A program made the translations under genes and the position numbers. A model generated the notes under the pieces. That model saw nothing but the letters and a program-made list of their open reading frames with translations. It was not told the DNA's origin and made no database searches. Of a stretch of DNA of 64,000 nt, positions 1-64,000 are shown in pieces (position 1 is the stretch's first letter; each line of letters starts with the position of its first letter). Source of the stretch: Candidatus Nitrosymbiomonas proteolyticus (GTDB taxonomy: Bacteria; Armatimonadota; Fimbriimonadia; Fimbriimonadales; Fimbriimonadaceae); contig AP021858.1 in assembly GCA_017347465.1 (NCBI GenBank), positions 1 through 64,000 of the forward strand. The letters run 5' to 3'.

Positions 1-6
1 ATGGGG

Positions 7-35
7 TGGTCATGTCCTGACCCAGTGTGTATAAT
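7..35 (+). promoter_or_regulatory. Putative sigma-70 promoter of dnaA
   Basis: TGGTCA (7-12) and a consensus TATAAT (30-35) are separated by exactly 17 nt and lie 66 nt upstream of the dnaA start. The -35 matches the consensus at 4 of 6 positions. No DnaA box cluster is visible in the 100 nt available, so an origin here cannot be judged. Confidence 0.5.
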
Positions 36-100
36 CGTCTCTCACCCCGCGCCATTACCGACCCGAAAGGGTCCGACTCCTCAAGGGACTTGGGATTCTG

Positions 101-1468
101 ATGGACCAGTATTCGTTCGACGACACCGACTCGCAAATCCGCCTGCGAGGGGCCTGGGAACAGGTCTTGCTCAGGCTTGCTTCGGAGATCTCTCCGGCAT
201 GGATGGAGAGGTTCATCAAACCGCTGGCGCCCAAAGACTTCACGGACGGCGTGGCCACCCTCGTCGCGCCGGGCAAGTTTGTTCGAGAGTGGATTCGGGA
301 GAGGTACGCCGACAAGCTCCAAGAAATGCTCTCGGACGAGTTCGGCGAGCCTGTGGGATTGCGGTTGATCGCCGCCCCGCAAGAAAAGCCTTCGGTTCCC
401 ACTCAGCCGACCGTCGCCAGGCCGCCCATCGAGTCGACGGCCCTCAATCTTGTCGAAAGGTACTCCTTTGAGTCCTTCATCATCGGCCCCAGCAACCGGC
501 TAGCCTACGCCGGAGCGAAGGCCGTGGCCGATCAACCGGGAAACAAGTACAACCCGCTGTTCATCTACGGGCCGTCGGGAGTCGGCAAGACTCACCTGCT
601 CCACTCCATCGCGAGGGAGATTCTCAACCGAGAGCCGGGACTGCCGATCGTGTACGTCTCCGCCCAGCAGTTCGCCGAGCAGTTCGTCAACGCTCTGCAA
701 ACGAAGGGGATCGACCAGTTCCGGAGGTCGCAGCGCACCGGCGGGATTTGGCTGGTCGACGACATTCAGTTCATCGCAGGCAAGGACCGGACGCAGGAGG
801 AGTTGTTCCACACGTTCAACCACCTTCATACGCTCGGGAAACAGATCGTGCTTTGCTCCGATCGGCCGCCGCGCGACCTCGTGTTGATGGATGAGCGGCT
901 CAGGTCGAGGTTCGAGGCTGGGCTCGTCGCCGACATTCAGCCGCCGGACACCGAAACCCGATGCGCCATCCTCCTCAGCAAGGCCAAGCAGGAAGGCATC
1001 GAGATCTCGAACGACCTCGCCATGTACCTCGCCGAGAACGTCCCCGGCAACGTCCGCATCCTCGAAGGCGCCCTTACAAAGATCGCCGCGCAGGCCAGCG
1101 TCGAAGGCCACGAGATCGACACCGAGACCGCGGAGCGAGTGATCGAGCAGTACTACCGAAATCAAACCCGTTTGCGCCCGTCGTTCGGACAAATTGTCGG
1201 CGCGGTAAGCGGCCACTATCGCATCAGCGTGGAGGACATCTGCGGGCAGTCTCGCAAGGCGCCCATCGTCCACGCGCGGCACGTCGCCGTGTACCTGGTG
1301 CGCGAGCTCACGGGCGACAGTTGGAAGCAGATCGGATCGCTCTTTGGCGACCGTGACCACACCTCGATGATGCACGGGCACCGCAAGGTTTCCGAGCTGA
1401 TCGCCGAGGACCGCGAAGTGCGTTCGACGGTCAAGGTTCTCATGCGGAACCTGTTTCCGGACGGCTAG
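101..1468 (+). CDS. dnaA: Chromosomal replication initiator protein DnaA
   Basis: AAA+ ATPase that binds DnaA boxes and opens the origin in the cytoplasm. The 455-residue protein has the family layout: a short N-terminal protein-interaction domain, a variable linker near residues 95-115, and the AAA+ core with Walker A GPSGVGKT at about 157-164 and Walker B with LVDDIQF near 218. The C-terminal helix-turn-helix carries the DnaA signature GDRDHTSMMHGHRKV. Length is normal for the family. The ATG at 101 starts directly with the conserved N-terminal domain. A creatininase-family gene follows after 2 nt and may be co-transcribed. Confidence 0.97.
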   Translation: MDQYSFDDTDSQIRLRGAWEQVLLRLASEISPAWMERFIKPLAPKDFTDGVATLVAPGKFVREWIRERYADKLQEMLSDEFGEPVGLRLIAAPQEKPSVPTQPTVARPPIESTALNLVERYSFESFIIGPSNRLAYAGAKAVADQPGNKYNPLFIYGPSGVGKTHLLHSIAREILNREPGLPIVYVSAQQFAEQFVNALQTKGIDQFRRSQRTGGIWLVDDIQFIAGKDRTQEELFHTFNHLHTLGKQIVLCSDRPPRDLVLMDERLRSRFEAGLVADIQPPDTETRCAILLSKAKQEGIEISNDLAMYLAENVPGNVRILEGALTKIAAQASVEGHEIDTETAERVIEQYYRNQTRLRPSFGQIVGAVSGHYRISVEDICGQSRKAPIVHARHVAVYLVRELTGDSWKQIGSLFGDRDHTSMMHGHRKVSELIAEDREVRSTVKVLMRNLFPDG

Positions 1469-1470
1469 CC

Positions 1471-2238
1471 ATGAAGCTCGCGACTTCCACGTGGGACGAG
1501 GTCGAGGCGTTCGACCGCGAAGCCGTGGTGGTGATTCCGACAGGGTCCCTCGAACAGCACGGGCGCCATTTGCCGCTGTTTACCGACTCGCTCTTAGTCA
1601 CCGCTGTCGCAGAAGCGGCCGAAGTCGCGCTACCCGGCGAGATTCTGCTGACTCCCACGCTGTGGCTGGGCGCTTCGGGGCATCACCTCGCGTTTCCGGG
1701 GTCCCTCAGCAACTCGTTCGAAGCCTACATGGGCGCAATCGAGTCGGTGATCGCCTCGCTCTCGCGCCACGAGTTTCGCAAGTTCTATGTTCTCAACGGC
1801 CATGGGGGGAATACGGACGCCAACAGCATGATTCTTCGGAAGGTCAAGGAGCGCAGCAGGAACCTCACGGTGGGCCACAGCGGGTACTTCGCCTTCATCG
1901 GAGAGGTCGCCGCTCAGGTGTTAAAGGGGCCGCTCAAGGAGATTCGGCACTCTTGCGAAGCTGAGGTCAGCCTGATGATGCACCTGCATCCCGACCTCGT
2001 TCGCAGCGAGCGCATCCGCGACGATGGGCTCTCGCCGACGCCCCCGCTCAAGGGCGTCATCCACTTTTTCGACGAGATGACCGAACAGGGATCGTTGGGA
2101 TACGCCACCTACGCCGAGCCAGCGACGGGGAAGGCTCTCTTTGAAGCGGCGGTCGCAGGGGTCGTTCAAGAACTCCACACCCTTTATGAGGGCTACGTCT
2201 TGGAGGGAATCGAAGCCCTCACTCCAAAAAACGGATAG
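1471..2238 (+). CDS. Creatininase family protein (metal-dependent amidohydrolase)
   Basis: This 255-residue protein has creatininase-family hallmarks. Near the N-terminus is IPTGSLEQHGRHLPLFTD, with the conserved E and H and a D used as metal ligands, followed by GASGHHLAFPGS and the diagnostic NGHGGN at about 110-115. An E in the CEAEVSLMM segment would complete the metal site. Known members hydrolyse creatinine, mycofactocin precursor or formamidopyrimidines, so the substrate here is open. It starts 2 nt after the dnaA stop and has no obvious functional link to replication. Confidence 0.88.
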   Translation: MKLATSTWDEVEAFDREAVVVIPTGSLEQHGRHLPLFTDSLLVTAVAEAAEVALPGEILLTPTLWLGASGHHLAFPGSLSNSFEAYMGAIESVIASLSRHEFRKFYVLNGHGGNTDANSMILRKVKERSRNLTVGHSGYFAFIGEVAAQVLKGPLKEIRHSCEAEVSLMMHLHPDLVRSERIRDDGLSPTPPLKGVIHFFDEMTEQGSLGYATYAEPATGKALFEAAVAGVVQELHTLYEGYVLEGIEALTPKNG

Positions 2239-2247
2239 AATCCTCAC

Positions 2248-2877
2248 GTGAAATCCATGCGAATTCAGTCTATGACGGGCGTCCTGGTGGCCGTGGCGGC
2301 CTCCGCTTCGGCCTGGGCTTCCGGCGATGAGGATGCCTCTGCCAAGGTCGTCCTCGTCCCGGACCTTAAGATCGGTGCGATTCCGGCGGGCGACGGGCTG
2401 TTCCGAAATTGGGCTCTCGAAGTCGGCGTCTACGTTCCGACTAGCGGCGAGATGCGCGACGCGTTCGAGGACGGTCTGATTCGGCTGGGCTTGAGACCGT
2501 ACCGGATGCGCGAGCCGTCCAAGTGGCGGCCAACGACCGACATCACGATCGTCAGCGCGAGCCGGAAGGGCAACCGAATGTTCCTGCTGCCTGTGGCGCT
2601 CGGCCTTACGAGGTCGTTCGGCGACGCGGACGGAAGAAACCTCGCGTTCGTTTCGTTTGGCGCTGGACCGGCGTTCTACGACTACGCGATCACCCGGCCT
2701 TCGAACTTGATGCGGTACTCCACCCAGAAGGTCGGAGCGAGCGGCTACGTCGAAGCTGGGGTTCAATTTCAGAACCGACTCACCTTGACCGGCCGCTACC
2801 AGTGGTTCAGCGAAAGCCACGGCTTTGACTTCAGCGGCGTCTCGGCGTCGGTCGCGTTCGTCGTGGCCCGCTGGTAG
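2248..2877 (+). CDS. Exported protein, possible outer-membrane beta-barrel
   Basis: The 209-residue product begins with a signal peptide (hydrophobic VLVAVAASASA with cleavage near AWAS-G). After it come alternating hydrophobic and polar segments rich in Gly and aromatic residues, for example YVEAGVQF, LTLTGRYQWF and ASVAFVVARW. The C-terminus is aromatic (W), as in many outer-membrane barrels. No named family is recognised. The first possible start is a GTG at 2248; an ATG at 2257 gives a cleaner signal peptide and may be the real start. It lies 9 nt after the creatininase-like gene. Confidence 0.7.
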   Translation: MKSMRIQSMTGVLVAVAASASAWASGDEDASAKVVLVPDLKIGAIPAGDGLFRNWALEVGVYVPTSGEMRDAFEDGLIRLGLRPYRMREPSKWRPTTDITIVSASRKGNRMFLLPVALGLTRSFGDADGRNLAFVSFGAGPAFYDYAITRPSNLMRYSTQKVGASGYVEAGVQFQNRLTLTGRYQWFSESHGFDFSGVSASVAFVVARW

Positions 2878-2897
2878 GGTTGTGTTAGCGAAATCGC

Positions 2898-4166
2898 ATG
2901 GCGAAGGGCACGCTCGCATCGACCACGGAACCGGCGGAGCGTTGCGTATTGGTCTTCATCAACGACGACGAGTCCGAAGACGAGGTCGTGGAGGCCGAAC
3001 TCGAGGGCCTTTGCGAGGCTTCAGGGGCTGAAGTCGTTGGGAGTCTCAGGCAAAGGCTGAACCGCCCCGTCGCATCGACCTTCATTGGGAAGGGCAAGGT
3101 CGAAGAACTCACGGTTCTCGCCAAGGAAACAGGCGCAGACGTCGCGATCGTCGACGGCGAACTGAACGCCGTCCAAACCCGAAACCTCTCCGAGGCGCTC
3201 GAGTGCAGGGTCGTCGATCGAACCCAGCTCATCCTCGACATCTTTGCCCGGAGGGCGCACACGAGAGAGGGCCTATTGCAGGTCGAACTTGCTCAACTGA
3301 CCTATCTCCTGCCGAAACTCATGACCCTGTACACGAAGTTCGAACGGCAGAAGGGAGGGATCGGTCTGCGCGGTCCTGGCGAACAAAAGCTCGAATCAGA
3401 CCGAAGGCTGGTCCGAGAACGGATTTCAAAGCTGAAGTCAGAGCTTGAGGACGTCCGGCGGGTGCGCGAGCAACAGCGGGTGGGCAGGCGGAAGTTCCCG
3501 TTTCCGTTCGCTTCCCTCGTCGGCTACACGAGCGCGGGAAAATCCACTCTTATGAACCGGCTTGCGGGAACGGAACTGCTAGCTGACGCAATGCCCTTCG
3601 CCACTCTCGATCCAACGACTCGAAAGATCGACTTGCCCGAAGGGTACAGCTTGTTCTTGACCGATACGGTAGGGTTCATTCGAAACCTCCCCACTCACTT
3701 GATCGCGGCTTTCCGCGCGACGCTCGAAGAGGTCGCTTTTGCTGATCTCGTGATCCATGTCGTGGACGTCTCGCACCCCGGATGGGAAATGCAGGCGGAC
3801 ACCGTCGTTGAGACCCTGGAGGAACTCGGCGCTGCGGACAAGCCGATCCTCACCGTATTCAACAAGATCGACCAACTTCCCGACCGGTCGGCACTTCGCG
3901 CATTGATCGCGGAATGGCCAAACTCCGTCGCGATCAGCGCGCTGCGGGGCGAGGGAATGGCGGATTTCCTCGACCATGTTCTCTCGAACGTTCGCGCCTT
4001 GCTCAAGCCGATTTCGGTTCTGATCCCCTACTCTGAGGCTCATTTCGTGCAGGAGTGCTACGACTTCGGGCGGGTTCACCAAGTGGACTACGCCGAAGAA
4101 GGGATCAAGGTCATGGCTGAGGTCGTGTCGGACCTTGCCGAGCGGCTGAAGCGCTACGCGAGGTGA
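2898..4166 (+). CDS. hflX: GTPase HflX
   Basis: Ribosome-associated GTPase that splits or rescues stalled 70S ribosomes, especially under stress. The 422-residue protein has the HflX N-terminal domain and the linker with GLRGPGEQKLESDRR. The G domain follows: G1 GYTSAGKST starting at about residue 209, G2 in the FATLDPTTR segment, G3 DTVGF and G4 NKID. The C-terminal region is normal in length. It is the last gene of the first plus-strand run and is followed by a 330-nt gap. Confidence 0.95.
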   Translation: MAKGTLASTTEPAERCVLVFINDDESEDEVVEAELEGLCEASGAEVVGSLRQRLNRPVASTFIGKGKVEELTVLAKETGADVAIVDGELNAVQTRNLSEALECRVVDRTQLILDIFARRAHTREGLLQVELAQLTYLLPKLMTLYTKFERQKGGIGLRGPGEQKLESDRRLVRERISKLKSELEDVRRVREQQRVGRRKFPFPFASLVGYTSAGKSTLMNRLAGTELLADAMPFATLDPTTRKIDLPEGYSLFLTDTVGFIRNLPTHLIAAFRATLEEVAFADLVIHVVDVSHPGWEMQADTVVETLEELGAADKPILTVFNKIDQLPDRSALRALIAEWPNSVAISALRGEGMADFLDHVLSNVRALLKPISVLIPYSEAHFVQECYDFGRVHQVDYAEEGIKVMAEVVSDLAERLKRYAR

Positions 4167-4501
4167 GGCCGGGCGCATTCGACCCGCGGCAAAACGTCTG
4201 GGCTCAACATGGCCAGGGCCGCAGGGGCGGGGGCGAACCCACTATCGCAAGTACTTAGAGACGCCCCAATCTTTGAGCAGGAATCTCGTAGCGTTCCTGT
4301 CGAAATTCTGTATAGAATCGATTCCTCCTTTTCGAATCGCCGTCATTGGGAGCGCTGAACGGCGCGGAATGGGACTATCGGAACGCCTTCAGTACTCTGG
4401 GCGAATCCCTTTCGGCCCTTAGGCGTCCAAGTTGAGGATCGACGAATGGCCGAAATGTGGCGAACTCGGTTTTCGGCAGCATGAATTAGGAGGGCATGAA
4501 A
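4167..4501. other. Intergenic region without a convincing gene
   Basis: About 330 nt between hflX and the large secreted protein. I see no gene on either strand. There is a TATAGAAT stretch near 4311-4318 and a 10-bp palindrome GAATCGATTC at 4315-4324. Either could belong to a promoter or operator, but no well-spaced -35 is visible. A strong Shine-Dalgarno AGGAGG at 4488-4493 serves the following gene. Confidence 0.5.
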
Positions 4502-7234
4502 ATGTGGATTTCCGCAATTGTTGGGCTATTGGGACTCGCGCAATTGCCGGGTCAAACGCCGCCCGAAGGGCCGCTTTCGTTTCGGGCGATCTCGTCGGGG
4601 AGCGCCCTGCCTGCAAGCGGGCACGGCGTCAGGGCAAGCGCACCCGTCCGAGCCGCGATGAATGGCGGCTCTGTCCTGATCTATCAGTTTGAAAACAAGA
4701 AGTGCCCTCCCGGAACGAAGCTGGCGGGCACGAAACACGTTAACATCTTGGTCCTTTACTTGGACGATTCGGAGGATTCCAACCAGCTAATTGTCGACCA
4801 GCGAAAATCAACTGCGCAGATCACGCTCCGCGGTTTGATGGACCGATGGGAGCCTGCGGCGGATTATTGTGAGAGCGGGGATTTTGTCAAGGCGGCTTCG
4901 GGGCGAGGGAGCGTGACCGCCTCCTTCCGGACGATGAGCCACCTGACGCCGCGCACCTTTACGATCGCGGGAGTCACAGGCTCTGTCACAGGTCCAGGAA
5001 TCTCCGAGTCTCTCACGCTGATGCCGAACTCTCCGGTGGCGGGTTCCTCCGTAGCGCTTGAAGAATACGGCGAAATCCTTCAGGGCAATCCGGCTGCGGA
5101 GAAGATGAAGCCTCTGCTCGTCGCTACGATGGGCGGCACCAAGATCGTCGATCGGGCCCCCACAGTGATCGTCCAGATCACGACGAGCTCCTCGGCAGAC
5201 ACGCTCGGCCTCACGATCCACAAGCCCGACGTGCTGCGGGGAGGGCCCGTTTCTGAGACCGACGAGGAATCGATCGGCGCTCAGACCTTCGTCAACCTTG
5301 ACAATGACGACCGGGACGACAAGTTCGACATCGAAGACACCAGCGTGCAAGGCGATGACGAACTGGTGAAGCTCGTTCTCAAGATCATCCCGAAGCGTTC
5401 GCCAGGGGGCGGCTTGGGCAATTGCCGACTGAACGTTATCGAAGACTCTACTTCCGTAAAGCTATGGACGACAGCGAACAAGGGCGCCCCCTTCGATGCC
5501 ACCAAGGCGATACGAGTCCCCGAAGACTTCCAGCGCGACGGAAACGCGTTGAAGAAAGAAATCTGGGTGGAGGGCACCCAAGCACATTCGAAGCAACGCG
5601 CCACGCGATTCGAATTCATGTACTCTGAGATTCCAGACTTCAAGGATGCCGCTTGCCTGACGGTCATCGGCATCGAAAAGCTGGAGTGGAAGGGCGAAAA
5701 GAACAGTGAGAACGACGACGATGTGCTCACGGAAGATCCGAACTATGGAACGCCGAACGCCGCATTCGGCGGCATCGACACTACCGCTCTTCGGATTATT
5801 CCTCTGCTCGATGGACTAAAGGCGTATCGGGTCTTTCCGGGCGCGCGGTTCGTCGATGGCAAGCCCGAGCGTCAGCCTCGTAAGTTTGTTCGATTGGAGG
5901 CGACGCTCTCCGTCACACCGACCGAACCGATTCCAGTCCAATTCGAGTCGTTCGACGTCGATGACACTTGGTCGATGACCCAGTTATTGGATCCTGAGCG
6001 AGCAGCCGAAGACAATCGCGGCGCTGTCGCCGGCCCCAACCCGAAGGCAGGGAGGTTTATCGCGGAGAAGCCCGACGGCATCAAGGAGGCCGTTTTCTCG
6101 GCCAAGTCCGTATCGGTCGCGTTCGAAGTGACGATGCAACCAGGGGACAACTTCCGCGTCGTCGCCAACGGAGACCGCAAGTTCCTTCTCGATCTGCACA
6201 ACAACGACAATGAACTCGGAACCGGCCCTGCGTCCCGATGGAATACGGACAAGCAACTCATCGTGAACCCTTACGTTCTGAAGGCAAATCCTAGGAGTCC
6301 CAAGGACGCGGAGGTTCTCCATCCGAACTCCTATGTCAGCCCCACGCTAACGGTCTGGCGGCGCATGTACGTCGAAGTCGACCGGATGGACGTCGTCGCG
6401 GACAATAACGTCGAAGGGCATATCGTGAAGCTGTTCCCCAACGATCCCGCGCCGGGATTCACGCGGGTGGTGCTCGACAAGAACATATCCTCGGAGATGG
6501 ACGTCTGGCCCCTCGGAATGCAGGACAGCTTCGAAGGAGGCAAGCTGAAGATCGGGCGCGGGGAATTCCCTGTTACGAACAACACAGCTAACTACTGGAA
6601 GGCGGATGAGGTTACCGTCCGGGGCTCGGTCCCCTCGACCGCGGTCGGGATGATCTACGAGCTCCAAGACGACGACGTAAGGCATGGATTCGAAGAAGGG
6701 GACCCGCTTCCCCCCCTCGACACCCGAACCGTGGCCGACCGGTATCTGCCGGCCTACATCGTGCCGGATTTCACGACGCTGGAGGCCACGAATCTGACCA
6801 AGGTCGCGCCGTTCAAGGCGCACGTTTTCGGAGTCTCTGCGAAGCACCTTCGCCCGCTGTTCCGATTCGACCATATCGCCCACGAGGCTAACCCAACAGC
6901 TTGGTGCGTGTATCTGCTCGCCGCCTTCGAATGTGTGGCGCTGCAGGATGGCGACCCGATGCAGGAGTTCAAAACGGGCGGTATTGTGGACGAAGTCGGC
7001 GCTGGGCAAGGCGCATTGATCTTCTTGGAGGGCCTGAACGAACTCTCTGGCGCGGACAACGGGGGGATTCGTAAGGCCACAACGCCCCTCGGCCAGGGCG
7101 AACAGGACAGCATCGCCCACGAACTCGCTCACTTGCTGGGAGCGGACCATCCTGATGGCGGGATTATGGACCAAGTTTCTGACCGATTCACCGAGGTTTC
7201 TCTGGCAAAAATGAGGAGCATCAAGAACCCATGA
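4502..7234 (+). CDS. Large secreted protein with C-terminal metzincin-like zinc protease motif
   Basis: The 910-residue protein starts with a signal peptide (ISAIVGLLGLAQLPGQ). The long middle region is acidic and beta-rich and I cannot assign it to a family. Close to the C-terminus, starting at about residue 873, is HELAHLLGADHPDGG, which fits the extended zinc motif HExxHxxGxxHxD. It is followed by GGIMD, which could be the Met-turn. The catalytic module is therefore at the very end. Two ATGs are possible, at 4496 and 4502. The Shine-Dalgarno at 4488-4493 is only 2 nt from the first but 8 nt from the second, so 4502 is preferred. The stop overlaps the next start by 4 nt. Confidence 0.7.
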   Translation: MWISAIVGLLGLAQLPGQTPPEGPLSFRAISSGSALPASGHGVRASAPVRAAMNGGSVLIYQFENKKCPPGTKLAGTKHVNILVLYLDDSEDSNQLIVDQRKSTAQITLRGLMDRWEPAADYCESGDFVKAASGRGSVTASFRTMSHLTPRTFTIAGVTGSVTGPGISESLTLMPNSPVAGSSVALEEYGEILQGNPAAEKMKPLLVATMGGTKIVDRAPTVIVQITTSSSADTLGLTIHKPDVLRGGPVSETDEESIGAQTFVNLDNDDRDDKFDIEDTSVQGDDELVKLVLKIIPKRSPGGGLGNCRLNVIEDSTSVKLWTTANKGAPFDATKAIRVPEDFQRDGNALKKEIWVEGTQAHSKQRATRFEFMYSEIPDFKDAACLTVIGIEKLEWKGEKNSENDDDVLTEDPNYGTPNAAFGGIDTTALRIIPLLDGLKAYRVFPGARFVDGKPERQPRKFVRLEATLSVTPTEPIPVQFESFDVDDTWSMTQLLDPERAAEDNRGAVAGPNPKAGRFIAEKPDGIKEAVFSAKSVSVAFEVTMQPGDNFRVVANGDRKFLLDLHNNDNELGTGPASRWNTDKQLIVNPYVLKANPRSPKDAEVLHPNSYVSPTLTVWRRMYVEVDRMDVVADNNVEGHIVKLFPNDPAPGFTRVVLDKNISSEMDVWPLGMQDSFEGGKLKIGRGEFPVTNNTANYWKADEVTVRGSVPSTAVGMIYELQDDDVRHGFEEGDPLPPLDTRTVADRYLPAYIVPDFTTLEATNLTKVAPFKAHVFGVSAKHLRPLFRFDHIAHEANPTAWCVYLLAAFECVALQDGDPMQEFKTGGIVDEVGAGQGALIFLEGLNELSGADNGGIRKATTPLGQGEQDSIAHELAHLLGADHPDGGIMDQVSDRFTEVSLAKMRSIKNP

Positions 7235-8118
7235 AGCCGTTGGTCCCGTTGTTTGTGTCGCTGTGCTGCGCGAGCGCGATCGCCCAGGAGTTCTCGGGCT
7301 TGGCGCTCGAAGCAAGGGCTGAGAAGGCTACGTATGCCATGAGCGAGCCCGTGACTCTAACGGTTCGGGCGTCCAACCCGACATCAGCAGCCGTGATGGC
7401 GCACGCCGACCTCTCGCCGTCTTACGGGCTCTTGGAGATTCAAATCGCTGCTTCAGGCGGCGACTTCCGCCGCTACTCAGGTTGGGGCTGGGGCGCCCTT
7501 GCGGCTCGTCCGAGCCCGGTCAAGATGGCGCCCGGCGACGCGATCGCTTCGGAAGTTGTGATCTTCCCCGCTCATCCTATGCGGGGTGGCGGCGACTCCC
7601 CGCCCGTCGCGACGGTGCTCGATCGACCCGGCAAATACCGTTTCCGTGTCTTCTGGGCCAACCTCGGGTTCGAGGAACGAATTCAGGCGGCTGATTTCGA
7701 AGTCGAGATTCAGGCGCCGAGCGCAGAGGACTCCGTGCTGGGGAAGGCGGTCTCGCTGGACCCTGAACTCGCGGCCTTTCTTGCAGTTGGGGGGAGCGAC
7801 GCGACCGCCGTAAAGGCAGAGAAGCTCCTCCAAGACGCGGGGAACGCGGCCGGCGCAGGCCATCTTGCTCTCAGCTTGGGCCGCCATTACATCGAAGCGC
7901 GCGACACGAAGAAAGCGGAGCCTTTTCTGACGCGGGCCCTGAACGGGCCTGCTGGTTCGGCCCGGAAGCGCAAGGCGTTGCTGCTGCTCGTGCAGGCTGC
8001 GATGATGCAAAAGGACGAAGTTCGGGCTCTTAAGCTCCTTCGGGAGGCCGAACCGGACTTTGCAGGAAGTGTCGATGAGGCCGTGTATCGGGCCATGCTA
8101 CGCGAGATCGGTGGGTAG
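7231..8118 (+). CDS. Exported protein of unknown function with helical repeat-like C-terminus
   Basis: The 295-residue product has a signal peptide (PLVPLFVSLCCASAIAQ). Residues about 25-165 look like an Ig-type beta domain of the kind found in exported 'intracellular proteinase inhibitor-like' proteins (VTLTVRASNPTS, then DRPGKYRFRVFW). Residues about 175-290 are alpha-helical with TPR-like spacing (GRHYIEARDTKKAEPFLTRAL). The start overlaps the stop of the preceding metalloprotease-like gene in an ATGA, so the two are translationally coupled and probably act together. No specific function is recognised. Confidence 0.7.
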   Translation: MKPLVPLFVSLCCASAIAQEFSGLALEARAEKATYAMSEPVTLTVRASNPTSAAVMAHADLSPSYGLLEIQIAASGGDFRRYSGWGWGALAARPSPVKMAPGDAIASEVVIFPAHPMRGGGDSPPVATVLDRPGKYRFRVFWANLGFEERIQAADFEVEIQAPSAEDSVLGKAVSLDPELAAFLAVGGSDATAVKAEKLLQDAGNAAGAGHLALSLGRHYIEARDTKKAEPFLTRALNGPAGSARKRKALLLLVQAAMMQKDEVRALKLLREAEPDFAGSVDEAVYRAMLREIGG

Positions 8119-8126
8119 GAAGGATA

Positions 8127-8203
<77 letters not shown>

Positions 8204-8395
8204 GGGAGGAGTTGAAGATACCCAACCGGCACGCGCCCGCGTCAATTGGGGGACCGATGGACCGGGAACATCGTTTCGTGACGAACGGCCCTCGCCGAAC
8301 GTCTGAAGTACGGCACCGGTAGACATAGCGGGTTCACTCTCGCTAAAATGAGACGGGCTCCTACGGGATGCCCGCTGCTAAGGAGTATTGGATCG

Positions 8396-10060
8396 ATGCG
8401 ATTGACGCGGATTCTGGTCATCACGGCCGCCTTTGCTGGGCTCGCGGTCTTTTCTCAGGCCCAGTTCACGGGCCCAACCCCTCTGGCTTGGCGCTGGGCA
8501 AACCCCACGACAGTGCCTTCATACGGGGCGCCTGTCGTCCGAGGCGACGACGTGTTTCTCGCGGTCGGCAACCGAATGTTCTGCGTCGATCGCCGCAACG
8601 GGAACACCAAGTGGAAATACCCGCAGGTCGAGGCGATCCCTGCGTATTTCCGGTCGGGCGCCGTACTCGCGGGCGACACCCTCGTGGCCGCAGCGGACAA
8701 CCAGTTGCTGTACGCTGTCGATGCCGCCACAGGTGCGCCCAAGTGGCAGTATTCCGCCGCTTCGCCGATCTTCGGCCAGCCTGTCGTCGTCGCGGACGCG
8801 ATCGTCTTCAAGCTGAGCGACAACACCCTCGTAGCGGTGAAATCCGAGACCGGCGAGCTGATTTGGTCCGCTCCCTACCGGGTGTTCAACGGACTCAACG
8901 GCGGGCTTTGCGGGTTTGAAACGGGCGTCATCTACATGACCCAGAATTCCGAGATCGTCCACCTCAACGTTCCGACAGGACGCGAGCTTTGGCGCAAGCG
9001 CTTCACCGTCGTTTACGGCGACTCCACTCCCATACTCTATAGCGACACGCTTTACGTGAACAACGGCACTTGGGTCGCCGCGCTCAACGCGATCACCGGG
9101 ACCGTTCGCTGGCAACAGAACGTGGGCGAAATGCTCGCGTTTAGCCCCGCGGTGTCCGTCGAGGGCGTGTTCGTCGTCACTCGAGAAGGTAAGGCTTATG
9201 TTTTTGACACTCTCACGGGACGCCCGAAACTGCGAACCCCGGTCGTTCTGGGCTCAACGCCCACGGTGCAGCCTTCGGCCGTAGGCAAGATGTACCTCGC
9301 GCCGCTTTCCAGTGGGGCGATGGTGGTCGTCAACCCGACCGACGGAGCGATCGTCTGGTCGTATCTGATTCGGCCGCTCGTCGAGGGCATGAAGGCGAGC
9401 GCTTCGTCGACGACCTCGGGAGGCCGGGGCGGAGCTGAGGCCGGAGGAGCAGGTGGAGGCGCTGGTGGCGGCCGCGGCGGCCTCAGTGGAGGCGCGGGCG
9501 GACTGGCCGGTGGAGGGGCCGGAGGAGGCACCCAAACTGAGGAGCGAATCATCGCCGTGCCCGCATCAGGACAAACGGTGCTCGTCGGAAAGACTCTTCT
9601 CGTTCCTGCCAGCGACGGTAGCTTGCTCGCTTTTGATCCCGAATTGGGCGTCGATCTAACGGGCCCCGACGTGAGAATGGTTTGGCCCACGCCTGGCGAT
9701 CAAGTCGGAGGCACTCCGCCCCTCGAACTCATCTTCCGTATCGACGATTTGGCCTCGGGAGTCAACAGCTCGACCCTCAAGATCACGGTCAACGATAAGG
9801 AGATGGAGTTCGACTACGGCCGCGATGGCTTTGCGATCGTTCGAATTTCGCGGTTTACGAAGAACACGCCCCTGCAAGACGGCCGCAAGTCGATCAAAGT
9901 TACGGTCACCGACTGGTTGGGCAACACCACCGTTGCCGAGTATTCGCTCACGATCGACAACACGTTGCCCGTTCCGGTGCGTCCGGGTACCGAGTCCACC
10001 ACAACGGGCGGTACGCGACCCGGCGGTGGCGGCGGACGGGGTGGGGGCGGTACCCGCTGA
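8396..10060 (+). CDS. Exported PQQ-like beta-propeller protein with glycine-rich linkers
   Basis: The 554-residue protein starts with a signal peptide (ILVITAAFAGLAVFSQAQ). About seven PQQ/BamB-like repeats follow, with motifs such as YAVDAATGAPKWQY, VAVKSETGELIW and AALNAITGTVRWQ. A glycine-rich stretch at about residues 345-385 is followed by a short propeller remnant, an Ig-like segment (VRMVWPTPGDQVGGTPPLEL) and a Gly/Arg-rich tail. An ATG at 8348 is in frame, but the start at 8396 has AAGGAG at 8380-8385 and directly yields a signal peptide. Function is unknown; it is likely a periplasmic or surface scaffold. Confidence 0.8.
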   Translation: MRLTRILVITAAFAGLAVFSQAQFTGPTPLAWRWANPTTVPSYGAPVVRGDDVFLAVGNRMFCVDRRNGNTKWKYPQVEAIPAYFRSGAVLAGDTLVAAADNQLLYAVDAATGAPKWQYSAASPIFGQPVVVADAIVFKLSDNTLVAVKSETGELIWSAPYRVFNGLNGGLCGFETGVIYMTQNSEIVHLNVPTGRELWRKRFTVVYGDSTPILYSDTLYVNNGTWVAALNAITGTVRWQQNVGEMLAFSPAVSVEGVFVVTREGKAYVFDTLTGRPKLRTPVVLGSTPTVQPSAVGKMYLAPLSSGAMVVVNPTDGAIVWSYLIRPLVEGMKASASSTTSGGRGGAEAGGAGGGAGGGRGGLSGGAGGLAGGGAGGGTQTEERIIAVPASGQTVLVGKTLLVPASDGSLLAFDPELGVDLTGPDVRMVWPTPGDQVGGTPPLELIFRIDDLASGVNSSTLKITVNDKEMEFDYGRDGFAIVRISRFTKNTPLQDGRKSIKVTVTDWLGNTTVAEYSLTIDNTLPVPVRPGTESTTTGGTRPGGGGGRGGGGTR

Positions 10061-10087
10061 TCGGGACGCCTTCACGGGTGCGAACCG

Positions 10088-11161
10088 ATGAGCGAGATCG
10101 CGCTCTGGCAACTGTTGGCGAGCGCTAACGTCCCGCCCTGGAAGGCCGAGCAAATCGTTCAGGCCGTTCGCGTTCCGCGTATCGTAGCCGAGCCGTCGGG
10201 TGTGCAGTCCTACGAGCACGTGCGCCAGGCTCTGCTCAGGCAGCCTTCACTTTTCGACACAGAACGAGAGAGAATCGTCAAGGCGAACCTCGAACCCGTG
10301 GCCAAAGCGGTGTTCGGCGGCGTTCGAATGACCTCTCGCAAGACCCTTCCCCGACGAATCCGCGCTGTGGACGACTTCCCAGCGGCGCTGTTTACCCGGG
10401 GCGACCCTTCGGTGCTCGAACGCCCCACCGTTGCGATCGCGGGCACTCGGGCGGCCTCGCCCTATGGCAAAGCGGCGGCGATCAAGTTCGCGGAAGAGCT
10501 TGCGAATCGAGGCGTGACGATCCTCACCGGAGGAGCGCTTGGAATCGAAGCCGCGGCGCACTCTGGGGCATTCGCGGCGGGCGGACCCTCGGTGGCCCTG
10601 CCCGCGGCGGGTGTGGACAAGGCGTACCCGGCGTCCCACAACACTCTGTTCGAACGCATCACCGATAACGGCTGCCTCATGAGCCCGTTTCCCCTCGGAA
10701 CCGTTATGCACGCCCACCTGTTTTCGTTTCGCAATCGCGTGATCGCCGCGCTCGCGGACGCCGTCTTGATGATCGAGGCACCCGAAGGCAGCGGGTCGCT
10801 TTCCACCGCCAACGCCGCAGCCGAACTCGGCCGTCAGGTCTTCGTAGTGCCCAGCAACATCACCTCGCTCTCGTTTCGGGGGTCGCACGCGCTGATTCGG
10901 ATGGGCGCGACCCTCGTCGATCATCCCGACCAGGTGCTTCTCGACCTCGGGCTCCCGACTTCCCCACCCAAGCCGACGCCTGAATCCCTGACCGAGTCCC
11001 AGCAGAAGATTCTCGAAGCGATCGGAACGAACCTGGCTTCCACCGACCAGATCACCGAGGCCACGGGCTTGGAACCCTCCACGGTCATGGCGGAGCTCAC
11101 CGTACTCGAATTCTCCGGCAAGGTCATTCGCTCGCAAGAGGGGTATTCGGTTTGCCCGTGA
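10088..11161 (+). CDS. dprA: DNA-processing protein DprA
   Basis: Loads RecA on incoming single-stranded DNA during natural transformation. The 357-residue protein has a degenerate N-terminal helical domain and then the Rossmann-like DprA core. Recognisable are VAIAGTRAASPYGK near residues 118-131, TGGALGIEAAAHSGA and LFSFRNRVIAALADAVLMIEA. The C-terminal winged helix (about 300-357, SQQKILEAIG to SQEGYSVCP) is complete. Its end overlaps the start of nagA by 10 nt. Confidence 0.93.
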   Translation: MSEIALWQLLASANVPPWKAEQIVQAVRVPRIVAEPSGVQSYEHVRQALLRQPSLFDTERERIVKANLEPVAKAVFGGVRMTSRKTLPRRIRAVDDFPAALFTRGDPSVLERPTVAIAGTRAASPYGKAAAIKFAEELANRGVTILTGGALGIEAAAHSGAFAAGGPSVALPAAGVDKAYPASHNTLFERITDNGCLMSPFPLGTVMHAHLFSFRNRVIAALADAVLMIEAPEGSGSLSTANAAAELGRQVFVVPSNITSLSFRGSHALIRMGATLVDHPDQVLLDLGLPTSPPKPTPESLTESQQKILEAIGTNLASTDQITEATGLEPSTVMAELTVLEFSGKVIRSQEGYSVCP

Positions 11162-12213
11162 CGCGTTTCCTGACTTTGGGGAGCGCAGGGTTCGGGGTTT
11201 ATGAACCTGAAGAAGGCCTCCCTCCGGGTTCGTGGAAACGGGTCGAAGCCCCTGCGGACGCCGTCCTTTGCCCGGGTTTCGTCGACATCCACATTCACGG
11301 CGCGCTCGGAATCGACACGATGACGGCTTCGCCCGAGGAGTTCGTGAGTCTCTGCGACTGGCTCGCCGAACAAGGGTACGAGCGTTGGCTCCCGACGACC
11401 GTTTGTTGCAAGGCCGACGCCGCGCTTTCAGTGGCAGAGCGCTTGCCCGAGCACCCGATGATAGCGGGGTTCCACCTCGAAGGCCCCTTTCTCAGCCCCA
11501 AGTTCCCGGGCGCGCAGCCCGAATCCGAAATCGCCCCACCGCCCGCTTTCGACGATCCTGCTTGGTGCCCCGTTTTCCGGCACCCCAAGCTGAAGATCGT
11601 GACCCTCGCTCCTGAGCGGGAGGGCGCATTGCCCCTCATTTCCGCGCTCGCAAAGCGGGGCGTCGCCGTCAGCATGGGTCACACCGACGCTACATTCGAC
11701 GAAGCCTCCAGAGGGTTCTCCGCGGGACTCAGGAGCGCGACTCACACGTTCAACGCCATGCGCGGCCTTCATCACCGCGAGCCCGGCGCGCTTGGATTCG
11801 CGCTTTTTGAGGAAGGGCTCTGCGCGGAGTTGATCTACGACCGCAAGCATGTCAGCCCTGAGGCGGCCTCGATTCTCCTGAAGTGCAAGCGGCCGGACAA
11901 GGTCATCGCAGTGAGCGACAGCTCGCCCGCGACGGGATTGCAGGAGGGTTCAGCGCTCACGCTTTGGGGCAACCGAGCCGAAGTGATCGACGGGAGAGTA
12001 AGGCTCGTCGGAACAAACACGCTCGCCGGCAGCACGAGCACGCTGCTCGATGCGTTTCGCAACCTTGGGGCGGACTTCGGCCTTGAGGTTGCGATCTCCC
12101 TCACGTCGATGAATCCGCGAAGACTTCTGGGGATCGAAGGCCCGCCCGGCGTGCTCCTCACCTTCGGGCTCGACCTGTCTCTCAAGGAGATCGCACATCC
12201 CACGTACCGCTGA
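11152..12213 (+). CDS. nagA: N-acetylglucosamine-6-phosphate deacetylase
   Basis: Releases acetate from GlcNAc-6-P in amino-sugar and cell-wall recycling. The amidohydrolase fold is indicated by GFVDIHIHGALG, HLEGPFLSPKFPGAQ (metal-binding E), VSMGHTDA and the THTFNAMRGLHHREPG segment, plus a late D in VSDSS. At 353 residues it is slightly short for the family. The start is a TTG (11152) inside the dprA 3' end; a GTG at 11158 is also possible. No nagB or kinase gene is adjacent. Confidence 0.9.
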   Translation: MPVTRFLTLGSAGFGVYEPEEGLPPGSWKRVEAPADAVLCPGFVDIHIHGALGIDTMTASPEEFVSLCDWLAEQGYERWLPTTVCCKADAALSVAERLPEHPMIAGFHLEGPFLSPKFPGAQPESEIAPPPAFDDPAWCPVFRHPKLKIVTLAPEREGALPLISALAKRGVAVSMGHTDATFDEASRGFSAGLRSATHTFNAMRGLHHREPGALGFALFEEGLCAELIYDRKHVSPEAASILLKCKRPDKVIAVSDSSPATGLQEGSALTLWGNRAEVIDGRVRLVGTNTLAGSTSTLLDAFRNLGADFGLEVAISLTSMNPRRLLGIEGPPGVLLTFGLDLSLKEIAHPTYR

Positions 12214-12319
12214 ACCGTTCATTGCGATCGTAAGGGCGGCTTCCAGCCCTCGGACTGCTCGGAACGTTCCTCGTCTTGTTCGAAGGATTCCGGGTAGAGT
12301 CTGCTCCTAAGGCAAACCG

Positions 12320-14164
12320 ATGTCGACTTTGGGCCGTATCAAGCACATTCTGTTTGGACGACCGATCCATTCCAAGCTGGCGCACCATGAGCGGCTCGCC
12401 GTGCTACTTGCCCTTCCCGTGTTCGCATCGGACGCGCTTTCCTCAACGGCCTACGCAGGCGAAGAAATCCTTCTGGTTTTGAGGACGGGAGGATCCTCGT
12501 CGCTGTCGCTTCTCACTCCGATTGCCGTCGCACTGGTCCTCTTGCTCTGGACGGTCGTGTTTTCGTATTACCAAACGATTCACGCCTACCCTCAGGGAGG
12601 AGGTTCGTACCGGGTTTCCTCCGAAAACCTCGGGCCATTTTGGGGTCTGATGGCGGGCGGTGCGTTGCTCATCGGCTACGTGCTCACGGTCGCCGTCTCG
12701 GTCGCCGCGGGAGCAGCCGCGATCATCGCCATGCTGCCTATGTTGCAGCCCTATGCGGTCTTGATCGCTTCCGCCTCCGTCGCGCTCATCGCCACGATCA
12801 ACCTACGAGGTGCGCGGGAGAGCGGGCTTGTGTTTGCGGTCCCGACGTACTCCTTCGTCTTGCTGCTCCTCGTGCTGACGGGGACGGGGGCGGTGCTCGC
12901 CGCTTCCGGCCACACCGAACCCCTCGACAACTCTCGGCTCGGATCCGGCGCGGAGGGCCTCGTGGGCCTCGCGTATCTCTTCTTTATCGTCAAGGCGTTC
13001 GTTGCGGGGTGCACAGCTCTCACCGGAACCGAAGCGATCGCGGACGGAGTGCTCGCCTTCAAAGCGCCCGAGGCCAAGAACGCCGCGCACACGCTCGTGC
13101 TCATGGCGGCCCTTCTTTCGATTCTCTTCGTCGGGACGAGTTGGTGTCTCCAGTACTTCCACATTCTGCCGATGGACTTTAGCGAACCGGGATACCGCCC
13201 CGTGATGGCACAACTCGCGGCGGCTCTCTTCGGCGACAACAGCGTCTTCTTCTACCTCACCCAAGCAGCCACGGCGCTGATTCTGTTCTTGGCCGCAAAT
13301 ACGGGTTTTGCCGATTTTCCCCGCCTTTCGATGTTCATGGCCCGCGATGGCTATCTGCCGCGCCAACTCACCTCCCTGGGCGACCGCCTTGTATATCAAA
13401 ACGGCATCCTCACGCTCGCGGTGCTCTCCGTCGGGCTGCTCGCTCTCAAGAACGCGAACACTCACGGCCTGATTCCCCTCTACGCGATCGGCGTCTTCCT
13501 CTCCTTTACTCTGAGTCAGTCGGGGATGGTGGGCTGGTGGCTGAAGTCGAAGCGCCGGTCGTGGAAAAAGTGGGTGAGCTTCGGTGGGGCATTGGTTACG
13601 GCTACAGTGACCGTGATGCTGCTCGTCGGCAGGTGGTCCGAAGGGTCGTGGATTACGCTGGTGGCGCTCGCGGTGTGCCTTGCGTTCTTCTTGCGCATCA
13701 AGAGGCATTACGACTGGCTGGCGAAGAAGCTGAACGTCGAAGAGCGCGACCGGATTCCCAAATCGAAGACCATCGTGCTCTTGCTCGTTCCTCGGCTCCA
13801 CAAAGGGATCCTCGAAGCGATTTCTTACGCGCAGGCGCTCACCAAGGACTGCCGGGCGGTTCATGTCACCTTGGACGAGCGGAGCGCGAAGCGAATCCGA
13901 GACGACTGGATTCGCGTTGGAACGCAGATTCCCCTCGTGATTCTTGAATCGCCCTTCCGATCCCTCGTCGAACCGATCATCGAGTACGTCGATCAGGCGA
14001 TCGCCGAAAACCCAGGTAACACTGTCACGGTGATCGTCCCCCAGGCCATTCCCAAATATGCGTGGCAAGGGCTCCTGCATAGCAACATTGCGACGGTTCT
14101 CAAGAAGAGATTGGCCTCGCGGAAGAACGTGGTAATAACGAACGTGAGGTACTTCTTGGAATGA
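12320..14164 (+). CDS. kimA: KimA-like APC-family potassium importer
   Basis: A 614-residue membrane protein of the APC superfamily with about 12 membrane segments followed by a cytosolic domain of about 150 residues. The segments ASDALSSTAYAGEEIL, YPQGGGSYRVSSENLG, CTALTGTEAI and LAANTGFADFP, and the soluble tail (SKTIVLLLVPRLHKGILEAISYA) match the Bacillus subtilis high-affinity K+ importer KimA along its whole length as I recall that sequence. KimA is inhibited by cyclic di-AMP through its soluble domain. The stop overlaps the next gene by ATGA, so a STAS-USP protein is co-translated. Amino-acid transport is the generic alternative. Confidence 0.85.
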   Translation: MSTLGRIKHILFGRPIHSKLAHHERLAVLLALPVFASDALSSTAYAGEEILLVLRTGGSSSLSLLTPIAVALVLLLWTVVFSYYQTIHAYPQGGGSYRVSSENLGPFWGLMAGGALLIGYVLTVAVSVAAGAAAIIAMLPMLQPYAVLIASASVALIATINLRGARESGLVFAVPTYSFVLLLLVLTGTGAVLAASGHTEPLDNSRLGSGAEGLVGLAYLFFIVKAFVAGCTALTGTEAIADGVLAFKAPEAKNAAHTLVLMAALLSILFVGTSWCLQYFHILPMDFSEPGYRPVMAQLAAALFGDNSVFFYLTQAATALILFLAANTGFADFPRLSMFMARDGYLPRQLTSLGDRLVYQNGILTLAVLSVGLLALKNANTHGLIPLYAIGVFLSFTLSQSGMVGWWLKSKRRSWKKWVSFGGALVTATVTVMLLVGRWSEGSWITLVALAVCLAFFLRIKRHYDWLAKKLNVEERDRIPKSKTIVLLLVPRLHKGILEAISYAQALTKDCRAVHVTLDERSAKRIRDDWIRVGTQIPLVILESPFRSLVEPIIEYVDQAIAENPGNTVTVIVPQAIPKYAWQGLLHSNIATVLKKRLASRKNVVITNVRYFLE

Positions 14165-14946
14165 TCGTTGAATCGTACGAGGACGTGATCCGCCTTTCGG
14201 GCAAGCTGCTGGACAATTTTTGGGAGACCATCCATACGGCGATCTCCCTGACCCTGAAGCGGCACCCCACGGGGGTTATCATCGACTGCTCGGGCATTAC
14301 GGAGTGCAATCACGCCGGCGCGGAGACGTTCGTCAACGCTATGGAATACATTGACTCCCACGACGCGCGGATCATCTGCGTAGGGATGCCGGCTCAGGTA
14401 CTGGAAGTGTTCAAGTCGACGCCTGAAGTGCGTTCGCAACTGCCGATGGCGGATTCGATCGAGCAGGCCCGGCGATCTCTCGACCTTCTCGCCGCAGGGG
14501 GGCCGCAGAAGCGGAAACTGCTGTACCAGCCCCAAAGTAGGGTCGTCTTGCTCCTAACGGGCGATGAAAGGGACAAGGAGGGATGCGCGCAAGCGCAAAG
14601 AGTGGCGGACACCGAGCAGGCTGAGGTCATTCTCACCTACGTGATCTCGGTCCCGCGAGACTTGCCGCTTCAGGCGCCCATGGAACGCGACGAGCAGCGC
14701 GCCCTTGCGGCGGTCGAAGAATCCACGAAGTTCTTTGAGACCAAGGGCATCCCCTCGAAGCCAGTAGTCTCCAGGGCGCGTGACATTGCCTCAGGCCTCG
14801 ACGAGGTCTTGCAGGAACAGAGCGCCAAGAGGCTGGTCGTGCCTCTCTCGGCCAACCCCGACAGGCTCGAAGTCCAGTTGGAACTCGTCCGTTCGATCCT
14901 GACGAAGATCAAGGCGAACGTCGTGTTTTCGACCCCCGCGCACTGA
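14161..14946 (+). CDS. STAS domain - universal stress protein domain fusion, coupled to KimA
   Basis: The 261-residue cytosolic protein has two parts. Residues about 1-110 are STAS-like, with an anti-sigma-antagonist-type beta-alpha core (GVIIDCSGITECNHAGAETF, then ARIICVGMP). Residues about 125-255 are USP-like, running from RVVLLLTGDERDKEG to an end in LTKIKANVVFS. Its ATG lies within the stop of the kimA-like gene (ATGA), implying coupled translation and 1:1 production. I infer a regulatory or nucleotide-sensing partner of the transporter; no ligand can be read from sequence. Confidence 0.75.
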   Translation: MIVESYEDVIRLSGKLLDNFWETIHTAISLTLKRHPTGVIIDCSGITECNHAGAETFVNAMEYIDSHDARIICVGMPAQVLEVFKSTPEVRSQLPMADSIEQARRSLDLLAAGGPQKRKLLYQPQSRVVLLLTGDERDKEGCAQAQRVADTEQAEVILTYVISVPRDLPLQAPMERDEQRALAAVEESTKFFETKGIPSKPVVSRARDIASGLDEVLQEQSAKRLVVPLSANPDRLEVQLELVRSILTKIKANVVFSTPAH

Positions 14947-14948
14947 GT

Positions 14949-15884
14949 TTAGCGCGAATTGGCGGCGCTGGCCTTTTCGAGCCGGTCCCAAACCGCCTCC
15001 CACGAGGGCTCCTCTGGGGGGCGCTCGACAAAGATTTCAGGAGGTCGCTCAGCGTCCAGTTTGTGAAGAGCGTCGTACATCGCAGCGCCGTAAGCGGCCG
15101 GATCGAGGGGCATCTTGATCTGCTTCGACGTCGACGGCTGGTCGAACGTAAGCCCGGTCTGGTCGGGTTCGAGCACGTCGACGAGAACCACCTTCGCTTG
15201 GGGGGCATAGTGCCGGGGATATTGGCCGGGCGAGCGCCGAATCCCATCCGGGGGGACCGAGCCGGGCACAACCTTCAGCGCAGCTTGAATGCTGGCGCGA
15301 GACACGCCACCGGGTCGCAGGATTCGAGGGGGGAACGCCGTTACGTCGATGACGGTCGATTCAAGCCCGATCGAACACGGGCCGCCGTCGATCACCAAAT
15401 CAACGGCTTCGGCTAACTCAGGATCGAGGTGCTCCACCCGCGTTGCCGACAGGCGAGTAAACGGGTTAGCGCTTGGGGCTGCCACGGGCACTCCGGCGTA
15501 CTGAATCACATCGAGAGCGACCGGGTGGTTGGGCATCCGCAACGCCACGGTATCCAGCCCGGCGCAGGTGACGTCGGGGATGGAAGGCTTGCGCTTCACC
15601 ACGAGCGTCAGCGGTCCGGGCCACTCTCGCTCGGCGAGCAGTTCGGCTTCGCGGGGCCATTCCATAGCGAGCTCTTTCGCCTGCTGGACCGAGCCAACGT
15701 GGACGATCAAGGGGTTCTCGAGCGGACGCCGTTTGACTTGATACAGTCGGCAGATCGCGGCTTCATTCAGTGCGTTGGCGGCAAGCCCATAGACGGTCTC
15801 AGTCGGCAAAATCACCAGTCCGCCCTCCCGAATGATGCGCCCGGCTTCCTTGAGACTTTCGCTGGTTGCTTGTAACACCCTCAT
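14949..15884 (-). CDS. sua5: L-threonylcarbamoyladenylate synthase (Sua5/YrdC)
   Basis: Makes threonylcarbamoyl-AMP from Thr, bicarbonate and ATP for the t6A37 modification of tRNAs reading ANN codons. The YrdC domain (residues about 1-200) shows GGLVILPTETVYGLAANA, KRRPLENPLIVHV and the PSANPFTRLS motif. The Sua5-specific C-terminal domain follows the linker SPGQYPRHYAPQAKV. At 311 residues it is the long Sua5 form. Its ATG overlaps the aroE stop by 4 nt, and it is the last gene of the overlapping minus-strand run. Confidence 0.95.
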   Translation of the reverse strand: MRVLQATSESLKEAGRIIREGGLVILPTETVYGLAANALNEAAICRLYQVKRRPLENPLIVHVGSVQQAKELAMEWPREAELLAEREWPGPLTLVVKRKPSIPDVTCAGLDTVALRMPNHPVALDVIQYAGVPVAAPSANPFTRLSATRVEHLDPELAEAVDLVIDGGPCSIGLESTVIDVTAFPPRILRPGGVSRASIQAALKVVPGSVPPDGIRRSPGQYPRHYAPQAKVVLVDVLEPDQTGLTFDQPSTSKQIKMPLDPAAYGAAMYDALHKLDAERPPEIFVERPPEEPSWEAVWDRLEKASAANSR

Positions 15885-16684
15885 CGCAATGCCCTTAGCA
15901 TAGCCTCTTGAGGTATCTGCTTGCCCAACCAGTACTCAAGCGACCGGGCGCCTTGGGCCGCCAGCATGGGCTTTCCGTCCACTGCGACGAACCCTTTCGA
16001 CCTGGCGAGAGCTACGAACGGGGTCGCTTCCTCACCATAACTGAGGTCGTAGAAAAGCGCGCCCGATTCCGCTCGATTCCAATCTAAGTCGGGGACTTCA
16101 CCAAAGAGGGAGGCCGAAGTCGCGTTGATAACCAGGCAGCACTCGCCAGGATCGGGACGATCGAGAGCCTTGGCCCCGCAATCCAGACGCTCAACCAACT
16201 CCTCAGCGCGACTCGGAGTGCGGTTGAACACGCCCACTTGCCACCCAGCGTCGCAAAGGGCGGCCACAACGGCCCTCGCGGCTCCTCCCGCGCCCAATAC
16301 CAGAGCCCGACCGACTCGCTCACACAGCCCATCGAGCGTGTCCATGAAACCGGGCGCGTCGGTGTTCGCGCCTTCCTTTGTGCGGAGATCGACCGTGTTG
16401 GCGGCCTCCACCCGACGGGCGAAATCGGAGAGCGTCTCGCACCACTCCATGGCGTCTTTTTTGTGGGGAACGGTTACGTTTACGCCCCAATACCCTCGCG
16501 CCCGAAGGAAGTCCAGCGTTTCTTTGGCCGAGCCTCCCGGGACGTGAATCGCGACGTACGAGTAGGGGTAGCCCAGTTCAGCCAGCGCACGGGAGTACAT
16601 TTGAGGACCCAGCGAGTGCTTCACGGGGTCGCCGATGACCGCGAACTCCGCTTGCGGGGCTTCTCGCCAGTCAAAGACGCTCAG
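15881..16684 (-). CDS. aroE: Shikimate dehydrogenase, probable CTG start
   Basis: NADPH-dependent reduction of 3-dehydroshikimate to shikimate in aromatic amino acid synthesis. Motifs are FAVIGDPVKHSLGPQMY (substrate site), NVTVPHKKDAM (catalytic K), NTDAPGF, the dinucleotide-binding GAGGAARAV and the NRTPSRAE segment. No ATG, GTG or TTG lies where the family begins. A CTG at 16684-16682, overlapping the upstream stop by 2 nt (CTGA), has GGAGG 7 nt before it. It gives 267 residues, the normal AroE size. The reading frame is open further upstream (ATG at 16861), but that part runs through the upstream gene in another frame. Confidence 0.92.
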   Translation of the reverse strand: MSVFDWREAPQAEFAVIGDPVKHSLGPQMYSRALAELGYPYSYVAIHVPGGSAKETLDFLRARGYWGVNVTVPHKKDAMEWCETLSDFARRVEAANTVDLRTKEGANTDAPGFMDTLDGLCERVGRALVLGAGGAARAVVAALCDAGWQVGVFNRTPSRAEELVERLDCGAKALDRPDPGECCLVINATSASLFGEVPDLDWNRAESGALFYDLSYGEEATPFVALARSKGFVAVDGKPMLAAQGARSLEYWLGKQIPQEAMLRALR

Positions 16685-17793
16685 TCCGGGTCCTCCTGCC
16701 GAAAAGCCCAGAACTTCTGGCCCGAGAAGTTCCAAAAGGCGACCACCGCGGTCGCTACCAACGTCGCGACCGCCCAACTCCTGTTTGGATGCCCGGCGAT
16801 GACGTTGTTGAGAAGGGTCGAGATGAGCAAGTTGAGGCCCATCCCCGATACGGTCACCCAAATGAAGCGGTGAAACTGCTTGAGAGCCCGGTCGCGCCCT
16901 TTGATCCGGAAGGTCCAGCGGCGGTTCCAGAAGAAGCTGTTGAGAATCGCGAGCCCGGCTGTAAAGAACTTGAGCACGGGGAAGGCCGCGTCGGAAGGCT
17001 TCGCGGCAAAGGCGAATAGCGACGGGTTCCAGTCCAGAAGCGCCCTGCCCAGCGCCGTGCCCATCGGTGCGTTTCCGACGGGGACCTTGAACATGAACAG
17101 GTAATGCAGCCCTGCGTCGATCAGAAACGAAGTTCCTCCGACCATCGAGAACTTGAGGAACTGCCGCACGATCGGCAAGCGATGGAGCTGAGTCCGATCC
17201 TTAGGAGTCGATTCGGAAAGTGGCGCGGATTCTTGCATGGGCTCGGCGATCGTTCGATAGAGGAATCGCTTAAGAATCCGCTCTCCGATTCGACTGATCT
17301 TTGTACCCACAAAATCGCGAGGAGTCAAAGGCTCGAGCCAAATCGAGTCGATTCCCGCGCGGTTCGCGCCCCAAACGTCGGTGAATATCTGATCGCCTAC
17401 CATCACCGCAGCGGCCGCCTCGACTCGGAACTCCTCGAGCGCGCGAAAGTAGAGCGCGGGGTTAGGCTTGAACTTCCCGTAGAAGTACTTCACCTGGAGT
17501 TCTCCCGCAATGCGCTCAAGTCGTTTCGGGTGGCGGGTGTTGCTGATCAAACACACCTCGAGGCCCGCCGCACGAGCCTTGCGAACCCACCTCGCGGTCT
17601 CCTCCGGAATCTCGTTTCGCCCCCAAGGCAGCACCGTATTATCGACGTCGAGCATCACGAGGCGCTTCCCGCTTTCAAAGAGTTCCAAAGGCGAGAGGTC
17701 GCCGAGCCTTCGAACCGCCCGGTGCGGGCTGAACTTCCGCAGAGCGTACGGGAGTTGGCCGCGGTCAAACTCTCCCTCCCGAAACCTGCTCAA
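16681..17793 (-). CDS. Fusion of YqeG-type HAD phosphatase and GtrA-like membrane protein
   Basis: The 370-residue protein joins two families. Residues about 35-190 are a YqeG/Gep4-type HAD-IIIA phosphatase, with the nucleophile motif MLDVDNTVLPW, SNTRHPKR (motif II) and VMVGDQIFTDVWGANRAG (motif III-IV). Relatives dephosphorylate phosphatidylglycerolphosphate. Residues about 215-365 are a GtrA-like domain with four hydrophobic segments, including FSMVGGTSFLIDAGLHYLF and NSFFWNRRWTFR; GtrA proteins are linked to moving lipid-linked sugars. The upstream mltG stop overlaps its start by 4 nt. The fusion suggests a membrane-lipid or lipid-carrier role. Confidence 0.88.
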   Translation of the reverse strand: MSRFREGEFDRGQLPYALRKFSPHRAVRRLGDLSPLELFESGKRLVMLDVDNTVLPWGRNEIPEETARWVRKARAAGLEVCLISNTRHPKRLERIAGELQVKYFYGKFKPNPALYFRALEEFRVEAAAAVMVGDQIFTDVWGANRAGIDSIWLEPLTPRDFVGTKISRIGERILKRFLYRTIAEPMQESAPLSESTPKDRTQLHRLPIVRQFLKFSMVGGTSFLIDAGLHYLFMFKVPVGNAPMGTALGRALLDWNPSLFAFAAKPSDAAFPVLKFFTAGLAILNSFFWNRRWTFRIKGRDRALKQFHRFIWVTVSGMGLNLLISTLLNNVIAGHPNRSWAVATLVATAVVAFWNFSGQKFWAFRQEDPD

Positions 17794-18833
17794 GGGCCGC
17801 CCTCCTCCGCCGCAAGGGCCCGCTTTCGCTTGGCGATGTTGGCAAGATGCTCGGCGTAGGTGGCGCTGAACAGGTGGCTTCCGTCGGGCAGGGCCACATA
17901 GTAAAGGTAGTCGTGCTGTGAGGGATTGAGCGCCGCGTCGACGCTCTTTGCAGTTGGCGAGCAGATCGGCCCAGGAGGCAACCCGCCGTAGCGATAGGTG
18001 TTATAGGGCGAGTCGGTGTCCTGAATCTCCTTGCGGGAGAGGTTTTTCCATTCGTCGAGCGCATAGAGCACGGTGGCGTCGATCTGAAGCCTCATCCCGA
18101 TCCGAAGCCGGTTTTCGATCACGCCCGCCACGAGAGGTCGTTCGTCATCTCGGGCCACTTCGAGTTCGATGAGCGACGCGACGATCAGCGCCCGATGCAG
18201 GTCGTCGGGTAGGGGCTTCTTGCGAATGACCCTGTCTTCGAACGCCCTGAGCTGGCGCAAAACCACCCCTTCTGCGCCGAGGAGCGGAGGCAGGTCGTAC
18301 GTGTCCGGGTAAAGGTATCCCTCGAGCGTGCCACCTTCCGGCAGCCGAAACCCGACCTTGTCCTGGTACCGGATGGGTTCCCGAATCGCGGCGGCGTACT
18401 CCTCCGCGGTGCAAACGCCCTGCTGTTCGAGAAGGCGGCCCGTTCGGCTGGCCCAGTTCGTCTCCGGGATTCGCACCATGCGCCTTACGGGGACCGTCAG
18501 CGCCTTGTAAAGCTCTTTGGGAGACATCCCGGGGCGGATTTCGTAGGTTCCCTCGCCGATCGTTCGGGGCGCATTCACGGCTTGGCCATATCGAAACCAA
18601 ACGTTGGCATTCCGGACGACGCCACGACTCGATAGCTCGTACATGGCCTCACGAAGCCCTTTCGGCGTTTCGACACGAAAATAGAACTCGTCGCCCGCCG
18701 GCAAGGGCTGGAGTTGGCCCCGAAACCAGAGCCCCGCGAGCGCCAGGGCCGCGGCGACGAAAAGGCATGCTCCTCCCACGACTCGCCCCAGCCGAGCCCC
18801 CGAACCCCGCGCGGGTTTATTCCCCATGCGCAT
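17790..18833 (-). CDS. mltG: Endolytic murein transglycosylase MltG
   Basis: Cleaves nascent glycan strands at the outer face of the inner membrane and ends their elongation. The 347-residue protein has an N-terminal membrane anchor (GGACLFVAAALALAGLWF), a LysM-like region, and the YceG catalytic core with LEGYLYPDTYDLP, VASLIELEVARDDERPLVAGVIENRL and a C-terminal NPSQHDYLYYVA. The start (18833; ATG at 18827 also possible) lies within the ruvX 3' end, giving up to 17 nt of overlap. Confidence 0.93.
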   Translation of the reverse strand: MRMGNKPARGSGARLGRVVGGACLFVAAALALAGLWFRGQLQPLPAGDEFYFRVETPKGLREAMYELSSRGVVRNANVWFRYGQAVNAPRTIGEGTYEIRPGMSPKELYKALTVPVRRMVRIPETNWASRTGRLLEQQGVCTAEEYAAAIREPIRYQDKVGFRLPEGGTLEGYLYPDTYDLPPLLGAEGVVLRQLRAFEDRVIRKKPLPDDLHRALIVASLIELEVARDDERPLVAGVIENRLRIGMRLQIDATVLYALDEWKNLSRKEIQDTDSPYNTYRYGGLPPGPICSPTAKSVDAALNPSQHDYLYYVALPDGSHLFSATYAEHLANIAKRKRALAAEEGGP

Positions 18834-19221
18834 ACCTCGAAAGAATCCTCAGTGCGGCGGCGGAATCGATCTTGAACCTTACTCGCGGCGCGGACAAGCT
18901 CATCTCCTTGAGAGCATCTTCCGACTCTTGGCTCGAAAACGATTCGTCGACCTCATGCACCGCCCAACCCAAGGCCCGCAAACCCTCGGCCAGCTTCCGG
19001 CAGAGGCGCTCCAATTTGCCGCTTCCCAACGGGTTGTGGGGGATTCCGACTACGATCGCTTCGACGCGCTCACTCGTGGCGACTTCGGCAATTCGCCGAG
19101 CGTCCTTGGCGAGGCTCCCGCTCGCAGCAATCACCGGCAGCAACGTGCCTCCGAACGGCTCTGTCTCAGCGACCGCGACGCCGATCCGAGCGCTTCCCCA
19201 ATCGACCCCCAAAACTCTCAA
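18817..19221 (-). CDS. ruvX: Putative Holliday junction resolvase RuvX (YqgF)
   Basis: RNase H-fold nuclease of the YqgF/RuvX family, implicated in pre-16S rRNA 5' processing and in recombination. The 134-residue form begins at a TTG (19221-19219) that overlaps the upstream stop TGA, giving the family start LRVLGVDWGSARIGVAV with the first catalytic Asp. GIPHNPLGSG, DESFSSQESEDAL and IDSAAALRIL are the other conserved blocks. An upstream extension to 19362 reads through the neighbouring gene and is not supported. Confidence 0.9.
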   Translation of the reverse strand: MRVLGVDWGSARIGVAVAETEPFGGTLLPVIAASGSLAKDARRIAEVATSERVEAIVVGIPHNPLGSGKLERLCRKLAEGLRALGWAVHEVDESFSSQESEDALKEMSLSAPRVRFKIDSAAALRILSRYAHGE

Positions 19222-19970
19222 CTCGCAAACGCCTCGATGATTAGAGAATGGAGGAGACCGTTCGAACTGATCGCTTCCGAACCGGGCGGCCGCCCTCCTC
19301 GAAAATCGGTGCAGCGCCCGCCGGCTTCCTCGACGATCAAACGCATAGACGAGATGTCCCATGGGCGAACCACGGGGTCGATCATAGCCTCAATCCGACC
19401 CGTTACCACAAGGGCGTGGCCGTAGGCGTCCGTCCAGGTTCGCGTTGCCCGGCAGACTTGGGCGAGTTGGGCTAATCCCTGGGCTCTCCCTTGGGCATCC
19501 ATCGAAGCATGGCTGCCGCAACTCAAGGTCGCCTCCTCCATCGACCGAACCTTCGACACCCGGCACGGCCTGCCGTTCCAAAATGCGCCCGCCCCCTTCT
19601 CGGCGTACACGACTTCGCCAAGGGCCGGCAAGTAGCAGACTGCGACCAGGGGCTCGCCCGACTCTTCGAAGCTGAGGAGCGTGGCGTAGAGTGGTACCCC
19701 GCAAACGAAGGACTTGGTGCCGTCGATCGGGTCGATCACCCAACCGGTTCCCCCTTCGAGCCGTCCGCCCTCTTCTTCCCCCAAGACGGCGTCGCGGGGA
19801 TATTCTTGGGAGATGAGGTCGCGGATCTCGCGCTCCGCTTCCGTATCCGCCCGAGTGAGCGGCGAGCCATCCTGCTTGTATTCGATCGGCGCGCCGGTTT
19901 GGAAGTGCGCGAGCGTTCGGCGGCCGGCGCGATGGGCCGCATCGAGGGCGAACGCGAGCCTGGGCGTCAT
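19218..19970 (-). CDS. Inositol monophosphatase family protein (histidinol-phosphatase-like)
   Basis: Mg-dependent phosphomonoesterase of 250 residues. Motifs are GSPLTRADTEAE, GEEEGG, WVIDPIDGTKSFVCGVP (metal-binding D's) and WDISSMRLIVEEAGG. The replacement of the usual catalytic-loop residues by SFVCGVPLYATLL is typical of HisN/CysQ-like members, so inositol-1-phosphatase is not assured. It is the first gene of the overlapping minus-strand run to sua5. The tRNA-Ala promoter region lies just upstream. Confidence 0.88.
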   Translation of the reverse strand: MTPRLAFALDAAHRAGRRTLAHFQTGAPIEYKQDGSPLTRADTEAEREIRDLISQEYPRDAVLGEEEGGRLEGGTGWVIDPIDGTKSFVCGVPLYATLLSFEESGEPLVAVCYLPALGEVVYAEKGAGAFWNGRPCRVSKVRSMEEATLSCGSHASMDAQGRAQGLAQLAQVCRATRTWTDAYGHALVVTGRIEAMIDPVVRPWDISSMRLIVEEAGGRCTDFRGGRPPGSEAISSNGLLHSLIIEAFAS

Positions 19971-20041
19971 GGAAGCTGAGTGTACCGGGAGTCGAGCGCG
20001 CCGAGGCTCGCCAGGTCCCAGAAGCCTTCGGGGGCCGTCGG

Positions 20042-20047
20042 TATAAT
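20042..20047 (+). promoter_or_regulatory. Possible -10 element for tRNA-Ala
   Basis: A consensus TATAAT lies 26 nt before the tRNA-Ala 5' end. No clear -35 is seen at 17 nt spacing. Confidence 0.4.
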
Positions 20048-20073
20048 GCGGATTCCAAGCGCTTCCAAAGCGT

Positions 20074-20148
20074 GGGGGTATAGCTCAGCGGGAGAGCACC
20101 TGCTTTGCAAGCAGGGGGTCGCCGGTTCGAATCCGGCTACCTCCACCA
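20074..20148 (+). tRNA. tRNA-Ala (TGC)
   Basis: The cloverleaf is complete. The acceptor GGGGGTA pairs with TACCTCC and includes the G3:U70 wobble that marks alanine tRNAs. The D-arm is AGCTCAGCGGGAGAGC. The anticodon stem-loop CCTGCTTTGCAAGCAGG has anticodon TGC, the T-arm is GCCGGTTCGAATCCGGC, and CCA is encoded. Length is 75 nt. It marks the left border of the RHS island. Confidence 0.97.
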
Positions 20149-20151
20149 ATC
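20132..20151 (+). repeat. Left copy of a tRNA-Ala 3'-end direct repeat (att-like)
   Basis: The sequence TCCGGCTACCTCCACCAATC is the 3' part of tRNA-Ala plus 3 nt. An 18/20 match in the same orientation lies at 29870-29889, on the other side of the RHS genes. Confidence 0.4.
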
Positions 20152-20161
20152 CACAGGATTT

Positions 20162-20647
20162 TCATTTTCCGGCCTTGCCCCTGGCCTGCCCTGGCTTCAC
20201 TTGCCCTGTCAGCCGGTACAGATCGTCGTAACTCCATGTCGCAACAGTTCCGTTGACGCTCCGGGTCATGCGGTTGCCGACGGCATCGTAGCTGTCGATC
20301 TGTGTCACGATCGGAACGTTCGAAGCGTTCAGTTCCCCTTGCGTCGTCAGTTGCGAACGCATATCATAATCATACAGCCTTTTGCTGCCGTTGCCAAGCA
20401 TCATGGTGGGGAAAGCACCAGTTTCAGGCCCCACCCAAAGGGGCCGACCCGGCCTCCCAGCCCGCTGGAGAGCCTGACCGGTTCCCTGACAAACGGCACG
20501 AACCATCCGCCTGTCAGGGCCACCCGCCGCTGAGTCCCGCTCGCCGAAGGAGAACGATCCCAAGGACTGGGGGTGCCTGCGTTGAAAGACGGGACTGGGG
20601 CGAGAGCAGTCATTGATGACTAACTCGCTTACCCATCCAGTATCCAT
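20162..20647 (-). pseudogene. RHS repeat fragment joined to an interspersed repeat
   Basis: An open frame of 161 codons whose second half (from MMLGNGSKRLYDYDMRSQL to SYDDLYRLTGQVKPGQ) is clearly RHS/YD-repeat. It is nearly the same as the matching part of the RHS gene ending at 26399. The first half is not RHS: it reads through a repeat element (20395-20528) that is also present twice at 29.5-29.7 kb. The frame stops after GQARGKAGK, before the RHS core, 14 nt from the tRNA-Ala gene. I regard it as the truncated end of an older RHS gene. Confidence 0.75.
20395..20528. repeat. Interspersed repeat, copy 1 (about 120-135 bp)
   Basis: This copy matches 29476-29594 at about 93% by eye and 29616-29734 less closely. 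All share the core GGCACGAACCATCCGCCTGT and a GC-rich block with GGGGCCGACCCGGCCTCCCA. The end next to RHS sequence is CATCATGGTGG, which in the RHS frame encodes part of MMLGNG. Confidence 0.8.
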
Positions 20648-21251
20648 CCTTTGCCATCAATGGCCAACCAAAGCGAACCCATCTTCGAGATACGCGTCCA
20701 TCCTCTAACTCCAACCACTCTTGGAATTCGATAAACCGAAGGCCGTCAGATCTCAACGAGCCAACATAAAACGGAACTTTCGCATATTTCAGGCCACCCT
20801 CACTAAATATAAACACCACGGATTCACGTTTGCCGGATACTTCGGGTTCGCAGTTCACATAACAAATCTGATAGCCGTCGATGATTGCCACCTGACCTCC
20901 TCCTGGACAACCCTCAAATGCTTGAGGCTTTCTAATTGCCATGAATTGGCCCCTTACCCTCTTAACAAAGAACGGTTCAAATAAATCCACGCCACCGTTG
21001 ACAAGGGCAACAATGCGATCGCTTTGCACGCTAATTACATCAGCCACGTTACGGTCCCTACGGCTTACGTCGAACTTAATCAATGCACGCAACCCTCCCT
21101 TGGCCTCTCGCTGGGCCAAATACACGCTATCTGTTCCCAACTTGTCATCAAAAGTGCTCGCAACGCACAGGTTCGTAACGACGCGGCTTGTCGGCTCAAG
21201 TTCCTGCGACGGTAGTCGCATTGTTAATAAGCAAACGATTGTGCTAATCAC
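20610..21251 (-). CDS. Candidate immunity protein for RHS-1 (exported, unknown family)
   Basis: The 213-residue protein has a short hydrophobic N-terminus (TIVCLLTMRLPS) that could be a signal peptide, then a mixed alpha/beta body with no family I recognise. The GTG start (21251) lies inside the 3' end of the RHS-1 gene, 8 nt of overlap including the stop, so the two are translationally coupled. The sequence is visibly less GC-rich than the housekeeping genes. Its position directly after the RHS tip is where immunity genes sit in RHS systems; the role is inferred from position only. Confidence 0.55.
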   Translation of the reverse strand: MISTIVCLLTMRLPSQELEPTSRVVTNLCVASTFDDKLGTDSVYLAQREAKGGLRALIKFDVSRRDRNVADVISVQSDRIVALVNGGVDLFEPFFVKRVRGQFMAIRKPQAFEGCPGGGQVAIIDGYQICYVNCEPEVSGKRESVVFIFSEGGLKYAKVPFYVGSLRSDGLRFIEFQEWLELEDGRVSRRWVRFGWPLMAKDGYWMGKRVSHQ

Positions 21252-22773
21252 AAATGATGATCCAGTTATCTACAGGTCGCCAATCCGGCTTGCCAGTTTT
21301 AGTCGTATTGCCACCTAGTATAGGCTTGGGCCCATCGCTAGTACTGCCCCATACCTGAGACGAGCCTGATCCATCGAGCCATACAAACCTGGAACCCTTG
21401 GGACAGTGTTTGCCAGCACACTTGGCGAAATCGGAAGCAGAACAGCCAGTTGTTACTATGATCCCAACTAACTTCCCATTCTTATCTACGCAGGCCCCGG
21501 TGCGGCCCGTCCGCCCACTTCCAGCCGAGGGAACATCCTCAATGGGCCGAATACTTCCGGTAATATAGCCGCCTCCGGTAACGATAGGTAATGGGTTGGG
21601 CTCGCCCCCAATTCCCTTGACGGGAGGACCATTGCATGGATCTAAAGGAGCGATGGGGTTAATGCCGTAGAAAAAGCTACCATTGACGCAAACACAGTTC
21701 CTTCCTTTTGCCCAAGTTTGAGCAAATCGCAGACAATCTGCTCCAGTCATGAGCCCGGTCTGCCCTGGTTTACCTTTGACCGGGGGGCCAACAACAATGC
21801 CAGTCTTGTCATCTTTATCAGGCAGAATGAGCAGTGTCCTGCCACATCCTTTGCAATCGATTGGCTGTGTCGTGAAGAGACCCGTTGGATCGACTTCCAT
21901 TAGGGGACGACCGGCAGCGTAGGAAATGGGAAGTTCAATCGGCCAGATCGGATCGGTCTGCATCCACCTGCCCAGCTTCTTGTACAACTCTCTGGCTCTG
22001 ACGTAATCTCGGTCTGCTGTGTCGTTGTAGTAGCCGTAGGCGGCGATGTAGACGAAGGGGATAGAAACTTGCTCGCTGGTAGGTAGCAGAGTTCCGTAGG
22101 GGGTCAACTGCACAAGGCCACCAAGCGAAGCTCCGGCAGAGATCTCTTTGACCAAGCTTCCAAGCGGGTCGGTGAGCAGGTCTTTGCTTCCGCAGGACAC
22201 TATCTCCCCCTCCAGCGTGAGCACCACACGGTTCTGGGTGGGTTCGTTCAGGAGCAGGTAGTCGCTTCCGTCCCACACCATCGTCGTAACGTCGAGGGTC
22301 GGCGGGTCTTGGTTCTGGTTCGTCGTGGCCACAGAGCGGCGAAACCCGTCGCCGTCGAAGCTGTAGGTGGTCTTGTCTCCGGATGGATCGGTGACGACGG
22401 CGAGTTGGTCCTGCCCGTTGTAGGCATAGCCCGTGGTCTGGCTGCCCGTGATCTCGCTCTCCAGGGCTCCGTAGCCGGTCCAGGCATAGGTGGTGAGACT
22501 CGATCCTTCCACCATCGTGACGAGACGGTCGGCCGCGTTGAAGGTGAAGGTCCTCGGGAAGTTTCCGCCTTCCCACATCGTCTTGAGGTTCCCGACCCCA
22601 TCCAGCGTGTAGGTGCAAACCTGCCCGGCTTTGGCCTGACCAGTCAAACGGTACAGATCGTCGTAGCTCCATGTGATGGGGTTGCCGTCGAGGTTTCTCG
22701 TGAGGCGGTTGCCGCTTCTTGATGTTAGTTTCGCAGTAGGGTCAAATGCCGATCTGAAGTAGCCGGTTCTCAT
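21244..22773 (-). CDS. Short RHS protein 1 with phosphodiester-glycosidase-like C-terminal domain
   Basis: The 509-residue protein consists of YD repeats and the RHS-associated core (residues about 20-305), ending at the boundary motif MEVDPTGL. It lacks a signal peptide and the large RHS shell. The C-terminal ~200 residues contain CVNGSFFYG (about 364-371), VWLDGSGSSQVW (about 464-475) and PDWRPVDNWIII near the end. This is the order seen in NAGPA-type phosphodiester glycosidases (NGGFF, LDGGGSS, RxVxN). The assignment is from motifs only. The start follows the previous stop without a gap (TAGATG). Confidence 0.75.
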   Translation of the reverse strand: MRTGYFRSAFDPTAKLTSRSGNRLTRNLDGNPITWSYDDLYRLTGQAKAGQVCTYTLDGVGNLKTMWEGGNFPRTFTFNAADRLVTMVEGSSLTTYAWTGYGALESEITGSQTTGYAYNGQDQLAVVTDPSGDKTTYSFDGDGFRRSVATTNQNQDPPTLDVTTMVWDGSDYLLLNEPTQNRVVLTLEGEIVSCGSKDLLTDPLGSLVKEISAGASLGGLVQLTPYGTLLPTSEQVSIPFVYIAAYGYYNDTADRDYVRARELYKKLGRWMQTDPIWPIELPISYAAGRPLMEVDPTGLFTTQPIDCKGCGRTLLILPDKDDKTGIVVGPPVKGKPGQTGLMTGADCLRFAQTWAKGRNCVCVNGSFFYGINPIAPLDPCNGPPVKGIGGEPNPLPIVTGGGYITGSIRPIEDVPSAGSGRTGRTGACVDKNGKLVGIIVTTGCSASDFAKCAGKHCPKGSRFVWLDGSGSSQVWGSTSDGPKPILGGNTTKTGKPDWRPVDNWIIICD

Positions 22774-23082
22774 CTATAGCCACCACTGCCAGATGAGTGC
22801 CTTATGCGCGAAGAAGTAGATGAGTAAGCCACAATTCATCGCACTCAACAATAGCAGAATTATACGATGTCGTGAAGCTCTCGCGATGAACGTGCGGAAA
22901 AGCAAGTAGCCGGTTACTAATGGCAGACCAAAGCTTATCGGAAACATTATGAAGCTAAGCAGGAAAGGGTCCGCCCACCGAATGAAGAGAGCAAGGATTG
23001 CCAGGAGTGGAGCTATGGACCCGCATCCCACGGCAAGAGCATCTGACATCCGATTCGGTGGCTCATTCAAACCACTGATCAT
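22774..23082 (-). CDS. Candidate immunity protein for RHS-2 (multi-pass membrane protein)
   Basis: From the ATG at 23082, which overlaps the RHS-2 stop as ATGA, the product is 102 residues with three hydrophobic segments (SIAPLLAILALFI, FLLSFIMFPISFGLPLVTGYLLF, IILLLLSAMNCGLLIYFF). A TTG at 23172 would add a fourth segment (LLRVLQLLWWAFTWIGG) but needs 94 nt of overlap. A membrane protein would suit protection against a lipid-attacking tip such as RHS-2. This is inference from position and topology. Confidence 0.55.
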   Translation of the reverse strand: MISGLNEPPNRMSDALAVGCGSIAPLLAILALFIRWADPFLLSFIMFPISFGLPLVTGYLLFRTFIARASRHRIILLLLSAMNCGLLIYFFAHKALIWQWWL

Positions 23083-24371
23083 CTCCACGGCGCCCCCAAT
23101 CCAGGTGAAGGCCCACCAAAGGAGTTGCAGTACCCTAAGGAGATTTCGTGAATTGCTTGGCACTGACGCCAATCAAACGGCTGCTTTGTGCAGTGCTTGT
23201 TCCAGCAATACTTGATGTCGTTGCAGAACCTTCTGTTGCACGGAATCCAGTTGCTGGCTCCTCCGGTCACAGATGCTCCAACACAGATATCATGTTGCTT
23301 GCATGCTTCATCGGTACAGTTGTACGTTTTCGAGGAAGACCCGCATTTGCGGGCTACGCCACAGCATTCTCCATATCCCCAGGCTGGCAAGCCGCACCAA
23401 CTATCGGTCCAGAACGGGCTTGGCGACCAGCGCTTCGGAATAGACTCTCGGGGCCACGGATTGATGCCCGGAGGGAGTGGAATCCCCTCGCCTGGAGGAA
23501 ATAGTTTGTCAAAGTACTCTTTCACGCGATCCTGGGAAGCTAAGCCACTAGGATCGATTTCGATAACTGGCTTCTGACCCGCATACCCGAAGGTTCTCTC
23601 CTCCGGCCACAGAGGATCAGTCTGCATCCACCTGCCCAGCTTCTTGTACAACTCTCTGGCCCGCACGTAGTCACGGTCTATGCTGTCGTAGTAGTAGCCG
23701 TAGGCGGCGATGTAGACGAAGGGGGTGCTTGGTTTCCCTCTGGTTCCAATCAGGGTGCCGTAGGGATACATTTCGATGAGGCTACCCAAACTCGCGCCCG
23801 CAGAGATCTCCTTGACCAAACTTCCGAGGGGATCGGTGAGCAGGTCTTTGCTTCCGCAGGACACTATCTCCCCCTCCAACGTGAGCACCACACGGTTCTG
23901 GGTGGGCCCGTGGAGGAGCAGGTAGTCGCTTCCGTCCCACACCATCGTCGTGACGTCGAGGGTCGGCGGGTCTTCGTTCTGGTTCGTCGTGGCCGCGGAT
24001 CTTCGCAATCCATCGCCGTCGAAAGAGTAGGTGGTCTTGTCGCCGGAGGGTTCGGTAACAACGGCGAGTTGGTCCTGCCCGTTGTAGGCGTAGCCCGTGG
24101 TCTGGTTTCCGGTGACCTCGCTCTCCAGGGCTCCGTAGCCGGTCCAGGTGTAGGTGGTGAGATCGGCGCCTTCCACCATCGTGACCAGCCGGTCGGCGGC
24201 GTTGAAGGTGAAGGTCCTCGGGAAGCTGCCGCCTTCCCACATCGTCTTTAGATTGCCCACCCCATCCAGCGTGTAGGTGCAGACTTGCCCTGCCTTTTGC
24301 TGGCCGGTCAGCCGGTACAGATCGTCGTAAGTCCAGGTGATAGGGTTGCCGTCGAGGTTTCTCGTGATCAA
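23079..24371 (-). CDS. Short RHS protein 2 with phospholipase-A2-like C-terminal domain
   Basis: 430 residues: RHS YD repeats and core to about residue 280, with the boundary motif IEIDPSGL, then a cysteine-rich tip. The tip contains YGECCGVARKCG (starting at about residue 333) followed by CTDEACKQHDICVG, with H360-D361. This is the order of a PLA2 calcium-loop (YGxxCG) and the active-site CCxxHDxC signature, with one C replaced by A. Further paired cysteines follow (CNRRFCNDIKYCW). The start overlaps the preceding stop by ATGA. The lipase activity is a motif-based prediction. Confidence 0.75.
   Translation of the reverse strand: MITRNLDGNPITWTYDDLYRLTGQQKAGQVCTYTLDGVGNLKTMWEGGSFPRTFTFNAADRLVTMVEGADLTTYTWTGYGALESEVTGNQTTGYAYNGQDQLAVVTEPSGDKTTYSFDGDGLRRSAATTNQNEDPPTLDVTTMVWDGSDYLLLHGPTQNRVVLTLEGEIVSCGSKDLLTDPLGSLVKEISAGASLGSLIEMYPYGTLIGTRGKPSTPFVYIAAYGYYYDSIDRDYVRARELYKKLGRWMQTDPLWPEERTFGYAGQKPVIEIDPSGLASQDRVKEYFDKLFPPGEGIPLPPGINPWPRESIPKRWSPSPFWTDSWCGLPAWGYGECCGVARKCGSSSKTYNCTDEACKQHDICVGASVTGGASNWIPCNRRFCNDIKYCWNKHCTKQPFDWRQCQAIHEISLGYCNSFGGPSPGLGAPWR
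23701..24240 (-). repeat. RHS core repeat block A (540 bp, near-identical to block B)
   Basis: Colinear with 25361-25900 at an offset of 1660 bp. Over the stretch I compared base by base (from about 23721) only one difference was found (T/C at about 23750/25410). The block encodes the YD-repeat and core part of RHS-2. Confidence 0.9.
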
Positions 24372-24676
24372 CGCACCTCCCTGACTGCTTTCACATGGCA
24401 GATGTCTTTACTCTCTAAGGAGACGTAGATTTCTCCGCCAGATTGAATGTCAAGAACCGCTGCGAACGTTTCGCCATTTCGCGTGAAAGAGATTGTCTGT
24501 CGACCAGGACGCAGATTGAGGGAAGCGCTGCCTTTACCCTCCAACACACTTCGCTCCTCAATTGTGAATTCGCTTGGATACGTAATATGAACTAGCGCCA
24601 CTGAAGCACCGCAGCCCACTATTACGTAAAGAAGGATAATAGAGGCAAGAATCAGCAACTTCATGAAGAGACTCAT
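24368..24676 (-). CDS. Candidate immunity protein for RHS-3 (membrane-anchored or lipoprotein)
   Basis: 102 residues from the ATG at 24676, which overlaps the RHS-3 stop (ATGA). An N-terminal hydrophobic stretch LLILASIILLYVIVGCGAS could be a membrane anchor or a lipoprotein signal with Cys in VGC. A small beta-rich domain (SASLNLRPGRQTISFTRNGE, then GGEIYVSLESKD) follows; it resembles PEGA-like surface domains only loosely. Its own stop overlaps the RHS-2 start (ATGA). The role is inferred from position. Confidence 0.55.
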   Translation of the reverse strand: MSLFMKLLILASIILLYVIVGCGASVALVHITYPSEFTIEERSVLEGKGSASLNLRPGRQTISFTRNGETFAAVLDIQSGGEIYVSLESKDICHVKAVREVR

Positions 24677-26046
24677 TGAATCGCCGGTAGCACGACCCTG
24701 CTGGGGTCCTTTTTGCAATCAGTCCGCGGTTTTCGCCAGTGCTTTGGGCCACCTATCTTGGGAACGATGATCTGAAATCCGCCCGCCATTGCATGGACTA
24801 GGCAACAACGCTCGCACGACTGTGCTGTGCTACAAGTAATCCCAATGCGGTTGTTGTACAGATCCATGCACTTGTGATCTGGTGGATTAGGTTTGTAGGG
24901 GTCCGGAACGGGTCGATAGCCAGGACAGTTCTTCCAAAATGAAGGCGCATCTTTCTCGTGCATATCCGTGCACTCTTTGGCCCACTCTTTTCCAGTGAGT
25001 CCGGCAGGTCCTCCGCATTCTTGACCTATGAGACACGCCCACATGCAATGCTGGAACGCATTACAGATGGTACCATCATCAGGTGCCCCAAAACCGTAGT
25101 CTCCGCAGAATCTCTTCGCGGCTTCGGTCGCTTTCTTAGCCTGATTTGCACAACATAAGTATCCTGCACCTATTTCACCTAGTACATTCCGGTCCTTTTG
25201 TAGGCCAGAGGGATCAACAAATCGAAATGGGTTTGCGCTGACAAAAGCAAGTGATGCTTCCGCTGGCCACAGTGGATCGGTTTGCATCCACCTACCCAGT
25301 TCCTTGTACAGCTCTCTCGCCCGCACGTAGTCTCGGTCGGCTGTGTCGTTGTAGTAGCCGTAGGCGGCGATGTAGACGAAGGGGGTGCTTGGTTTCCCTC
25401 TGGTTCCAACCAGGGTGCCGTAGGGATACATTTCGATGAGGCTACCCAAACTCGCGCCCGCAGAGATCTCCTTGACCAAACTTCCGAGGGGATCGGTGAG
25501 CAGGTCTTTGCTTCCGCAGGACACTATCTCCCCCTCCAACGTGAGCACCACACGGTTCTGGGTGGGCCCGTGGAGGAGCAGGTAGTCGCTTCCGTCCCAC
25601 ACCATCGTCGTGACGTCGAGGGTCGGCGGGTCTTCGTTCTGGTTCGTCGTGGCCGCGGATCTTCGCAATCCATCGCCGTCGAAAGAGTAGGTGGTCTTGT
25701 CGCCGGAGGGTTCGGTAACAACGGCGAGTTGGTCCTGCCCGTTGTAGGCGTAGCCCGTGGTCTGGTTTCCGGTGACCTCGCTCTCCAGGGCTCCGTAGCC
25801 GGTCCAGGTGTAGGTGGTGAGATCGGCGCCTTCCACCATCGTGACCAGCCGGTCGGCGGCGTTGAAGGTGAAGGTCCTCGGGAAGCTGCCGCCTTCCCAC
25901 ATCGTCCTCAGGTTCCCAACCCCATCCAGCGTGTAGGTGCAGACTTGCCCGGCTTTGGCTTGCCCGGTCAAGCGGTACAGATCGTCGTAGCTCCAGGTGA
26001 CAGGGTTGCCGTCGAGGTTTCTCATAGTCACGGCCTTTCGCATCAT
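24673..26046 (-). CDS. Short RHS protein 3 with C-terminal domain bearing NAFxHxxW, HE and DLYNN motifs
   Basis: 457 residues: RHS repeats and core up to FVDPSGL near residue 285, then a tip of about 170 residues. The tip carries ICNAFQHCMWACL (N329, H333, W336), CTDMHEKD (H363, E364) and CMDLYNNRIG (D395, N398, N399). This trio resembles the conserved blocks of the DUF6973-type family (NAFRHAYW / HE / D-x-x-N-N), although I cannot run a profile. Many cysteines suggest an exported, disulfide-bonded domain. The RHS half is near-identical to RHS-2 over 540 bp. Confidence 0.72.
   Translation of the reverse strand: MMRKAVTMRNLDGNPVTWSYDDLYRLTGQAKAGQVCTYTLDGVGNLRTMWEGGSFPRTFTFNAADRLVTMVEGADLTTYTWTGYGALESEVTGNQTTGYAYNGQDQLAVVTEPSGDKTTYSFDGDGLRRSAATTNQNEDPPTLDVTTMVWDGSDYLLLHGPTQNRVVLTLEGEIVSCGSKDLLTDPLGSLVKEISAGASLGSLIEMYPYGTLVGTRGKPSTPFVYIAAYGYYNDTADRDYVRARELYKELGRWMQTDPLWPAEASLAFVSANPFRFVDPSGLQKDRNVLGEIGAGYLCCANQAKKATEAAKRFCGDYGFGAPDDGTICNAFQHCMWACLIGQECGGPAGLTGKEWAKECTDMHEKDAPSFWKNCPGYRPVPDPYKPNPPDHKCMDLYNNRIGITCSTAQSCERCCLVHAMAGGFQIIVPKIGGPKHWRKPRTDCKKDPSRVVLPAIQ
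25361..25900 (-). repeat. RHS core repeat block B (540 bp, near-identical to block A)
   Basis: The partner of 23701-24240. It encodes the YD-repeat and core part of RHS-3. Identity drops on both sides, at the tips and at about 25901-25920, where block A differs at several bases. Confidence 0.9.
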
Positions 26047-26417
26047 GCGCCCTTGCCTTTACCCCCTATTCCGCCTCGTGAATATCCCAGGCACAAGGCA
26101 CCAGCCACCGCTGAAGCCGGGGCCACGATAAGTTCTGTTGGCGCAAATCGTCCAAAGCCTCCAAGAAACCCTCCAACAAGTAGCAAGATGTAAGCGACCA
26201 CACTCAAAATCCAGCTATATAGACCAAATGGAATCCGCGGTCGTGCGGTCGCTGAAGTTGCGGCAAAGACGTTCAACACTATTGCAAACAGAGCCAGTAC
26301 GAATAACTGTTCTCCCGTGACGAACACTGTAGCAAGCCGAATCGTGATAGCCGATGCTGCCAATGAGTTTGCTAAGATAAGTAAGCCTCTCAATCTCACT
26401 AGCCTTTGTAGCCGCAC
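26043..26417 (-). CDS. Candidate immunity protein for RHS-4 (multi-pass membrane protein)
   Basis: 124 residues from a GTG at 26417, or 118 from a second in-frame GTG at 26399 that shares one base with the RHS-4 stop (TAGTG). Three to four hydrophobic segments (LLILANSLAASAITIRLATVF, LFVLALFAIVLNVFAATSA, GLYSWILSVVAYILLLVGGFLG). The end is Gly/Lys-rich (SRGGIGGKGKGA). Its stop overlaps the RHS-3 start (ATGA). No family recognised. Confidence 0.55.
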   Translation of the reverse strand: MRLQRLVRLRGLLILANSLAASAITIRLATVFVTGEQLFVLALFAIVLNVFAATSATARPRIPFGLYSWILSVVAYILLLVGGFLGGFGRFAPTELIVAPASAVAGALCLGYSRGGIGGKGKGA

Positions 26418-28009
26418 CTACGGAACTTATCCCGAAGAACCTTCTTAAAAGCTTTTTCAAGGGGGCACACTACGTGGCAGCAGATCCTAATCTGGCACTC
26501 GACGCAGCACCAATCTGGCAATACTTGACCACCTCCAGGCGTAGGATTACCACCTGATCGATGGCAATCTGCATAGCAATCATCGGACGGACTGCATGGT
26601 CTGTGGATCTTGTTATAGCCGTTGCAGGAGGGCCACCCTGAGCAGTTAGATTCGTCAAGCGCGGGCTTGCAAACCGTTGAATACCATTGGCACACGCGCA
26701 GGTAGCACTTGTAGTTTGGATCCGAAGTTGCAACACCCAACAGCTTTGCTGGGGAGCTGCAGGTGCACCCCGGTGCCAATCCGTCCGGATCGACAGAGGA
26801 AATCGGGGTAGCATCACAGTACTGAACGGATGTCTGGTCCGGCCACAACGGATCGGTTTGCATCCACCTGCCCAGCTTCTTCATCAACTCCCTAGCCCGC
26901 ACATAATCACGATCGGAAGAATCGTAATAGTAGCCAAGGCTGCCCACAAACAAGAACGGAAACGAGGGCTGGACTACAGAAAGAAGCATAGTGCCATAAG
27001 GCCAGTAGCTGAAGGGCACCCGTGGTTCTTGCCCGGAGCGGATATCCCCTATCACCGAGCCCAGCGAATCCGGCAGAAGGTCGAAACTGCCTGACGAGAC
27101 GATCTCGCCCCCAAGAGTCAAAACGACTGTGTCGGAATTCGGTCCGTTCAGAAGCAGGTAGTCGCTTCCGTCCCACACCATCGTCGTGATGTCGAGCGTC
27201 GGCGGGTCCTGGTTTACATTCGTCGTCTGGATCGAGCGCCGCAAGCCATCGCCATCGAAGGCATACGTGGTGGGAAAACCATCGCCGGGCGGAGTGACGA
27301 GGGCGAGCTGGTCCTGGCCGTTGTAGCCGTAGTTGGTTGTGGCCGTGCCTGTAATCTCAGAGGAGAGAGCGCCATACCCGGTCCAGGTGTAGGTGGTCAG
27401 GTTCGAGCCCTCGATCATCGTGACGATCTTGTCAGCCGGGTCGTGGGTGAAGGTCTTGGGGAAGTTTCCGCCTTCCCACATCGTCTTCAGGTTCCCGACA
27501 CCATCGAGCGTGTATGTCGCCACCTGTCCTGGCTTCACCTGCCCCGTGAGGCGATAAAGGTCATCATACGTCCAGGTCGCGACCGTCCCGTTCACGCTGC
27601 GGGTCATGCGGTTGCCGACGGCATCGTAACTGTCTATCAAGGTCACGATCGGCACGTTCGACGAGTTCAACTCCACTTGCGTCGTCAGTTGCGAACGCAT
27701 ATCATAATCATACAGCCTTTTGCTCCCGTTGCCAAGCATCATGGTGGTGCGGCGGGAGTCCGCGTCGTAGCTAAGCGTATACAGCGCGTTCCCCGGCTTC
27801 TGCGCGGTGGCGAGGCGGTTGAGGGAGTCGAACGTGAACGTGAAGAGCCCGGTGCCGACCAGGTTGAGTCCCGTGCGGTTGCCGTTGGGGTCATACCCAT
27901 AGCTTTGCACGAATCCCGCCGCATCGGTCTGGCCGCTTTGACGGCCGAGCGTCGAAGATGCATATGGATTCCCCTCTCTCTCAATCTCACCATTCCCGTG
28001 GGCGCTCAT
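26399..28009 (-). CDS. Short RHS protein 4 with a cysteine-rich C-terminal domain
   Basis: 536 residues from the ATG at 28009, which overlaps the upstream stop (ATGA); the frame is open further upstream, but through another gene. It keeps more YD repeats than the other three (GRQSGQTDAAGFVQSYGYDPNGNR onwards). The core ends at SSVDPDGL. The ~125-residue tip has 17 cysteines, including several close pairs (WCCVEC, ICCHVVC), and a basic end (KKVLRDKFRR). I do not recognise it. Its RHS half is more diverged from copies 1-3 than those are from each other. Confidence 0.72.
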   Translation of the reverse strand: MSAHGNGEIEREGNPYASSTLGRQSGQTDAAGFVQSYGYDPNGNRTGLNLVGTGLFTFTFDSLNRLATAQKPGNALYTLSYDADSRRTTMMLGNGSKRLYDYDMRSQLTTQVELNSSNVPIVTLIDSYDAVGNRMTRSVNGTVATWTYDDLYRLTGQVKPGQVATYTLDGVGNLKTMWEGGNFPKTFTHDPADKIVTMIEGSNLTTYTWTGYGALSSEITGTATTNYGYNGQDQLALVTPPGDGFPTTYAFDGDGLRRSIQTTNVNQDPPTLDITTMVWDGSDYLLLNGPNSDTVVLTLGGEIVSSGSFDLLPDSLGSVIGDIRSGQEPRVPFSYWPYGTMLLSVVQPSFPFLFVGSLGYYYDSSDRDYVRARELMKKLGRWMQTDPLWPDQTSVQYCDATPISSVDPDGLAPGCTCSSPAKLLGVATSDPNYKCYLRVCQWYSTVCKPALDESNCSGWPSCNGYNKIHRPCSPSDDCYADCHRSGGNPTPGGGQVLPDWCCVECQIRICCHVVCPLEKAFKKVLRDKFRRCGYKG

Positions 28010-28554
28010 CTTGGAGCCCTTAAATCGAAGCGCTGCATTGGCTTGAACAACAACCCTACTAGCTTCGACGTCGCATGACGAACCACGGGCCACGTTGCAA
28101 GGACGAGACCGACAAACAACAGATAGAGTGCGATGGAAGGCCCGAAAAATGCCACCTTGCTCCCAAGCGCGAGGATATCCATCTCTGCGGATGTACGAGA
28201 TGCAATCCAAATGGTGTAGGAATTCAAATAAACAGCACGGCCAGCGCCGTCTTGTTCTTGAAACGTGTCAGCCTCGTGACCGATGTAGCCAACGTAGGGC
28301 GAGCCCACGTGCCGAAGTGAAGCCACTTCTATTCCTGCAGCACTTAAAGCAATTTCGCTCGATTCGGACACGTAGTACTCATGCTCGCTGCAAGTCACCA
28401 CAATACAGCCAGACCCTCCGCTAGTAAACCTGTAATCACTAAGTGGTGAGCCAATGTATCGTCCTGCAAATCGCGTAGCGCCTGGACCAATTGGCCAGCA
28501 GATTATCACAACCGCCCCTAAACAAATGAGTGCCAATAGATACCGCGCCTTCAT
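28006..28554 (-). CDS. Orphan membrane protein upstream of RHS-4, possible left-over immunity protein
   Basis: 182 residues with an N-terminal hydrophobic segment (YLLALICLGAVVIICWPIG), an extracytoplasmic domain of about 100 residues, and a C-terminal membrane segment (FFGPSIALYLLFVGLVLATWPVV). It stands where an immunity gene for a preceding RHS tip would be, but no RHS gene lies upstream. Its stop is shared with the RHS-4 start (ATGA). No family recognised. Confidence 0.6.
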   Translation of the reverse strand: MKARYLLALICLGAVVIICWPIGPGATRFAGRYIGSPLSDYRFTSGGSGCIVVTCSEHEYYVSESSEIALSAAGIEVASLRHVGSPYVGYIGHEADTFQEQDGAGRAVYLNSYTIWIASRTSAEMDILALGSKVAFFGPSIALYLLFVGLVLATWPVVRHATSKLVGLLFKPMQRFDLRAPR

Positions 28555-28758
28555 AGCCTATCTCTGCGGCAACACTCCTGTCGTCCGCTTGTGCATACAG
28601 CAATCGTAGCAGGACCCGTAGAATGTCTCCCTAACGCCTTGATTCAGACCAGGAATTCAGCGGCGCTTCCACAGTGTAAATCCCGACAGAAGGGGCTTTA
28701 GCATTTCGCCCACCTCCTTCTGGGCGACTTCTCTTCGGGCAATGCTACTCTCATGTTA

Positions 28759-29130
28759 TCATTCAATTGAGATCTGCACGCGTGTGACTCGATGCGGACG
28801 CAAAGTAAAATAAGTTCTCACGCTCAGTTTCCAACCGTACAGTCTTACAACGTGCCCGTCGTCAATGTAATCGATGAAGCACCTCCCCCTGTAAACTGAT
28901 CCGCCATATCCAGGGCCATCTTCGAACCACGTCTCACTGAAACGGGAGTGCCCCCAACGGACCACCGTATATGGCCCAGCCGTATGGCTTATCTTGGACT
29001 GCTGATACTCTTTTTGGATGAACGTCACAGGCGCGAACATGAGCAGCCCGACCAGGAAAATCGACAGTGTCGATAGAATAACTGCGAACTTCCATCGCCG
29101 CATGGGCCACCGACTCGCTCTAACAGACAT
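28759..29130 (-). CDS. Orphan small membrane-anchored protein
   Basis: 123 residues with one N-terminal membrane segment (FAVILSTLSIFLVGLLMFAPVTF), then a small soluble domain (TVVRWGHSRFSETWFEDGPGYG). An alternative ATG at 29103 would remove 9 residues. Its composition and layout resemble the other small proteins of the island, but it is separated from the next gene by about 200 nt. It may be another left-over immunity gene. No family recognised. Confidence 0.5.
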   Translation of the reverse strand: MSVRASRWPMRRWKFAVILSTLSIFLVGLLMFAPVTFIQKEYQQSKISHTAGPYTVVRWGHSRFSETWFEDGPGYGGSVYRGRCFIDYIDDGHVVRLYGWKLSVRTYFTLRPHRVTRVQISIE

Positions 29131-29475
29131 AGTCTTTCATACGTATCTCGATGCTCTGGGCATTGCAGCCATCTTGATTTTCCTCATCCATGCCATCCGT
29201 TCCAGCGACGGGTGGTCACTCTTTTGGATTCCGGCTGACGGCATAGCGAGAAACCCGAGGCGGGTGCCTTCCGAGCTTGCTCGCGGGATTCCTCGTCCCA
29301 TCGTGATTGCCTCGCCACCATCCCTCCCATTATAGGGCATCTCGCGGCAACCAGGGAAGAGAATCGGGCAGAGGTTTCGGCCGCTCTTCTCGGCAGCGGT
29401 CCCCGCGGAGGTCCGAGCGGTATGTTGCTCCTCGGTCTGGGTGGCCCGTTCTGGCCCGCAGACCAAACCGGGCGA

Positions 29476-29738
29476 GGGAAAGCACCAGTTTCAGGACCCG
29501 CCCAAAGGGGCCGACCCGGCCTCCCAGCCCGCTGGAGAGTCTGCCTGGTTCCCTGACAAACGGCACGAACCATCCGCCTGTCAGGGCCACCCGCCCGTTG
29601 TCCAGCATCATGGTGGGGAAAGCGCTCGTTTCACGACCCGCCCGAGCGGCCCGACCCGGCCTCCCAGCACGCCGGAGAGGCTGCCTGATTCCCTGACAAA
29701 CGGCACGAACCATCCGCCTGTCAGGGCCACCCGCCCGT
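29476..29738. repeat. Tandem pair of the interspersed repeat (period 140 bp)
   Basis: Two copies, starting at 29476 and 29616, are exactly 140 bp apart; the same element occurs once more at 20395-20528. They share GGGAAAGC at the start and CCGCCCGT at the end, with CATCATGGTG between the copies. Confidence 0.85.
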
Positions 29739-29869
29739 GCCCATGAGTATCTCCCTAATCCCAGACGAAAAGAGTCAAACTCGAGGCTGGTCAGTTTTTG
29801 GGGGACCAGGCAGCAGCGGCAACGAAGCTGCCGCAAGGTCACGAGTTCCTTGACGCACCATAAAGGGCG

Positions 29870-29889
29870 TCCGGCTCCCTCCACCCATC
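29870..29889 (+). repeat. Right copy of the tRNA-Ala 3'-end repeat (att-like)
   Basis: TCCGGCTCCCTCCACCCATC matches the tRNA-Ala 3' end (20132-20151) at 18 of 20 positions in the same orientation. No integrase gene is present, so the att interpretation is tentative. Confidence 0.35.
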
Positions 29890-29965
29890 TCAAGTTCCGT
29901 TCAACTGACGTCTGGTAAACTCGCCCCTTGCCGAGGCGAGTATTTGCCTCGCTATCGACCACGCC

Positions 29966-31246
29966 ATGCAAGTCACCCGCGAAGACCTCAACCCCTGCAC
30001 GATTCAACTGACCATCTCTTGTGACCCCGAACAGGTGCAGAACGGTATAACCAGGACGTTCAAGGACCTGGCCAAGCGAATCCGAGTGCCCGGCTTTCGG
30101 CCGGGAACCGCTCCTCGCGCCGTTCTCGAAAAAATGGTGAGCCCGGAGGAGGTCAACGAGATGGCCCTCGACAACATCGTTCGAAGCGCGTTTCGCGCCG
30201 CGCTCAAAGAGCAGGAACTCCAGCCCTATAGCCAGCCCTCCGTCGAACTGAAGGAGATGAAGCCCGAGGAGGGAGTCTGCGAGTTCGTCGCGAAGGTCCC
30301 TCTCGAGCCTCAAGTTCAACTCGGCGAGTACAAGGACCTCCCGGTCGAAGTCCCCAAGCTCGAAGTCGAGGAGGACGAAGTCGAGGCCCAGATCGAAGAA
30401 CTGCGAAAGCGCAGGTCCACCCGCGAAGTCGTGAAGAACCGCGGCGTTCTGGAGGGTGACGTCGCTGTGGTCAATGTGTCGATCGAGGGCGAAGCCGATG
30501 AAGGGCGCACGTTCATGGCCATCGCTGGAAAGACCTTTCCCGATCTCGATCAAGCGCTCTTAGGCATGAAGGCCGAGGAGATGAAGAGCGCGGAGCTGAG
30601 CTTCCCAGAAGGGTTTCAAGAGGCCGATTGGGCCGGCCAGAAACACAAAGTCAAGATCACCTTGCGCTCGCTGAGCGCGGTGAAGCTGCCCGAACTCGAC
30701 GAGTCGTTCGCGCAGGAGTTTTCTACGGAGAGCGTCGAGGAGTTGCGAGAGAAGGTCCGCAATGTTCTGGTGGGCGCCAAGGTCGCGATGCGCGACGAGT
30801 ATGTCGTGGAGCAGATCATGGACGCCCTACTCAAATCGAGCGAAATCCATGTCCCCGACACGATGTGGGAACAGGTCACGCGGCAACGGCTGCGGGAGAT
30901 CGCAATGGAGCAACGCGAAGAAGGCAAGTCCCTCGAAGAATACGCCAAGGAGCAGGGGATGACGGCCGAAACGCTCGAAGAAGAACTCCGCCGCGAGGCC
31001 CAGACGTTCGTAAAACGGGCCGTCGCCATCCAACGTATCTTCAAAGACGAGCAGATGAAGCTGACTCAGCACGACCTTTCGACCGAATTGATCGCGATGG
31101 CGAGGGAATTGGAGATCGAGCCCGACGAGTTGCTGAAACAACTGAAAGCCTCGAACTCGATCGAAGACGTCCACCATCGCGCGATCAACCGAAAGGTCTC
31201 GGAGTTCCTCCGTGAAAGCGCAAAAATCGTCGAAGTCGGAGGATAA
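29966..31246 (+). CDS. tig: Trigger factor, ribosome-associated chaperone
   Basis: Peptidyl-prolyl isomerase and chaperone at the ribosome exit tunnel. The 426-residue protein has the N-terminal ribosome-binding domain (FKDLAKRIRVPGFRPGTAPRAVLEK, the equivalent of the GFRxGKxP signature), a central PPIase-like domain (about 150-245) and a long helical C-terminal domain. It leads the tig-clpP-clpX cluster, an order common in bacteria. Confidence 0.95.
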   Translation: MQVTREDLNPCTIQLTISCDPEQVQNGITRTFKDLAKRIRVPGFRPGTAPRAVLEKMVSPEEVNEMALDNIVRSAFRAALKEQELQPYSQPSVELKEMKPEEGVCEFVAKVPLEPQVQLGEYKDLPVEVPKLEVEEDEVEAQIEELRKRRSTREVVKNRGVLEGDVAVVNVSIEGEADEGRTFMAIAGKTFPDLDQALLGMKAEEMKSAELSFPEGFQEADWAGQKHKVKITLRSLSAVKLPELDESFAQEFSTESVEELREKVRNVLVGAKVAMRDEYVVEQIMDALLKSSEIHVPDTMWEQVTRQRLREIAMEQREEGKSLEEYAKEQGMTAETLEEELRREAQTFVKRAVAIQRIFKDEQMKLTQHDLSTELIAMARELEIEPDELLKQLKASNSIEDVHHRAINRKVSEFLRESAKIVEVGG

Positions 31247-31307
31247 TTCCGGCGTCGGGGTTCGGTTGAAGCTGCCTTGTGCCAATACTCTTGAGAACGG
31301 GTGAGTT

Positions 31308-31901
31308 ATGGAAGGAATGGGTGTTCCGTTTGTCATCGAACAGACTTCTCGCGGTGAGCGCAGCTACGACATCTGGTCGAGGCTGCTCAAAGACCGCATC
31401 GTGTTTCTTGGGACGGCGATCGACGACTACGTCGCGAATCTGATCATCGCCCAACTCTTGTTCCTCGAAAAGGAAGACCCAGACAAGGACATCGACTTCT
31501 ACATCCATAGCCCTGGCGGGTCGGTGAGCGCGGGACTAGCCATCTATGACGCTATGCAGATCATCAAGTGCGACGTGGCGACCACGTGCGTCGGGCAGGC
31601 CGCGTCGATGGGTGCGGTCCTACTTGCGGGCGGCGCCAAGGGCAAGCGACTCTGTCTCCAACACGCGCGAGTGATGATTCACCAGGTGAGCAGCGGGTTT
31701 CAGGGCACGGCGGCCGACATCAACGTCCAAGTCGCAGAAACGAATCGATATATGGATATGTTGCTGCAAATCATGGCCAATCACACCGGGCAGGACATCG
31801 AGAAGATTCGAAAGGACATCGATCGTGACTACTTCATGGGCGCAGATGAGGCGAAAAATTACGGCGTCGTAGATAAGGTCTTGAGTCGAGCCGAACGATA
31901 A
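31308..31901 (+). CDS. clpP: ATP-dependent Clp protease proteolytic subunit
   Basis: Serine protease subunit that degrades proteins unfolded by ClpX or ClpA/C. The 197-residue protein has the catalytic triad S100 (in [13 protein letters not shown]), H125 ([10 protein letters not shown]) and D174 ([11 protein letters not shown]). The oligomerisation and axial-loop regions are normal. It follows tig by 61 nt and precedes clpX by 18 nt. Confidence 0.97.
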
Positions 31902-31919
31902 TTGGATTGAGGCAACTGA

Positions 31920-33200
31920 ATGGCGAGGACGATCGAACGCAACAACACCTGCTGCCTTTGCGGCAAGACCAAGGAGCAGGTACGGAAACTCATTGTGGGC
32001 CTTCATGGGGCCGTTTGCTCGGAATGCGTCGAGCTCTGCAACGAGATCATTGACTCGGGACCGGCTGGGGAGCCCCGAGAAGTCGAAGTCAAGAAGAAAT
32101 CAGCCCCGTTGCTGAACGAGGTCCCCAAGCCCAAGCAGATCGTCGAGATCCTCGATCAGTACGTGATCGGCCAGTCGGATGCCAAGCGCGCGCTTTCGGT
32201 GGCCGTCTACAACCATTACAAGCGAATCGGCGGAGCGCAAGACTCCGACGTCGAACTCCAGAAGAGCAACATCCTGCTCATCGGGCCTACGGGAACGGGG
32301 AAAACGCTTCTTGCGCAAACGCTCGCCAGGTTGCTCAACGTCCCGTTCGCTATCGCCGACGCGACCTCGTTGACGGAAGCCGGTTATGTGGGCGAAGACG
32401 TCGAGAACATCCTGCTTCGGCTCCTGCAAGTGGCCGAGACTATGGACCCCCACAATGCCCGCGCACTCGCAGAAAGGGGGATCATCTACGTCGATGAGAT
32501 CGACAAGGTCGCCCGCAAGAGCGATAACCCCTCAATCACGCGCGATGTCAGCGGCGAGGGCGTGCAACAGGCCCTTCTGAAGATTCTCGAAGGCACGACC
32601 GCCAACGTCCCTCCGCAGGGTGGGCGCAAACACCCTCAGCAGGAGTACTTGCAGGTCAACACGGCCAACATCCTTTTCATCTGCGGCGGCGCTTTCGAAG
32701 GCATCGAAGACACGATTCGCCGGCGCATGAAGGAAAACGTCATGGGCTTCCGCGCCAACCCACAGGGCAAGGCCAAGAAGGAAGAAAAAGTGCTGCGGCA
32801 CGTCCTCCCTGAAGACCTTTTGAAAGCTGGGTTGATCCCGGAGTTCATCGGTCGGCTGCCCGTGATTGCGACGCTCGACAACCTCGATGAAGACGCGTTC
32901 GTGAGAATCCTCACGGAACCGAAGAACGCGCTGGTGAAGCAGTACCAGAGGTTTTTTGAACTCGACGGCGTTACCCTGGAGTTCGAAGAGGGCGCGCTTC
33001 GGGAGATCGCGCAGGAGGCCATTCGACGGAAGACCGGGGCGAGGGCTCTTCGGGCGATCGTCGAGCAGATCATGCTGGACGTCATGTACGAGGCCCCCAG
33101 CAACGAGAAGATCAAGAGGGTTGTCGTTCCCAAGGGCGTTCTGTCCGAGGGCAAGGCGCCAGTCGTGTTCGACGACGGCGAAATCCGCCAGGCTTCCTAG
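31920..33200 (+). CDS. clpX: ATP-dependent Clp protease ATP-binding subunit ClpX
   Basis: AAA+ unfoldase that feeds substrates to ClpP. The 426-residue protein has the N-terminal zinc-binding domain (CCLCGK, then CSECVELC), Walker A GPTGTGKT, Walker [10 protein letters not shown], the GYVGEDVE pore loop and the C-terminal IGF-type loop region ([12 protein letters not shown]). It forms a cluster with tig and clpP. Confidence 0.97.
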
Positions 33201-33434
33201 GCCCCGTCCGAGGTCATCTCGTAGCCAGCTCCGCAGGCCCGATGGGCCGACAGGATGAAGCGCTGGGCGCAGCCTTAGAATTCGGAGCCCGGAACGCACA
33301 ACGCCTTATGGGGGCGAAACGCTCCTCAAAGGCAGCGACACAGACAGCCCAGTTGGCAGGAACCGGGCGCGATCGCTCAGTTCCTGCCGATCTGATCTCC
33401 TATTCTTACCTTGGTAGGCAGTGGGGCGATCCGA

Positions 33435-34040
33435 CTATTTCTTGCGGCGTCGAATCAGCGCGAGGCTCGCGACTCCCAACCCGGCAATCGTGGTCGGTTC
33501 AGGGACCACGGTAATGCTCTGGTTGTTGATCGCGATCGCGGCAAGATCCTCGCCGGCAGTCTCGGGCGCGTCCAATTCAAACGTCTTGATGGCGCGAAGT
33601 CTCTGGACGCAGCTCGACAACAAAAGGGTGTCGGACCAAACGGGGCTGCTGGAGCTGTCAAAGGTGACGGCGACGGATGCGAGCGGCGCACCGATGATCG
33701 TGCCGAACTCATCGATCTCGTAGACCACCTCGGTGAACTCGATCGTGCCGGATCCGAGGATCGCTTGCGCGAGCGTCACGGTCGCTTCGACGGCGCACAT
33801 AAGCGCTCCCGCGTCGGCATCGTACTGGATCGTCAGCGTGCCGGTACGGATTCCCGGGGCATCGCCCACGCCCGCGTTCGGCGTATAGAACGTGATCGAA
33901 TTCGCATCGAAGCCGAAGGTCGCGCCATCGGACAGGGGCGCCGAGGCGAAGATGACGTTGGAGAAGGTGACAGAATAGCCAAGGGCAGCCGCGGCCAACA
34001 GGCCCACGCCCACGCCCGTTCGAATGGGAGTCTTGTTCAT
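33435..34040 (-). CDS. PEP-CTERM sorted exported protein 1
   Basis: 201 residues: an N-terminal signal peptide (VGLLAAAALGYSVTFS), a beta-rich body, and the sorting signal VPEPTTIAGLGVASLALIRRRKK (PEP motif, hydrophobic helix, Arg-rich end). This is the signature handled by exosortase, so the protein is probably surface-bound. The RBS AGAAAGGA precedes the ATG. It lies downstream of the 23S-5S unit on the same strand. Confidence 0.85.
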   Translation of the reverse strand: MNKTPIRTGVGVGLLAAAALGYSVTFSNVIFASAPLSDGATFGFDANSITFYTPNAGVGDAPGIRTGTLTIQYDADAGALMCAVEATVTLAQAILGSGTIEFTEVVYEIDEFGTIIGAPLASVAVTFDSSSSPVWSDTLLLSSCVQRLRAIKTFELDAPETAGEDLAAIAINNQSITVVPEPTTIAGLGVASLALIRRRKK

Positions 34041-34203
34041 ATTTGTTTTCCTTTCTGATCAAGAAGACAGCCAGCAAACTCGCTGACTGATTCATCGCCT
34101 AAGCGACGCGAGTATTGTACGACAATTCTCGTGAAATGCAGCAAAAAATGCTGGCAAGGCGCAACAGACTCGTATAATTGCTGGGCGCATCGGGTAGGGG
34201 ACA

Positions 34204-34233
34204 AAGCAAAACGACCCCGATTTGCGGGGCCGT
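34204..34233 (-). terminator. Rho-independent terminator after 5S rRNA
   Basis: On the minus strand, ACGGCCCCG and CGGGGTCGT form a 9-bp stem around a 5-nt loop, followed by a T-tract (TTTT). It starts 15 nt past the 5S 3' end. Confidence 0.8.
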
Positions 34234-34247
34234 TCTTGAAAGCTCTA

Positions 34248-34365
34248 TCCGGGCGGCGTCCATATCTCCCGGGACCTTTCGGACCAAGTACTTCCGGCGC
34301 TGAGGGGCTTAACTGCCGTGTTCGGGATGGGAACGGGTGTTTCCCCCTCGCCATGGCCACCCGAA
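34248..34365 (-). rRNA. rrf: 5S ribosomal RNA
   Basis: About 118 nt. Conserved segments include CCCGTTCCCATCCCGAACACG and AGTTAAGCCCCTCAGCGCCG. Ends are set by the terminal helix TTCGGGTGGC with GCCGCCCGGA. It lies about 80 nt after the 23S gene. Confidence 0.95.
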
Positions 34366-34445
34366 TAGAAATCGTGAAACCGAAATCTAAATCGAGCTGA
34401 CGTTGCATAGCGGACAGCGGAGTCATCCATCGAACCATTGGAGGA

Positions 34446-37408
<2,963 letters not shown>

Positions 37409-37517
37409 CACTCTCCAATGTGCTCGATGCATGCTTCCGCTATCGCTATGCAACTGTCAAAGTGCTCTTCATCGGCCACCGATACGGGCGGGCCCGTACA
37501 GTCGGCGGCAATTGGAA

Positions 37518-37546
37518 ATGATACCTCCGTCAAGGCGGGCTGTCAA
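37518..37546 (-). promoter_or_regulatory. Strong sigma-70 promoter of the 23S-5S unit
   Basis: On the minus strand TTGACA (37546-37541) and TATCAT (37523-37518) are spaced by exactly 17 nt. The expected start, about 37511, leaves a leader of about 100 nt before the 23S 5' end. This supports independent transcription of 23S-5S. Confidence 0.8.
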
Positions 37547-37697
37547 GGGTCCCGCGAGATTTCCTCAAGGAGTTTCCGATTTCCCTCGGAAGACCTCTCG
37601 CCCGAAGACACATCACCCCTAACATAGCATCGGGCCAGAGGCGTCTCCGCCCCCAGCCCGATTGCTCCCTTGACCCCCGAAAGGGTCGAAGGATGAC

Positions 37698-38396
37698 TTA
37701 CTTGCGGCGTCGGCGAGCGAGCGCCACCAGCGCGAGACCGAGACCGGCCATCGTCGTGGGCTCAGGCACAACCGAACCTTCGATGCGATAGGCGGCCATC
37801 GAGTTGGTTGGGAATGAGGTTCCCTGTTGAAACCCACCGCCGGGGTTGGCCTGCATCGCATCGGTACCGCCAGGGAAGGCCCCGGCGTAGTTCGAGCCGC
37901 GGATGCCGACCTGGCCGTTAGGCGTGAAGTCCATTCGACCCATCACGCTGACGAAGTAAGTGCCTGCCGTGGGGACAACGATGTTCACGGGCAACGTCAC
38001 GAGGGCGGAAGCCGTCTCACCCGTGTAGCCAGTGTTCACAATGGCTGAACCCACACCAACAGTCGCGCTGCCGACGTCACCCGTCAAGCTCGAGGCCGCT
38101 GCAGCGACGCTGCTGAATATCTCGACGCGATAGAACAGGATGTTGGTGAACGACGTGAAGCCGTTCCATCCGCCCATGAACGCGTCCACGCTCGTAATCG
38201 TGGTCTGCGCCGTAGTGTTGAAATTATCGAGGACGCCGATATCGTAGGCATCGAGCGAGGTCTCGAAATCCTGTGAGGCGGCCGTGCCCGTCGCAGAAAC
38301 GTCCGCCGGGTTCGCACCGATTTGGTCCATGATCACGACCGCCGAAGCGAACGAACTGACGGTAGCTGCAAGACAAAGAACTGCAATTCTCTTCAT
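37698..38396 (-). CDS. PEP-CTERM sorted exported protein 2
   Basis: 232 residues with a signal peptide (IAVLCLAATVSSFASA), a beta-rich body of choice-of-anchor style, and the C-terminal signal VPEPTTMAGLGLALVALARRRRK. The start at 38396 is set by GGGAGGAG 12 nt upstream; the frame is open further upstream to 38660 but lacks a second signal peptide. It lies upstream of the 23S promoter on the same strand. Confidence 0.87.
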   Translation of the reverse strand: MKRIAVLCLAATVSSFASAVVIMDQIGANPADVSATGTAASQDFETSLDAYDIGVLDNFNTTAQTTITSVDAFMGGWNGFTSFTNILFYRVEIFSSVAAAASSLTGDVGSATVGVGSAIVNTGYTGETASALVTLPVNIVVPTAGTYFVSVMGRMDFTPNGQVGIRGSNYAGAFPGGTDAMQANPGGGFQQGTSFPTNSMAAYRIEGSVVPEPTTMAGLGLALVALARRRRK

Positions 38397-38676
38397 TTTG
38401 GATTGTCTCCTCCCGAATTCAATTTCGAGCGTGGATCTTATCGGTTTGACAGAGGTCCTCCGGCAAGACGACGAGGTTCCACGCCCAAGACATTGTGCAA
38501 CCAATCTCCTGAATTTCGGTCCGTTAATATTCTTTCTGTGACAAAACCTAGCATTTGAACTAGGTGATCTTCGGAGGGACCCGTTCGATGCCGCGATCGG
38601 GCCTTCAGGCATCGACAGAAACTGGGAAAGACCCGATCGTGCAGGGACGCGCCGCCGCATTCCAGAATCTGGAGAT

Positions 38677-39522
38677 ATGGAACGGGAACCGCAAGACTCC
38701 GCACTCAGCCGGCGATCGCTGCTCGCTTCGATGGTGAGCCTGCCCGTCGCAGGCCTCTTCCGGTCAGAAAGGTTCGGTCAGATCCCAACGAGCCCCTACG
38801 CACCCTTTCGGATGGGGATTCATTCGTACTCGCTGCGCGGGTTCGACCTGAACCGGGCGATCGAGACGACCCGTCGGCTGGGACTTAGGCACTGGGAGGC
38901 GTTTTCCGCGCATGTTCCGCTCTCCAACGATCCGATCTTCCGAAGCGCGGTCCGCACGGACTTACGCATCGCTGGTATCCACCTGGCCGTGTGTGGAGTC
39001 CAAGCCTTCGATGGCGATGCGGCCAAATCGCGTCGTATATTCGAGTCCGCAAAGCTCCTCGGGCTGGAGACTCTATCGGCCGATCCCACACCGGAGGCCC
39101 TACCCGCTCTCAACGATCTGACGCAAGAATTTGGCATCAACATCGCCATTCACAACCACGGACCCGGCGCAAGATATGGCAAGGCCGCCGACATCGAGCG
39201 CGCCGTTTCACGCCACAACGTCCGCATGGGAGTTTGCATCGACACCGGCCACGCGCTCAGGTCGGCCGAAGACCCAGTGCGCTGGGTTGAGATCTTTGGC
39301 GAAAGGGTCCACGACATCCACCTCAAGGACGTCAAGGACCGTACCAACTGGACGATCTTGGGTCAGGGCGACCTCAGGCTCGGCGACTTCTTTCGAGCGC
39401 TCGCCGCACAAAAGTATGCGGGAATTGTGGCGCTCGAATATGAGGAGAAACCGGACGACCCAACGGCCGACATCGAGGCCTGCCTCCAAGCAGTCCGGAT
39501 GACGCTCTCCCGCGTCCGGTAG
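38677..39522 (+). CDS. Tat-exported sugar phosphate isomerase/epimerase-like TIM barrel
   Basis: 281 residues with a twin-arginine signal (LSRRSLLASMVSLPVAGLF) and a xylose-isomerase-like TIM barrel. The metal site is suggested by HNHGPGARYG, VCIDTGHALRS (D, H), HDIHLKDVKD and a late E in VALEYEEKPDD. Such secreted barrels often act on sugars or inositols. Substrate unknown. Confidence 0.83.
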   Translation: MEREPQDSALSRRSLLASMVSLPVAGLFRSERFGQIPTSPYAPFRMGIHSYSLRGFDLNRAIETTRRLGLRHWEAFSAHVPLSNDPIFRSAVRTDLRIAGIHLAVCGVQAFDGDAAKSRRIFESAKLLGLETLSADPTPEALPALNDLTQEFGINIAIHNHGPGARYGKAADIERAVSRHNVRMGVCIDTGHALRSAEDPVRWVEIFGERVHDIHLKDVKDRTNWTILGQGDLRLGDFFRALAAQKYAGIVALEYEEKPDDPTADIEACLQAVRMTLSRVR

Positions 39523-39548
39523 GCGCGCGATAAGAAAACCTCCGAAAA

Positions 39549-39569
39549 GTACTCACTCTTTCGTATACT
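39549..39569 (+). promoter_or_regulatory. Upstream motif of pseudopilin gene 1
   Basis: GTACT, 10 nt, then TATACT, with CTTTC between them. The same arrangement (GTACT-N10-TGTACT, CTTTC between) precedes the second pseudopilin gene at 61079-61099 at a nearly equal distance from the start codon (47 versus 43 nt between motif and ATG). TATACT may be a -10. Confidence 0.4.
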
Positions 39570-39616
39570 ATTCGTGGCGAAGCCCGCCCGAGGGCTCGTC
39601 ATAGGGGAGGGAGTTC

Positions 39617-40447
39617 ATGAATCGAAACAGGGCTTTCACGCTCATTGAGTTGCTTGTGGTGATCGCCATCATCGCGATCCTCGCTGCAATTCTGTTTCCC
39701 GTGTTTGCTGCGGCGAAGGAGTCGGCGAAGCAGACCACTTGCCTCTCCAACATGAAGCAGATCGGCCTGGCGATGTCGATGTACGCGATCGATTCGGACG
39801 ACGTGTACCCTGCGTGGGCAGCCATCGCTCCGCCGATCAACGGGGGCAACAGTTCGTACGTTCCGCCCGACATGCAACTGATGCCGTATGCCCGCAACGA
39901 CGGGATATGGAAGTGCCCGAGCGACCACGCGACCCGAGTTTCGACGAGTGCCGTGCCTTGGTGGGACGGGAACTACCGACTCAAGGCGATTCCGCGTTCG
40001 TATTCTTACACTGGCCCCATCCACACCGTGCAAGCGAACGGCTGGGACAACAACACGGGCGCTTTCAAGTGGGTCGGCCCTGGGTTCTGGACGATGGCAG
40101 GCCGCTCCGGAACCGAGTTCGATGAGGTTGCCGATACGATCGCATGGGTGGAACAATGGTCGGTTTCCGTGGCCGACCAATATGTGGGCGGCATTTGGGG
40201 CTCCGGCTTCATCGACTGCGATACCGCCAAGCTCGCGGGTCGGAAGGTCCCGCCCAGCGGACCCGGAGATGGCGGCCCCCCAGGGTGCGCCTCGGCCTAT
40301 ACCGGCAGGCCCACCCCAGGCCACAGGAATCAAGGCAACTACATCTTTGTCGATGGGCACGCGGGAATCCGGTCCTGGAGCGCCGTCCGCAAGAACGACT
40401 TTCGTTCGTTCAAGGTGCAGAAGCCCTCGCAGACCTACATCCCCTAG
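39617..40447 (+). CDS. Type II/IV pseudopilin-like protein with prepilin leader (DUF1559-like)
   Basis: 276 residues. The N-terminus [19 protein letters not shown] is a classic type IV prepilin cleavage/methylation signal, with a hydrophobic helix up to [12 protein letters not shown]. The C-terminus holds [14 protein letters not shown], the DGH segment seen in large pseudopilin families of Planctomycetota, Lentisphaerota and Armatimonadota. Probable role: surface or secretion-associated filament subunit. Confidence 0.9.
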
Positions 40448-40455
40448 ACGGGCGG

Positions 40456-41103
40456 TTAGGGGAAACGAAACGTCTGCATCACGGAGTCCGCGAGTCGCTC
40501 CATCGCCCCGAGACGACTCATGGGGCACGAGAATGTGACCGTGAAGCTACGATTGCCGTTGCTCAGCATGTAGGCGAGCGACGCGATCGATTTGCCCTGC
40601 CCTATGGAGATTTGCGTGAACATCTTGGCCGCCTTGCCTGCCGGCAAATCAGTGAGTTCACCCTGAGGCGAAGTACCGGGCAGCGCGAGAGGGGTCATCT
40701 CCTGCAAGTACGCCTGCTGGAGTTCGGAAGCGGCCAGTTCCTTGGGTTGATCCAAGACGACGACGTTCAGATTCTCAGCGAAGCCCTCGAACGTTTCCCC
40801 AAAAGCGACCAGCTTGATCGAGCCTGACAGGGCCATCTCGCGAATGGCGGGCTCGCTCGCTTTCAGCCCTGGGTTTGCCTTGACGGCCTCGTCGATGAAA
40901 GAATTGACGTCGTCGGCGGTCAGATCGACTGCAGTCCATCCATTGGGAGTGTCCAGCATGAAGCTGGGGCCGCCTGGCGAACCTGAGCTGGTTGAGAGCG
41001 GACGACCGCTGTTGTCTTTTCCTGAACATGCCGCAAGCATCAGCGCGGCAAGCACCGCCCCTGTGCCCACGAGAATCCACTGGCGAAGTACACGAAAACT
41101 CAT
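40456..41103 (-). CDS. Exported lipoprotein of unknown function
   Basis: 215 residues from the ATG at 41103, which has GGAGGTGG upstream. Lipobox LAAC (ALMLAACSGKD). The body (SFMLDTPNGWTAVDLTADDVN, then a C-terminal SFTVTFSCPMSRLGAMERLADSVMQTF) resembles PsbP/DUF1795-like exported proteins only loosely. It is divergent from the next plus-strand gene over a 216-nt gap. Confidence 0.75.
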   Translation of the reverse strand: MSFRVLRQWILVGTGAVLAALMLAACSGKDNSGRPLSTSSGSPGGPSFMLDTPNGWTAVDLTADDVNSFIDEAVKANPGLKASEPAIREMALSGSIKLVAFGETFEGFAENLNVVVLDQPKELAASELQQAYLQEMTPLALPGTSPQGELTDLPAGKAAKMFTQISIGQGKSIASLAYMLSNGNRSFTVTFSCPMSRLGAMERLADSVMQTFRFP

Positions 41104-41319
41104 TGCGCCACCTCCTGAAGCAAAGCGCTCTTTGCCCCTTTGGTTTTCAGCGTGCTTGGGCAAGAATCCTGCATTCGTTTTGGATCGTCCCGGCGATCCT
41201 TGACGTCAATGTGAACGATCGTTTTCGGGATTGTGTCTATATAATGCCAATGGATGCCTAATCGGCATCGCAAGTCCGCATCGGGGCGGGTTTCTTTCCG
41301 CCAAGGAGGATTCAAGGGG

Positions 41320-41781
41320 ATGTTTCGGAGGATTTGGGTTTTGCCCGCCGTCGCGCTGGTCACTCTGGGCGCTATCGACGGGGGTGATTTCAGGGTTTCC
41401 GCGCGCGCGGGCATCGATGTCCGCACGAACCACGGCCACTTCGAGGTCGCTACGATTATCGTCGACGTTCGAACGACAGGGGGCGGGCAAGGCGAGGCGA
41501 CGTTCGCCGCGGATGGCCACCACCATGGACTCTATCCAGACCTGGTTGTGATCCTGCCGCAAGCCAGCAAGGTGTTCGTTCGGGGGAACATCGCCGAGAT
41601 TCTCGGGCAGGGGTCGTACCAAGGCGAGCCTGCCTCCATCCGCATGAAGCTTCTCGATGGAGGCCCTGAGGGCCAGGGCGACTTCATGACGGTCGAATGC
41701 TATGCGCCCAACGGCAAGCGAGTGTTCTATGGCGAGGGTTCTACCACGTCGGGAGACATCTCCATTCGGACCGCCCAATAG
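41320..41781 (+). CDS. Small exported protein of unknown function
   Basis: 153 residues with a signal peptide (IWVLPAVALVTLGAI). A His-rich stretch DGHHHGLYPDL lies in the centre; the rest is beta-rich. The start has AAGGAGGA at 41303-41310, which rules out the ATG at 41254. The next gene follows after 11 nt. A TATAAT at 41240-41245 and the palindrome AACGATCGTT at 41214-41223 may belong to its promoter. Confidence 0.7.
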   Translation: MFRRIWVLPAVALVTLGAIDGGDFRVSARAGIDVRTNHGHFEVATIIVDVRTTGGGQGEATFAADGHHHGLYPDLVVILPQASKVFVRGNIAEILGQGSYQGEPASIRMKLLDGGPEGQGDFMTVECYAPNGKRVFYGEGSTTSGDISIRTAQ

Positions 41782-41792
41782 GAGCCTGAGCA

Positions 41793-43406
41793 ATGCGATA
41801 TTCAACCACGACTTTTTCCTTTCTTCGAGTGGCGCTTGGGCTGACGGCTCTTACCTTTGGGATCGCCGCCACCTCCGAGGCTCAGTTCGCCCGAAAGGGC
41901 GTGCGTCTGCTTTCCAACCTGCCTCTGAGCGAGTTTCCCGGTGACCCATCGTCCGGCTCCGGCGGATGGGGTTACGTTTCGGCGAGCGAGCGCGAGTATG
42001 CGGTTTTCGGAGTCAGAAACGGCACCGCCGTCGTCGACATTACGAACCCAACTCAGCCCGCGATCATCGGCCACGTGCAGGGGCCCAACTCCACTTGGCA
42101 CGAACCCACGGTGCTCGGCGACTTCGCCTACTCGGTGTGTGACGGCGTCGATCAGGGGATGCATATCATCGACCTGCGGCAGGCTGATCTGGGTGTAATT
42201 ACCCACGCCGGGACCTACACTGGAAACAACCTCAAACGGGTTCACACGATTCAACCCAACCCCGCCAAGAAGCTCCTGTACCTCAACGGGTCGAACATCG
42301 CCAACGGCGGATTGGTCGTTCTCGATGTCTCCAACCCGGTCGCTCCTGTGCAGGTAGGGGCATGGACGGAGAAATACGTTCACGATTGCCAAGTGGTCGA
42401 CTTCACGTCGGGGCCCAACGCCGGCAAGGAGATCGCGTTCCTCTGTTGCGGGGGAGCGGGGCTGTACATTGTCGACATCACCGACAAAGGCAACATGGTC
42501 ACGCTCGGGTTCATCGACTACATATCGGGCTCCAATTATTGCCACTCGGGGCAACTATCCCCGGACGGCAGGTACTTCCTGATCAACGACGAGTTCGACG
42601 AGGGCAACGCGTTGGTCGACGAGTGTACGACTCACATCATCGACGTCTCCGACCTGACGAACCCGACTTATGCGGGGAGGTTCCAAAACGGGGGTCAGTA
42701 CATCGATCACAACTCCCACGTACGCGGGAATCTTTTATATCTTGCAGCCTATCGGGGCGGGTTGAGGATTTTCGACGTCGCCGATGCACAGAACATCCGC
42801 GAATTGGGTTATTTCGACACGCACCCCAACAACGGATTCTCCTATACGGGCGCTTGGGGCGTCTGCGCGATCTTCCCGAGCGGGAACGTCACGATCTTCG
42901 ACATCAACAGGGGGTTGTTCGTACTCGATCCCGGCGAGGCGATCGGCTTCGGCGCCCCCATTCTCTCTGCGAACGTCGTAGCCGGAGACTTGATCTCTGG
43001 CGGGCCCAAGGAACTCCGCAAGTCGGACGATCGGCGGTTTGTGATGAAGGCGTCCGACCAAGGTACATCCGACGTGGCTGAACTCACCGTCGAGATCAAT
43101 GCAAAGACCGACATCTCACCCGCGAATGTTCTGGGACTGCAATTCGAGACCTCTTGTCAGTTCATCTCCACTGCAAAGGGCAAGGTCATGCTCTGGAACT
43201 GGGCGCAAAGCCGTTGGGACGCCGTGGGCGATTTCGACCTGACGACCGTCGAAGGCCTCGATTCGATCTCGGGCCTTCCAGGCGGAACCTACGTGAACTC
43301 GAGCGGTGAAATCCGCATGAGGCTCAGCTTCCAGCCTGGGCCTGAGTCGGAACCGTCGGAGTACGTAATCAAGATCGACATGGTCCGCTTCGGCGTCGAG
43401 TCGTAG
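41793..43406 (+). CDS. Choice-of-anchor B family exported LVIVD-repeat propeller
   Basis: 537 residues with a signal peptide (LGLTALTFGIAATSEAQ). Repeats with DITNPTQPAIIGHV, LDVSNPVAPVQVG, VDITDKGN, IDVSDLTNPTYAG and IFDVADAQNIRELGYF give a propeller-like LVIVD array typical of choice-of-anchor B proteins (KYVHDCQVV, NYCHSGQLSPDGRYFLINDE). A C-terminal beta domain (about 400-537) follows. Likely a surface or periplasmic protein; no enzyme motif. Confidence 0.82.
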   Translation: MRYSTTTFSFLRVALGLTALTFGIAATSEAQFARKGVRLLSNLPLSEFPGDPSSGSGGWGYVSASEREYAVFGVRNGTAVVDITNPTQPAIIGHVQGPNSTWHEPTVLGDFAYSVCDGVDQGMHIIDLRQADLGVITHAGTYTGNNLKRVHTIQPNPAKKLLYLNGSNIANGGLVVLDVSNPVAPVQVGAWTEKYVHDCQVVDFTSGPNAGKEIAFLCCGGAGLYIVDITDKGNMVTLGFIDYISGSNYCHSGQLSPDGRYFLINDEFDEGNALVDECTTHIIDVSDLTNPTYAGRFQNGGQYIDHNSHVRGNLLYLAAYRGGLRIFDVADAQNIRELGYFDTHPNNGFSYTGAWGVCAIFPSGNVTIFDINRGLFVLDPGEAIGFGAPILSANVVAGDLISGGPKELRKSDDRRFVMKASDQGTSDVAELTVEINAKTDISPANVLGLQFETSCQFISTAKGKVMLWNWAQSRWDAVGDFDLTTVEGLDSISGLPGGTYVNSSGEIRMRLSFQPGPESEPSEYVIKIDMVRFGVES

Positions 43407-43658
43407 CGAAGGTCCGGCAAAGCGAATCCGGGCAGGTCCTTCGCAGAGGGGGCCTGCCCCGGGTTGCCTCTTGCGCCCCAAGCGAGCGGGCGCGCTCCCT
43501 GCACTTCTACCAGTTTTGACCTCGCGCCCCTGCAAATTCTCCTCAGGCTCTTGGGGTTCGCCAGGGTCTACGTTATACTGTCTCTAGTTGTATTGCGCGT
43601 TGGATTGAAGGGTTGCCCTTGAGGTCATCGCGTAGCATGGATTCTTGGAGGAGGACAC
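43407..43658. promoter_or_regulatory. Intergenic region with promoter for PEP-CTERM gene 3
   Basis: TTGGGG at 43551-43556 and TATACT at 43574-43579 are 17 nt apart on the plus strand and lie about 80 nt before the next start. A Shine-Dalgarno GGAGGAGG precedes the ATG at 43659. No gene is seen in the 252 nt. Confidence 0.5.
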
Positions 43659-44486
43659 ATGAAAAGACTCTTTGTTTGGGCGCTCGTCGCCGCTGCCAGC
43701 GCCTCGCAGGCGCAACTTATCGTGGGGAACGACCAATCGGGGACGGCCACGATTTGGATGATCGACGTCTCGAACGGGAACGCGACCGCGCTGTATAGCA
43801 GTTCAACCTCGAGCGCCAAGCCGTGGGGTATGGCCGCCGACAACGTCAACAACATTCTCTACTGGAACAACGGCTCGACTCTGTACTGGTCAACGTACGC
43901 ATCGCTCCTGAGCGGCAATCCGACGGTCAACTCGGTCGGCATGACGTTCGGTACTAGCACCGTGAATTTCGTGGGCCTTGGGTTCAACCCTTCGACCGGG
44001 AAGCTGCTGGGAACGAGGAATATCACTACCGAAGCCGTCTACGAGATCGACCCGGTCACAGGAGTTGCTAACCTGCTCTACGCCTATAGTACGACCTTCG
44101 ACTTTGGTGGATTGGATTTCGATGGCGGAACCCTGTATGGGCTTTCGGACTCTGGTACCCGCGGCCTCTATTCCATCGACTACGTCAATGGGGGCGAGTC
44201 GTTCATCGTCGGGTACCCGAGCGGCGAAACGGACATCGACGGCTTGGCGGTGGGAGGAGGCAAGGCCTACTTCGTAACCGATGGCAACAGCGTGACGCAA
44301 CCCTGGTTCTACGTGTACAATCTCTCGACCAACACGTTCGAGTCTCCGATTGCGAGCACGTTCAACGGTAGCGGTGTTTTTTCCGCAGGCGCTTGGGCGC
44401 CAGGGCTCGTTCCTGAGCCTGCTACGATGGCGATGCTTGGCCTCGGGTTTGCTGCTATCGCTGCGCGAAGGCGCAAGCGATCGTAA
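43659..44486 (+). CDS. PEP-CTERM sorted exported protein 3
   Basis: 275 residues with a signal peptide (FVWALVAAASASQAQ), a propeller-like body (NDQSGTATIWMIDVSNGNATALY, YEIDPVTGVANLLY) and the C-terminal sorting signal VPEPATMAMLGLGFAAIAARRRKRS. A terminator follows at 44518. Confidence 0.88.
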   Translation: MKRLFVWALVAAASASQAQLIVGNDQSGTATIWMIDVSNGNATALYSSSTSSAKPWGMAADNVNNILYWNNGSTLYWSTYASLLSGNPTVNSVGMTFGTSTVNFVGLGFNPSTGKLLGTRNITTEAVYEIDPVTGVANLLYAYSTTFDFGGLDFDGGTLYGLSDSGTRGLYSIDYVNGGESFIVGYPSGETDIDGLAVGGGKAYFVTDGNSVTQPWFYVYNLSTNTFESPIASTFNGSGVFSAGAWAPGLVPEPATMAMLGLGFAAIAARRRKRS

Positions 44487-44517
44487 CTCGAAAGCACTCT
44501 GAGGACGAGAAATCGAA

Positions 44518-44543
44518 GGCGGGTAGGGACCTCCCTACCCGCC
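44518..44543. terminator. Bidirectional terminator between PEP-CTERM gene 3 and hpd
   Basis: A 12-bp perfect inverted repeat GGCGGGTAGGGA / TCCCTACCCGCC with a 2-nt centre, followed by TCGTCTTTCG. It lies between convergent genes. Confidence 0.75.
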
Positions 44544-44567
44544 TCGTCTTTCGTGGAATCAGAGCGC

Positions 44568-45659
44568 TTAGAGCGTGCCGCGAAGCGCCTGTTCTCGCTC
44601 GATGGCTTCAAAGAGCGCCTTGAAATTGCCCTTTCCGAAGCTCTTGGCCCCTTTGCGCTGGATAATCTCATAAAACAGCGTGGGGCGGTCCGTGATCGGC
44701 TTAGTGAAGAGTTGAAGCAAGTAGCCGTCCTCATCACGGTCCACCAACACGCCCAATTCGGCCAGCTCCCGAATGTCTTCGTCGATGGCGCCCACTCTCT
44801 TGGGCAGTTCCTCATAGTACGTCTTGGGAACGTTCAGGAACTGGAGCCCACGGGCTCGCAGGCGGCTTACGGTGTGGATGATGTCGTCAGTGAGCAGAGC
44901 CACGTGCTGGACCCCTGCTCCTCCGAAGAACTCGAGGTACTCGTCGATTTGGCTCTTCTTCTTGCCCTCCGCAGGCTCATTGATCGGGAACTTCACCCGC
45001 TGGTTGCCGTTGGCCATCACCTTCGACATCAGCGCCGTGTACTCGGTCGAAATGTCCTTGTCGTCGAACGAGACCAACTGCTTGAACCCAAGAACGTCGG
45101 CGTAGAACCTGACCCATTCATTCATCTTTCCCAATTCGACGTTGCCCACGATGTGGTCCACGTCGATCAGGCCGAGCGGATCTCCGGGCTCGTGCATCCG
45201 CCGAAATCCAGGGAGAAAGTGGCCCTTGAAGTTGTCGCGGTTGAGAAGCGTGTGAATGACGTCGCCGTAGGTGTGGATGGAAGCGAGCCTGACCTCTCCC
45301 TCCTCATTCGAGAGCGTGAACGGCGCCCTCGCTGACCTTGCACCACGCTCGACGGCGGCGCTGTAGGCGGTATCGACATCGTCCACTTCAAAACAGATGT
45401 CTTGAACGAAATCGCCGTGCTGGGCGATGCTGGGCGCTTTCGGGTGCCCAGGGCGAATCGGGGCGGAAAATAGGAACTTGAGGTCCTGCTGCTGCACGAG
45501 GTAATCGACTTCGCTGGTGCTCCCGGTCTCGAGCCCTTGGAACCCGGTGATGTCGAATCCAAACGCGTGCTGGTAGAAGTACGCCGATTGGCGGGCGTTG
45601 TTGACATAGAATCGAACGTGGTCGATCCTTCGAATCGGAAAAATGTCTTGGCTCATCAT
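44568..45659 (-). CDS. hpd: 4-hydroxyphenylpyruvate dioxygenase
   Basis: Fe(II) enzyme converting 4-hydroxyphenylpyruvate to homogentisate in tyrosine breakdown. The 363-residue protein has two vicinal-oxygen-chelate halves. Ligand positions H169 (LIDVDHIVGNV), H252 (GAGVQHVALLTDDI) and E331 (FYEIIQRKG) are all present, as is the C-terminal GKGNFKALFEAIE segment. No hmgA homogentisate dioxygenase gene is adjacent. Confidence 0.95.
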   Translation of the reverse strand: MMSQDIFPIRRIDHVRFYVNNARQSAYFYQHAFGFDITGFQGLETGSTSEVDYLVQQQDLKFLFSAPIRPGHPKAPSIAQHGDFVQDICFEVDDVDTAYSAAVERGARSARAPFTLSNEEGEVRLASIHTYGDVIHTLLNRDNFKGHFLPGFRRMHEPGDPLGLIDVDHIVGNVELGKMNEWVRFYADVLGFKQLVSFDDKDISTEYTALMSKVMANGNQRVKFPINEPAEGKKKSQIDEYLEFFGGAGVQHVALLTDDIIHTVSRLRARGLQFLNVPKTYYEELPKRVGAIDEDIRELAELGVLVDRDEDGYLLQLFTKPITDRPTLFYEIIQRKGAKSFGKGNFKALFEAIEREQALRGTL

Positions 45660-45754
45660 CGTCGCCTCGTGATTGGATTCCTCCGCGACCCTCGCGGTCT
45701 ACGAGGAATATTATACTGATTCGTGCAGCATGGGAAGAGAGCGGCACGGACCGC

Positions 45755-46924
45755 CTACCGTGCTCTTTCGGCGGGTGGTTCGGAGGGTTTCTTCTCGGAG
45801 GCGCTGTGAACCGTGATCTCCTTCTTAGGTCCGAGGAGGCGCGAAAAGTCCAGCCCCACAAACCCCAGCACCATCACCAGGACCAGCACCAAGCCGATCG
45901 AGTGGACCCACGTTTGTACCGCGAACTTCAGCCTGCGCCCGCCCCTGAGAATCTCGACGAAGGCGATGCTCATTTGCCCGCCGTCGAGCGGAGGGATCGG
46001 CAATAGGTTGAAAATTCCGAGGGACATGCTGAGGAGTCCGGCGAAGGTGAGCGCCTCGGTCAAGCCCTGTTGCACCGTCGCCGAGATCAGCATGAAAATG
46101 GAGATCGGCCCGCCGCCCTCCGTTTTGATGCGGTTGGGGTTCTTCGCCATGCCGAAAAGACCCTCGACCATTTTCACGGGGTAGAGCGTCGCCTCCACTA
46201 CGGATTCGATCGGGCCAAGGCGCACCTTCTTGTGGCCCCATTGCGCTCCGATCTTGCCCTGCACCTTGCTTTCCATCGTGGGAAAGAGGTCGGGCCCCAA
46301 AACGGCGGTCGGCTCCGTATCCCGTTCGGGGGTCACACGAAACACCTGGCGCTCGCCGCCGCGATCCACGACAAACTCGAGTTCCTCGCCCGGCCGATCT
46401 CGCACGGCGGCGACGAGCTCATAGAAGGTGTTCACAGGTTGGGAGTCAACGCTAAGCACCCGGTCGTTCAGCCGGACTCCAGCCTTGAAAGCCGCCCCCT
46501 GCTCGACGATCATGCCGATCACAGGTTCATTGAGCGGCCGGTTCACCCCCGAGGCCGCAAACACCCCGGCAAGAATGAGGATCCCCGCGGCCAAGCTAAA
46601 CAGCGGCCCCGCGAGGAGAACCCAGAACCGGGACCATGGACCTCGGCTATAGAACCCATTGGGGATGTTGACTTCGCTCCCATCCTCTTGCGGCTCCATC
46701 CCCTTGATGCGAACAAACCCCCCGACGGGCCACGCGCGAATCGTGAATTCGCCCGCCGACTTCGAAGGGCGTCGGAGCAAGATGGGCCGACCGAGCCCAA
46801 TCGCGAACTCTTCGACTTCCATGCGGAAGAGCCTTGCGAACAAGTAGTGGCCGTACTCATGCGCTGCGACCAGCAGCGTGATCACGGTGATGAAGGCGAG
46901 TATCGAAATGGCGGCGGCCCACAT
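45755..46924 (-). CDS. rseP: RIP (site-2) metalloprotease RseP
   Basis: Intramembrane zinc protease that cleaves anti-sigma factors and signal peptide remnants. 389 residues: N-terminal membrane segment with zinc motif HEYGH (H22), a PDZ domain (about 125-190, GVRLNDRVLSVDSQPV), and the NLLPIPPLDGG motif in the C-terminal membrane part. The ATG at 46924 is 2 nt after the dxr stop and removes an untypical 10-residue extension. The order dxr-rseP is common. Confidence 0.94.
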   Translation of the reverse strand: MWAAAISILAFITVITLLVAAHEYGHYLFARLFRMEVEEFAIGLGRPILLRRPSKSAGEFTIRAWPVGGFVRIKGMEPQEDGSEVNIPNGFYSRGPWSRFWVLLAGPLFSLAAGILILAGVFAASGVNRPLNEPVIGMIVEQGAAFKAGVRLNDRVLSVDSQPVNTFYELVAAVRDRPGEELEFVVDRGGERQVFRVTPERDTEPTAVLGPDLFPTMESKVQGKIGAQWGHKKVRLGPIESVVEATLYPVKMVEGLFGMAKNPNRIKTEGGGPISIFMLISATVQQGLTEALTFAGLLSMSLGIFNLLPIPPLDGGQMSIAFVEILRGGRRLKFAVQTWVHSIGLVLVLVMVLGFVGLDFSRLLGPKKEITVHSASEKKPSEPPAERAR

Positions 46925-46926
46925 AG

Positions 46927-48057
46927 TTACACTTTCTCGCCGGCGCGGACGCATTCCGCGTCGACGAATTCACGCGCCCATCGGTCCGACTCCAAAATCG
47001 ACTCCAAGCTCGTACGGACAGGTTCGTGCGCATTCATCGCGCGCTCGACACATTCTGCAATACGCAAGAAACCGATCTGGCGGTTCAAGAACGCCCGAAC
47101 GGCCCGTTCGTTGGCCGCGTTCATCACGCACGGCATCGTCCCCCCAATCCGAAGGCTCTCCCTGGCGAGGACGGGGCAGCGGAACGTCTCGTAATCGGGC
47201 GCCTCGAAGGTCAGATTCGGCGTCTCGACCGGGCTCCAAGGCCGCAACGAGTTCGGAACTCGCTCGGGGTGCAGAAGAGCATACTGGATGGGAAGCCGCA
47301 TGTCGGGCCAGCCCAATTGCGCGACGACGCTGCCATCCATGAACTCCACCATCGAATGCACGATGCTTTGGGGATGCACCACCACCTCGACGCGTTCGAT
47401 GGGGATCCCGAACAGCCAACGGGCCTCGATCATTTCCAAGCCCTTGTTCATCAAGGTTGCTGAGTCGACGGTGATCTTCCCACCCATGTTCCAGGTCGGA
47501 TGGTTCAGCGTAGCCTCCAAGGAGACGTCGCGCAGGTCGGACTGGGTCTTCCCACGGAACGGTCCCCCGCTTGCCGTGAGGATCAGCTTGGAGACTTGAT
47601 CCGGCGAAGACCCCTGAAGGCATTGGAAGATGGCCGAATGCTCGCTATCGATCGGAGTCAGCTTGACGCCCGTTCGCTCGACCAAGGGCATCACGATCTC
47701 GCCGGCCGCGACGAGCACCTCTTTACTGGCCAAAGCGATCTGCTTCCCGGCTTCGATGGCCCTCAGCGTAGGCACGAGGCCGATCACTCCCGCGACGCTG
47801 ACAACCACGATGTCCACATCCGGATCGCAGGCGAGATCGCACACCGCTTCGAGCCCCGACGGGATCGAGTCGTCGAGGCCGTTTTCGTAAAGCGCCAGTC
47901 GGCCAACTCCCCAACGCGCGGATTGTTCCTTGAGCTTGCCTGCGCTTCGACTTGCCGCCAAACCGACGACCCGCAATCGGTCGGGATGCTGCGACACAAC
48001 ATCGAGCGTCTGGACGCCGATGCTGCCCGTGCTACCCAGGACCGCAACCCTCTTCAC
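46927..48057 (-). CDS. dxr: 1-deoxy-D-xylulose-5-phosphate reductoisomerase
   Basis: NADPH-dependent second step of the MEP isoprenoid pathway. Motifs: VAVLGSTGSIGVQTL (dinucleotide site), LASKEVLVAAGE, the metal/substrate-binding PIDSEHSAIFQCL, SGGPFRG, and NHPTWNMGGKITVDSATLMNKGLE. The GTG start at 48057 gives 376 residues, the usual size. Longer ATG starts reach into the divergent lysA start and add a non-family tail. Confidence 0.94.
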   Translation of the reverse strand: MKRVAVLGSTGSIGVQTLDVVSQHPDRLRVVGLAASRSAGKLKEQSARWGVGRLALYENGLDDSIPSGLEAVCDLACDPDVDIVVVSVAGVIGLVPTLRAIEAGKQIALASKEVLVAAGEIVMPLVERTGVKLTPIDSEHSAIFQCLQGSSPDQVSKLILTASGGPFRGKTQSDLRDVSLEATLNHPTWNMGGKITVDSATLMNKGLEMIEARWLFGIPIERVEVVVHPQSIVHSMVEFMDGSVVAQLGWPDMRLPIQYALLHPERVPNSLRPWSPVETPNLTFEAPDYETFRCPVLARESLRIGGTMPCVMNAANERAVRAFLNRQIGFLRIAECVERAMNAHEPVRTSLESILESDRWAREFVDAECVRAGEKV

Positions 48058-48142
48058 GGGCCGCAGTTTATCCGTTCGAGCCGCGAACTGGCCGCGACCC
48101 GGTCCTTTCGGCAAGCCGGACACCGTGCAATAATCAGGGTTC

Positions 48143-49462
48143 ATGCCAACTGCAGATGCCACGGACCTTAGGTTCCGTTTGACCGAGGAGCAGGCGCGAC
48201 GACTGGCAACGGAGTTTGGAACGCCCCTGTACGTCCTCGACGAAACCTCTCTCCGTGAGAGGATTCGCGAGTTCGTCGTAGCCGCTCGGCGAGCCTATGC
48301 GAACTCACAGGTGTCGTATGCATCAAAGGCCAACAGCACCTTGGCAGTGCTCGCCATCGCCCATCAAGAGGGTTGCTCGATCGACGTCGCAAGCGAAGGG
48401 GAGTTCCGCGCGGCGCTTGCGGCAGGCGTCCCCCCTCAAGCGTGCCACCTGCACGGGAACAACAAGTCGAGGCAGGAGTTGAGCTTTGCCATCGAGCACG
48501 GCATCGGGGCGATCGTGATCGACCATTTCGACGAGATCGAGATGCTGAAGGCGCTCGCTTCGAAAGCCCCTCAATGCCCCCAAGTCTTGCTCCGACTCGC
48601 GCCCGGAGTCGATCCCAAAACTCACGAGAAGATTGCAACGGGCCAGGCTGATACCAAGTTCGGATTCAACATCGCCGACGGCGCAGCGCTCCGAGCCGTC
48701 GAGCAGACTCTGAGGGCCAACTTGCCGCTCGCGGGATTTCATTGCCACGTAGGCTCTCAACTGATGGACTCGGAAGCCCAGACTTCGGGCGCAGAACTGA
48801 TCGCCAGGTTCGCCATAGAGGCCAAAGCCACGCTCGGGTTCGTGGCCACGGTATTGAACGTCGGGGGAGGCCTTGGCGTCCGCTACACGGACTCAGATCG
48901 TCCTGAGCCTGTGGACTTGTTCTGTCAGAACATCGCCGCCACCGTCAGGGCCACCCTAAAGGGCTCGGGCATCGACCCGATCCTTATTTTCGAACCCGGC
49001 CGGTCTCTCGTGGCGGAGTCCGGCGTCACGCTCTACACCGTTGGAGTCGTAAAGACCGTGCTCGTAAGCGCGGGCAAGACCCGTACCTATGTCGCGGTCG
49101 ACGGTGGTCTGAGCGACAACCCTCGTCCCGCCATATATGGAGCAAGGTACAGCATCGAGCGAGTGGCCCCACCGTCCGCAGGCCCGATGCGAGTCGTCAC
49201 CGTCAGCGGGCGGCACTGCGAAACCGACCGCCTGATCGCCGAAGCCTCCCTGCCCGAAGATATCGCGCCAGGAAACCTGGTCCAAGTCCTCACGACCGGC
49301 GCCTATGCGAGTTCGATGGCGAGCAACTACAATCGCTATCCTCGGCCGGCTACAGTTCTTGTTCGCCCTGACGGCGAATTCTGTACGGTCCAAGTACGCG
49401 AGACGTTTGACTCGATGCTGGCAAGAGAGGTGGTCCCTGAAGACCTGAGGAGGAAGGGCTGA
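48143..49462 (+). CDS. lysA: Diaminopimelate decarboxylase
   Basis: PLP enzyme that makes lysine from meso-diaminopimelate. 439 residues of fold-type III: PLP lysine K62 in VSYASKANST, HCHVGSQ, GGGLGVRYTD, EPGRSLVAESG and the CETDRLIAEASLPE segment that stands for the family's CExxD motif. Its end overlaps the next start (TGATG). Confidence 0.94.
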   Translation: MPTADATDLRFRLTEEQARRLATEFGTPLYVLDETSLRERIREFVVAARRAYANSQVSYASKANSTLAVLAIAHQEGCSIDVASEGEFRAALAAGVPPQACHLHGNNKSRQELSFAIEHGIGAIVIDHFDEIEMLKALASKAPQCPQVLLRLAPGVDPKTHEKIATGQADTKFGFNIADGAALRAVEQTLRANLPLAGFHCHVGSQLMDSEAQTSGAELIARFAIEAKATLGFVATVLNVGGGLGVRYTDSDRPEPVDLFCQNIAATVRATLKGSGIDPILIFEPGRSLVAESGVTLYTVGVVKTVLVSAGKTRTYVAVDGGLSDNPRPAIYGARYSIERVAPPSAGPMRVVTVSGRHCETDRLIAEASLPEDIAPGNLVQVLTTGAYASSMASNYNRYPRPATVLVRPDGEFCTVQVRETFDSMLAREVVPEDLRRKG

Positions 49463-50133
49463 TGGGCGACGTCTCCATGCTGTTCATTGTCTGCGTCATC
49501 CCCGTCATCTTGATCTCGGTTGCGCTCCACGAGTTCGCCCACGCTAAGATGGCCGACCTCGCGGGGGACCCCACACCCCGCTTCTATGGACGGGTCACTC
49601 TCAACCCCCTCGCTCATCTCGATCCCCTAGGGACCGTCATGATTGTGATCACGGTGCTGTCGGGCTTTGGAATCGGCTGGGGCAAGCCTGTTCCTGTGAA
49701 TCCCAGTCGGATGAAGAACCCCCGGTGGGATCATTTCGCCTCGGTCGCCGCCGGTCCTCTCTCCAACGTGCTTCAAGCAACCGTCTATGCCGTCATCGCT
49801 CGGCTGCTGATGACGACGGGGGTCTTGGCGCCCCAACAACTCTTCGATCCCTTGAATCCCCTCTCGATCATTCTGGTCATGGGGGTTGTGATCAACATTG
49901 GGCTTGCGCTCTTTAACATGATCCCGTTGGGACCGCTCGACGGACACTGGATCGTAGGCGCGTTCTTGCCCGAACGCCAGCGGATCCAGTGGTACGCGTG
50001 GAACCGAAACTATGGCGGGTTTCTCTTTCTCGCGCTGATCATTTTGGGCCAGGTCTTCCCCGATTTCGATGTCATCGAGAAGGTCTTTACCCCGCTCTAC
50101 CCTCGCATTCTCCAGTTCTTCTTCGGGCTTTAG
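49462..50133 (+). CDS. Site-2 protease family membrane protein
   Basis: 223 residues, 5-6 membrane segments, zinc motif HEFAH (H23) and the DPLGT motif, then FNMIPLGPLDGHWIVGAFLP, which supplies the third zinc ligand (D). It lacks a PDZ domain, unlike RseP, and matches the YwhC/Rv-type short S2P group. It starts inside the lysA stop. RBS: GAGGAGGAAGG. Confidence 0.9.
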   Translation: MGDVSMLFIVCVIPVILISVALHEFAHAKMADLAGDPTPRFYGRVTLNPLAHLDPLGTVMIVITVLSGFGIGWGKPVPVNPSRMKNPRWDHFASVAAGPLSNVLQATVYAVIARLLMTTGVLAPQQLFDPLNPLSIILVMGVVINIGLALFNMIPLGPLDGHWIVGAFLPERQRIQWYAWNRNYGGFLFLALIILGQVFPDFDVIEKVFTPLYPRILQFFFGL

Positions 50134-50137
50134 ACTT

Positions 50138-51136
50138 ATGAAGCAACGAATCCTCAGCGGAATGCAACCGACCAACCCCAGGCTCCACCTCGGGAACTAC
50201 GAAGGCGCGCTCAGGAACTGGGTGGACCTCCAAAAACGGTACAAGATGTACTGCTGCGTGGTCGATTGGCACGCGCTGACGACCCTGTTCGAAAGCCCGC
50301 AGGAAATCGCCCAGAACTCCCGCGAGGTCGCCAAAGACTACGTAGCGGCGGGCATCGACCCGAGTCGCTCGTCGGTGTTCATTCAGTCGCACGTAAAGGA
50401 ACACGCCGAGCTTCACTTGCTTCTGAGCATGGTCACTCCTCTCGGCTGGCTCGAACGGGTCCCGACCTATAAGGAAAAGAAGCTGCAGCTCAAATCGGAA
50501 GGCGAGCCCTATGGACTCCTCGGCTACCCGGTGCTGCAAGCCGCGGACATCCTGCTGTATCGTCCGGCCGGGGTTCCCGTGGGACGCGACCAGGCTCCGC
50601 ACCTGGAGATCACGCGCGAGATCGCCCGGCGCTTCAATTTTCTGTACGGAGAGACCTTTCCGGAGTTCGAGAGTATGATTCCCTCCGACGAACTCAGGGC
50701 CAAACTCCCAGGACTCGACGCGGATGAATCGGGGCAGATTCGCAAAATGTCTAAGTCCTACGGCAACTGCATTTACCTCAACGAAAGCGAGGATGAGACT
50801 GCCGAGAAGATTCGAGGCGCATTCACAACCCCGACGAAGATGCGAAAGACCGACCCCGGAGTACCCGAGGGCTGCGCGGTCTGCCAGTACCTACGGGTGT
50901 ACTCCCCCAAGTGGGAAGTGCAATGGGAAGAGGATCGCCAGGGTCTGCGCGGGTGTATGCAGAACAAGCGCGAACTGACCGAGATTCTCAATGAGTACCT
51001 CCGGCCGATCCGCGAACGAAGAAAGCAGATATCCGACGCCGACATCGAAGGGATATTGAAGCAAGGAGCGGAGGAAGCGCGCGAGTTCGCGGTCGAAACG
51101 ATGGACCTCGTTCGGGGAGCCATGGGCCTCCGCTGA
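50138..51136 (+). CDS. trpS: Tryptophan-tRNA ligase
   Basis: Charges tRNA-Trp. 332 residues: class I synthetase with SGMQPTNPRLHLGNYEGAL (HIGH-type site) and KMSKSYGN (KMSKS). The segment VGRDQAPHLEITREIARRFN is typical of TrpS. The ATG at 50138 starts directly with MKQRILSG; an upstream ATG (50069) reads through the neighbour. Confidence 0.95.
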   Translation: MKQRILSGMQPTNPRLHLGNYEGALRNWVDLQKRYKMYCCVVDWHALTTLFESPQEIAQNSREVAKDYVAAGIDPSRSSVFIQSHVKEHAELHLLLSMVTPLGWLERVPTYKEKKLQLKSEGEPYGLLGYPVLQAADILLYRPAGVPVGRDQAPHLEITREIARRFNFLYGETFPEFESMIPSDELRAKLPGLDADESGQIRKMSKSYGNCIYLNESEDETAEKIRGAFTTPTKMRKTDPGVPEGCAVCQYLRVYSPKWEVQWEEDRQGLRGCMQNKRELTEILNEYLRPIRERRKQISDADIEGILKQGAEEAREFAVETMDLVRGAMGLR

Positions 51137-51213
51137 CGGGAACCGCCGAAAGGGCGTAGCCTAGTAGACGGGGAACGGAGAACACGGCGGACGAGAACGA
51201 CATCTTAGTACCA

Positions 51214-52029
51214 ATGGAAATGGAAACATCGACGAGAGCACCGAAACCGACAAGCACCCCGCTCCAAGACATCCGCGCGATCTTCTTCGACCTGGACGAT
51301 ACGCTTTGCGCCTACTGGGAAGCCGCGCGCAAAGGCCTCGAAATCGCCTTCGCCGAGTTCGCCCCAGGGCAATGGTCGGTGGACGACATGATCGCGAAGT
51401 GGGCTGAGGCGTTTCGGCCGTTCTCGAAGTCGATCAAGGACTCCGACTGGTACCCGGACTACCTCAAGTCCGGCGAGCCGACACGAACCGAACAGATGCG
51501 AAGGACCCTCGAACTTTGTGGGGTCACCGATTCAAACTTGGCGGCACGGCTTTCGGAACGATATGCCCAGGCTCGCGACCAAAATCTAAGGCTCTTCCCA
51601 GATGCCGTTGCGGTTCTTGATGCTATTCGAGGGAACTACCTGCTGGGATTGATTACGAATGGCCCCGCCGACGTGCAACGTCAGGAGATTGAAACGCTAG
51701 GAATCGAGGGCTATTTTGACTTTATCCTAATCGAAGGGGAAATGGGCCACGGCAAGCCTCACCCCAGGGTCTTGCAGAGAGCTGAGAAGCTTTCTGGATG
51801 CAAACCTCATCAAATCCTGTTTGTTGGCAATAGCTACCGCCATGATGTCCGACCCGCCATCGAGGCAGGTTGGCGTAGCGTCTGGATTCGCCGCGATTCG
51901 GATGTCCCCCCAAGCGCCAGGGGGCAGAGCGAGTCTCCCGAGGAGAAGCCGATCGGCGGCCCAGAGCCCGATTTCATCGTCGGGGACCTCACCGAACTCA
52001 CTGTGCTGCTGCCCGCTCCAAGGCCCTAA
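51214..52029 (+). CDS. HAD superfamily hydrolase
   Basis: 271 residues with all four HAD motifs: FFDLDDTLCAYW (nucleophile D), LITNGPA, K in MGHGKPHPRV and FVGNSYRHDVRPAIEAG. A cap domain lies between motifs I and II. This pattern is that of the YjjG/L-2-haloacid dehalogenase-like group. Substrate unknown. Confidence 0.9.
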   Translation: MEMETSTRAPKPTSTPLQDIRAIFFDLDDTLCAYWEAARKGLEIAFAEFAPGQWSVDDMIAKWAEAFRPFSKSIKDSDWYPDYLKSGEPTRTEQMRRTLELCGVTDSNLAARLSERYAQARDQNLRLFPDAVAVLDAIRGNYLLGLITNGPADVQRQEIETLGIEGYFDFILIEGEMGHGKPHPRVLQRAEKLSGCKPHQILFVGNSYRHDVRPAIEAGWRSVWIRRDSDVPPSARGQSESPEEKPIGGPEPDFIVGDLTELTVLLPAPRP

Positions 52030-52048
52030 CCTCAGGTACAACGGGCAC

Positions 52049-53020
52049 ATGCTGCTCGTCGCCACCCTTGGCTTGACGCTCGCGGTCAAGGCCGACTTCG
52101 TCGTCCGTCCGTTCTACGTCTATCCTTCGGACCAGCCGATGCATCCCGAGTATGTACGGTCGATCGAGTCGCTGGTATTGGAGATTCAGGAGTGGTATCG
52201 CGAGCGGGTAGGGACCTCATTCCAACTCGAGCCCTTGAAGGTCGTCAAGGGCCGGAATTACCTCGAAATGCGCGCGGGCAAGAACCCGACTCAAGTACAG
52301 ATCGACGACCTCCAACTTCTGCCGAATTGGTGGGAGAGCCTCCAGTCCATTACGAACGGCCCTCAATCTAAGACCGTGTATTGGGTCTTCGCCCAAGGCG
52401 GCGGGGGGTTTGCCGGGGCGAATCTGTGGGGCGACTACCAAGGGTTTGCGACGTTTGGCGATTGGGTGCTCGAACCCATAAGCGGGGTGCGGGAGCCCAA
52501 AGCGATCCACTCAGGCTTTGCGACGTGGCAAGTTCAGGGCGGCACCCCGAAGGGCACGACCGTCCATGAACTTGGGCACGCCTTCGGGCTTCATCATCCC
52601 GACAAGTACAAAGGCATGTCGATCATGCGTTGGCATGGTGACTACCCAGACACGGGGCTGCTGCCGCACGAGGTGATGATCCTCAGAAACAGCCCGTTCT
52701 TCGTGAGCAACGCCTACGAAGCGGATGCGCCGTGGCTCGACTTCGAAAACCCTGACGTCGTTCGCACAGGACAGACGCTAGTTCTTCGAGGCAAGAGACT
52801 CCGCGCGGGAGATGAGATCGAGTTTCGATGGACCACCTCCCCACTCGACTCGAAAACGGCCCTCACAGAGAGGTTCGAGAAGGTTCGGTGCGAAGTCCTG
52901 AGCGACACCGAAGCGAAGGTGACGGTTCCGCTGTCGGCGGGCCCCGGATTCGTTCGGGTGTGGCGCGGAACCAAGAAGGGCAATGCAGTCCCGGTCAATG
53001 TCTACCCCCTTGAAGAGTAG
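52049..53020 (+). CDS. Exported zinc metalloprotease-like protein with IPT/Ig-like tail
   Basis: 323 residues from the ATG at 52049, with a short signal (LLVATLGLTLAVKA). It contains HELGHAFGLHHPDKYKG, the extended zinc motif HExxHxxGxxHxD, and a Met (SIMRWHGD) close behind. An IPT-like domain (about 225-323, FENPDVVRTGQTLVLRGKRL) follows. A second protein with the same zinc motif occurs at 4502-7234. Confidence 0.8.
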   Translation: MLLVATLGLTLAVKADFVVRPFYVYPSDQPMHPEYVRSIESLVLEIQEWYRERVGTSFQLEPLKVVKGRNYLEMRAGKNPTQVQIDDLQLLPNWWESLQSITNGPQSKTVYWVFAQGGGGFAGANLWGDYQGFATFGDWVLEPISGVREPKAIHSGFATWQVQGGTPKGTTVHELGHAFGLHHPDKYKGMSIMRWHGDYPDTGLLPHEVMILRNSPFFVSNAYEADAPWLDFENPDVVRTGQTLVLRGKRLRAGDEIEFRWTTSPLDSKTALTERFEKVRCEVLSDTEAKVTVPLSAGPGFVRVWRGTKKGNAVPVNVYPLEE

Positions 53021-53042
53021 CCCGACGGTACAATCGAACCGA

Positions 53043-54173
53043 ATGGCCGCTACAGGGACACTCGACACAAACACCATCGCCGCCAAGGTTCAAGAAGGCG
53101 ATCGGATTTCGGCAGAAGACGCGCTGTTCCTTTTCCAGCACGCTTCGCCGCTCGAACTCTCGGCTCTCGCCACATTACGCCGCGAGCAATCCGCACCGGG
53201 CAGGACGATCAGCTATATCGTCGGGAGGATTCTCAATTACACCAACGTCTGCTGGGTGAGGTGCAAGTTCTGCGCGTTTTACCGCGTGCCCAACCACCCC
53301 GAAGGTTACGTGCTGTCGGATGACGACATCTTAGAGAAGGTCGGCCATACGGTCGCGACCGCTTATGAACTCGACCGGCATCTTGGCGTCCCCGAAGGAA
53401 CCGACCGAGCAGAATCGGTCGAGATCCTGTTCCAGGGTGGGCTCAACCCCAAGCTCAAGCTCGACTACTACGAAGGCATCTTCCGCAAGATCAAGGAGCG
53501 GTTCCCGGAGGTCATCCTTCACGCGCTCTCGCCTGCCGAAATCATTTACATCGCGCACATTTCGAAGGTCACTCTCGAAAACTGCCTCGTGAGGCTCAAG
53601 GACGCCGGGTTGCATTCGATTCCGGGCGCGGGAGGCGAGATTCTGGTCGATCGCGTTCGGAGCCTGATCGCCCCTTACAAGGACACGACCGAGGAGTGGC
53701 TCGCGTGCATGAGAACGGCGTCGAAACTTGGCATCCGCAGCACGGCGAGCATGATGTTCGGCCACGTCGAGACCTTGGAAGACCGAGTCGAACACCTGCA
53801 GCGCATCCGCGACCTTCAAGACGAGTGCGCGCCGTTCCGCGCGTTCATTACATGGAGCTTTCAACCGGAAGACACCCAACTCCCGATCCCGCACAAAGCG
53901 TCGGGCTGGGACTACCTCCGCACGCTCGCCGTATCGCGCATCTTCCTCGACAACATCCCCAATGTGCAGCTCTCGATCCTCACGCAAGGGCCGAAAATCG
54001 CTCAGCTTGGGCTCGCTTATGGGGCGAACGACTTCGGTTCGATCATGATCGAAGAGAACGTCGTTTCCGCCGCAGGCAACAAGTTCATCTTGAGCGCGAG
54101 CGAATTCGAACGGTTGATTCGCGACGCAGGATACGCGCCCCGAAGGCGAAACACGCGCTACGAACTGATCTGA
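53043..54173 (+). CDS. mqnC: Cyclic dehypoxanthine futalosine synthase (radical SAM, MqnC-like)
   Basis: Radical SAM step of the futalosine route to menaquinone. 376 residues with the [4Fe-4S] motif CWVRCKFC (C70, C74, C77) in NYTNVCWVRCKFCAFYR, QGGLNPKLKLDYYE, and ITWSFQPEDTQLP, a segment typical of MqnC and not MqnE. The ATG at 53043 gives the family start. No other mqn gene is in the window. Confidence 0.92.
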   Translation: MAATGTLDTNTIAAKVQEGDRISAEDALFLFQHASPLELSALATLRREQSAPGRTISYIVGRILNYTNVCWVRCKFCAFYRVPNHPEGYVLSDDDILEKVGHTVATAYELDRHLGVPEGTDRAESVEILFQGGLNPKLKLDYYEGIFRKIKERFPEVILHALSPAEIIYIAHISKVTLENCLVRLKDAGLHSIPGAGGEILVDRVRSLIAPYKDTTEEWLACMRTASKLGIRSTASMMFGHVETLEDRVEHLQRIRDLQDECAPFRAFITWSFQPEDTQLPIPHKASGWDYLRTLAVSRIFLDNIPNVQLSILTQGPKIAQLGLAYGANDFGSIMIEENVVSAAGNKFILSASEFERLIRDAGYAPRRRNTRYELI

Positions 54174-54176
54174 GGT

Positions 54177-54770
54177 CTACCCGCCAGGACCTGTGAGTTT
54201 TAGGAGCGCGGGCGCAACTTCGAAAACCTTGGGCTCGCCGACGTACTCCTTGGCTTTCGGCGCAAGCGCCACGGCATCCGAGCGGAGCTTGGGATAGCAG
54301 TTCTCGCAACACGCATAGATCCTCACCCCATCGACGTCCGCATACCCCGAAGTACCCCAATAGTGCGCGAGCGTCAAACCCATCACCGGGCAATAAAGAG
54401 CCTGCTTCAAGGGAATCGGCGCGTAAAGCGCCGGCGAGCTTTGGAACGTCGCCTTGTTCTGAGCGTTCGAGAAGCCATAGCGAACACCCGAATACTCGGT
54501 GACTCCGCCCCGCGTGGTCTCGGGCGTGAGCTTCTTGCCGATGACAGGATCGAAAAGAAGAGTCCCCACGATCTTGCCGGACTTGAGGGCCGCTTGCCAC
54601 GACTTTACGGGCTGCTTCTTGAATTCCGAGAGGCACGGTTGACCGCAAAACTTCAGCCGGACGCCGCCGAAGTCCGCGGCGACGAGGCTCCCGCCTGGAG
54701 GCGCGAAATCGATCGGACACACTTGTCCCGACTGGACGATCCCAACGAGCAGCAACGAAAGCAGGTTCAT
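54177..54770 (-). CDS. Exported protein with three YHS/TRASH-like metal-binding domains
   Basis: 197 residues with a signal peptide (LLSLLLVGIVQSG). Three YHS/TRASH-type units follow: CPIDFAPP ... FCGQPCLSEF, a YHS-like unit with DPVIGKKLTPETTRGG, and CPVMGLTL ... YACCENCYPKL. The first and third carry the CPxx/CxxC metal pattern; the second keeps the YHS shape with no cysteine. A metal chaperone or sensor role in the periplasm is inferred. Confidence 0.75.
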   Translation of the reverse strand: MNLLSLLLVGIVQSGQVCPIDFAPPGGSLVAADFGGVRLKFCGQPCLSEFKKQPVKSWQAALKSGKIVGTLLFDPVIGKKLTPETTRGGVTEYSGVRYGFSNAQNKATFQSSPALYAPIPLKQALYCPVMGLTLAHYWGTSGYADVDGVRIYACCENCYPKLRSDAVALAPKAKEYVGEPKVFEVAPALLKLTGPGG

Positions 54771-54836
54771 GCGTTCCCTCGACTCAAGGCACGGACGAAG
54801 CTCGCGAGCGAAAGTTCGACTGTCCCGGCCCGAACC

Positions 54837-56132
54837 TTACGGACCCAGCAGTCCGCGCAATCGGGGCCGCATCGGACCTCCCAGCGTCAGGCCGCCTGGA
54901 CCTGCGGGTCCCATGGTGGGCCTGTTGCCCTGCGTGGAACTCCAGTACACCGAAAGTTGAATCGAAGACGTGAGCTGCAGGGCGATTCGGTTGCTCCCTG
55001 TACGGTCGATGCGGTAGACCCCATAAAAATCGACGTTCGAACCCAGGGCGACGAATGCGATTTGCGCCGCGCTCGCGTTGAACGAGGGACCAAACTCGTT
55101 GTCTGCCGAGGTCGTGACGCGCGTGAGGTTCGCGCCGCTTGCGCTCATGATCCAAATGTCAAAGTCGCCGCTCCGACGCGAGCTAAAGGCGATCTCGCCG
55201 CCGTCCTTGCTCCACTGCGGCATCCAATCTTCTTCCGCGTGGGCGTTCAAAGTGGTCTTGCTTGACCCGTCCAGGTTCATCGTCTGAATGTCCCCTGCCC
55301 CACCGAAAACGACGGTCGCAACGATCTTTCCGGTCAACGGGTGAACGTGGGCTTCCTCCCCGTCTCCAATTCGAACTCGGCTGCTCCCGTCGGGATTCAT
55401 CGTGTAGATTCCGAATTCGCCTTCGCTCGAAGAGGCCGTGAACACGATCTTCGATCCGTCGCCCGTGAACTGGATCGTTCCCGAATAAATGTAGCTTTGA
55501 GTCGTAAGTCGCGTCGCTCCGGCGAATGAGGGCGAAGAGTTCACATAGACATCGTAAACGGGATCGGCCGCAAGGGGGTCAGGCGTATAGAAGAACGCCC
55601 AAAGCGTCCCTGCTGGATTCGATGTTGCGGTGGGAATGTTCGCCGGAAGCGACAAAAAAAGCGTCTTGTCAGACCCATCTGAGGCCACATGAAACACGTC
55701 CGTTCCGGAGCCCGTACCCTCACCGTAGAAGATTCGGTTGGGAGGAAGGCTCCCGTTCGGGATCGTAGTGACCGTCGCCTCCTTGAACTTGGTCGGGTCG
55801 GCAACGCTCGTGGCGCGAATCGTGCTCGTCGTCGCGAAGCCGGGCGCGGTAAAGGTCGCCGTGTTCGGCCCGGTCGGCGCGATCGTGCCCGAGGTGGCCG
55901 TCCACGTCACGTCGGTGGGAGTTCCCCCCGTAACGGTCGCGGTGAAGAGCACTTGCCCATTGAGCGCCACGGTCGCCGTGGTTGGAGTGAGCGTGACGGT
56001 GATCGTGCCCCCTCCTCCACCGCCGCCGCCCGCGCCGCCTCCGCCGCCACAACTCGCAATCGAAAGGAACAGCAAGGTGGACGCCAAGGCAGCAAGCCCC
56101 AGCGCGAAACGGCGAATCAGGCGGCACATCAT
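54837..56132 (-). CDS. Lipoprotein with Ig-like domain and PD40/TolB-type propeller
   Basis: 431 residues from the ATG at 56132. Lipobox SIASC followed by a glycine-rich spacer, an Ig-like domain (about 45-125, TVTLTPTTATVALNGQVLFTATV), then TolB-type repeats (FHVASDGSDKTLF, IYTMNPDGSSRVRIG, IQTMNLDGSSKTTLN, IWIMSASGANLTRV). The C-terminal tail is Gly/Pro/Arg-rich. Likely on the cell surface or in the periplasm. Confidence 0.8.
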   Translation of the reverse strand: MMCRLIRRFALGLAALASTLLFLSIASCGGGGGAGGGGGGGGTITVTLTPTTATVALNGQVLFTATVTGGTPTDVTWTATSGTIAPTGPNTATFTAPGFATTSTIRATSVADPTKFKEATVTTIPNGSLPPNRIFYGEGTGSGTDVFHVASDGSDKTLFLSLPANIPTATSNPAGTLWAFFYTPDPLAADPVYDVYVNSSPSFAGATRLTTQSYIYSGTIQFTGDGSKIVFTASSSEGEFGIYTMNPDGSSRVRIGDGEEAHVHPLTGKIVATVVFGGAGDIQTMNLDGSSKTTLNAHAEEDWMPQWSKDGGEIAFSSRRSGDFDIWIMSASGANLTRVTTSADNEFGPSFNASAAQIAFVALGSNVDFYGVYRIDRTGSNRIALQLTSSIQLSVYWSSTQGNRPTMGPAGPGGLTLGGPMRPRLRGLLGP

Positions 56133-56307
56133 GGGCGGCACAATGAGTTCGACCGATCAGGTCGGCGAATGGTTCTTTGTACCCTACTTTTCCCCTGAAC
56201 CCATTGCAGCGCTCGATCGAGGAAACCTCAGCCCGGCGTCGGGCGTTTGAGCATTCGGATACACTTATCGAGCGCCCCTGTTTCTGGGGCAAGGAGTCAG
56301 GTCAATC

Positions 56308-57006
56308 ATGCGCCATTTCGGAGCTTTTGTCGCGGTGTTCGCCGCAACCGTCGCCCTTGCGGGCCAAAGCACATTCAAGTTCGAGCGTAAGTACGTCGAA
56401 GGCGAGAAGGAGGCGTTCAAGCTCACCCTTTCCATGGAGTCCAACTTCGGCAGTATCGACATCCTGATGAATCAGAACGCCGTCGTGAAGAAGGTTTACG
56501 AGAACGGTGACGCCGACCTCGAAACGATCATTAGCGGGATGAAAGTGGCCATGAACGGGCAGGAGATGCCCACGCCTGCGCAGGATGTCACCATGATGAC
56601 GAAGGTCTCGAAGTCGGGCGCGATCCTCTCGGCAGGCGGAATGTCGGGCGGCTCAGGGATGGGCATGAACCTCGGTTTCATGCGATTTGCCACGGCAGGT
56701 ATGGACAAGCCCCTTACCGTCGGGCAAACCTACGATATCGACTACAAGGACCCCGCAAACCCTAAACAATCGGTCAAGGGAACAGTCAAGCTCGAAAGCA
56801 TCACTGAGGGCAAAGCGAAGCTCCTCTCCAAGCTCGCCTTGGTAACCACCGAGGGACAACCGCCGATGGACGTCAATATGACCACTTTCGTTGAGGTTTC
56901 CTCGTCAAAACTCATCAAATTGGAAGGCACGGCGTCCAACGTTCCGGGCATGGAGCAACTGGGTACCTCGACCGTGCAGTTCGCGATGGCTGCGGCCAAG
57001 TCCTAA
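56308..57006 (+). CDS. Exported protein of unknown function
   Basis: 232 residues with a signal peptide (FGAFVAVFAATVALAGQS). The body is a beta-rich domain without a recognised family; a Gly/Met-rich stretch lies at residues about 113-123 (GGMSGGSGMGMNLG). Its stop overlaps that of the convergent amidohydrolase gene by 4 nt. Confidence 0.7.
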   Translation: MRHFGAFVAVFAATVALAGQSTFKFERKYVEGEKEAFKLTLSMESNFGSIDILMNQNAVVKKVYENGDADLETIISGMKVAMNGQEMPTPAQDVTMMTKVSKSGAILSAGGMSGGSGMGMNLGFMRFATAGMDKPLTVGQTYDIDYKDPANPKQSVKGTVKLESITEGKAKLLSKLALVTTEGQPPMDVNMTTFVEVSSSKLIKLEGTASNVPGMEQLGTSTVQFAMAAAKS

Positions 57007-57827
57007 CCGGGCAGTTCATCGGTAATCGGGCCGTAGAGTTCGGGATGGCGGGCCGCAAGGACCTCCGTCTCGAACTTCCCCGGCACGATCACGTTTCGTT
57101 TCACGTCGGCCTCAGCCAAATCGAGGTCGACGATCAGCCTTTCTTCCCCCTCACCTGCGCTGGCGAGGATTCTGCCCACAGGATCGGCGACGAGGCTCCT
57201 CCCGATGAAGCGAAAGCCCATTTCCTCTCCGACGCGATTGACCCCGGCCATGAAGATGCGGTTCTCGGCGCAGCGCGCGCGCAACACGAACCCAGGCCCC
57301 GCCTCTGCGCCCTCAGGCCAATTCGTCGGGAGGAGAATTAGCTGTGCACCCTTCAGCGCCAGCACGCGCGAAGGCTCCGGCATCCGAAGATCGAAGCAGA
57401 TGAGGACTCCGATCCGCCCCCACTGAGTCTCGAACACCTCGAGCCGATCTCCGGGCTCGGCGAAACGGTCGAGGCCCAAACACGGCATGTGCGTCTTCCG
57501 GTAATACCTCGGCGAGCGCCCAGGTTCGAAAATCGTGGCGGCGTTGAACACCGCTTCCTCCCCGGACTCTGCGAATCCCACAACCGCGCCGACACGTTCG
57601 CGGTCCGAGGCCTCCCGCAGGAGTTCCAGAGCGGGATGGTTGCGCGGAATCGCCATCTCCCGCGCCTCTTCGAGACTCTCGACCGCGTACCCGGTCAAGA
57701 ACGCCTCAGGAAACACCGCCAGATCCACCCCTTCGGAGGCGAGCTGGCCCAACTCGCGGGCGGCCCGCTCCGCGTTCGCGAGAGGTTCTCCAAAGCGAAC
57801 ATCCCATTGAAGGCAAGCGAGCTTCAC
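57003..57827 (-). CDS. Carbon-nitrogen hydrolase (nitrilase superfamily)
   Basis: 274 residues with the Glu-Lys-Cys triad: E in AVFPEAFLTGYA, K in YYRKTHMPC, C in GVLICFDLRMPE. Omega-amidase or N-carbamoyl amidohydrolase functions are possible. The GTG start (57827) overlaps the hom stop as GTGA. Confidence 0.9.
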   Translation of the reverse strand: MKLACLQWDVRFGEPLANAERAARELGQLASEGVDLAVFPEAFLTGYAVESLEEAREMAIPRNHPALELLREASDRERVGAVVGFAESGEEAVFNAATIFEPGRSPRYYRKTHMPCLGLDRFAEPGDRLEVFETQWGRIGVLICFDLRMPEPSRVLALKGAQLILLPTNWPEGAEAGPGFVLRARCAENRIFMAGVNRVGEEMGFRFIGRSLVADPVGRILASAGEGEERLIVDLDLAEADVKRNVIVPGKFETEVLAARHPELYGPITDELPG

Positions 57828-59161
57828 TTCTCCACCACCCGCAGCCAGTTACAGACCTTCTTTACGACCATCAACTGCTCCAGATCGGCAAGCGCCCTTT
57901 GGAAGAGCCTTTCTTCCACTTCATGCGTAAGGAACACGATTTCGCCGACATGGTTCGCGGAGTCAAACACTCGCATCTCCATCGCGGAGAGCGATACCCC
58001 GTGTTCCCCGAGCGCGAGCGCGATCTCGCCGAGAACTTTCGGGCGGTCATCGACCAGCAGCCGCAAGTAGTACGAAGAACGCGCTAGGCCGATCGGCTCC
58101 ACTTCGATCGGATCGCCCCAAGGAATCACGCTCCCCGGCCCCTTGATCTTGAGGTTTCGGGCGACGTCGATCAGGTCGCCCACGACCGCCGAGGCCGTCG
58201 CCTCCGCTCCCGCGCCCCGGCCGCTGAACATCACGTCCCCCACGAAGTCCCCTTGAAACCAGAGCGCGTTGTACTCATTGCGAACCCCCGCAAGCGGATG
58301 CTCCTTCGGCACGAGCAATGGATGGACCCTGGCGGACACCGACCGGCCGCCCGCGCCCGGTTCACAAATCGCCACGAGTTTGATCGCGTAGCCCAAAACG
58401 TCAGCAAAGTGGACGTCGTCGGGCTGAACGCCCTGAATCCCCTCCCGGTACACCTGCTCGACAGGGATCGGCCCGCCGAACGCGATCGAACCCAGAATCG
58501 CGATCTTGTAAGCCGCATCGTACGCCTCTACGTCGTTCGTGGGGTCGGCTTCCGCGAAACCGAACGCCTGAGCGTGGGAGAGCGCCTCTTCGAAGGAAAC
58601 CCCGCGTTCGGCGATTTGGGTGAGAATGTAGTTCGTGGTTCCGTTTAGAATCCCCATCAGCCGAACCACATCGTTGCCGGCCAACTGGTGCTTCAACGGC
58701 TGCACCAGAGGGATCCCGCCGCCCACCGCCGCCTCGAAGTGCAAGTCGATTCCTCGCTCAAAGGCCATGCGAAGAAGCCGCCCCCCGTGCTTGGCGATCA
58801 GTTCCTTGTTGGCGGTCACGACGCTCTTGCCCGCTTCGAGAGCCCTTTCCACAAGATCGAGCGCAGGGTCGATGCCCCCGATCAACTCGATCACGACATC
58901 GATGTCGGGGTCTTGCACAATGGACCTTGCGTCGTCGGTCAGATGGGGGAACTCGATGCCCCGGACTCGGCCGAGGTCGCGCACGCCGATGCGAACCAGT
59001 TCCACCGGTAAACCCGCTTTGGCTCGAATCGAAGCCGAATTCTCTTCCAGCATCCGGAACACGCCACGGCCCACCGTCCCAAGCCCCAAGAGCGCGACCC
59101 GAATGGACTCGCGTATCGGAGACGGGGAAGCTGCGGCGGACAAGGAAGCGTCCGCGTTCAT
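57824..59161 (-). CDS. hom: Homoserine dehydrogenase
   Basis: NAD(P)H-dependent reduction of aspartate semialdehyde to homoserine. 445 residues: GLGTVGRGVF (Rossmann), KSVVTANKELIAKHG, the catalytic domain with GGGIPLVQPLKHQLAGNDV and GTTNYILTQIAE and FAEADPTNDVEAYDAAYK, and a C-terminal ACT domain (about 365-440, SYYLRLLVDDRPKVLGEIA) for feedback control. The ATG at 59161 overlaps the accB stop (ATGA). Confidence 0.95.
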   Translation of the reverse strand: MNADASLSAAASPSPIRESIRVALLGLGTVGRGVFRMLEENSASIRAKAGLPVELVRIGVRDLGRVRGIEFPHLTDDARSIVQDPDIDVVIELIGGIDPALDLVERALEAGKSVVTANKELIAKHGGRLLRMAFERGIDLHFEAAVGGGIPLVQPLKHQLAGNDVVRLMGILNGTTNYILTQIAERGVSFEEALSHAQAFGFAEADPTNDVEAYDAAYKIAILGSIAFGGPIPVEQVYREGIQGVQPDDVHFADVLGYAIKLVAICEPGAGGRSVSARVHPLLVPKEHPLAGVRNEYNALWFQGDFVGDVMFSGRGAGAEATASAVVGDLIDVARNLKIKGPGSVIPWGDPIEVEPIGLARSSYYLRLLVDDRPKVLGEIALALGEHGVSLSAMEMRVFDSANHVGEIVFLTHEVEERLFQRALADLEQLMVVKKVCNWLRVVEK

Positions 59162-59616
59162 TCCGACTTGAGAACCATCAACTCTTGATCGGTTTGCACC
59201 AGGTCTTGGTCCTTGGCGAGGACCTTCGTGATGATCCCCGTGCGAGGAGCGACGATCTCGTTGAACACTTTCATGGCCTCGATGAGACACAGCACGTCCC
59301 CTTCCTGAACCTCTTGTCCTTCACGAACGAACGCAGGCGCTTTGGGGCTTGGCGAGGAGTAATAGACGCCGGTCATCGGGCTGAGGATCGGCTCCCCGTC
59401 TTCTTCCAGTTCGACCTCAGGCTCCGGCTCTTGCAGCGGCTCCGCCAAGCCGTGCTCCGGTCCGACTTGAGTTGCCGTAAGGGGAGGGTTGGGAGCGGTC
59501 GCATTCCCTTTGCGCAGCAGCAGCTTCCAGTCCGGGCCCGAGAGCTTTGCCTCCACCAGCCCGAACTCGTCCATCAGGTCGGCCAATTCCTCGAACCGGC
59601 GCTCCAAGTCCTCCAC
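59158..59616 (-). CDS. accB: Biotin carboxyl carrier protein of acetyl-CoA carboxylase
   Basis: 152 residues from the GTG at 59616. The N-terminal helix resembles AccB (VEDLERRFEELADLMDEFGL), followed by a Pro/Glu-rich linker and the biotinyl domain with EAMKV; K116 is the expected biotinylation site. It is coupled to hom by ATGA. A longer open frame to 59673 would overlap the divergent lyase gene. Confidence 0.9.
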   Translation of the reverse strand: MEDLERRFEELADLMDEFGLVEAKLSGPDWKLLLRKGNATAPNPPLTATQVGPEHGLAEPLQEPEPEVELEEDGEPILSPMTGVYYSSPSPKAPAFVREGQEVQEGDVLCLIEAMKVFNEIVAPRTGIITKVLAKDQDLVQTDQELMVLKSE

Positions 59617-59659
59617 GCGGACATTATGGCAGGCCCGCCGCCGGTAAACTGAGCCTGAA

Positions 59660-61063
59660 ATGGAGTACCGCATCGAATCGGATTCTTTGGGGCTGGTGGA
59701 AGTCCCGCGAGACGCGTATTGGGGAAGTCAGGCCGAGCGAAGCCGCCGCCTGTTCCCCATCTCGGGCCTCACCGAACACCCCAAGATGATCGACGCCTTC
59801 GTGATGCTCAAGCGAATGTGCGCGGAGGCAAACGCTTCGCTCGGCCTGATCGATAAGGAAGTCGGGGCGTGCATTGTCCAAGCTGCCGACGAAATCCTGT
59901 CGGGAAAGATGCGGGATCAGTTCCCCGTGGACGTGTTTCACATGGGGGCGGGGACCTCCTTTAACATGAACGTCAACGAGGTGCTCGCCAACCGAGCTGA
60001 GGAGCTTCTTGGGGGTGAAAAGGGCCTGTACTCGAAGGTCAACCCGAACGATCACGTCAATTTTGGGCAGTCGACCAATGACACGGTCCCAACCGCAATG
60101 CGCGTTATGTCGCGTCTTATGCTTGTGGACTTATACGCTTCCATCGACAAGATGATCGAAGCGTTCGACGCCAAAGGACAAGAATTCGACGGAATCTTGA
60201 AGTCGGGCCGCACCCACCTCCAGGACGCTGTGCCGATCCGACTGGGCCAAGAGTTCAAGGGGTACTCCGACAGCTTGCGACGCGCCAGGCGATGGTTCGA
60301 CCACGCCGCGTACGAACTCGAAGAGCTCGGCATCGGCGGCAGCGCGGTCGGCACCGGCCTCAACACCCATCCCGAAAACCGGTTTCGTGTGGTGCAAGGA
60401 CTGGCCCAGTACACAGGAATCCCATTCCGCCCGGCGGAAAACCTGATCGAGGCGATGCAATGCCAGTTGGCGATGTCCGCGCTCGCCGCGGCGCTGCGGC
60501 TCTTTTGTCTCGAGCTCACCCGGATAAGCAACGACCTTCGGCTCCTTTGCAGCGGCCCTCTCACGGGCATCGCCGAAATCGTCCTTCCCTCCGTCCAACC
60601 GGGCTCGAGCATAATGCCTGGAAAGGTCAATCCGTCTATGGCGGAAAACCTGAACCTTGTACTCTTTCAGGTCTTGGGGCAGTGCCAAGCCTTGGACTAT
60701 TGCGTGCAAGCGGGTCAACTCGAACTGAACGTCATGATGCCCAGCATGGCCTTCAGCGCACAATTCAGTCTGCAAGTTTTGACCAATACCCTGAACACAT
60801 TTACCGACAACTGCCTGGTGGGGATTCGCGCCAACGAAGAAAAGTGCAGGTATTACGCAGAAATCTCACCTTCTTTGGCTACCGCTCTCAACACCTATGT
60901 CGGATATAAGACCGCGGCCGACGTCGTCAAGCGTGCCCTCGCCGAAAACAAAACCATCCCGGAGGTCGTTCGAGAACTGGGGCTCCTCGACGAGGACACC
61001 CTTGCCAAGGCGCTCGATCCGTCGAAACTCACAGAACCGGGCATTCCCGGCGTCACGCACTGA
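59660..61063 (+). CDS. Aspartase/fumarase superfamily lyase (probable aspartate ammonia-lyase)
   Basis: 467 residues of the fumarase/aspartase fold: [55 protein letters not shown], and the signature [27 protein letters not shown] and a C-terminal LTEPGIPG resemble Bacillus aspartase ([19 protein letters not shown]), whereas SNMNVNEV and ALNTYVGY also fit fumarase. I lean to aspartase; class II fumarase cannot be excluded. Confidence 0.85.
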
Positions 61064-61078
61064 TTCCCCCTCAAGAAA

Positions 61079-61110
61079 GTACTGGACTTTCCGTGTACTT
61101 TTTTGTACAC
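61079..61110 (+). promoter_or_regulatory. Upstream motif and perfect inverted repeat before pseudopilin gene 2
   Basis: GTACT-N10-TGTACT (61079-61099) repeats the arrangement seen before pseudopilin gene 1. It overlaps the perfect inverted repeat GTGTAC-N6-GTACAC (61093-61110), which could be an operator or part of the promoter. Confidence 0.45.
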
Positions 61111-61142
61111 TCATACCAAGACATCTTGGGAGGGAGTCCAAC

Positions 61143-62093
61143 ATGAACTCAGCGCATCGCGCCTTTACGCTGATCGAACTGCTCGTCGTCGTCGCCATCG
61201 TCTCGATTCTCGCGGCGATTCTGTTTCCCGTCTTTGCGCAGGCGAAGGAGTCGGCGAAGAAGACGTCCTGCTTGAGCAACCAAAAGCAGTTGATCCTCTC
61301 GACGCTGATGTACATGACCGATGCCGATGGCGTCGCGCCGACAGGGATCAGCTACAACTCGCCGACGCGCACGATTGCGTTCGTCCATGATCTGACCGCG
61401 CCCTATCGAAAGAACCAGGACCTCATCAACTGCGCTTCGTATCCCAAGTCGCCCCTCGGGCAGGACTACACAGGGGATTGGCCAACCGGGGGCTTCGGCC
61501 AGAGCCTTTTTGCGTTCATCCGAACTCGTTGCTCGCAATGCGTGCCTGCGGGTCAGTTCCGTTACAACTCCTACACTTGGAATCTCGGAGTGTTCGGGAT
61601 GGCGCTCAACCCCTCGCCCTTCGGGTTCGCGCGCTGGCATCCGCCCGTTTACGAATCGATCCTTCCCTTCGCATCGGAGACCATTGCGTACACGGACGGC
61701 TACTTTCCTCGGCGATTCAACAGCACGGAGACCATCGGTGGCTGGATCGACTACTGGTTCAAATGGGAAGTTTGGCCGCGCCACCGAAACACGATGATCT
61801 TCTCGTTCATGGATGGCCACGCGAAGTCCTACCAGTACAACGCGCTGCCTCGGGGCGGCCAGGTGGTCACGGGTTGCGCCAATTACTCATCGCAATACTC
61901 CAGCCGGCCCTATTACTACGACTGGAAGGTGCGCGTCCCGCTCGCGAAGTTGCGAGAGTGCGGGATCGTGGACTATCCGAAGCGAGAACAGGACTTCGAA
62001 TGCGTGGGTCACCCGGGTTCGTCGCCGAACTTTGGGGACATGCATGGGGTCCCCGGGACCTGCATCGCCGACATCAACAACGTCGTCCTGTGA
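61143..62093 (+). CDS. Type II/IV pseudopilin-like protein with prepilin leader (DUF1559-like)
   Basis: 316 residues. The N-terminus [20 protein letters not shown] is a prepilin cleavage/methylation signal; a hydrophobic helix to [13 protein letters not shown] follows. A DGH segment ([11 protein letters not shown]) near residue 225 is shared with the other pseudopilin at 39617. RBS GGGAGGGAG lies just upstream of the ATG. The C-terminus contains several cysteines. Confidence 0.9.
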
Positions 62094-62116
62094 AGGGAAT
62101 CTGACGGGATACGGGC

Positions 62117-63622
62117 TTAGGCTCGGGCGTTGCGGAAACCGTCCGAGCTGTCCCAACTTCTCGAGGGACGCGAGGAGGGCGCGCCCTGGACCGAGGGGGA
62201 GGTGGCGGCCGCCACCAGCGCGCCGAGTTCGGGAGGGGTCTCGCCCGATCGCTGCCACTCGGCGAATTTCACTCCCAAGAAACCCGTATCGAACTGTCCA
62301 GACACAAAACCGGAGTGACGAAGTACGTCCAGTGTGTACTCGATATTCGTCCGAACTCCCAGAATGTGGAAGTCCTCGAGGGCGTGGATGAGTCGCAAGC
62401 GAGCTTCTTCCCGGTTCGCTCCGTGCGCGATCACCTTGGCGATCAGCGAATCGTAGAATCGGGTGACCTCACATCCAGCCTGGAGTCCAGACTCCACGCG
62501 AACGAAAGCCCCCGCGGGCGGGAGCCACCCGACGATCCGCCCAGTCGAAGGGAGAAAGCCCTTTTCGGGCGCCTCCGCGACGACCCGCGCTTCGATCGCG
62601 TGGCCGACCAGGGCGGACCTGTCGCCAGCCATCAGTAGGGGGCTGAGCGCTAGCTCCTCGCCCGCAGCAATCCGAAGCTGCCATTGAACGAGATCGACCC
62701 CCGTGACCGCTTCCGTCACCGGATGCTCGACCTGGATCCGGGCGTTCACTTCAAGAAAGAAGTGCTGGCCGGACGCCTCGTCGATCATGAACTCGACCGT
62801 CCCCGCGTTGGTGTATCCAACCGCACGAACGAGCTTGATGGCGTCGTCGCGGAGCCGTTCCCAAAGGCCTTCCTTCGCCTCAACGGCGGGCGAGGGCGAT
62901 TCTTCGATCAGCTTCTGGTGACGCCGTTGAATCGAACATTCCCGCTCAAAGAGCGCCGCAACTCGGCCGCTCCGGTCAGCGAGAACTTGCACTTCGACGT
63001 GTCGTGGCTTTTCGATCAGCTTTTCGACGATCATCGTGTCGTCGCCGAAAGCGTTCCTTGCCTCTTCGCGCGCGAGCCGCAACGAGGAATCAAAGTCCTC
63101 GGGGGTCTCGACGACCCGCATCCCCCTGCCGCCTCCCCCTTCGGCGGCCTTGAGGAGCACCGGGTATCCAATCGATCCTGCCGCCGCCTTGAGGTCCTCG
63201 TCGGAAGCTCCGTGATCGAAAAAGCTCGGGGCGATGGGAACGCCGTTCGCTACAGCGAGTCGCTTGGCGTCGAGCTTCGACCCCAGTTGGCGCATTGCCT
63301 CGGACGTCGGCCCGACAAACACAAAGCCAGCCTGTTCGCAAGCCCTCGCGAACTCGGGCCGCTCGGAAAGAAAGCCGTAGCCGGGGTGAATCGCATCCGC
63401 GCCTACTTCATTCGCTACAGCCACAATCTTATCGATATCGAGGTAGCTGGAACGCGGCTCTGGAGGGCCAAGATACCGAGACTCGTCCGCAAGAAGCGCG
63501 AAAGGCGTGCCCGCGTCCGCATCGCTGAAGACGGCGACGGTGCGAATCCCCAATTCCCTCGCGGCACGAATCACCCGGACGGCGATCTCTCCACGGTTGG
63601 CGATGAGCAGCTTTCGAATCAT
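62117..63622 (-). CDS. accC: Biotin carboxylase subunit of an acyl-CoA carboxylase
   Basis: 501 residues: MIRKLLIANRGEIAVRVIRAA, the ATP-grasp GGGGRGM loop, and FLEVNARIQVEHPVTEAVTGVDLV. ATP-dependent carboxylation of biotin on a BCCP. There is no fused BCCP domain, so it needs a separate carrier (accB at 59158 is the only one here). The Ser/Pro-rich C-terminal tail is unusual. An enoyl-CoA hydratase gene upstream hints at a possible role with branched acyl-CoA. Confidence 0.92.
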   Translation of the reverse strand: MIRKLLIANRGEIAVRVIRAARELGIRTVAVFSDADAGTPFALLADESRYLGPPEPRSSYLDIDKIVAVANEVGADAIHPGYGFLSERPEFARACEQAGFVFVGPTSEAMRQLGSKLDAKRLAVANGVPIAPSFFDHGASDEDLKAAAGSIGYPVLLKAAEGGGGRGMRVVETPEDFDSSLRLAREEARNAFGDDTMIVEKLIEKPRHVEVQVLADRSGRVAALFERECSIQRRHQKLIEESPSPAVEAKEGLWERLRDDAIKLVRAVGYTNAGTVEFMIDEASGQHFFLEVNARIQVEHPVTEAVTGVDLVQWQLRIAAGEELALSPLLMAGDRSALVGHAIEARVVAEAPEKGFLPSTGRIVGWLPPAGAFVRVESGLQAGCEVTRFYDSLIAKVIAHGANREEARLRLIHALEDFHILGVRTNIEYTLDVLRHSGFVSGQFDTGFLGVKFAEWQRSGETPPELGALVAAATSPSVQGAPSSRPSRSWDSSDGFRNARA

Positions 63623-63642
63623 CGGTTTCGCTTGCGGCGCCC

Positions 63643-64000
63643 CTAGGACTTCGCTTCGTCAGGGTTCCTTTCGACGACAAAGGTTGCGGGGCGCTTTTCG
63701 AGAAAGGCGGCGACGCCCTCACGGCCCTCTTCTGAGGCCCGCGCTTTCGCCAGCCTCCTCGCCGAGTCCTCGATGGGGACCGGGGACTCCAAAACTAACC
63801 GCTTCGCGCCCCAAACAGCCAAGGGGCCCGCTGACAACACCGCGTCGATCTTGCGGTCGACCGCTGCATCGAGTTCGTCGGCGGCCACGACCTCATGCAC
63901 CAGCCCCATGCGGAGGGCGCGTTCCGAGTCGAACGTCTCGCCGGTCGCAAACAGGGCTCGCGCATGTCCCGCTCCGATCTTTGGGATGACGTAGGTCGAA
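63643..64000 (-). CDS. Enoyl-CoA hydratase/isomerase family protein (partial, runs off the window)
   Basis: The visible part is the C-terminal ~118 residues, beginning STYVIPKIGAGHARALFATG and including DSERALRMGLVHEVVAADEL. The frame continues past the window end without a start, so the N-terminal active-site oxyanion hole is not seen. The KIG and ALRMGLVHEVV blocks are typical of crotonases. It lies 20 nt upstream of accC on the same strand, a likely operon for acyl-CoA breakdown. Confidence 0.85.
   Translation of the reverse strand, partial: STYVIPKIGAGHARALFATGETFDSERALRMGLVHEVVAADELDAAVDRKIDAVLSAGPLAVWGAKRLVLESPVPIEDSARRLAKARASEEGREGVAAFLEKRPATFVVERNPDEAKS

What the first reader, a model, noticed from the sequence alone, without database searches (positions are those of the whole stretch)
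20162..29130. Chain of four short RHS 'tip' genes with alternating small membrane/exported genes, coupled by start-stop overlaps
Seen: RHS-4, RHS-3, RHS-2 and RHS-1 (transcribed right to left) each have YD repeats, a core ending in DPxGL and an unrelated C-terminal domain, and each is followed by a small gene. Junctions: ATGA at 28009, 26046, 24676, 24371 and 23082, TAGATG at 22773, an 8-nt overlap at 21251, and a 1-19 nt overlap at 26399-26417. Every boundary thus appears translationally linked. Known: RHS/polymorphic toxin loci carry orphan tip-immunity modules, normally as silent fragments after a full RHS gene. Here no full-length RHS is visible and the short genes appear translatable, without a secretion signal. 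This might be a cassette store, or short RHS proteins delivered by an unrecognised route.
Basis: partly seen in the sequence, partly recalled or inferred. Interest (0 to 1): 0.85.

Follow-up and report, generated by a model that had tools for sequence, protein, structure and literature searches.

The report
Headless RHS toxin–immunity gene array
This stretch is a row of four shortened toxin genes, each paired with a likely antidote gene: the detached payload ends of large RHS toxins whose full-length versions sit at the same place in a sister strain. It matters mainly because, across this bacterial phylum, such payload ends are often separate, ready-to-translate genes rather than silent fragments.

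Summary
Window 29130-20162 (minus strand) carries four short RHS genes (core ending DPxGL plus an unrelated tip), each followed by a small gene, with overlapping or abutting junctions.

The best reading is an orphan RHS tip/immunity array. A complete genome of the same species (G094, CP054189.1) has three tandem full-length RHS genes at this tRNA-Ala/tig locus. Their core is 83-85% identical in protein to RHS-1/2/3 and 68% to RHS-4. The window genome has no full-length copy of this subtype, only core fragments and a gutted head remnant at 20613-20162.

The tips are Cys-rich and five of the six small genes look membrane-bound, so the payloads probably act in the target envelope. RHS-2's tip is PLA2-like; RHS-3's carries DUF6973. 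RHS-3's tip recurs in another genus, again followed by an immunity-3 homologue.

Two features differ from textbook orphans. They are translatable, with 4-nt overlaps at four of five immunity-to-RHS junctions (P about 2e-4). And elsewhere in the phylum RHS genes are commonly split at one conserved point (WDGxDYLGE*, then a fresh ATG) into a shell gene and a separate tip gene, often in arrays. That resembles TcB/TcC. Whether such tips are loaded in trans is untested.

The parts
28759..29130 (-). small gene, 123 aa, one N-terminal hydrophobic segment; probably an immunity gene whose toxin is gone; 204 nt before the chain
28006..28554 (-). small gene, 182 aa, signal-like N-terminus and C-terminal TM segments; probably an orphan immunity gene; stop overlaps RHS-4 start (ATGA)
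26399..28009 (-). RHS-4, 536 aa; matches residues about 828-1224 of the G094 full-length head; tip 125 aa with 17 Cys, no family found
26043..26417 (-). immunity 4, 124 aa (or from GTG 26399), four TM-like segments
24673..26046 (-). RHS-3, 457 aa; tip carries DUF6973 (PF22322, E 8.8e-16), 15 Cys; tip 58% identical to a split RHS tip ORF in G070
24368..24676 (-). immunity 3, 102 aa, one N-terminal TM segment; homologue (30%, E 5e-15) directly follows the RHS-3 tip homologue in G070
23079..24371 (-). RHS-2, 430 aa, TTG start with a strong ribosome-binding site; tip PLA2-like (YGxCCG ... DxACxxHDxC ... D), 13 Cys
22774..23082 (-). immunity 2, 102 aa, three TM segments; a weak homologue follows the RHS-2 tip homologue in G086
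21244..22773 (-). RHS-1, 509 aa; tip with a weak phosphodiester glycosidase (NAGPA) match, 11 Cys
20610..21251 (-). immunity 1, 213 aa; no clear TM segment
20514..20613 (-). N-terminus of a full-length RHS head (remnant), starting with an ATGA overlap at the immunity 1 stop
20409..20528 (-). repeat D6, REP/MITE-like, at the left edge of the segment absent from G094
20183..20409 (-). core remnant of the head (G094 head residues 880-975), truncated at its 3' end
29455..29735 (-). two tandem D6 repeats at the right edge of the segment absent from G094

Best explanation
The locus is an orphan RHS tip/immunity array. Each unit is the last 274-275 codons (RHS-4: about 400) of one RHS head subtype, ending in the DPxGL cleavage motif, plus a polymorphic toxin tip and then its immunity gene. 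Full-length genes of this subtype once stood here: one gutted head remains at 20613-20162, and a sister strain still has three. I infer that new tip+immunity cassettes arrive by recombination in the shared core, that older ones are pushed into the chain as headless genes, and that the heads were then lost, probably by recombination or insertion at the D6 repeats. The Cys-rich tips and mostly membrane-anchored immunity proteins point to payloads that damage the target cell envelope, RHS-2's as a phospholipase A2. In this genome the array most likely serves as an expressed immunity bank and a store of tips that can be recombined back onto an incoming head. Tip-immunity overlaps keep each pair together. 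The start-stop overlaps make the headless toxins translatable, but nothing shows that they are exported. Shown: anatomy, same-species full-length heads, co-transfer of one tip with its immunity gene, open frames and overlaps. Inferred: expression, toxicity, immunity function, reloading.
For: Same-species genome G094 has full-length RHS genes of 1363-1375 aa at the same locus; the window cores match head residues 828-1224 (68%) and about 943-1224 (83-85%), and no full-length copy exists in G000. Remnant of a head N-terminus at the end of the array. The 9.3-kb segment is absent from G094 and its edges coincide with D6 repeats. RHS-3 tip and immunity 3 recur together in G070 on a different RHS subtype; RHS-2 tip homologues in six other genomes. 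RHS-2 and RHS-3 cores are identical over 500 nt, a sign of recent gene conversion. GC of tips 52-55% and of immunity genes 48-52%, against 59-60% for cores. Two other loci in the same genome show full-length RHS followed by short RHS + small-gene chains. PLA2 match of the RHS-2 tip family.
Against: Typical orphan modules lack translation initiation signals (PMC3150448, PMC3967940); these have in-frame starts, two of the four with strong ribosome-binding sites. No full-length head of this subtype remains in the genome to be reloaded. No transcript data. dN/dS of 0.1-0.28 between the cores may reflect selection while they were still part of full-length genes.
Confidence: 0.7

Rival explanations
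1. The short RHS proteins are finished products: core+tip payload subunits translated as they stand and loaded in trans into an RHS shell, as TcC subunits are into TcB, so that one shell could carry many payloads.
For: Elsewhere in the phylum RHS genes are split at one conserved point into a shell gene ending WDGxDYLGE* and a separate core+tip gene, often in arrays with a small gene after each tip. A Yersinia entomophaga TcC from a distant orphan locus packs into the shared TcB shell (PMC11067744).
Against: The window subtype is unsplit in G094 (one 1363-1375-aa chain). Its short genes start well upstream of the split point used elsewhere. Protein search found no shell of this subtype in G000.
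Confidence: 0.13
2. Headless toxins and antidotes act inside the producing cell as toxin-antitoxin-like modules that maintain themselves.
For: In Salmonella, headless Rhs toxins from main and orphan genes are translated from internal starts and act as TA modules (PMC7043789). The coupling here would also allow such expression.
Against: Cys-rich tips and mostly membrane-anchored or exported small proteins suggest an envelope target; without a signal sequence such toxins should be harmless in the cytosol.
Confidence: 0.07
3. Plain genomic debris: cassettes left behind by deletion of the heads, with no present function, the overlaps being relics of tip/immunity cassette structure.
For: Flanked by repeats, next to an obviously gutted head remnant and two small genes without toxins; absent from G094.
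Against: All four RHS frames and all the small genes are open with no frameshift or internal stop. Immunity-to-RHS overlaps are unlikely by chance.
Confidence: 0.1

Closest known systems
Orphan rhs-CT/rhsI and cdiA-CT/cdiI modules (PMC3150448, PMC3967940)
   Same: core fragment with a conserved junction motif, polymorphic tip, immunity gene, arrays, tips shared with other heads
   Different: no full-length head of the subtype left in the genome; every unit has an in-frame start, mostly overlapping the previous stop; core fragment is long (274+ codons)
Headless Rhs toxin-antitoxin expression in Salmonella (PMC7043789)
   Same: headless RHS toxin with immunity gene, translatable without the head
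   Different: there an internal promoter and CTG start inside the core; here starts overlap or abut the preceding immunity gene, and the tips look envelope-directed
TcB/TcC shells of ABC toxins, with an orphan tcC (PMC11067744)
   Same: shell in two polypeptides, payload subunit encoded apart and interchangeable; works-like comparison for the split RHS genes of the phylum
   Different: the tip ORFs carry only about 120 aa of core against about 680 aa in TcC; no TcA/TcB was sought or assigned here

Membership tests
RHS polymorphic toxin | YD/RHS repeats | tested here: met
   PF05593 above cut-off in all four
RHS polymorphic toxin | RHS-associated core ending DPxGL before a variable tip | tested here: met
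   TIGR03696 matches at E 1e-5 to 1e-7, below its cut-off; DPxGL and unrelated tips
RHS polymorphic toxin | full-length delivery head | tested here: not met
   absent in the four genes and, for this subtype, in the genome
Orphan RHS tip/immunity module | 5' core segment homologous to a full-length rhs gene | tested here: met
   68-85% protein identity to the G094 heads
Orphan RHS tip/immunity module | immunity gene directly downstream that travels with the tip | tested here: met
   immunity 3 beside its tip homologue in G070, E 5e-15; immunity 2 in G086 weak, E 0.003; not shown for pairs 1 and 4
Orphan RHS tip/immunity module | lies downstream of a full-length rhs gene | tested here: not met
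   only a gutted head remnant at the locus; full-length genes at this locus in G094
Orphan RHS tip/immunity module | usually no translation initiation signal | tested here: not met
   in-frame starts at all four; strong ribosome-binding site at RHS-2 and RHS-3 only. The published feature is 'usually', so this lowers but does not exclude membership
Orphan RHS tip/immunity module | small gene neutralises the tip | not testable with these tools
   needs a co-expression assay
TcB/TcC | shell made of two separately encoded RHS chains | tested here: not met
   window subtype is one chain in G094; other subtypes in the phylum are split but complex formation is untested
Phospholipase A2 (RHS-2 tip) | Ca-loop YGxxxG and DxxCxxHDxC active site | tested here: met
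   catalytic motif invariant in 7 homologues; profile hits PLA2 2wg7/2wg8 at E 0.014, PF00068 in one homologue at E 2.9e-4
Phospholipase A2 (RHS-2 tip) | PLA2 fold | tested here: inconclusive
   AlphaFold model mean pLDDT 49.5, Foldseek without significant hit

The most novel reading that the evidence does not exclude
In this phylum RHS toxins are commonly two-gene systems: a shell gene that stops at a conserved WDGxDYLGE motif, and a separately started core+tip gene. Arrays of tip/immunity genes would then feed several interchangeable payloads in trans into one shell, without recombination. The window array would be a derived, headless version of such a payload bank.
Probability: 0.3. Interest if true: 0.8.

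Novelty: new variant of a known kind. Interest (0 to 1): 0.55.

Why it matters
Orphan toxin tips are usually described as silent spare parts. Here they are open, overlapping genes in a genome that has lost the matching delivery head, and a sister strain shows what the locus looks like with the heads in place. The wider pattern, RHS genes split at one fixed point with a fresh start codon in many genera, gives a directly testable case for payload subunits made apart from their shell, as in TcB/TcC.

Tried and rejected
Readthrough or a single programmed frameshift as the cause of the shell/tip split: rejected, because the tip frame relative to the shell differs between genomes (0, +1, +2).

T6SS/eCIS delivery of the window genes: both genomes encode an eCIS-like cluster, but nothing links it to these RHS genes.

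AlphaFold of the RHS-2 tip: too uncertain to use.

RNase T1 similarity of the RHS-1 tip: E 0.2, ignored.

Promoter scan: no more hits than shuffled sequence; terminator-like sites exceed shuffles (21 against 9.3) but most lie on the plus strand, opposite to the array.

Mis-assembly through collapsed repeats: unlikely, since three independent immunity-to-core joins would have to be wrong, but reads were not available.

Literature: no paper in the held library joins Fimbriimonas with Rhs or uses 'split Rhs'; absence there proves little.

Full report
Observation. The four RHS ORFs, the small genes and the overlaps are present as described, with small corrections: TTGA rather than ATGA at 24371, and the first small gene (29130-28759) is uncoupled. 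Cores are 274-275 aa and end in DPxGL; tips are 210, 153, 175 and 125 aa and unrelated. A usable 4-nt overlap start occurred at 8.4% of simulated random joins but at four of five immunity-to-RHS junctions (28009, 26046, 24371, 20613), P about 2e-4. That figure depends on the null model chosen. Ribosome-binding strength is high at RHS-2 and RHS-3 and unremarkable at RHS-1 and RHS-4.

Genome context. The window opens a single-contig genome of 2.81 Mb. Two full-length RHS genes with signal-peptide-like N-termini lie elsewhere, each followed by short RHS/small-gene chains interrupted by IS copies. They are a different subtype: the window cores do not match them by DNA, and they match the G094 head, whose subtype the window shares, only at 26-27% by protein over the core.

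Same-species comparison. G094 is CP054189.1, a complete MAG labelled Chthonomonadaceae bacterium H1_ARM1 (identified by identical length, 2,897,187 bp). Its flanks align to the window at 97-98%. Next to the tRNA-Ala it carries about 30 kb with a serine recombinase and three tandem full-length RHS genes of 1363, 1375 and 1367 aa, 98-99% identical over the first 1222 residues, with different Cys-rich tips and a small gene after each. A short imperfect repeat flanks this stretch; that it is an integrated element is inference. The window segment 20410-29737 is absent from G094, which has about 825 bp of an RHS remnant there. The edges of the segment coincide with the D6 repeats, whose first 47 nt recur about 20 times in the genome. 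In G000 the subtype survives only as head residues 828-1224 (RHS-4), about 943-1224 (RHS-1 to 3), 880-975 (remnant) and an N-terminal scrap at 20613.

Cassettes. RHS-2 and RHS-3 cores are identical over 500 nt and differ at the ends, as expected from recombination within the array. The RHS-3 tip is 58% identical to a tip in G070 that sits on a different RHS subtype, and the next gene there is an immunity 3 homologue. The RHS-2 tip has homologues in six other genomes; in G085 it ends a 634-aa protein that does not look like RHS. The RHS-2 tip family has invariant PLA2-type residues and a weak but consistent PLA2 match. The tips hold 11-17 Cys; immunity genes 2, 3 and 4 and both upstream small genes have TM-like segments, immunity 1 does not.

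Split RHS in the phylum. In L051, L054 and L055 (three genera) the RHS shell ORF ends at WDGxDYLG(E/Q)Y and a new ORF starts within 2-18 nt at ATG-GCN-ATG. Among loci fetched with a split-type query, 18 shell ends were split and 6 fused (the query biases this ratio, and one fused row is RHS-4 of the window itself). The gap ranges from -4 to +26 nt and the reading-frame relation varies, so separate initiation is the simplest account. Arrays of such tips with small genes occur in G063, G070, G088 and G102, and tip-core matches extend to other families of the phylum. The first-reader idea of stand-alone short RHS proteins thus has natural parallels, but the window subtype itself is unsplit in G094.

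Literature. Orphan modules are known and usually lack start signals (PMC3150448, PMC3967940). Headless Rhs toxins can be translated and act as TA modules in Salmonella (PMC7043789). A TcC from an orphan locus loads into a shared shell (PMC11067744).

Conclusion. The window locus is an orphan RHS tip/immunity array, a known kind, in an unusual state: translatable, tightly overlapped, and without its head. The most novel thread is the split shell/tip organisation in the phylum, which this work describes from sequence only.

Noticed in passing
L051:6719-6740, L054:8275-8279, L055:7080-7084 and other loci: RHS genes split at a conserved WDGxDYLGE motif into a shell ORF and a separately started core+tip ORF, across many genera of the phylum.
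   Followed up: partly
L104/L105 (G094:C1 about 88100-117900): About 30-kb stretch with a large serine recombinase at the tRNA-Ala and three tandem near-identical full-length RHS genes; flanked by a short imperfect repeat.
   Followed up: partly
L120 (G000:C1:2419000-2438000): Contractile injection system cluster of eCIS type (sheath, tube, Pvc16_N, a 2060-aa eCIS_core protein) in G000; the matching sheath gene is also in G094.
   Followed up: partly
window 20409-20528 and 29455-29735: D6 repeat whose first 47 nt form a REP/MITE-like hairpin found about 20 times in the genome, often as inverted pairs.
   Followed up: partly
L105:16975-19806, L055:78-2741, also near the RHS genes in L051 and L052: A 900-1000-aa gene beside the RHS locus in several genera; two were checked and carry glycosyltransferase and TPR domains.
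   Followed up: partly
L022:3329-5452 and L124:16-1920: A non-RHS protein type (HRIDDPELA...) of 634-707 aa that carries polymorphic tips; in L124 the tip is homologous to the RHS-2 tip.
   Followed up: no
L021 and L022: Several near-identical IS copies (101-aa plus 276-aa transposase ORFs) interrupt the two other RHS loci of the genome.
   Followed up: no
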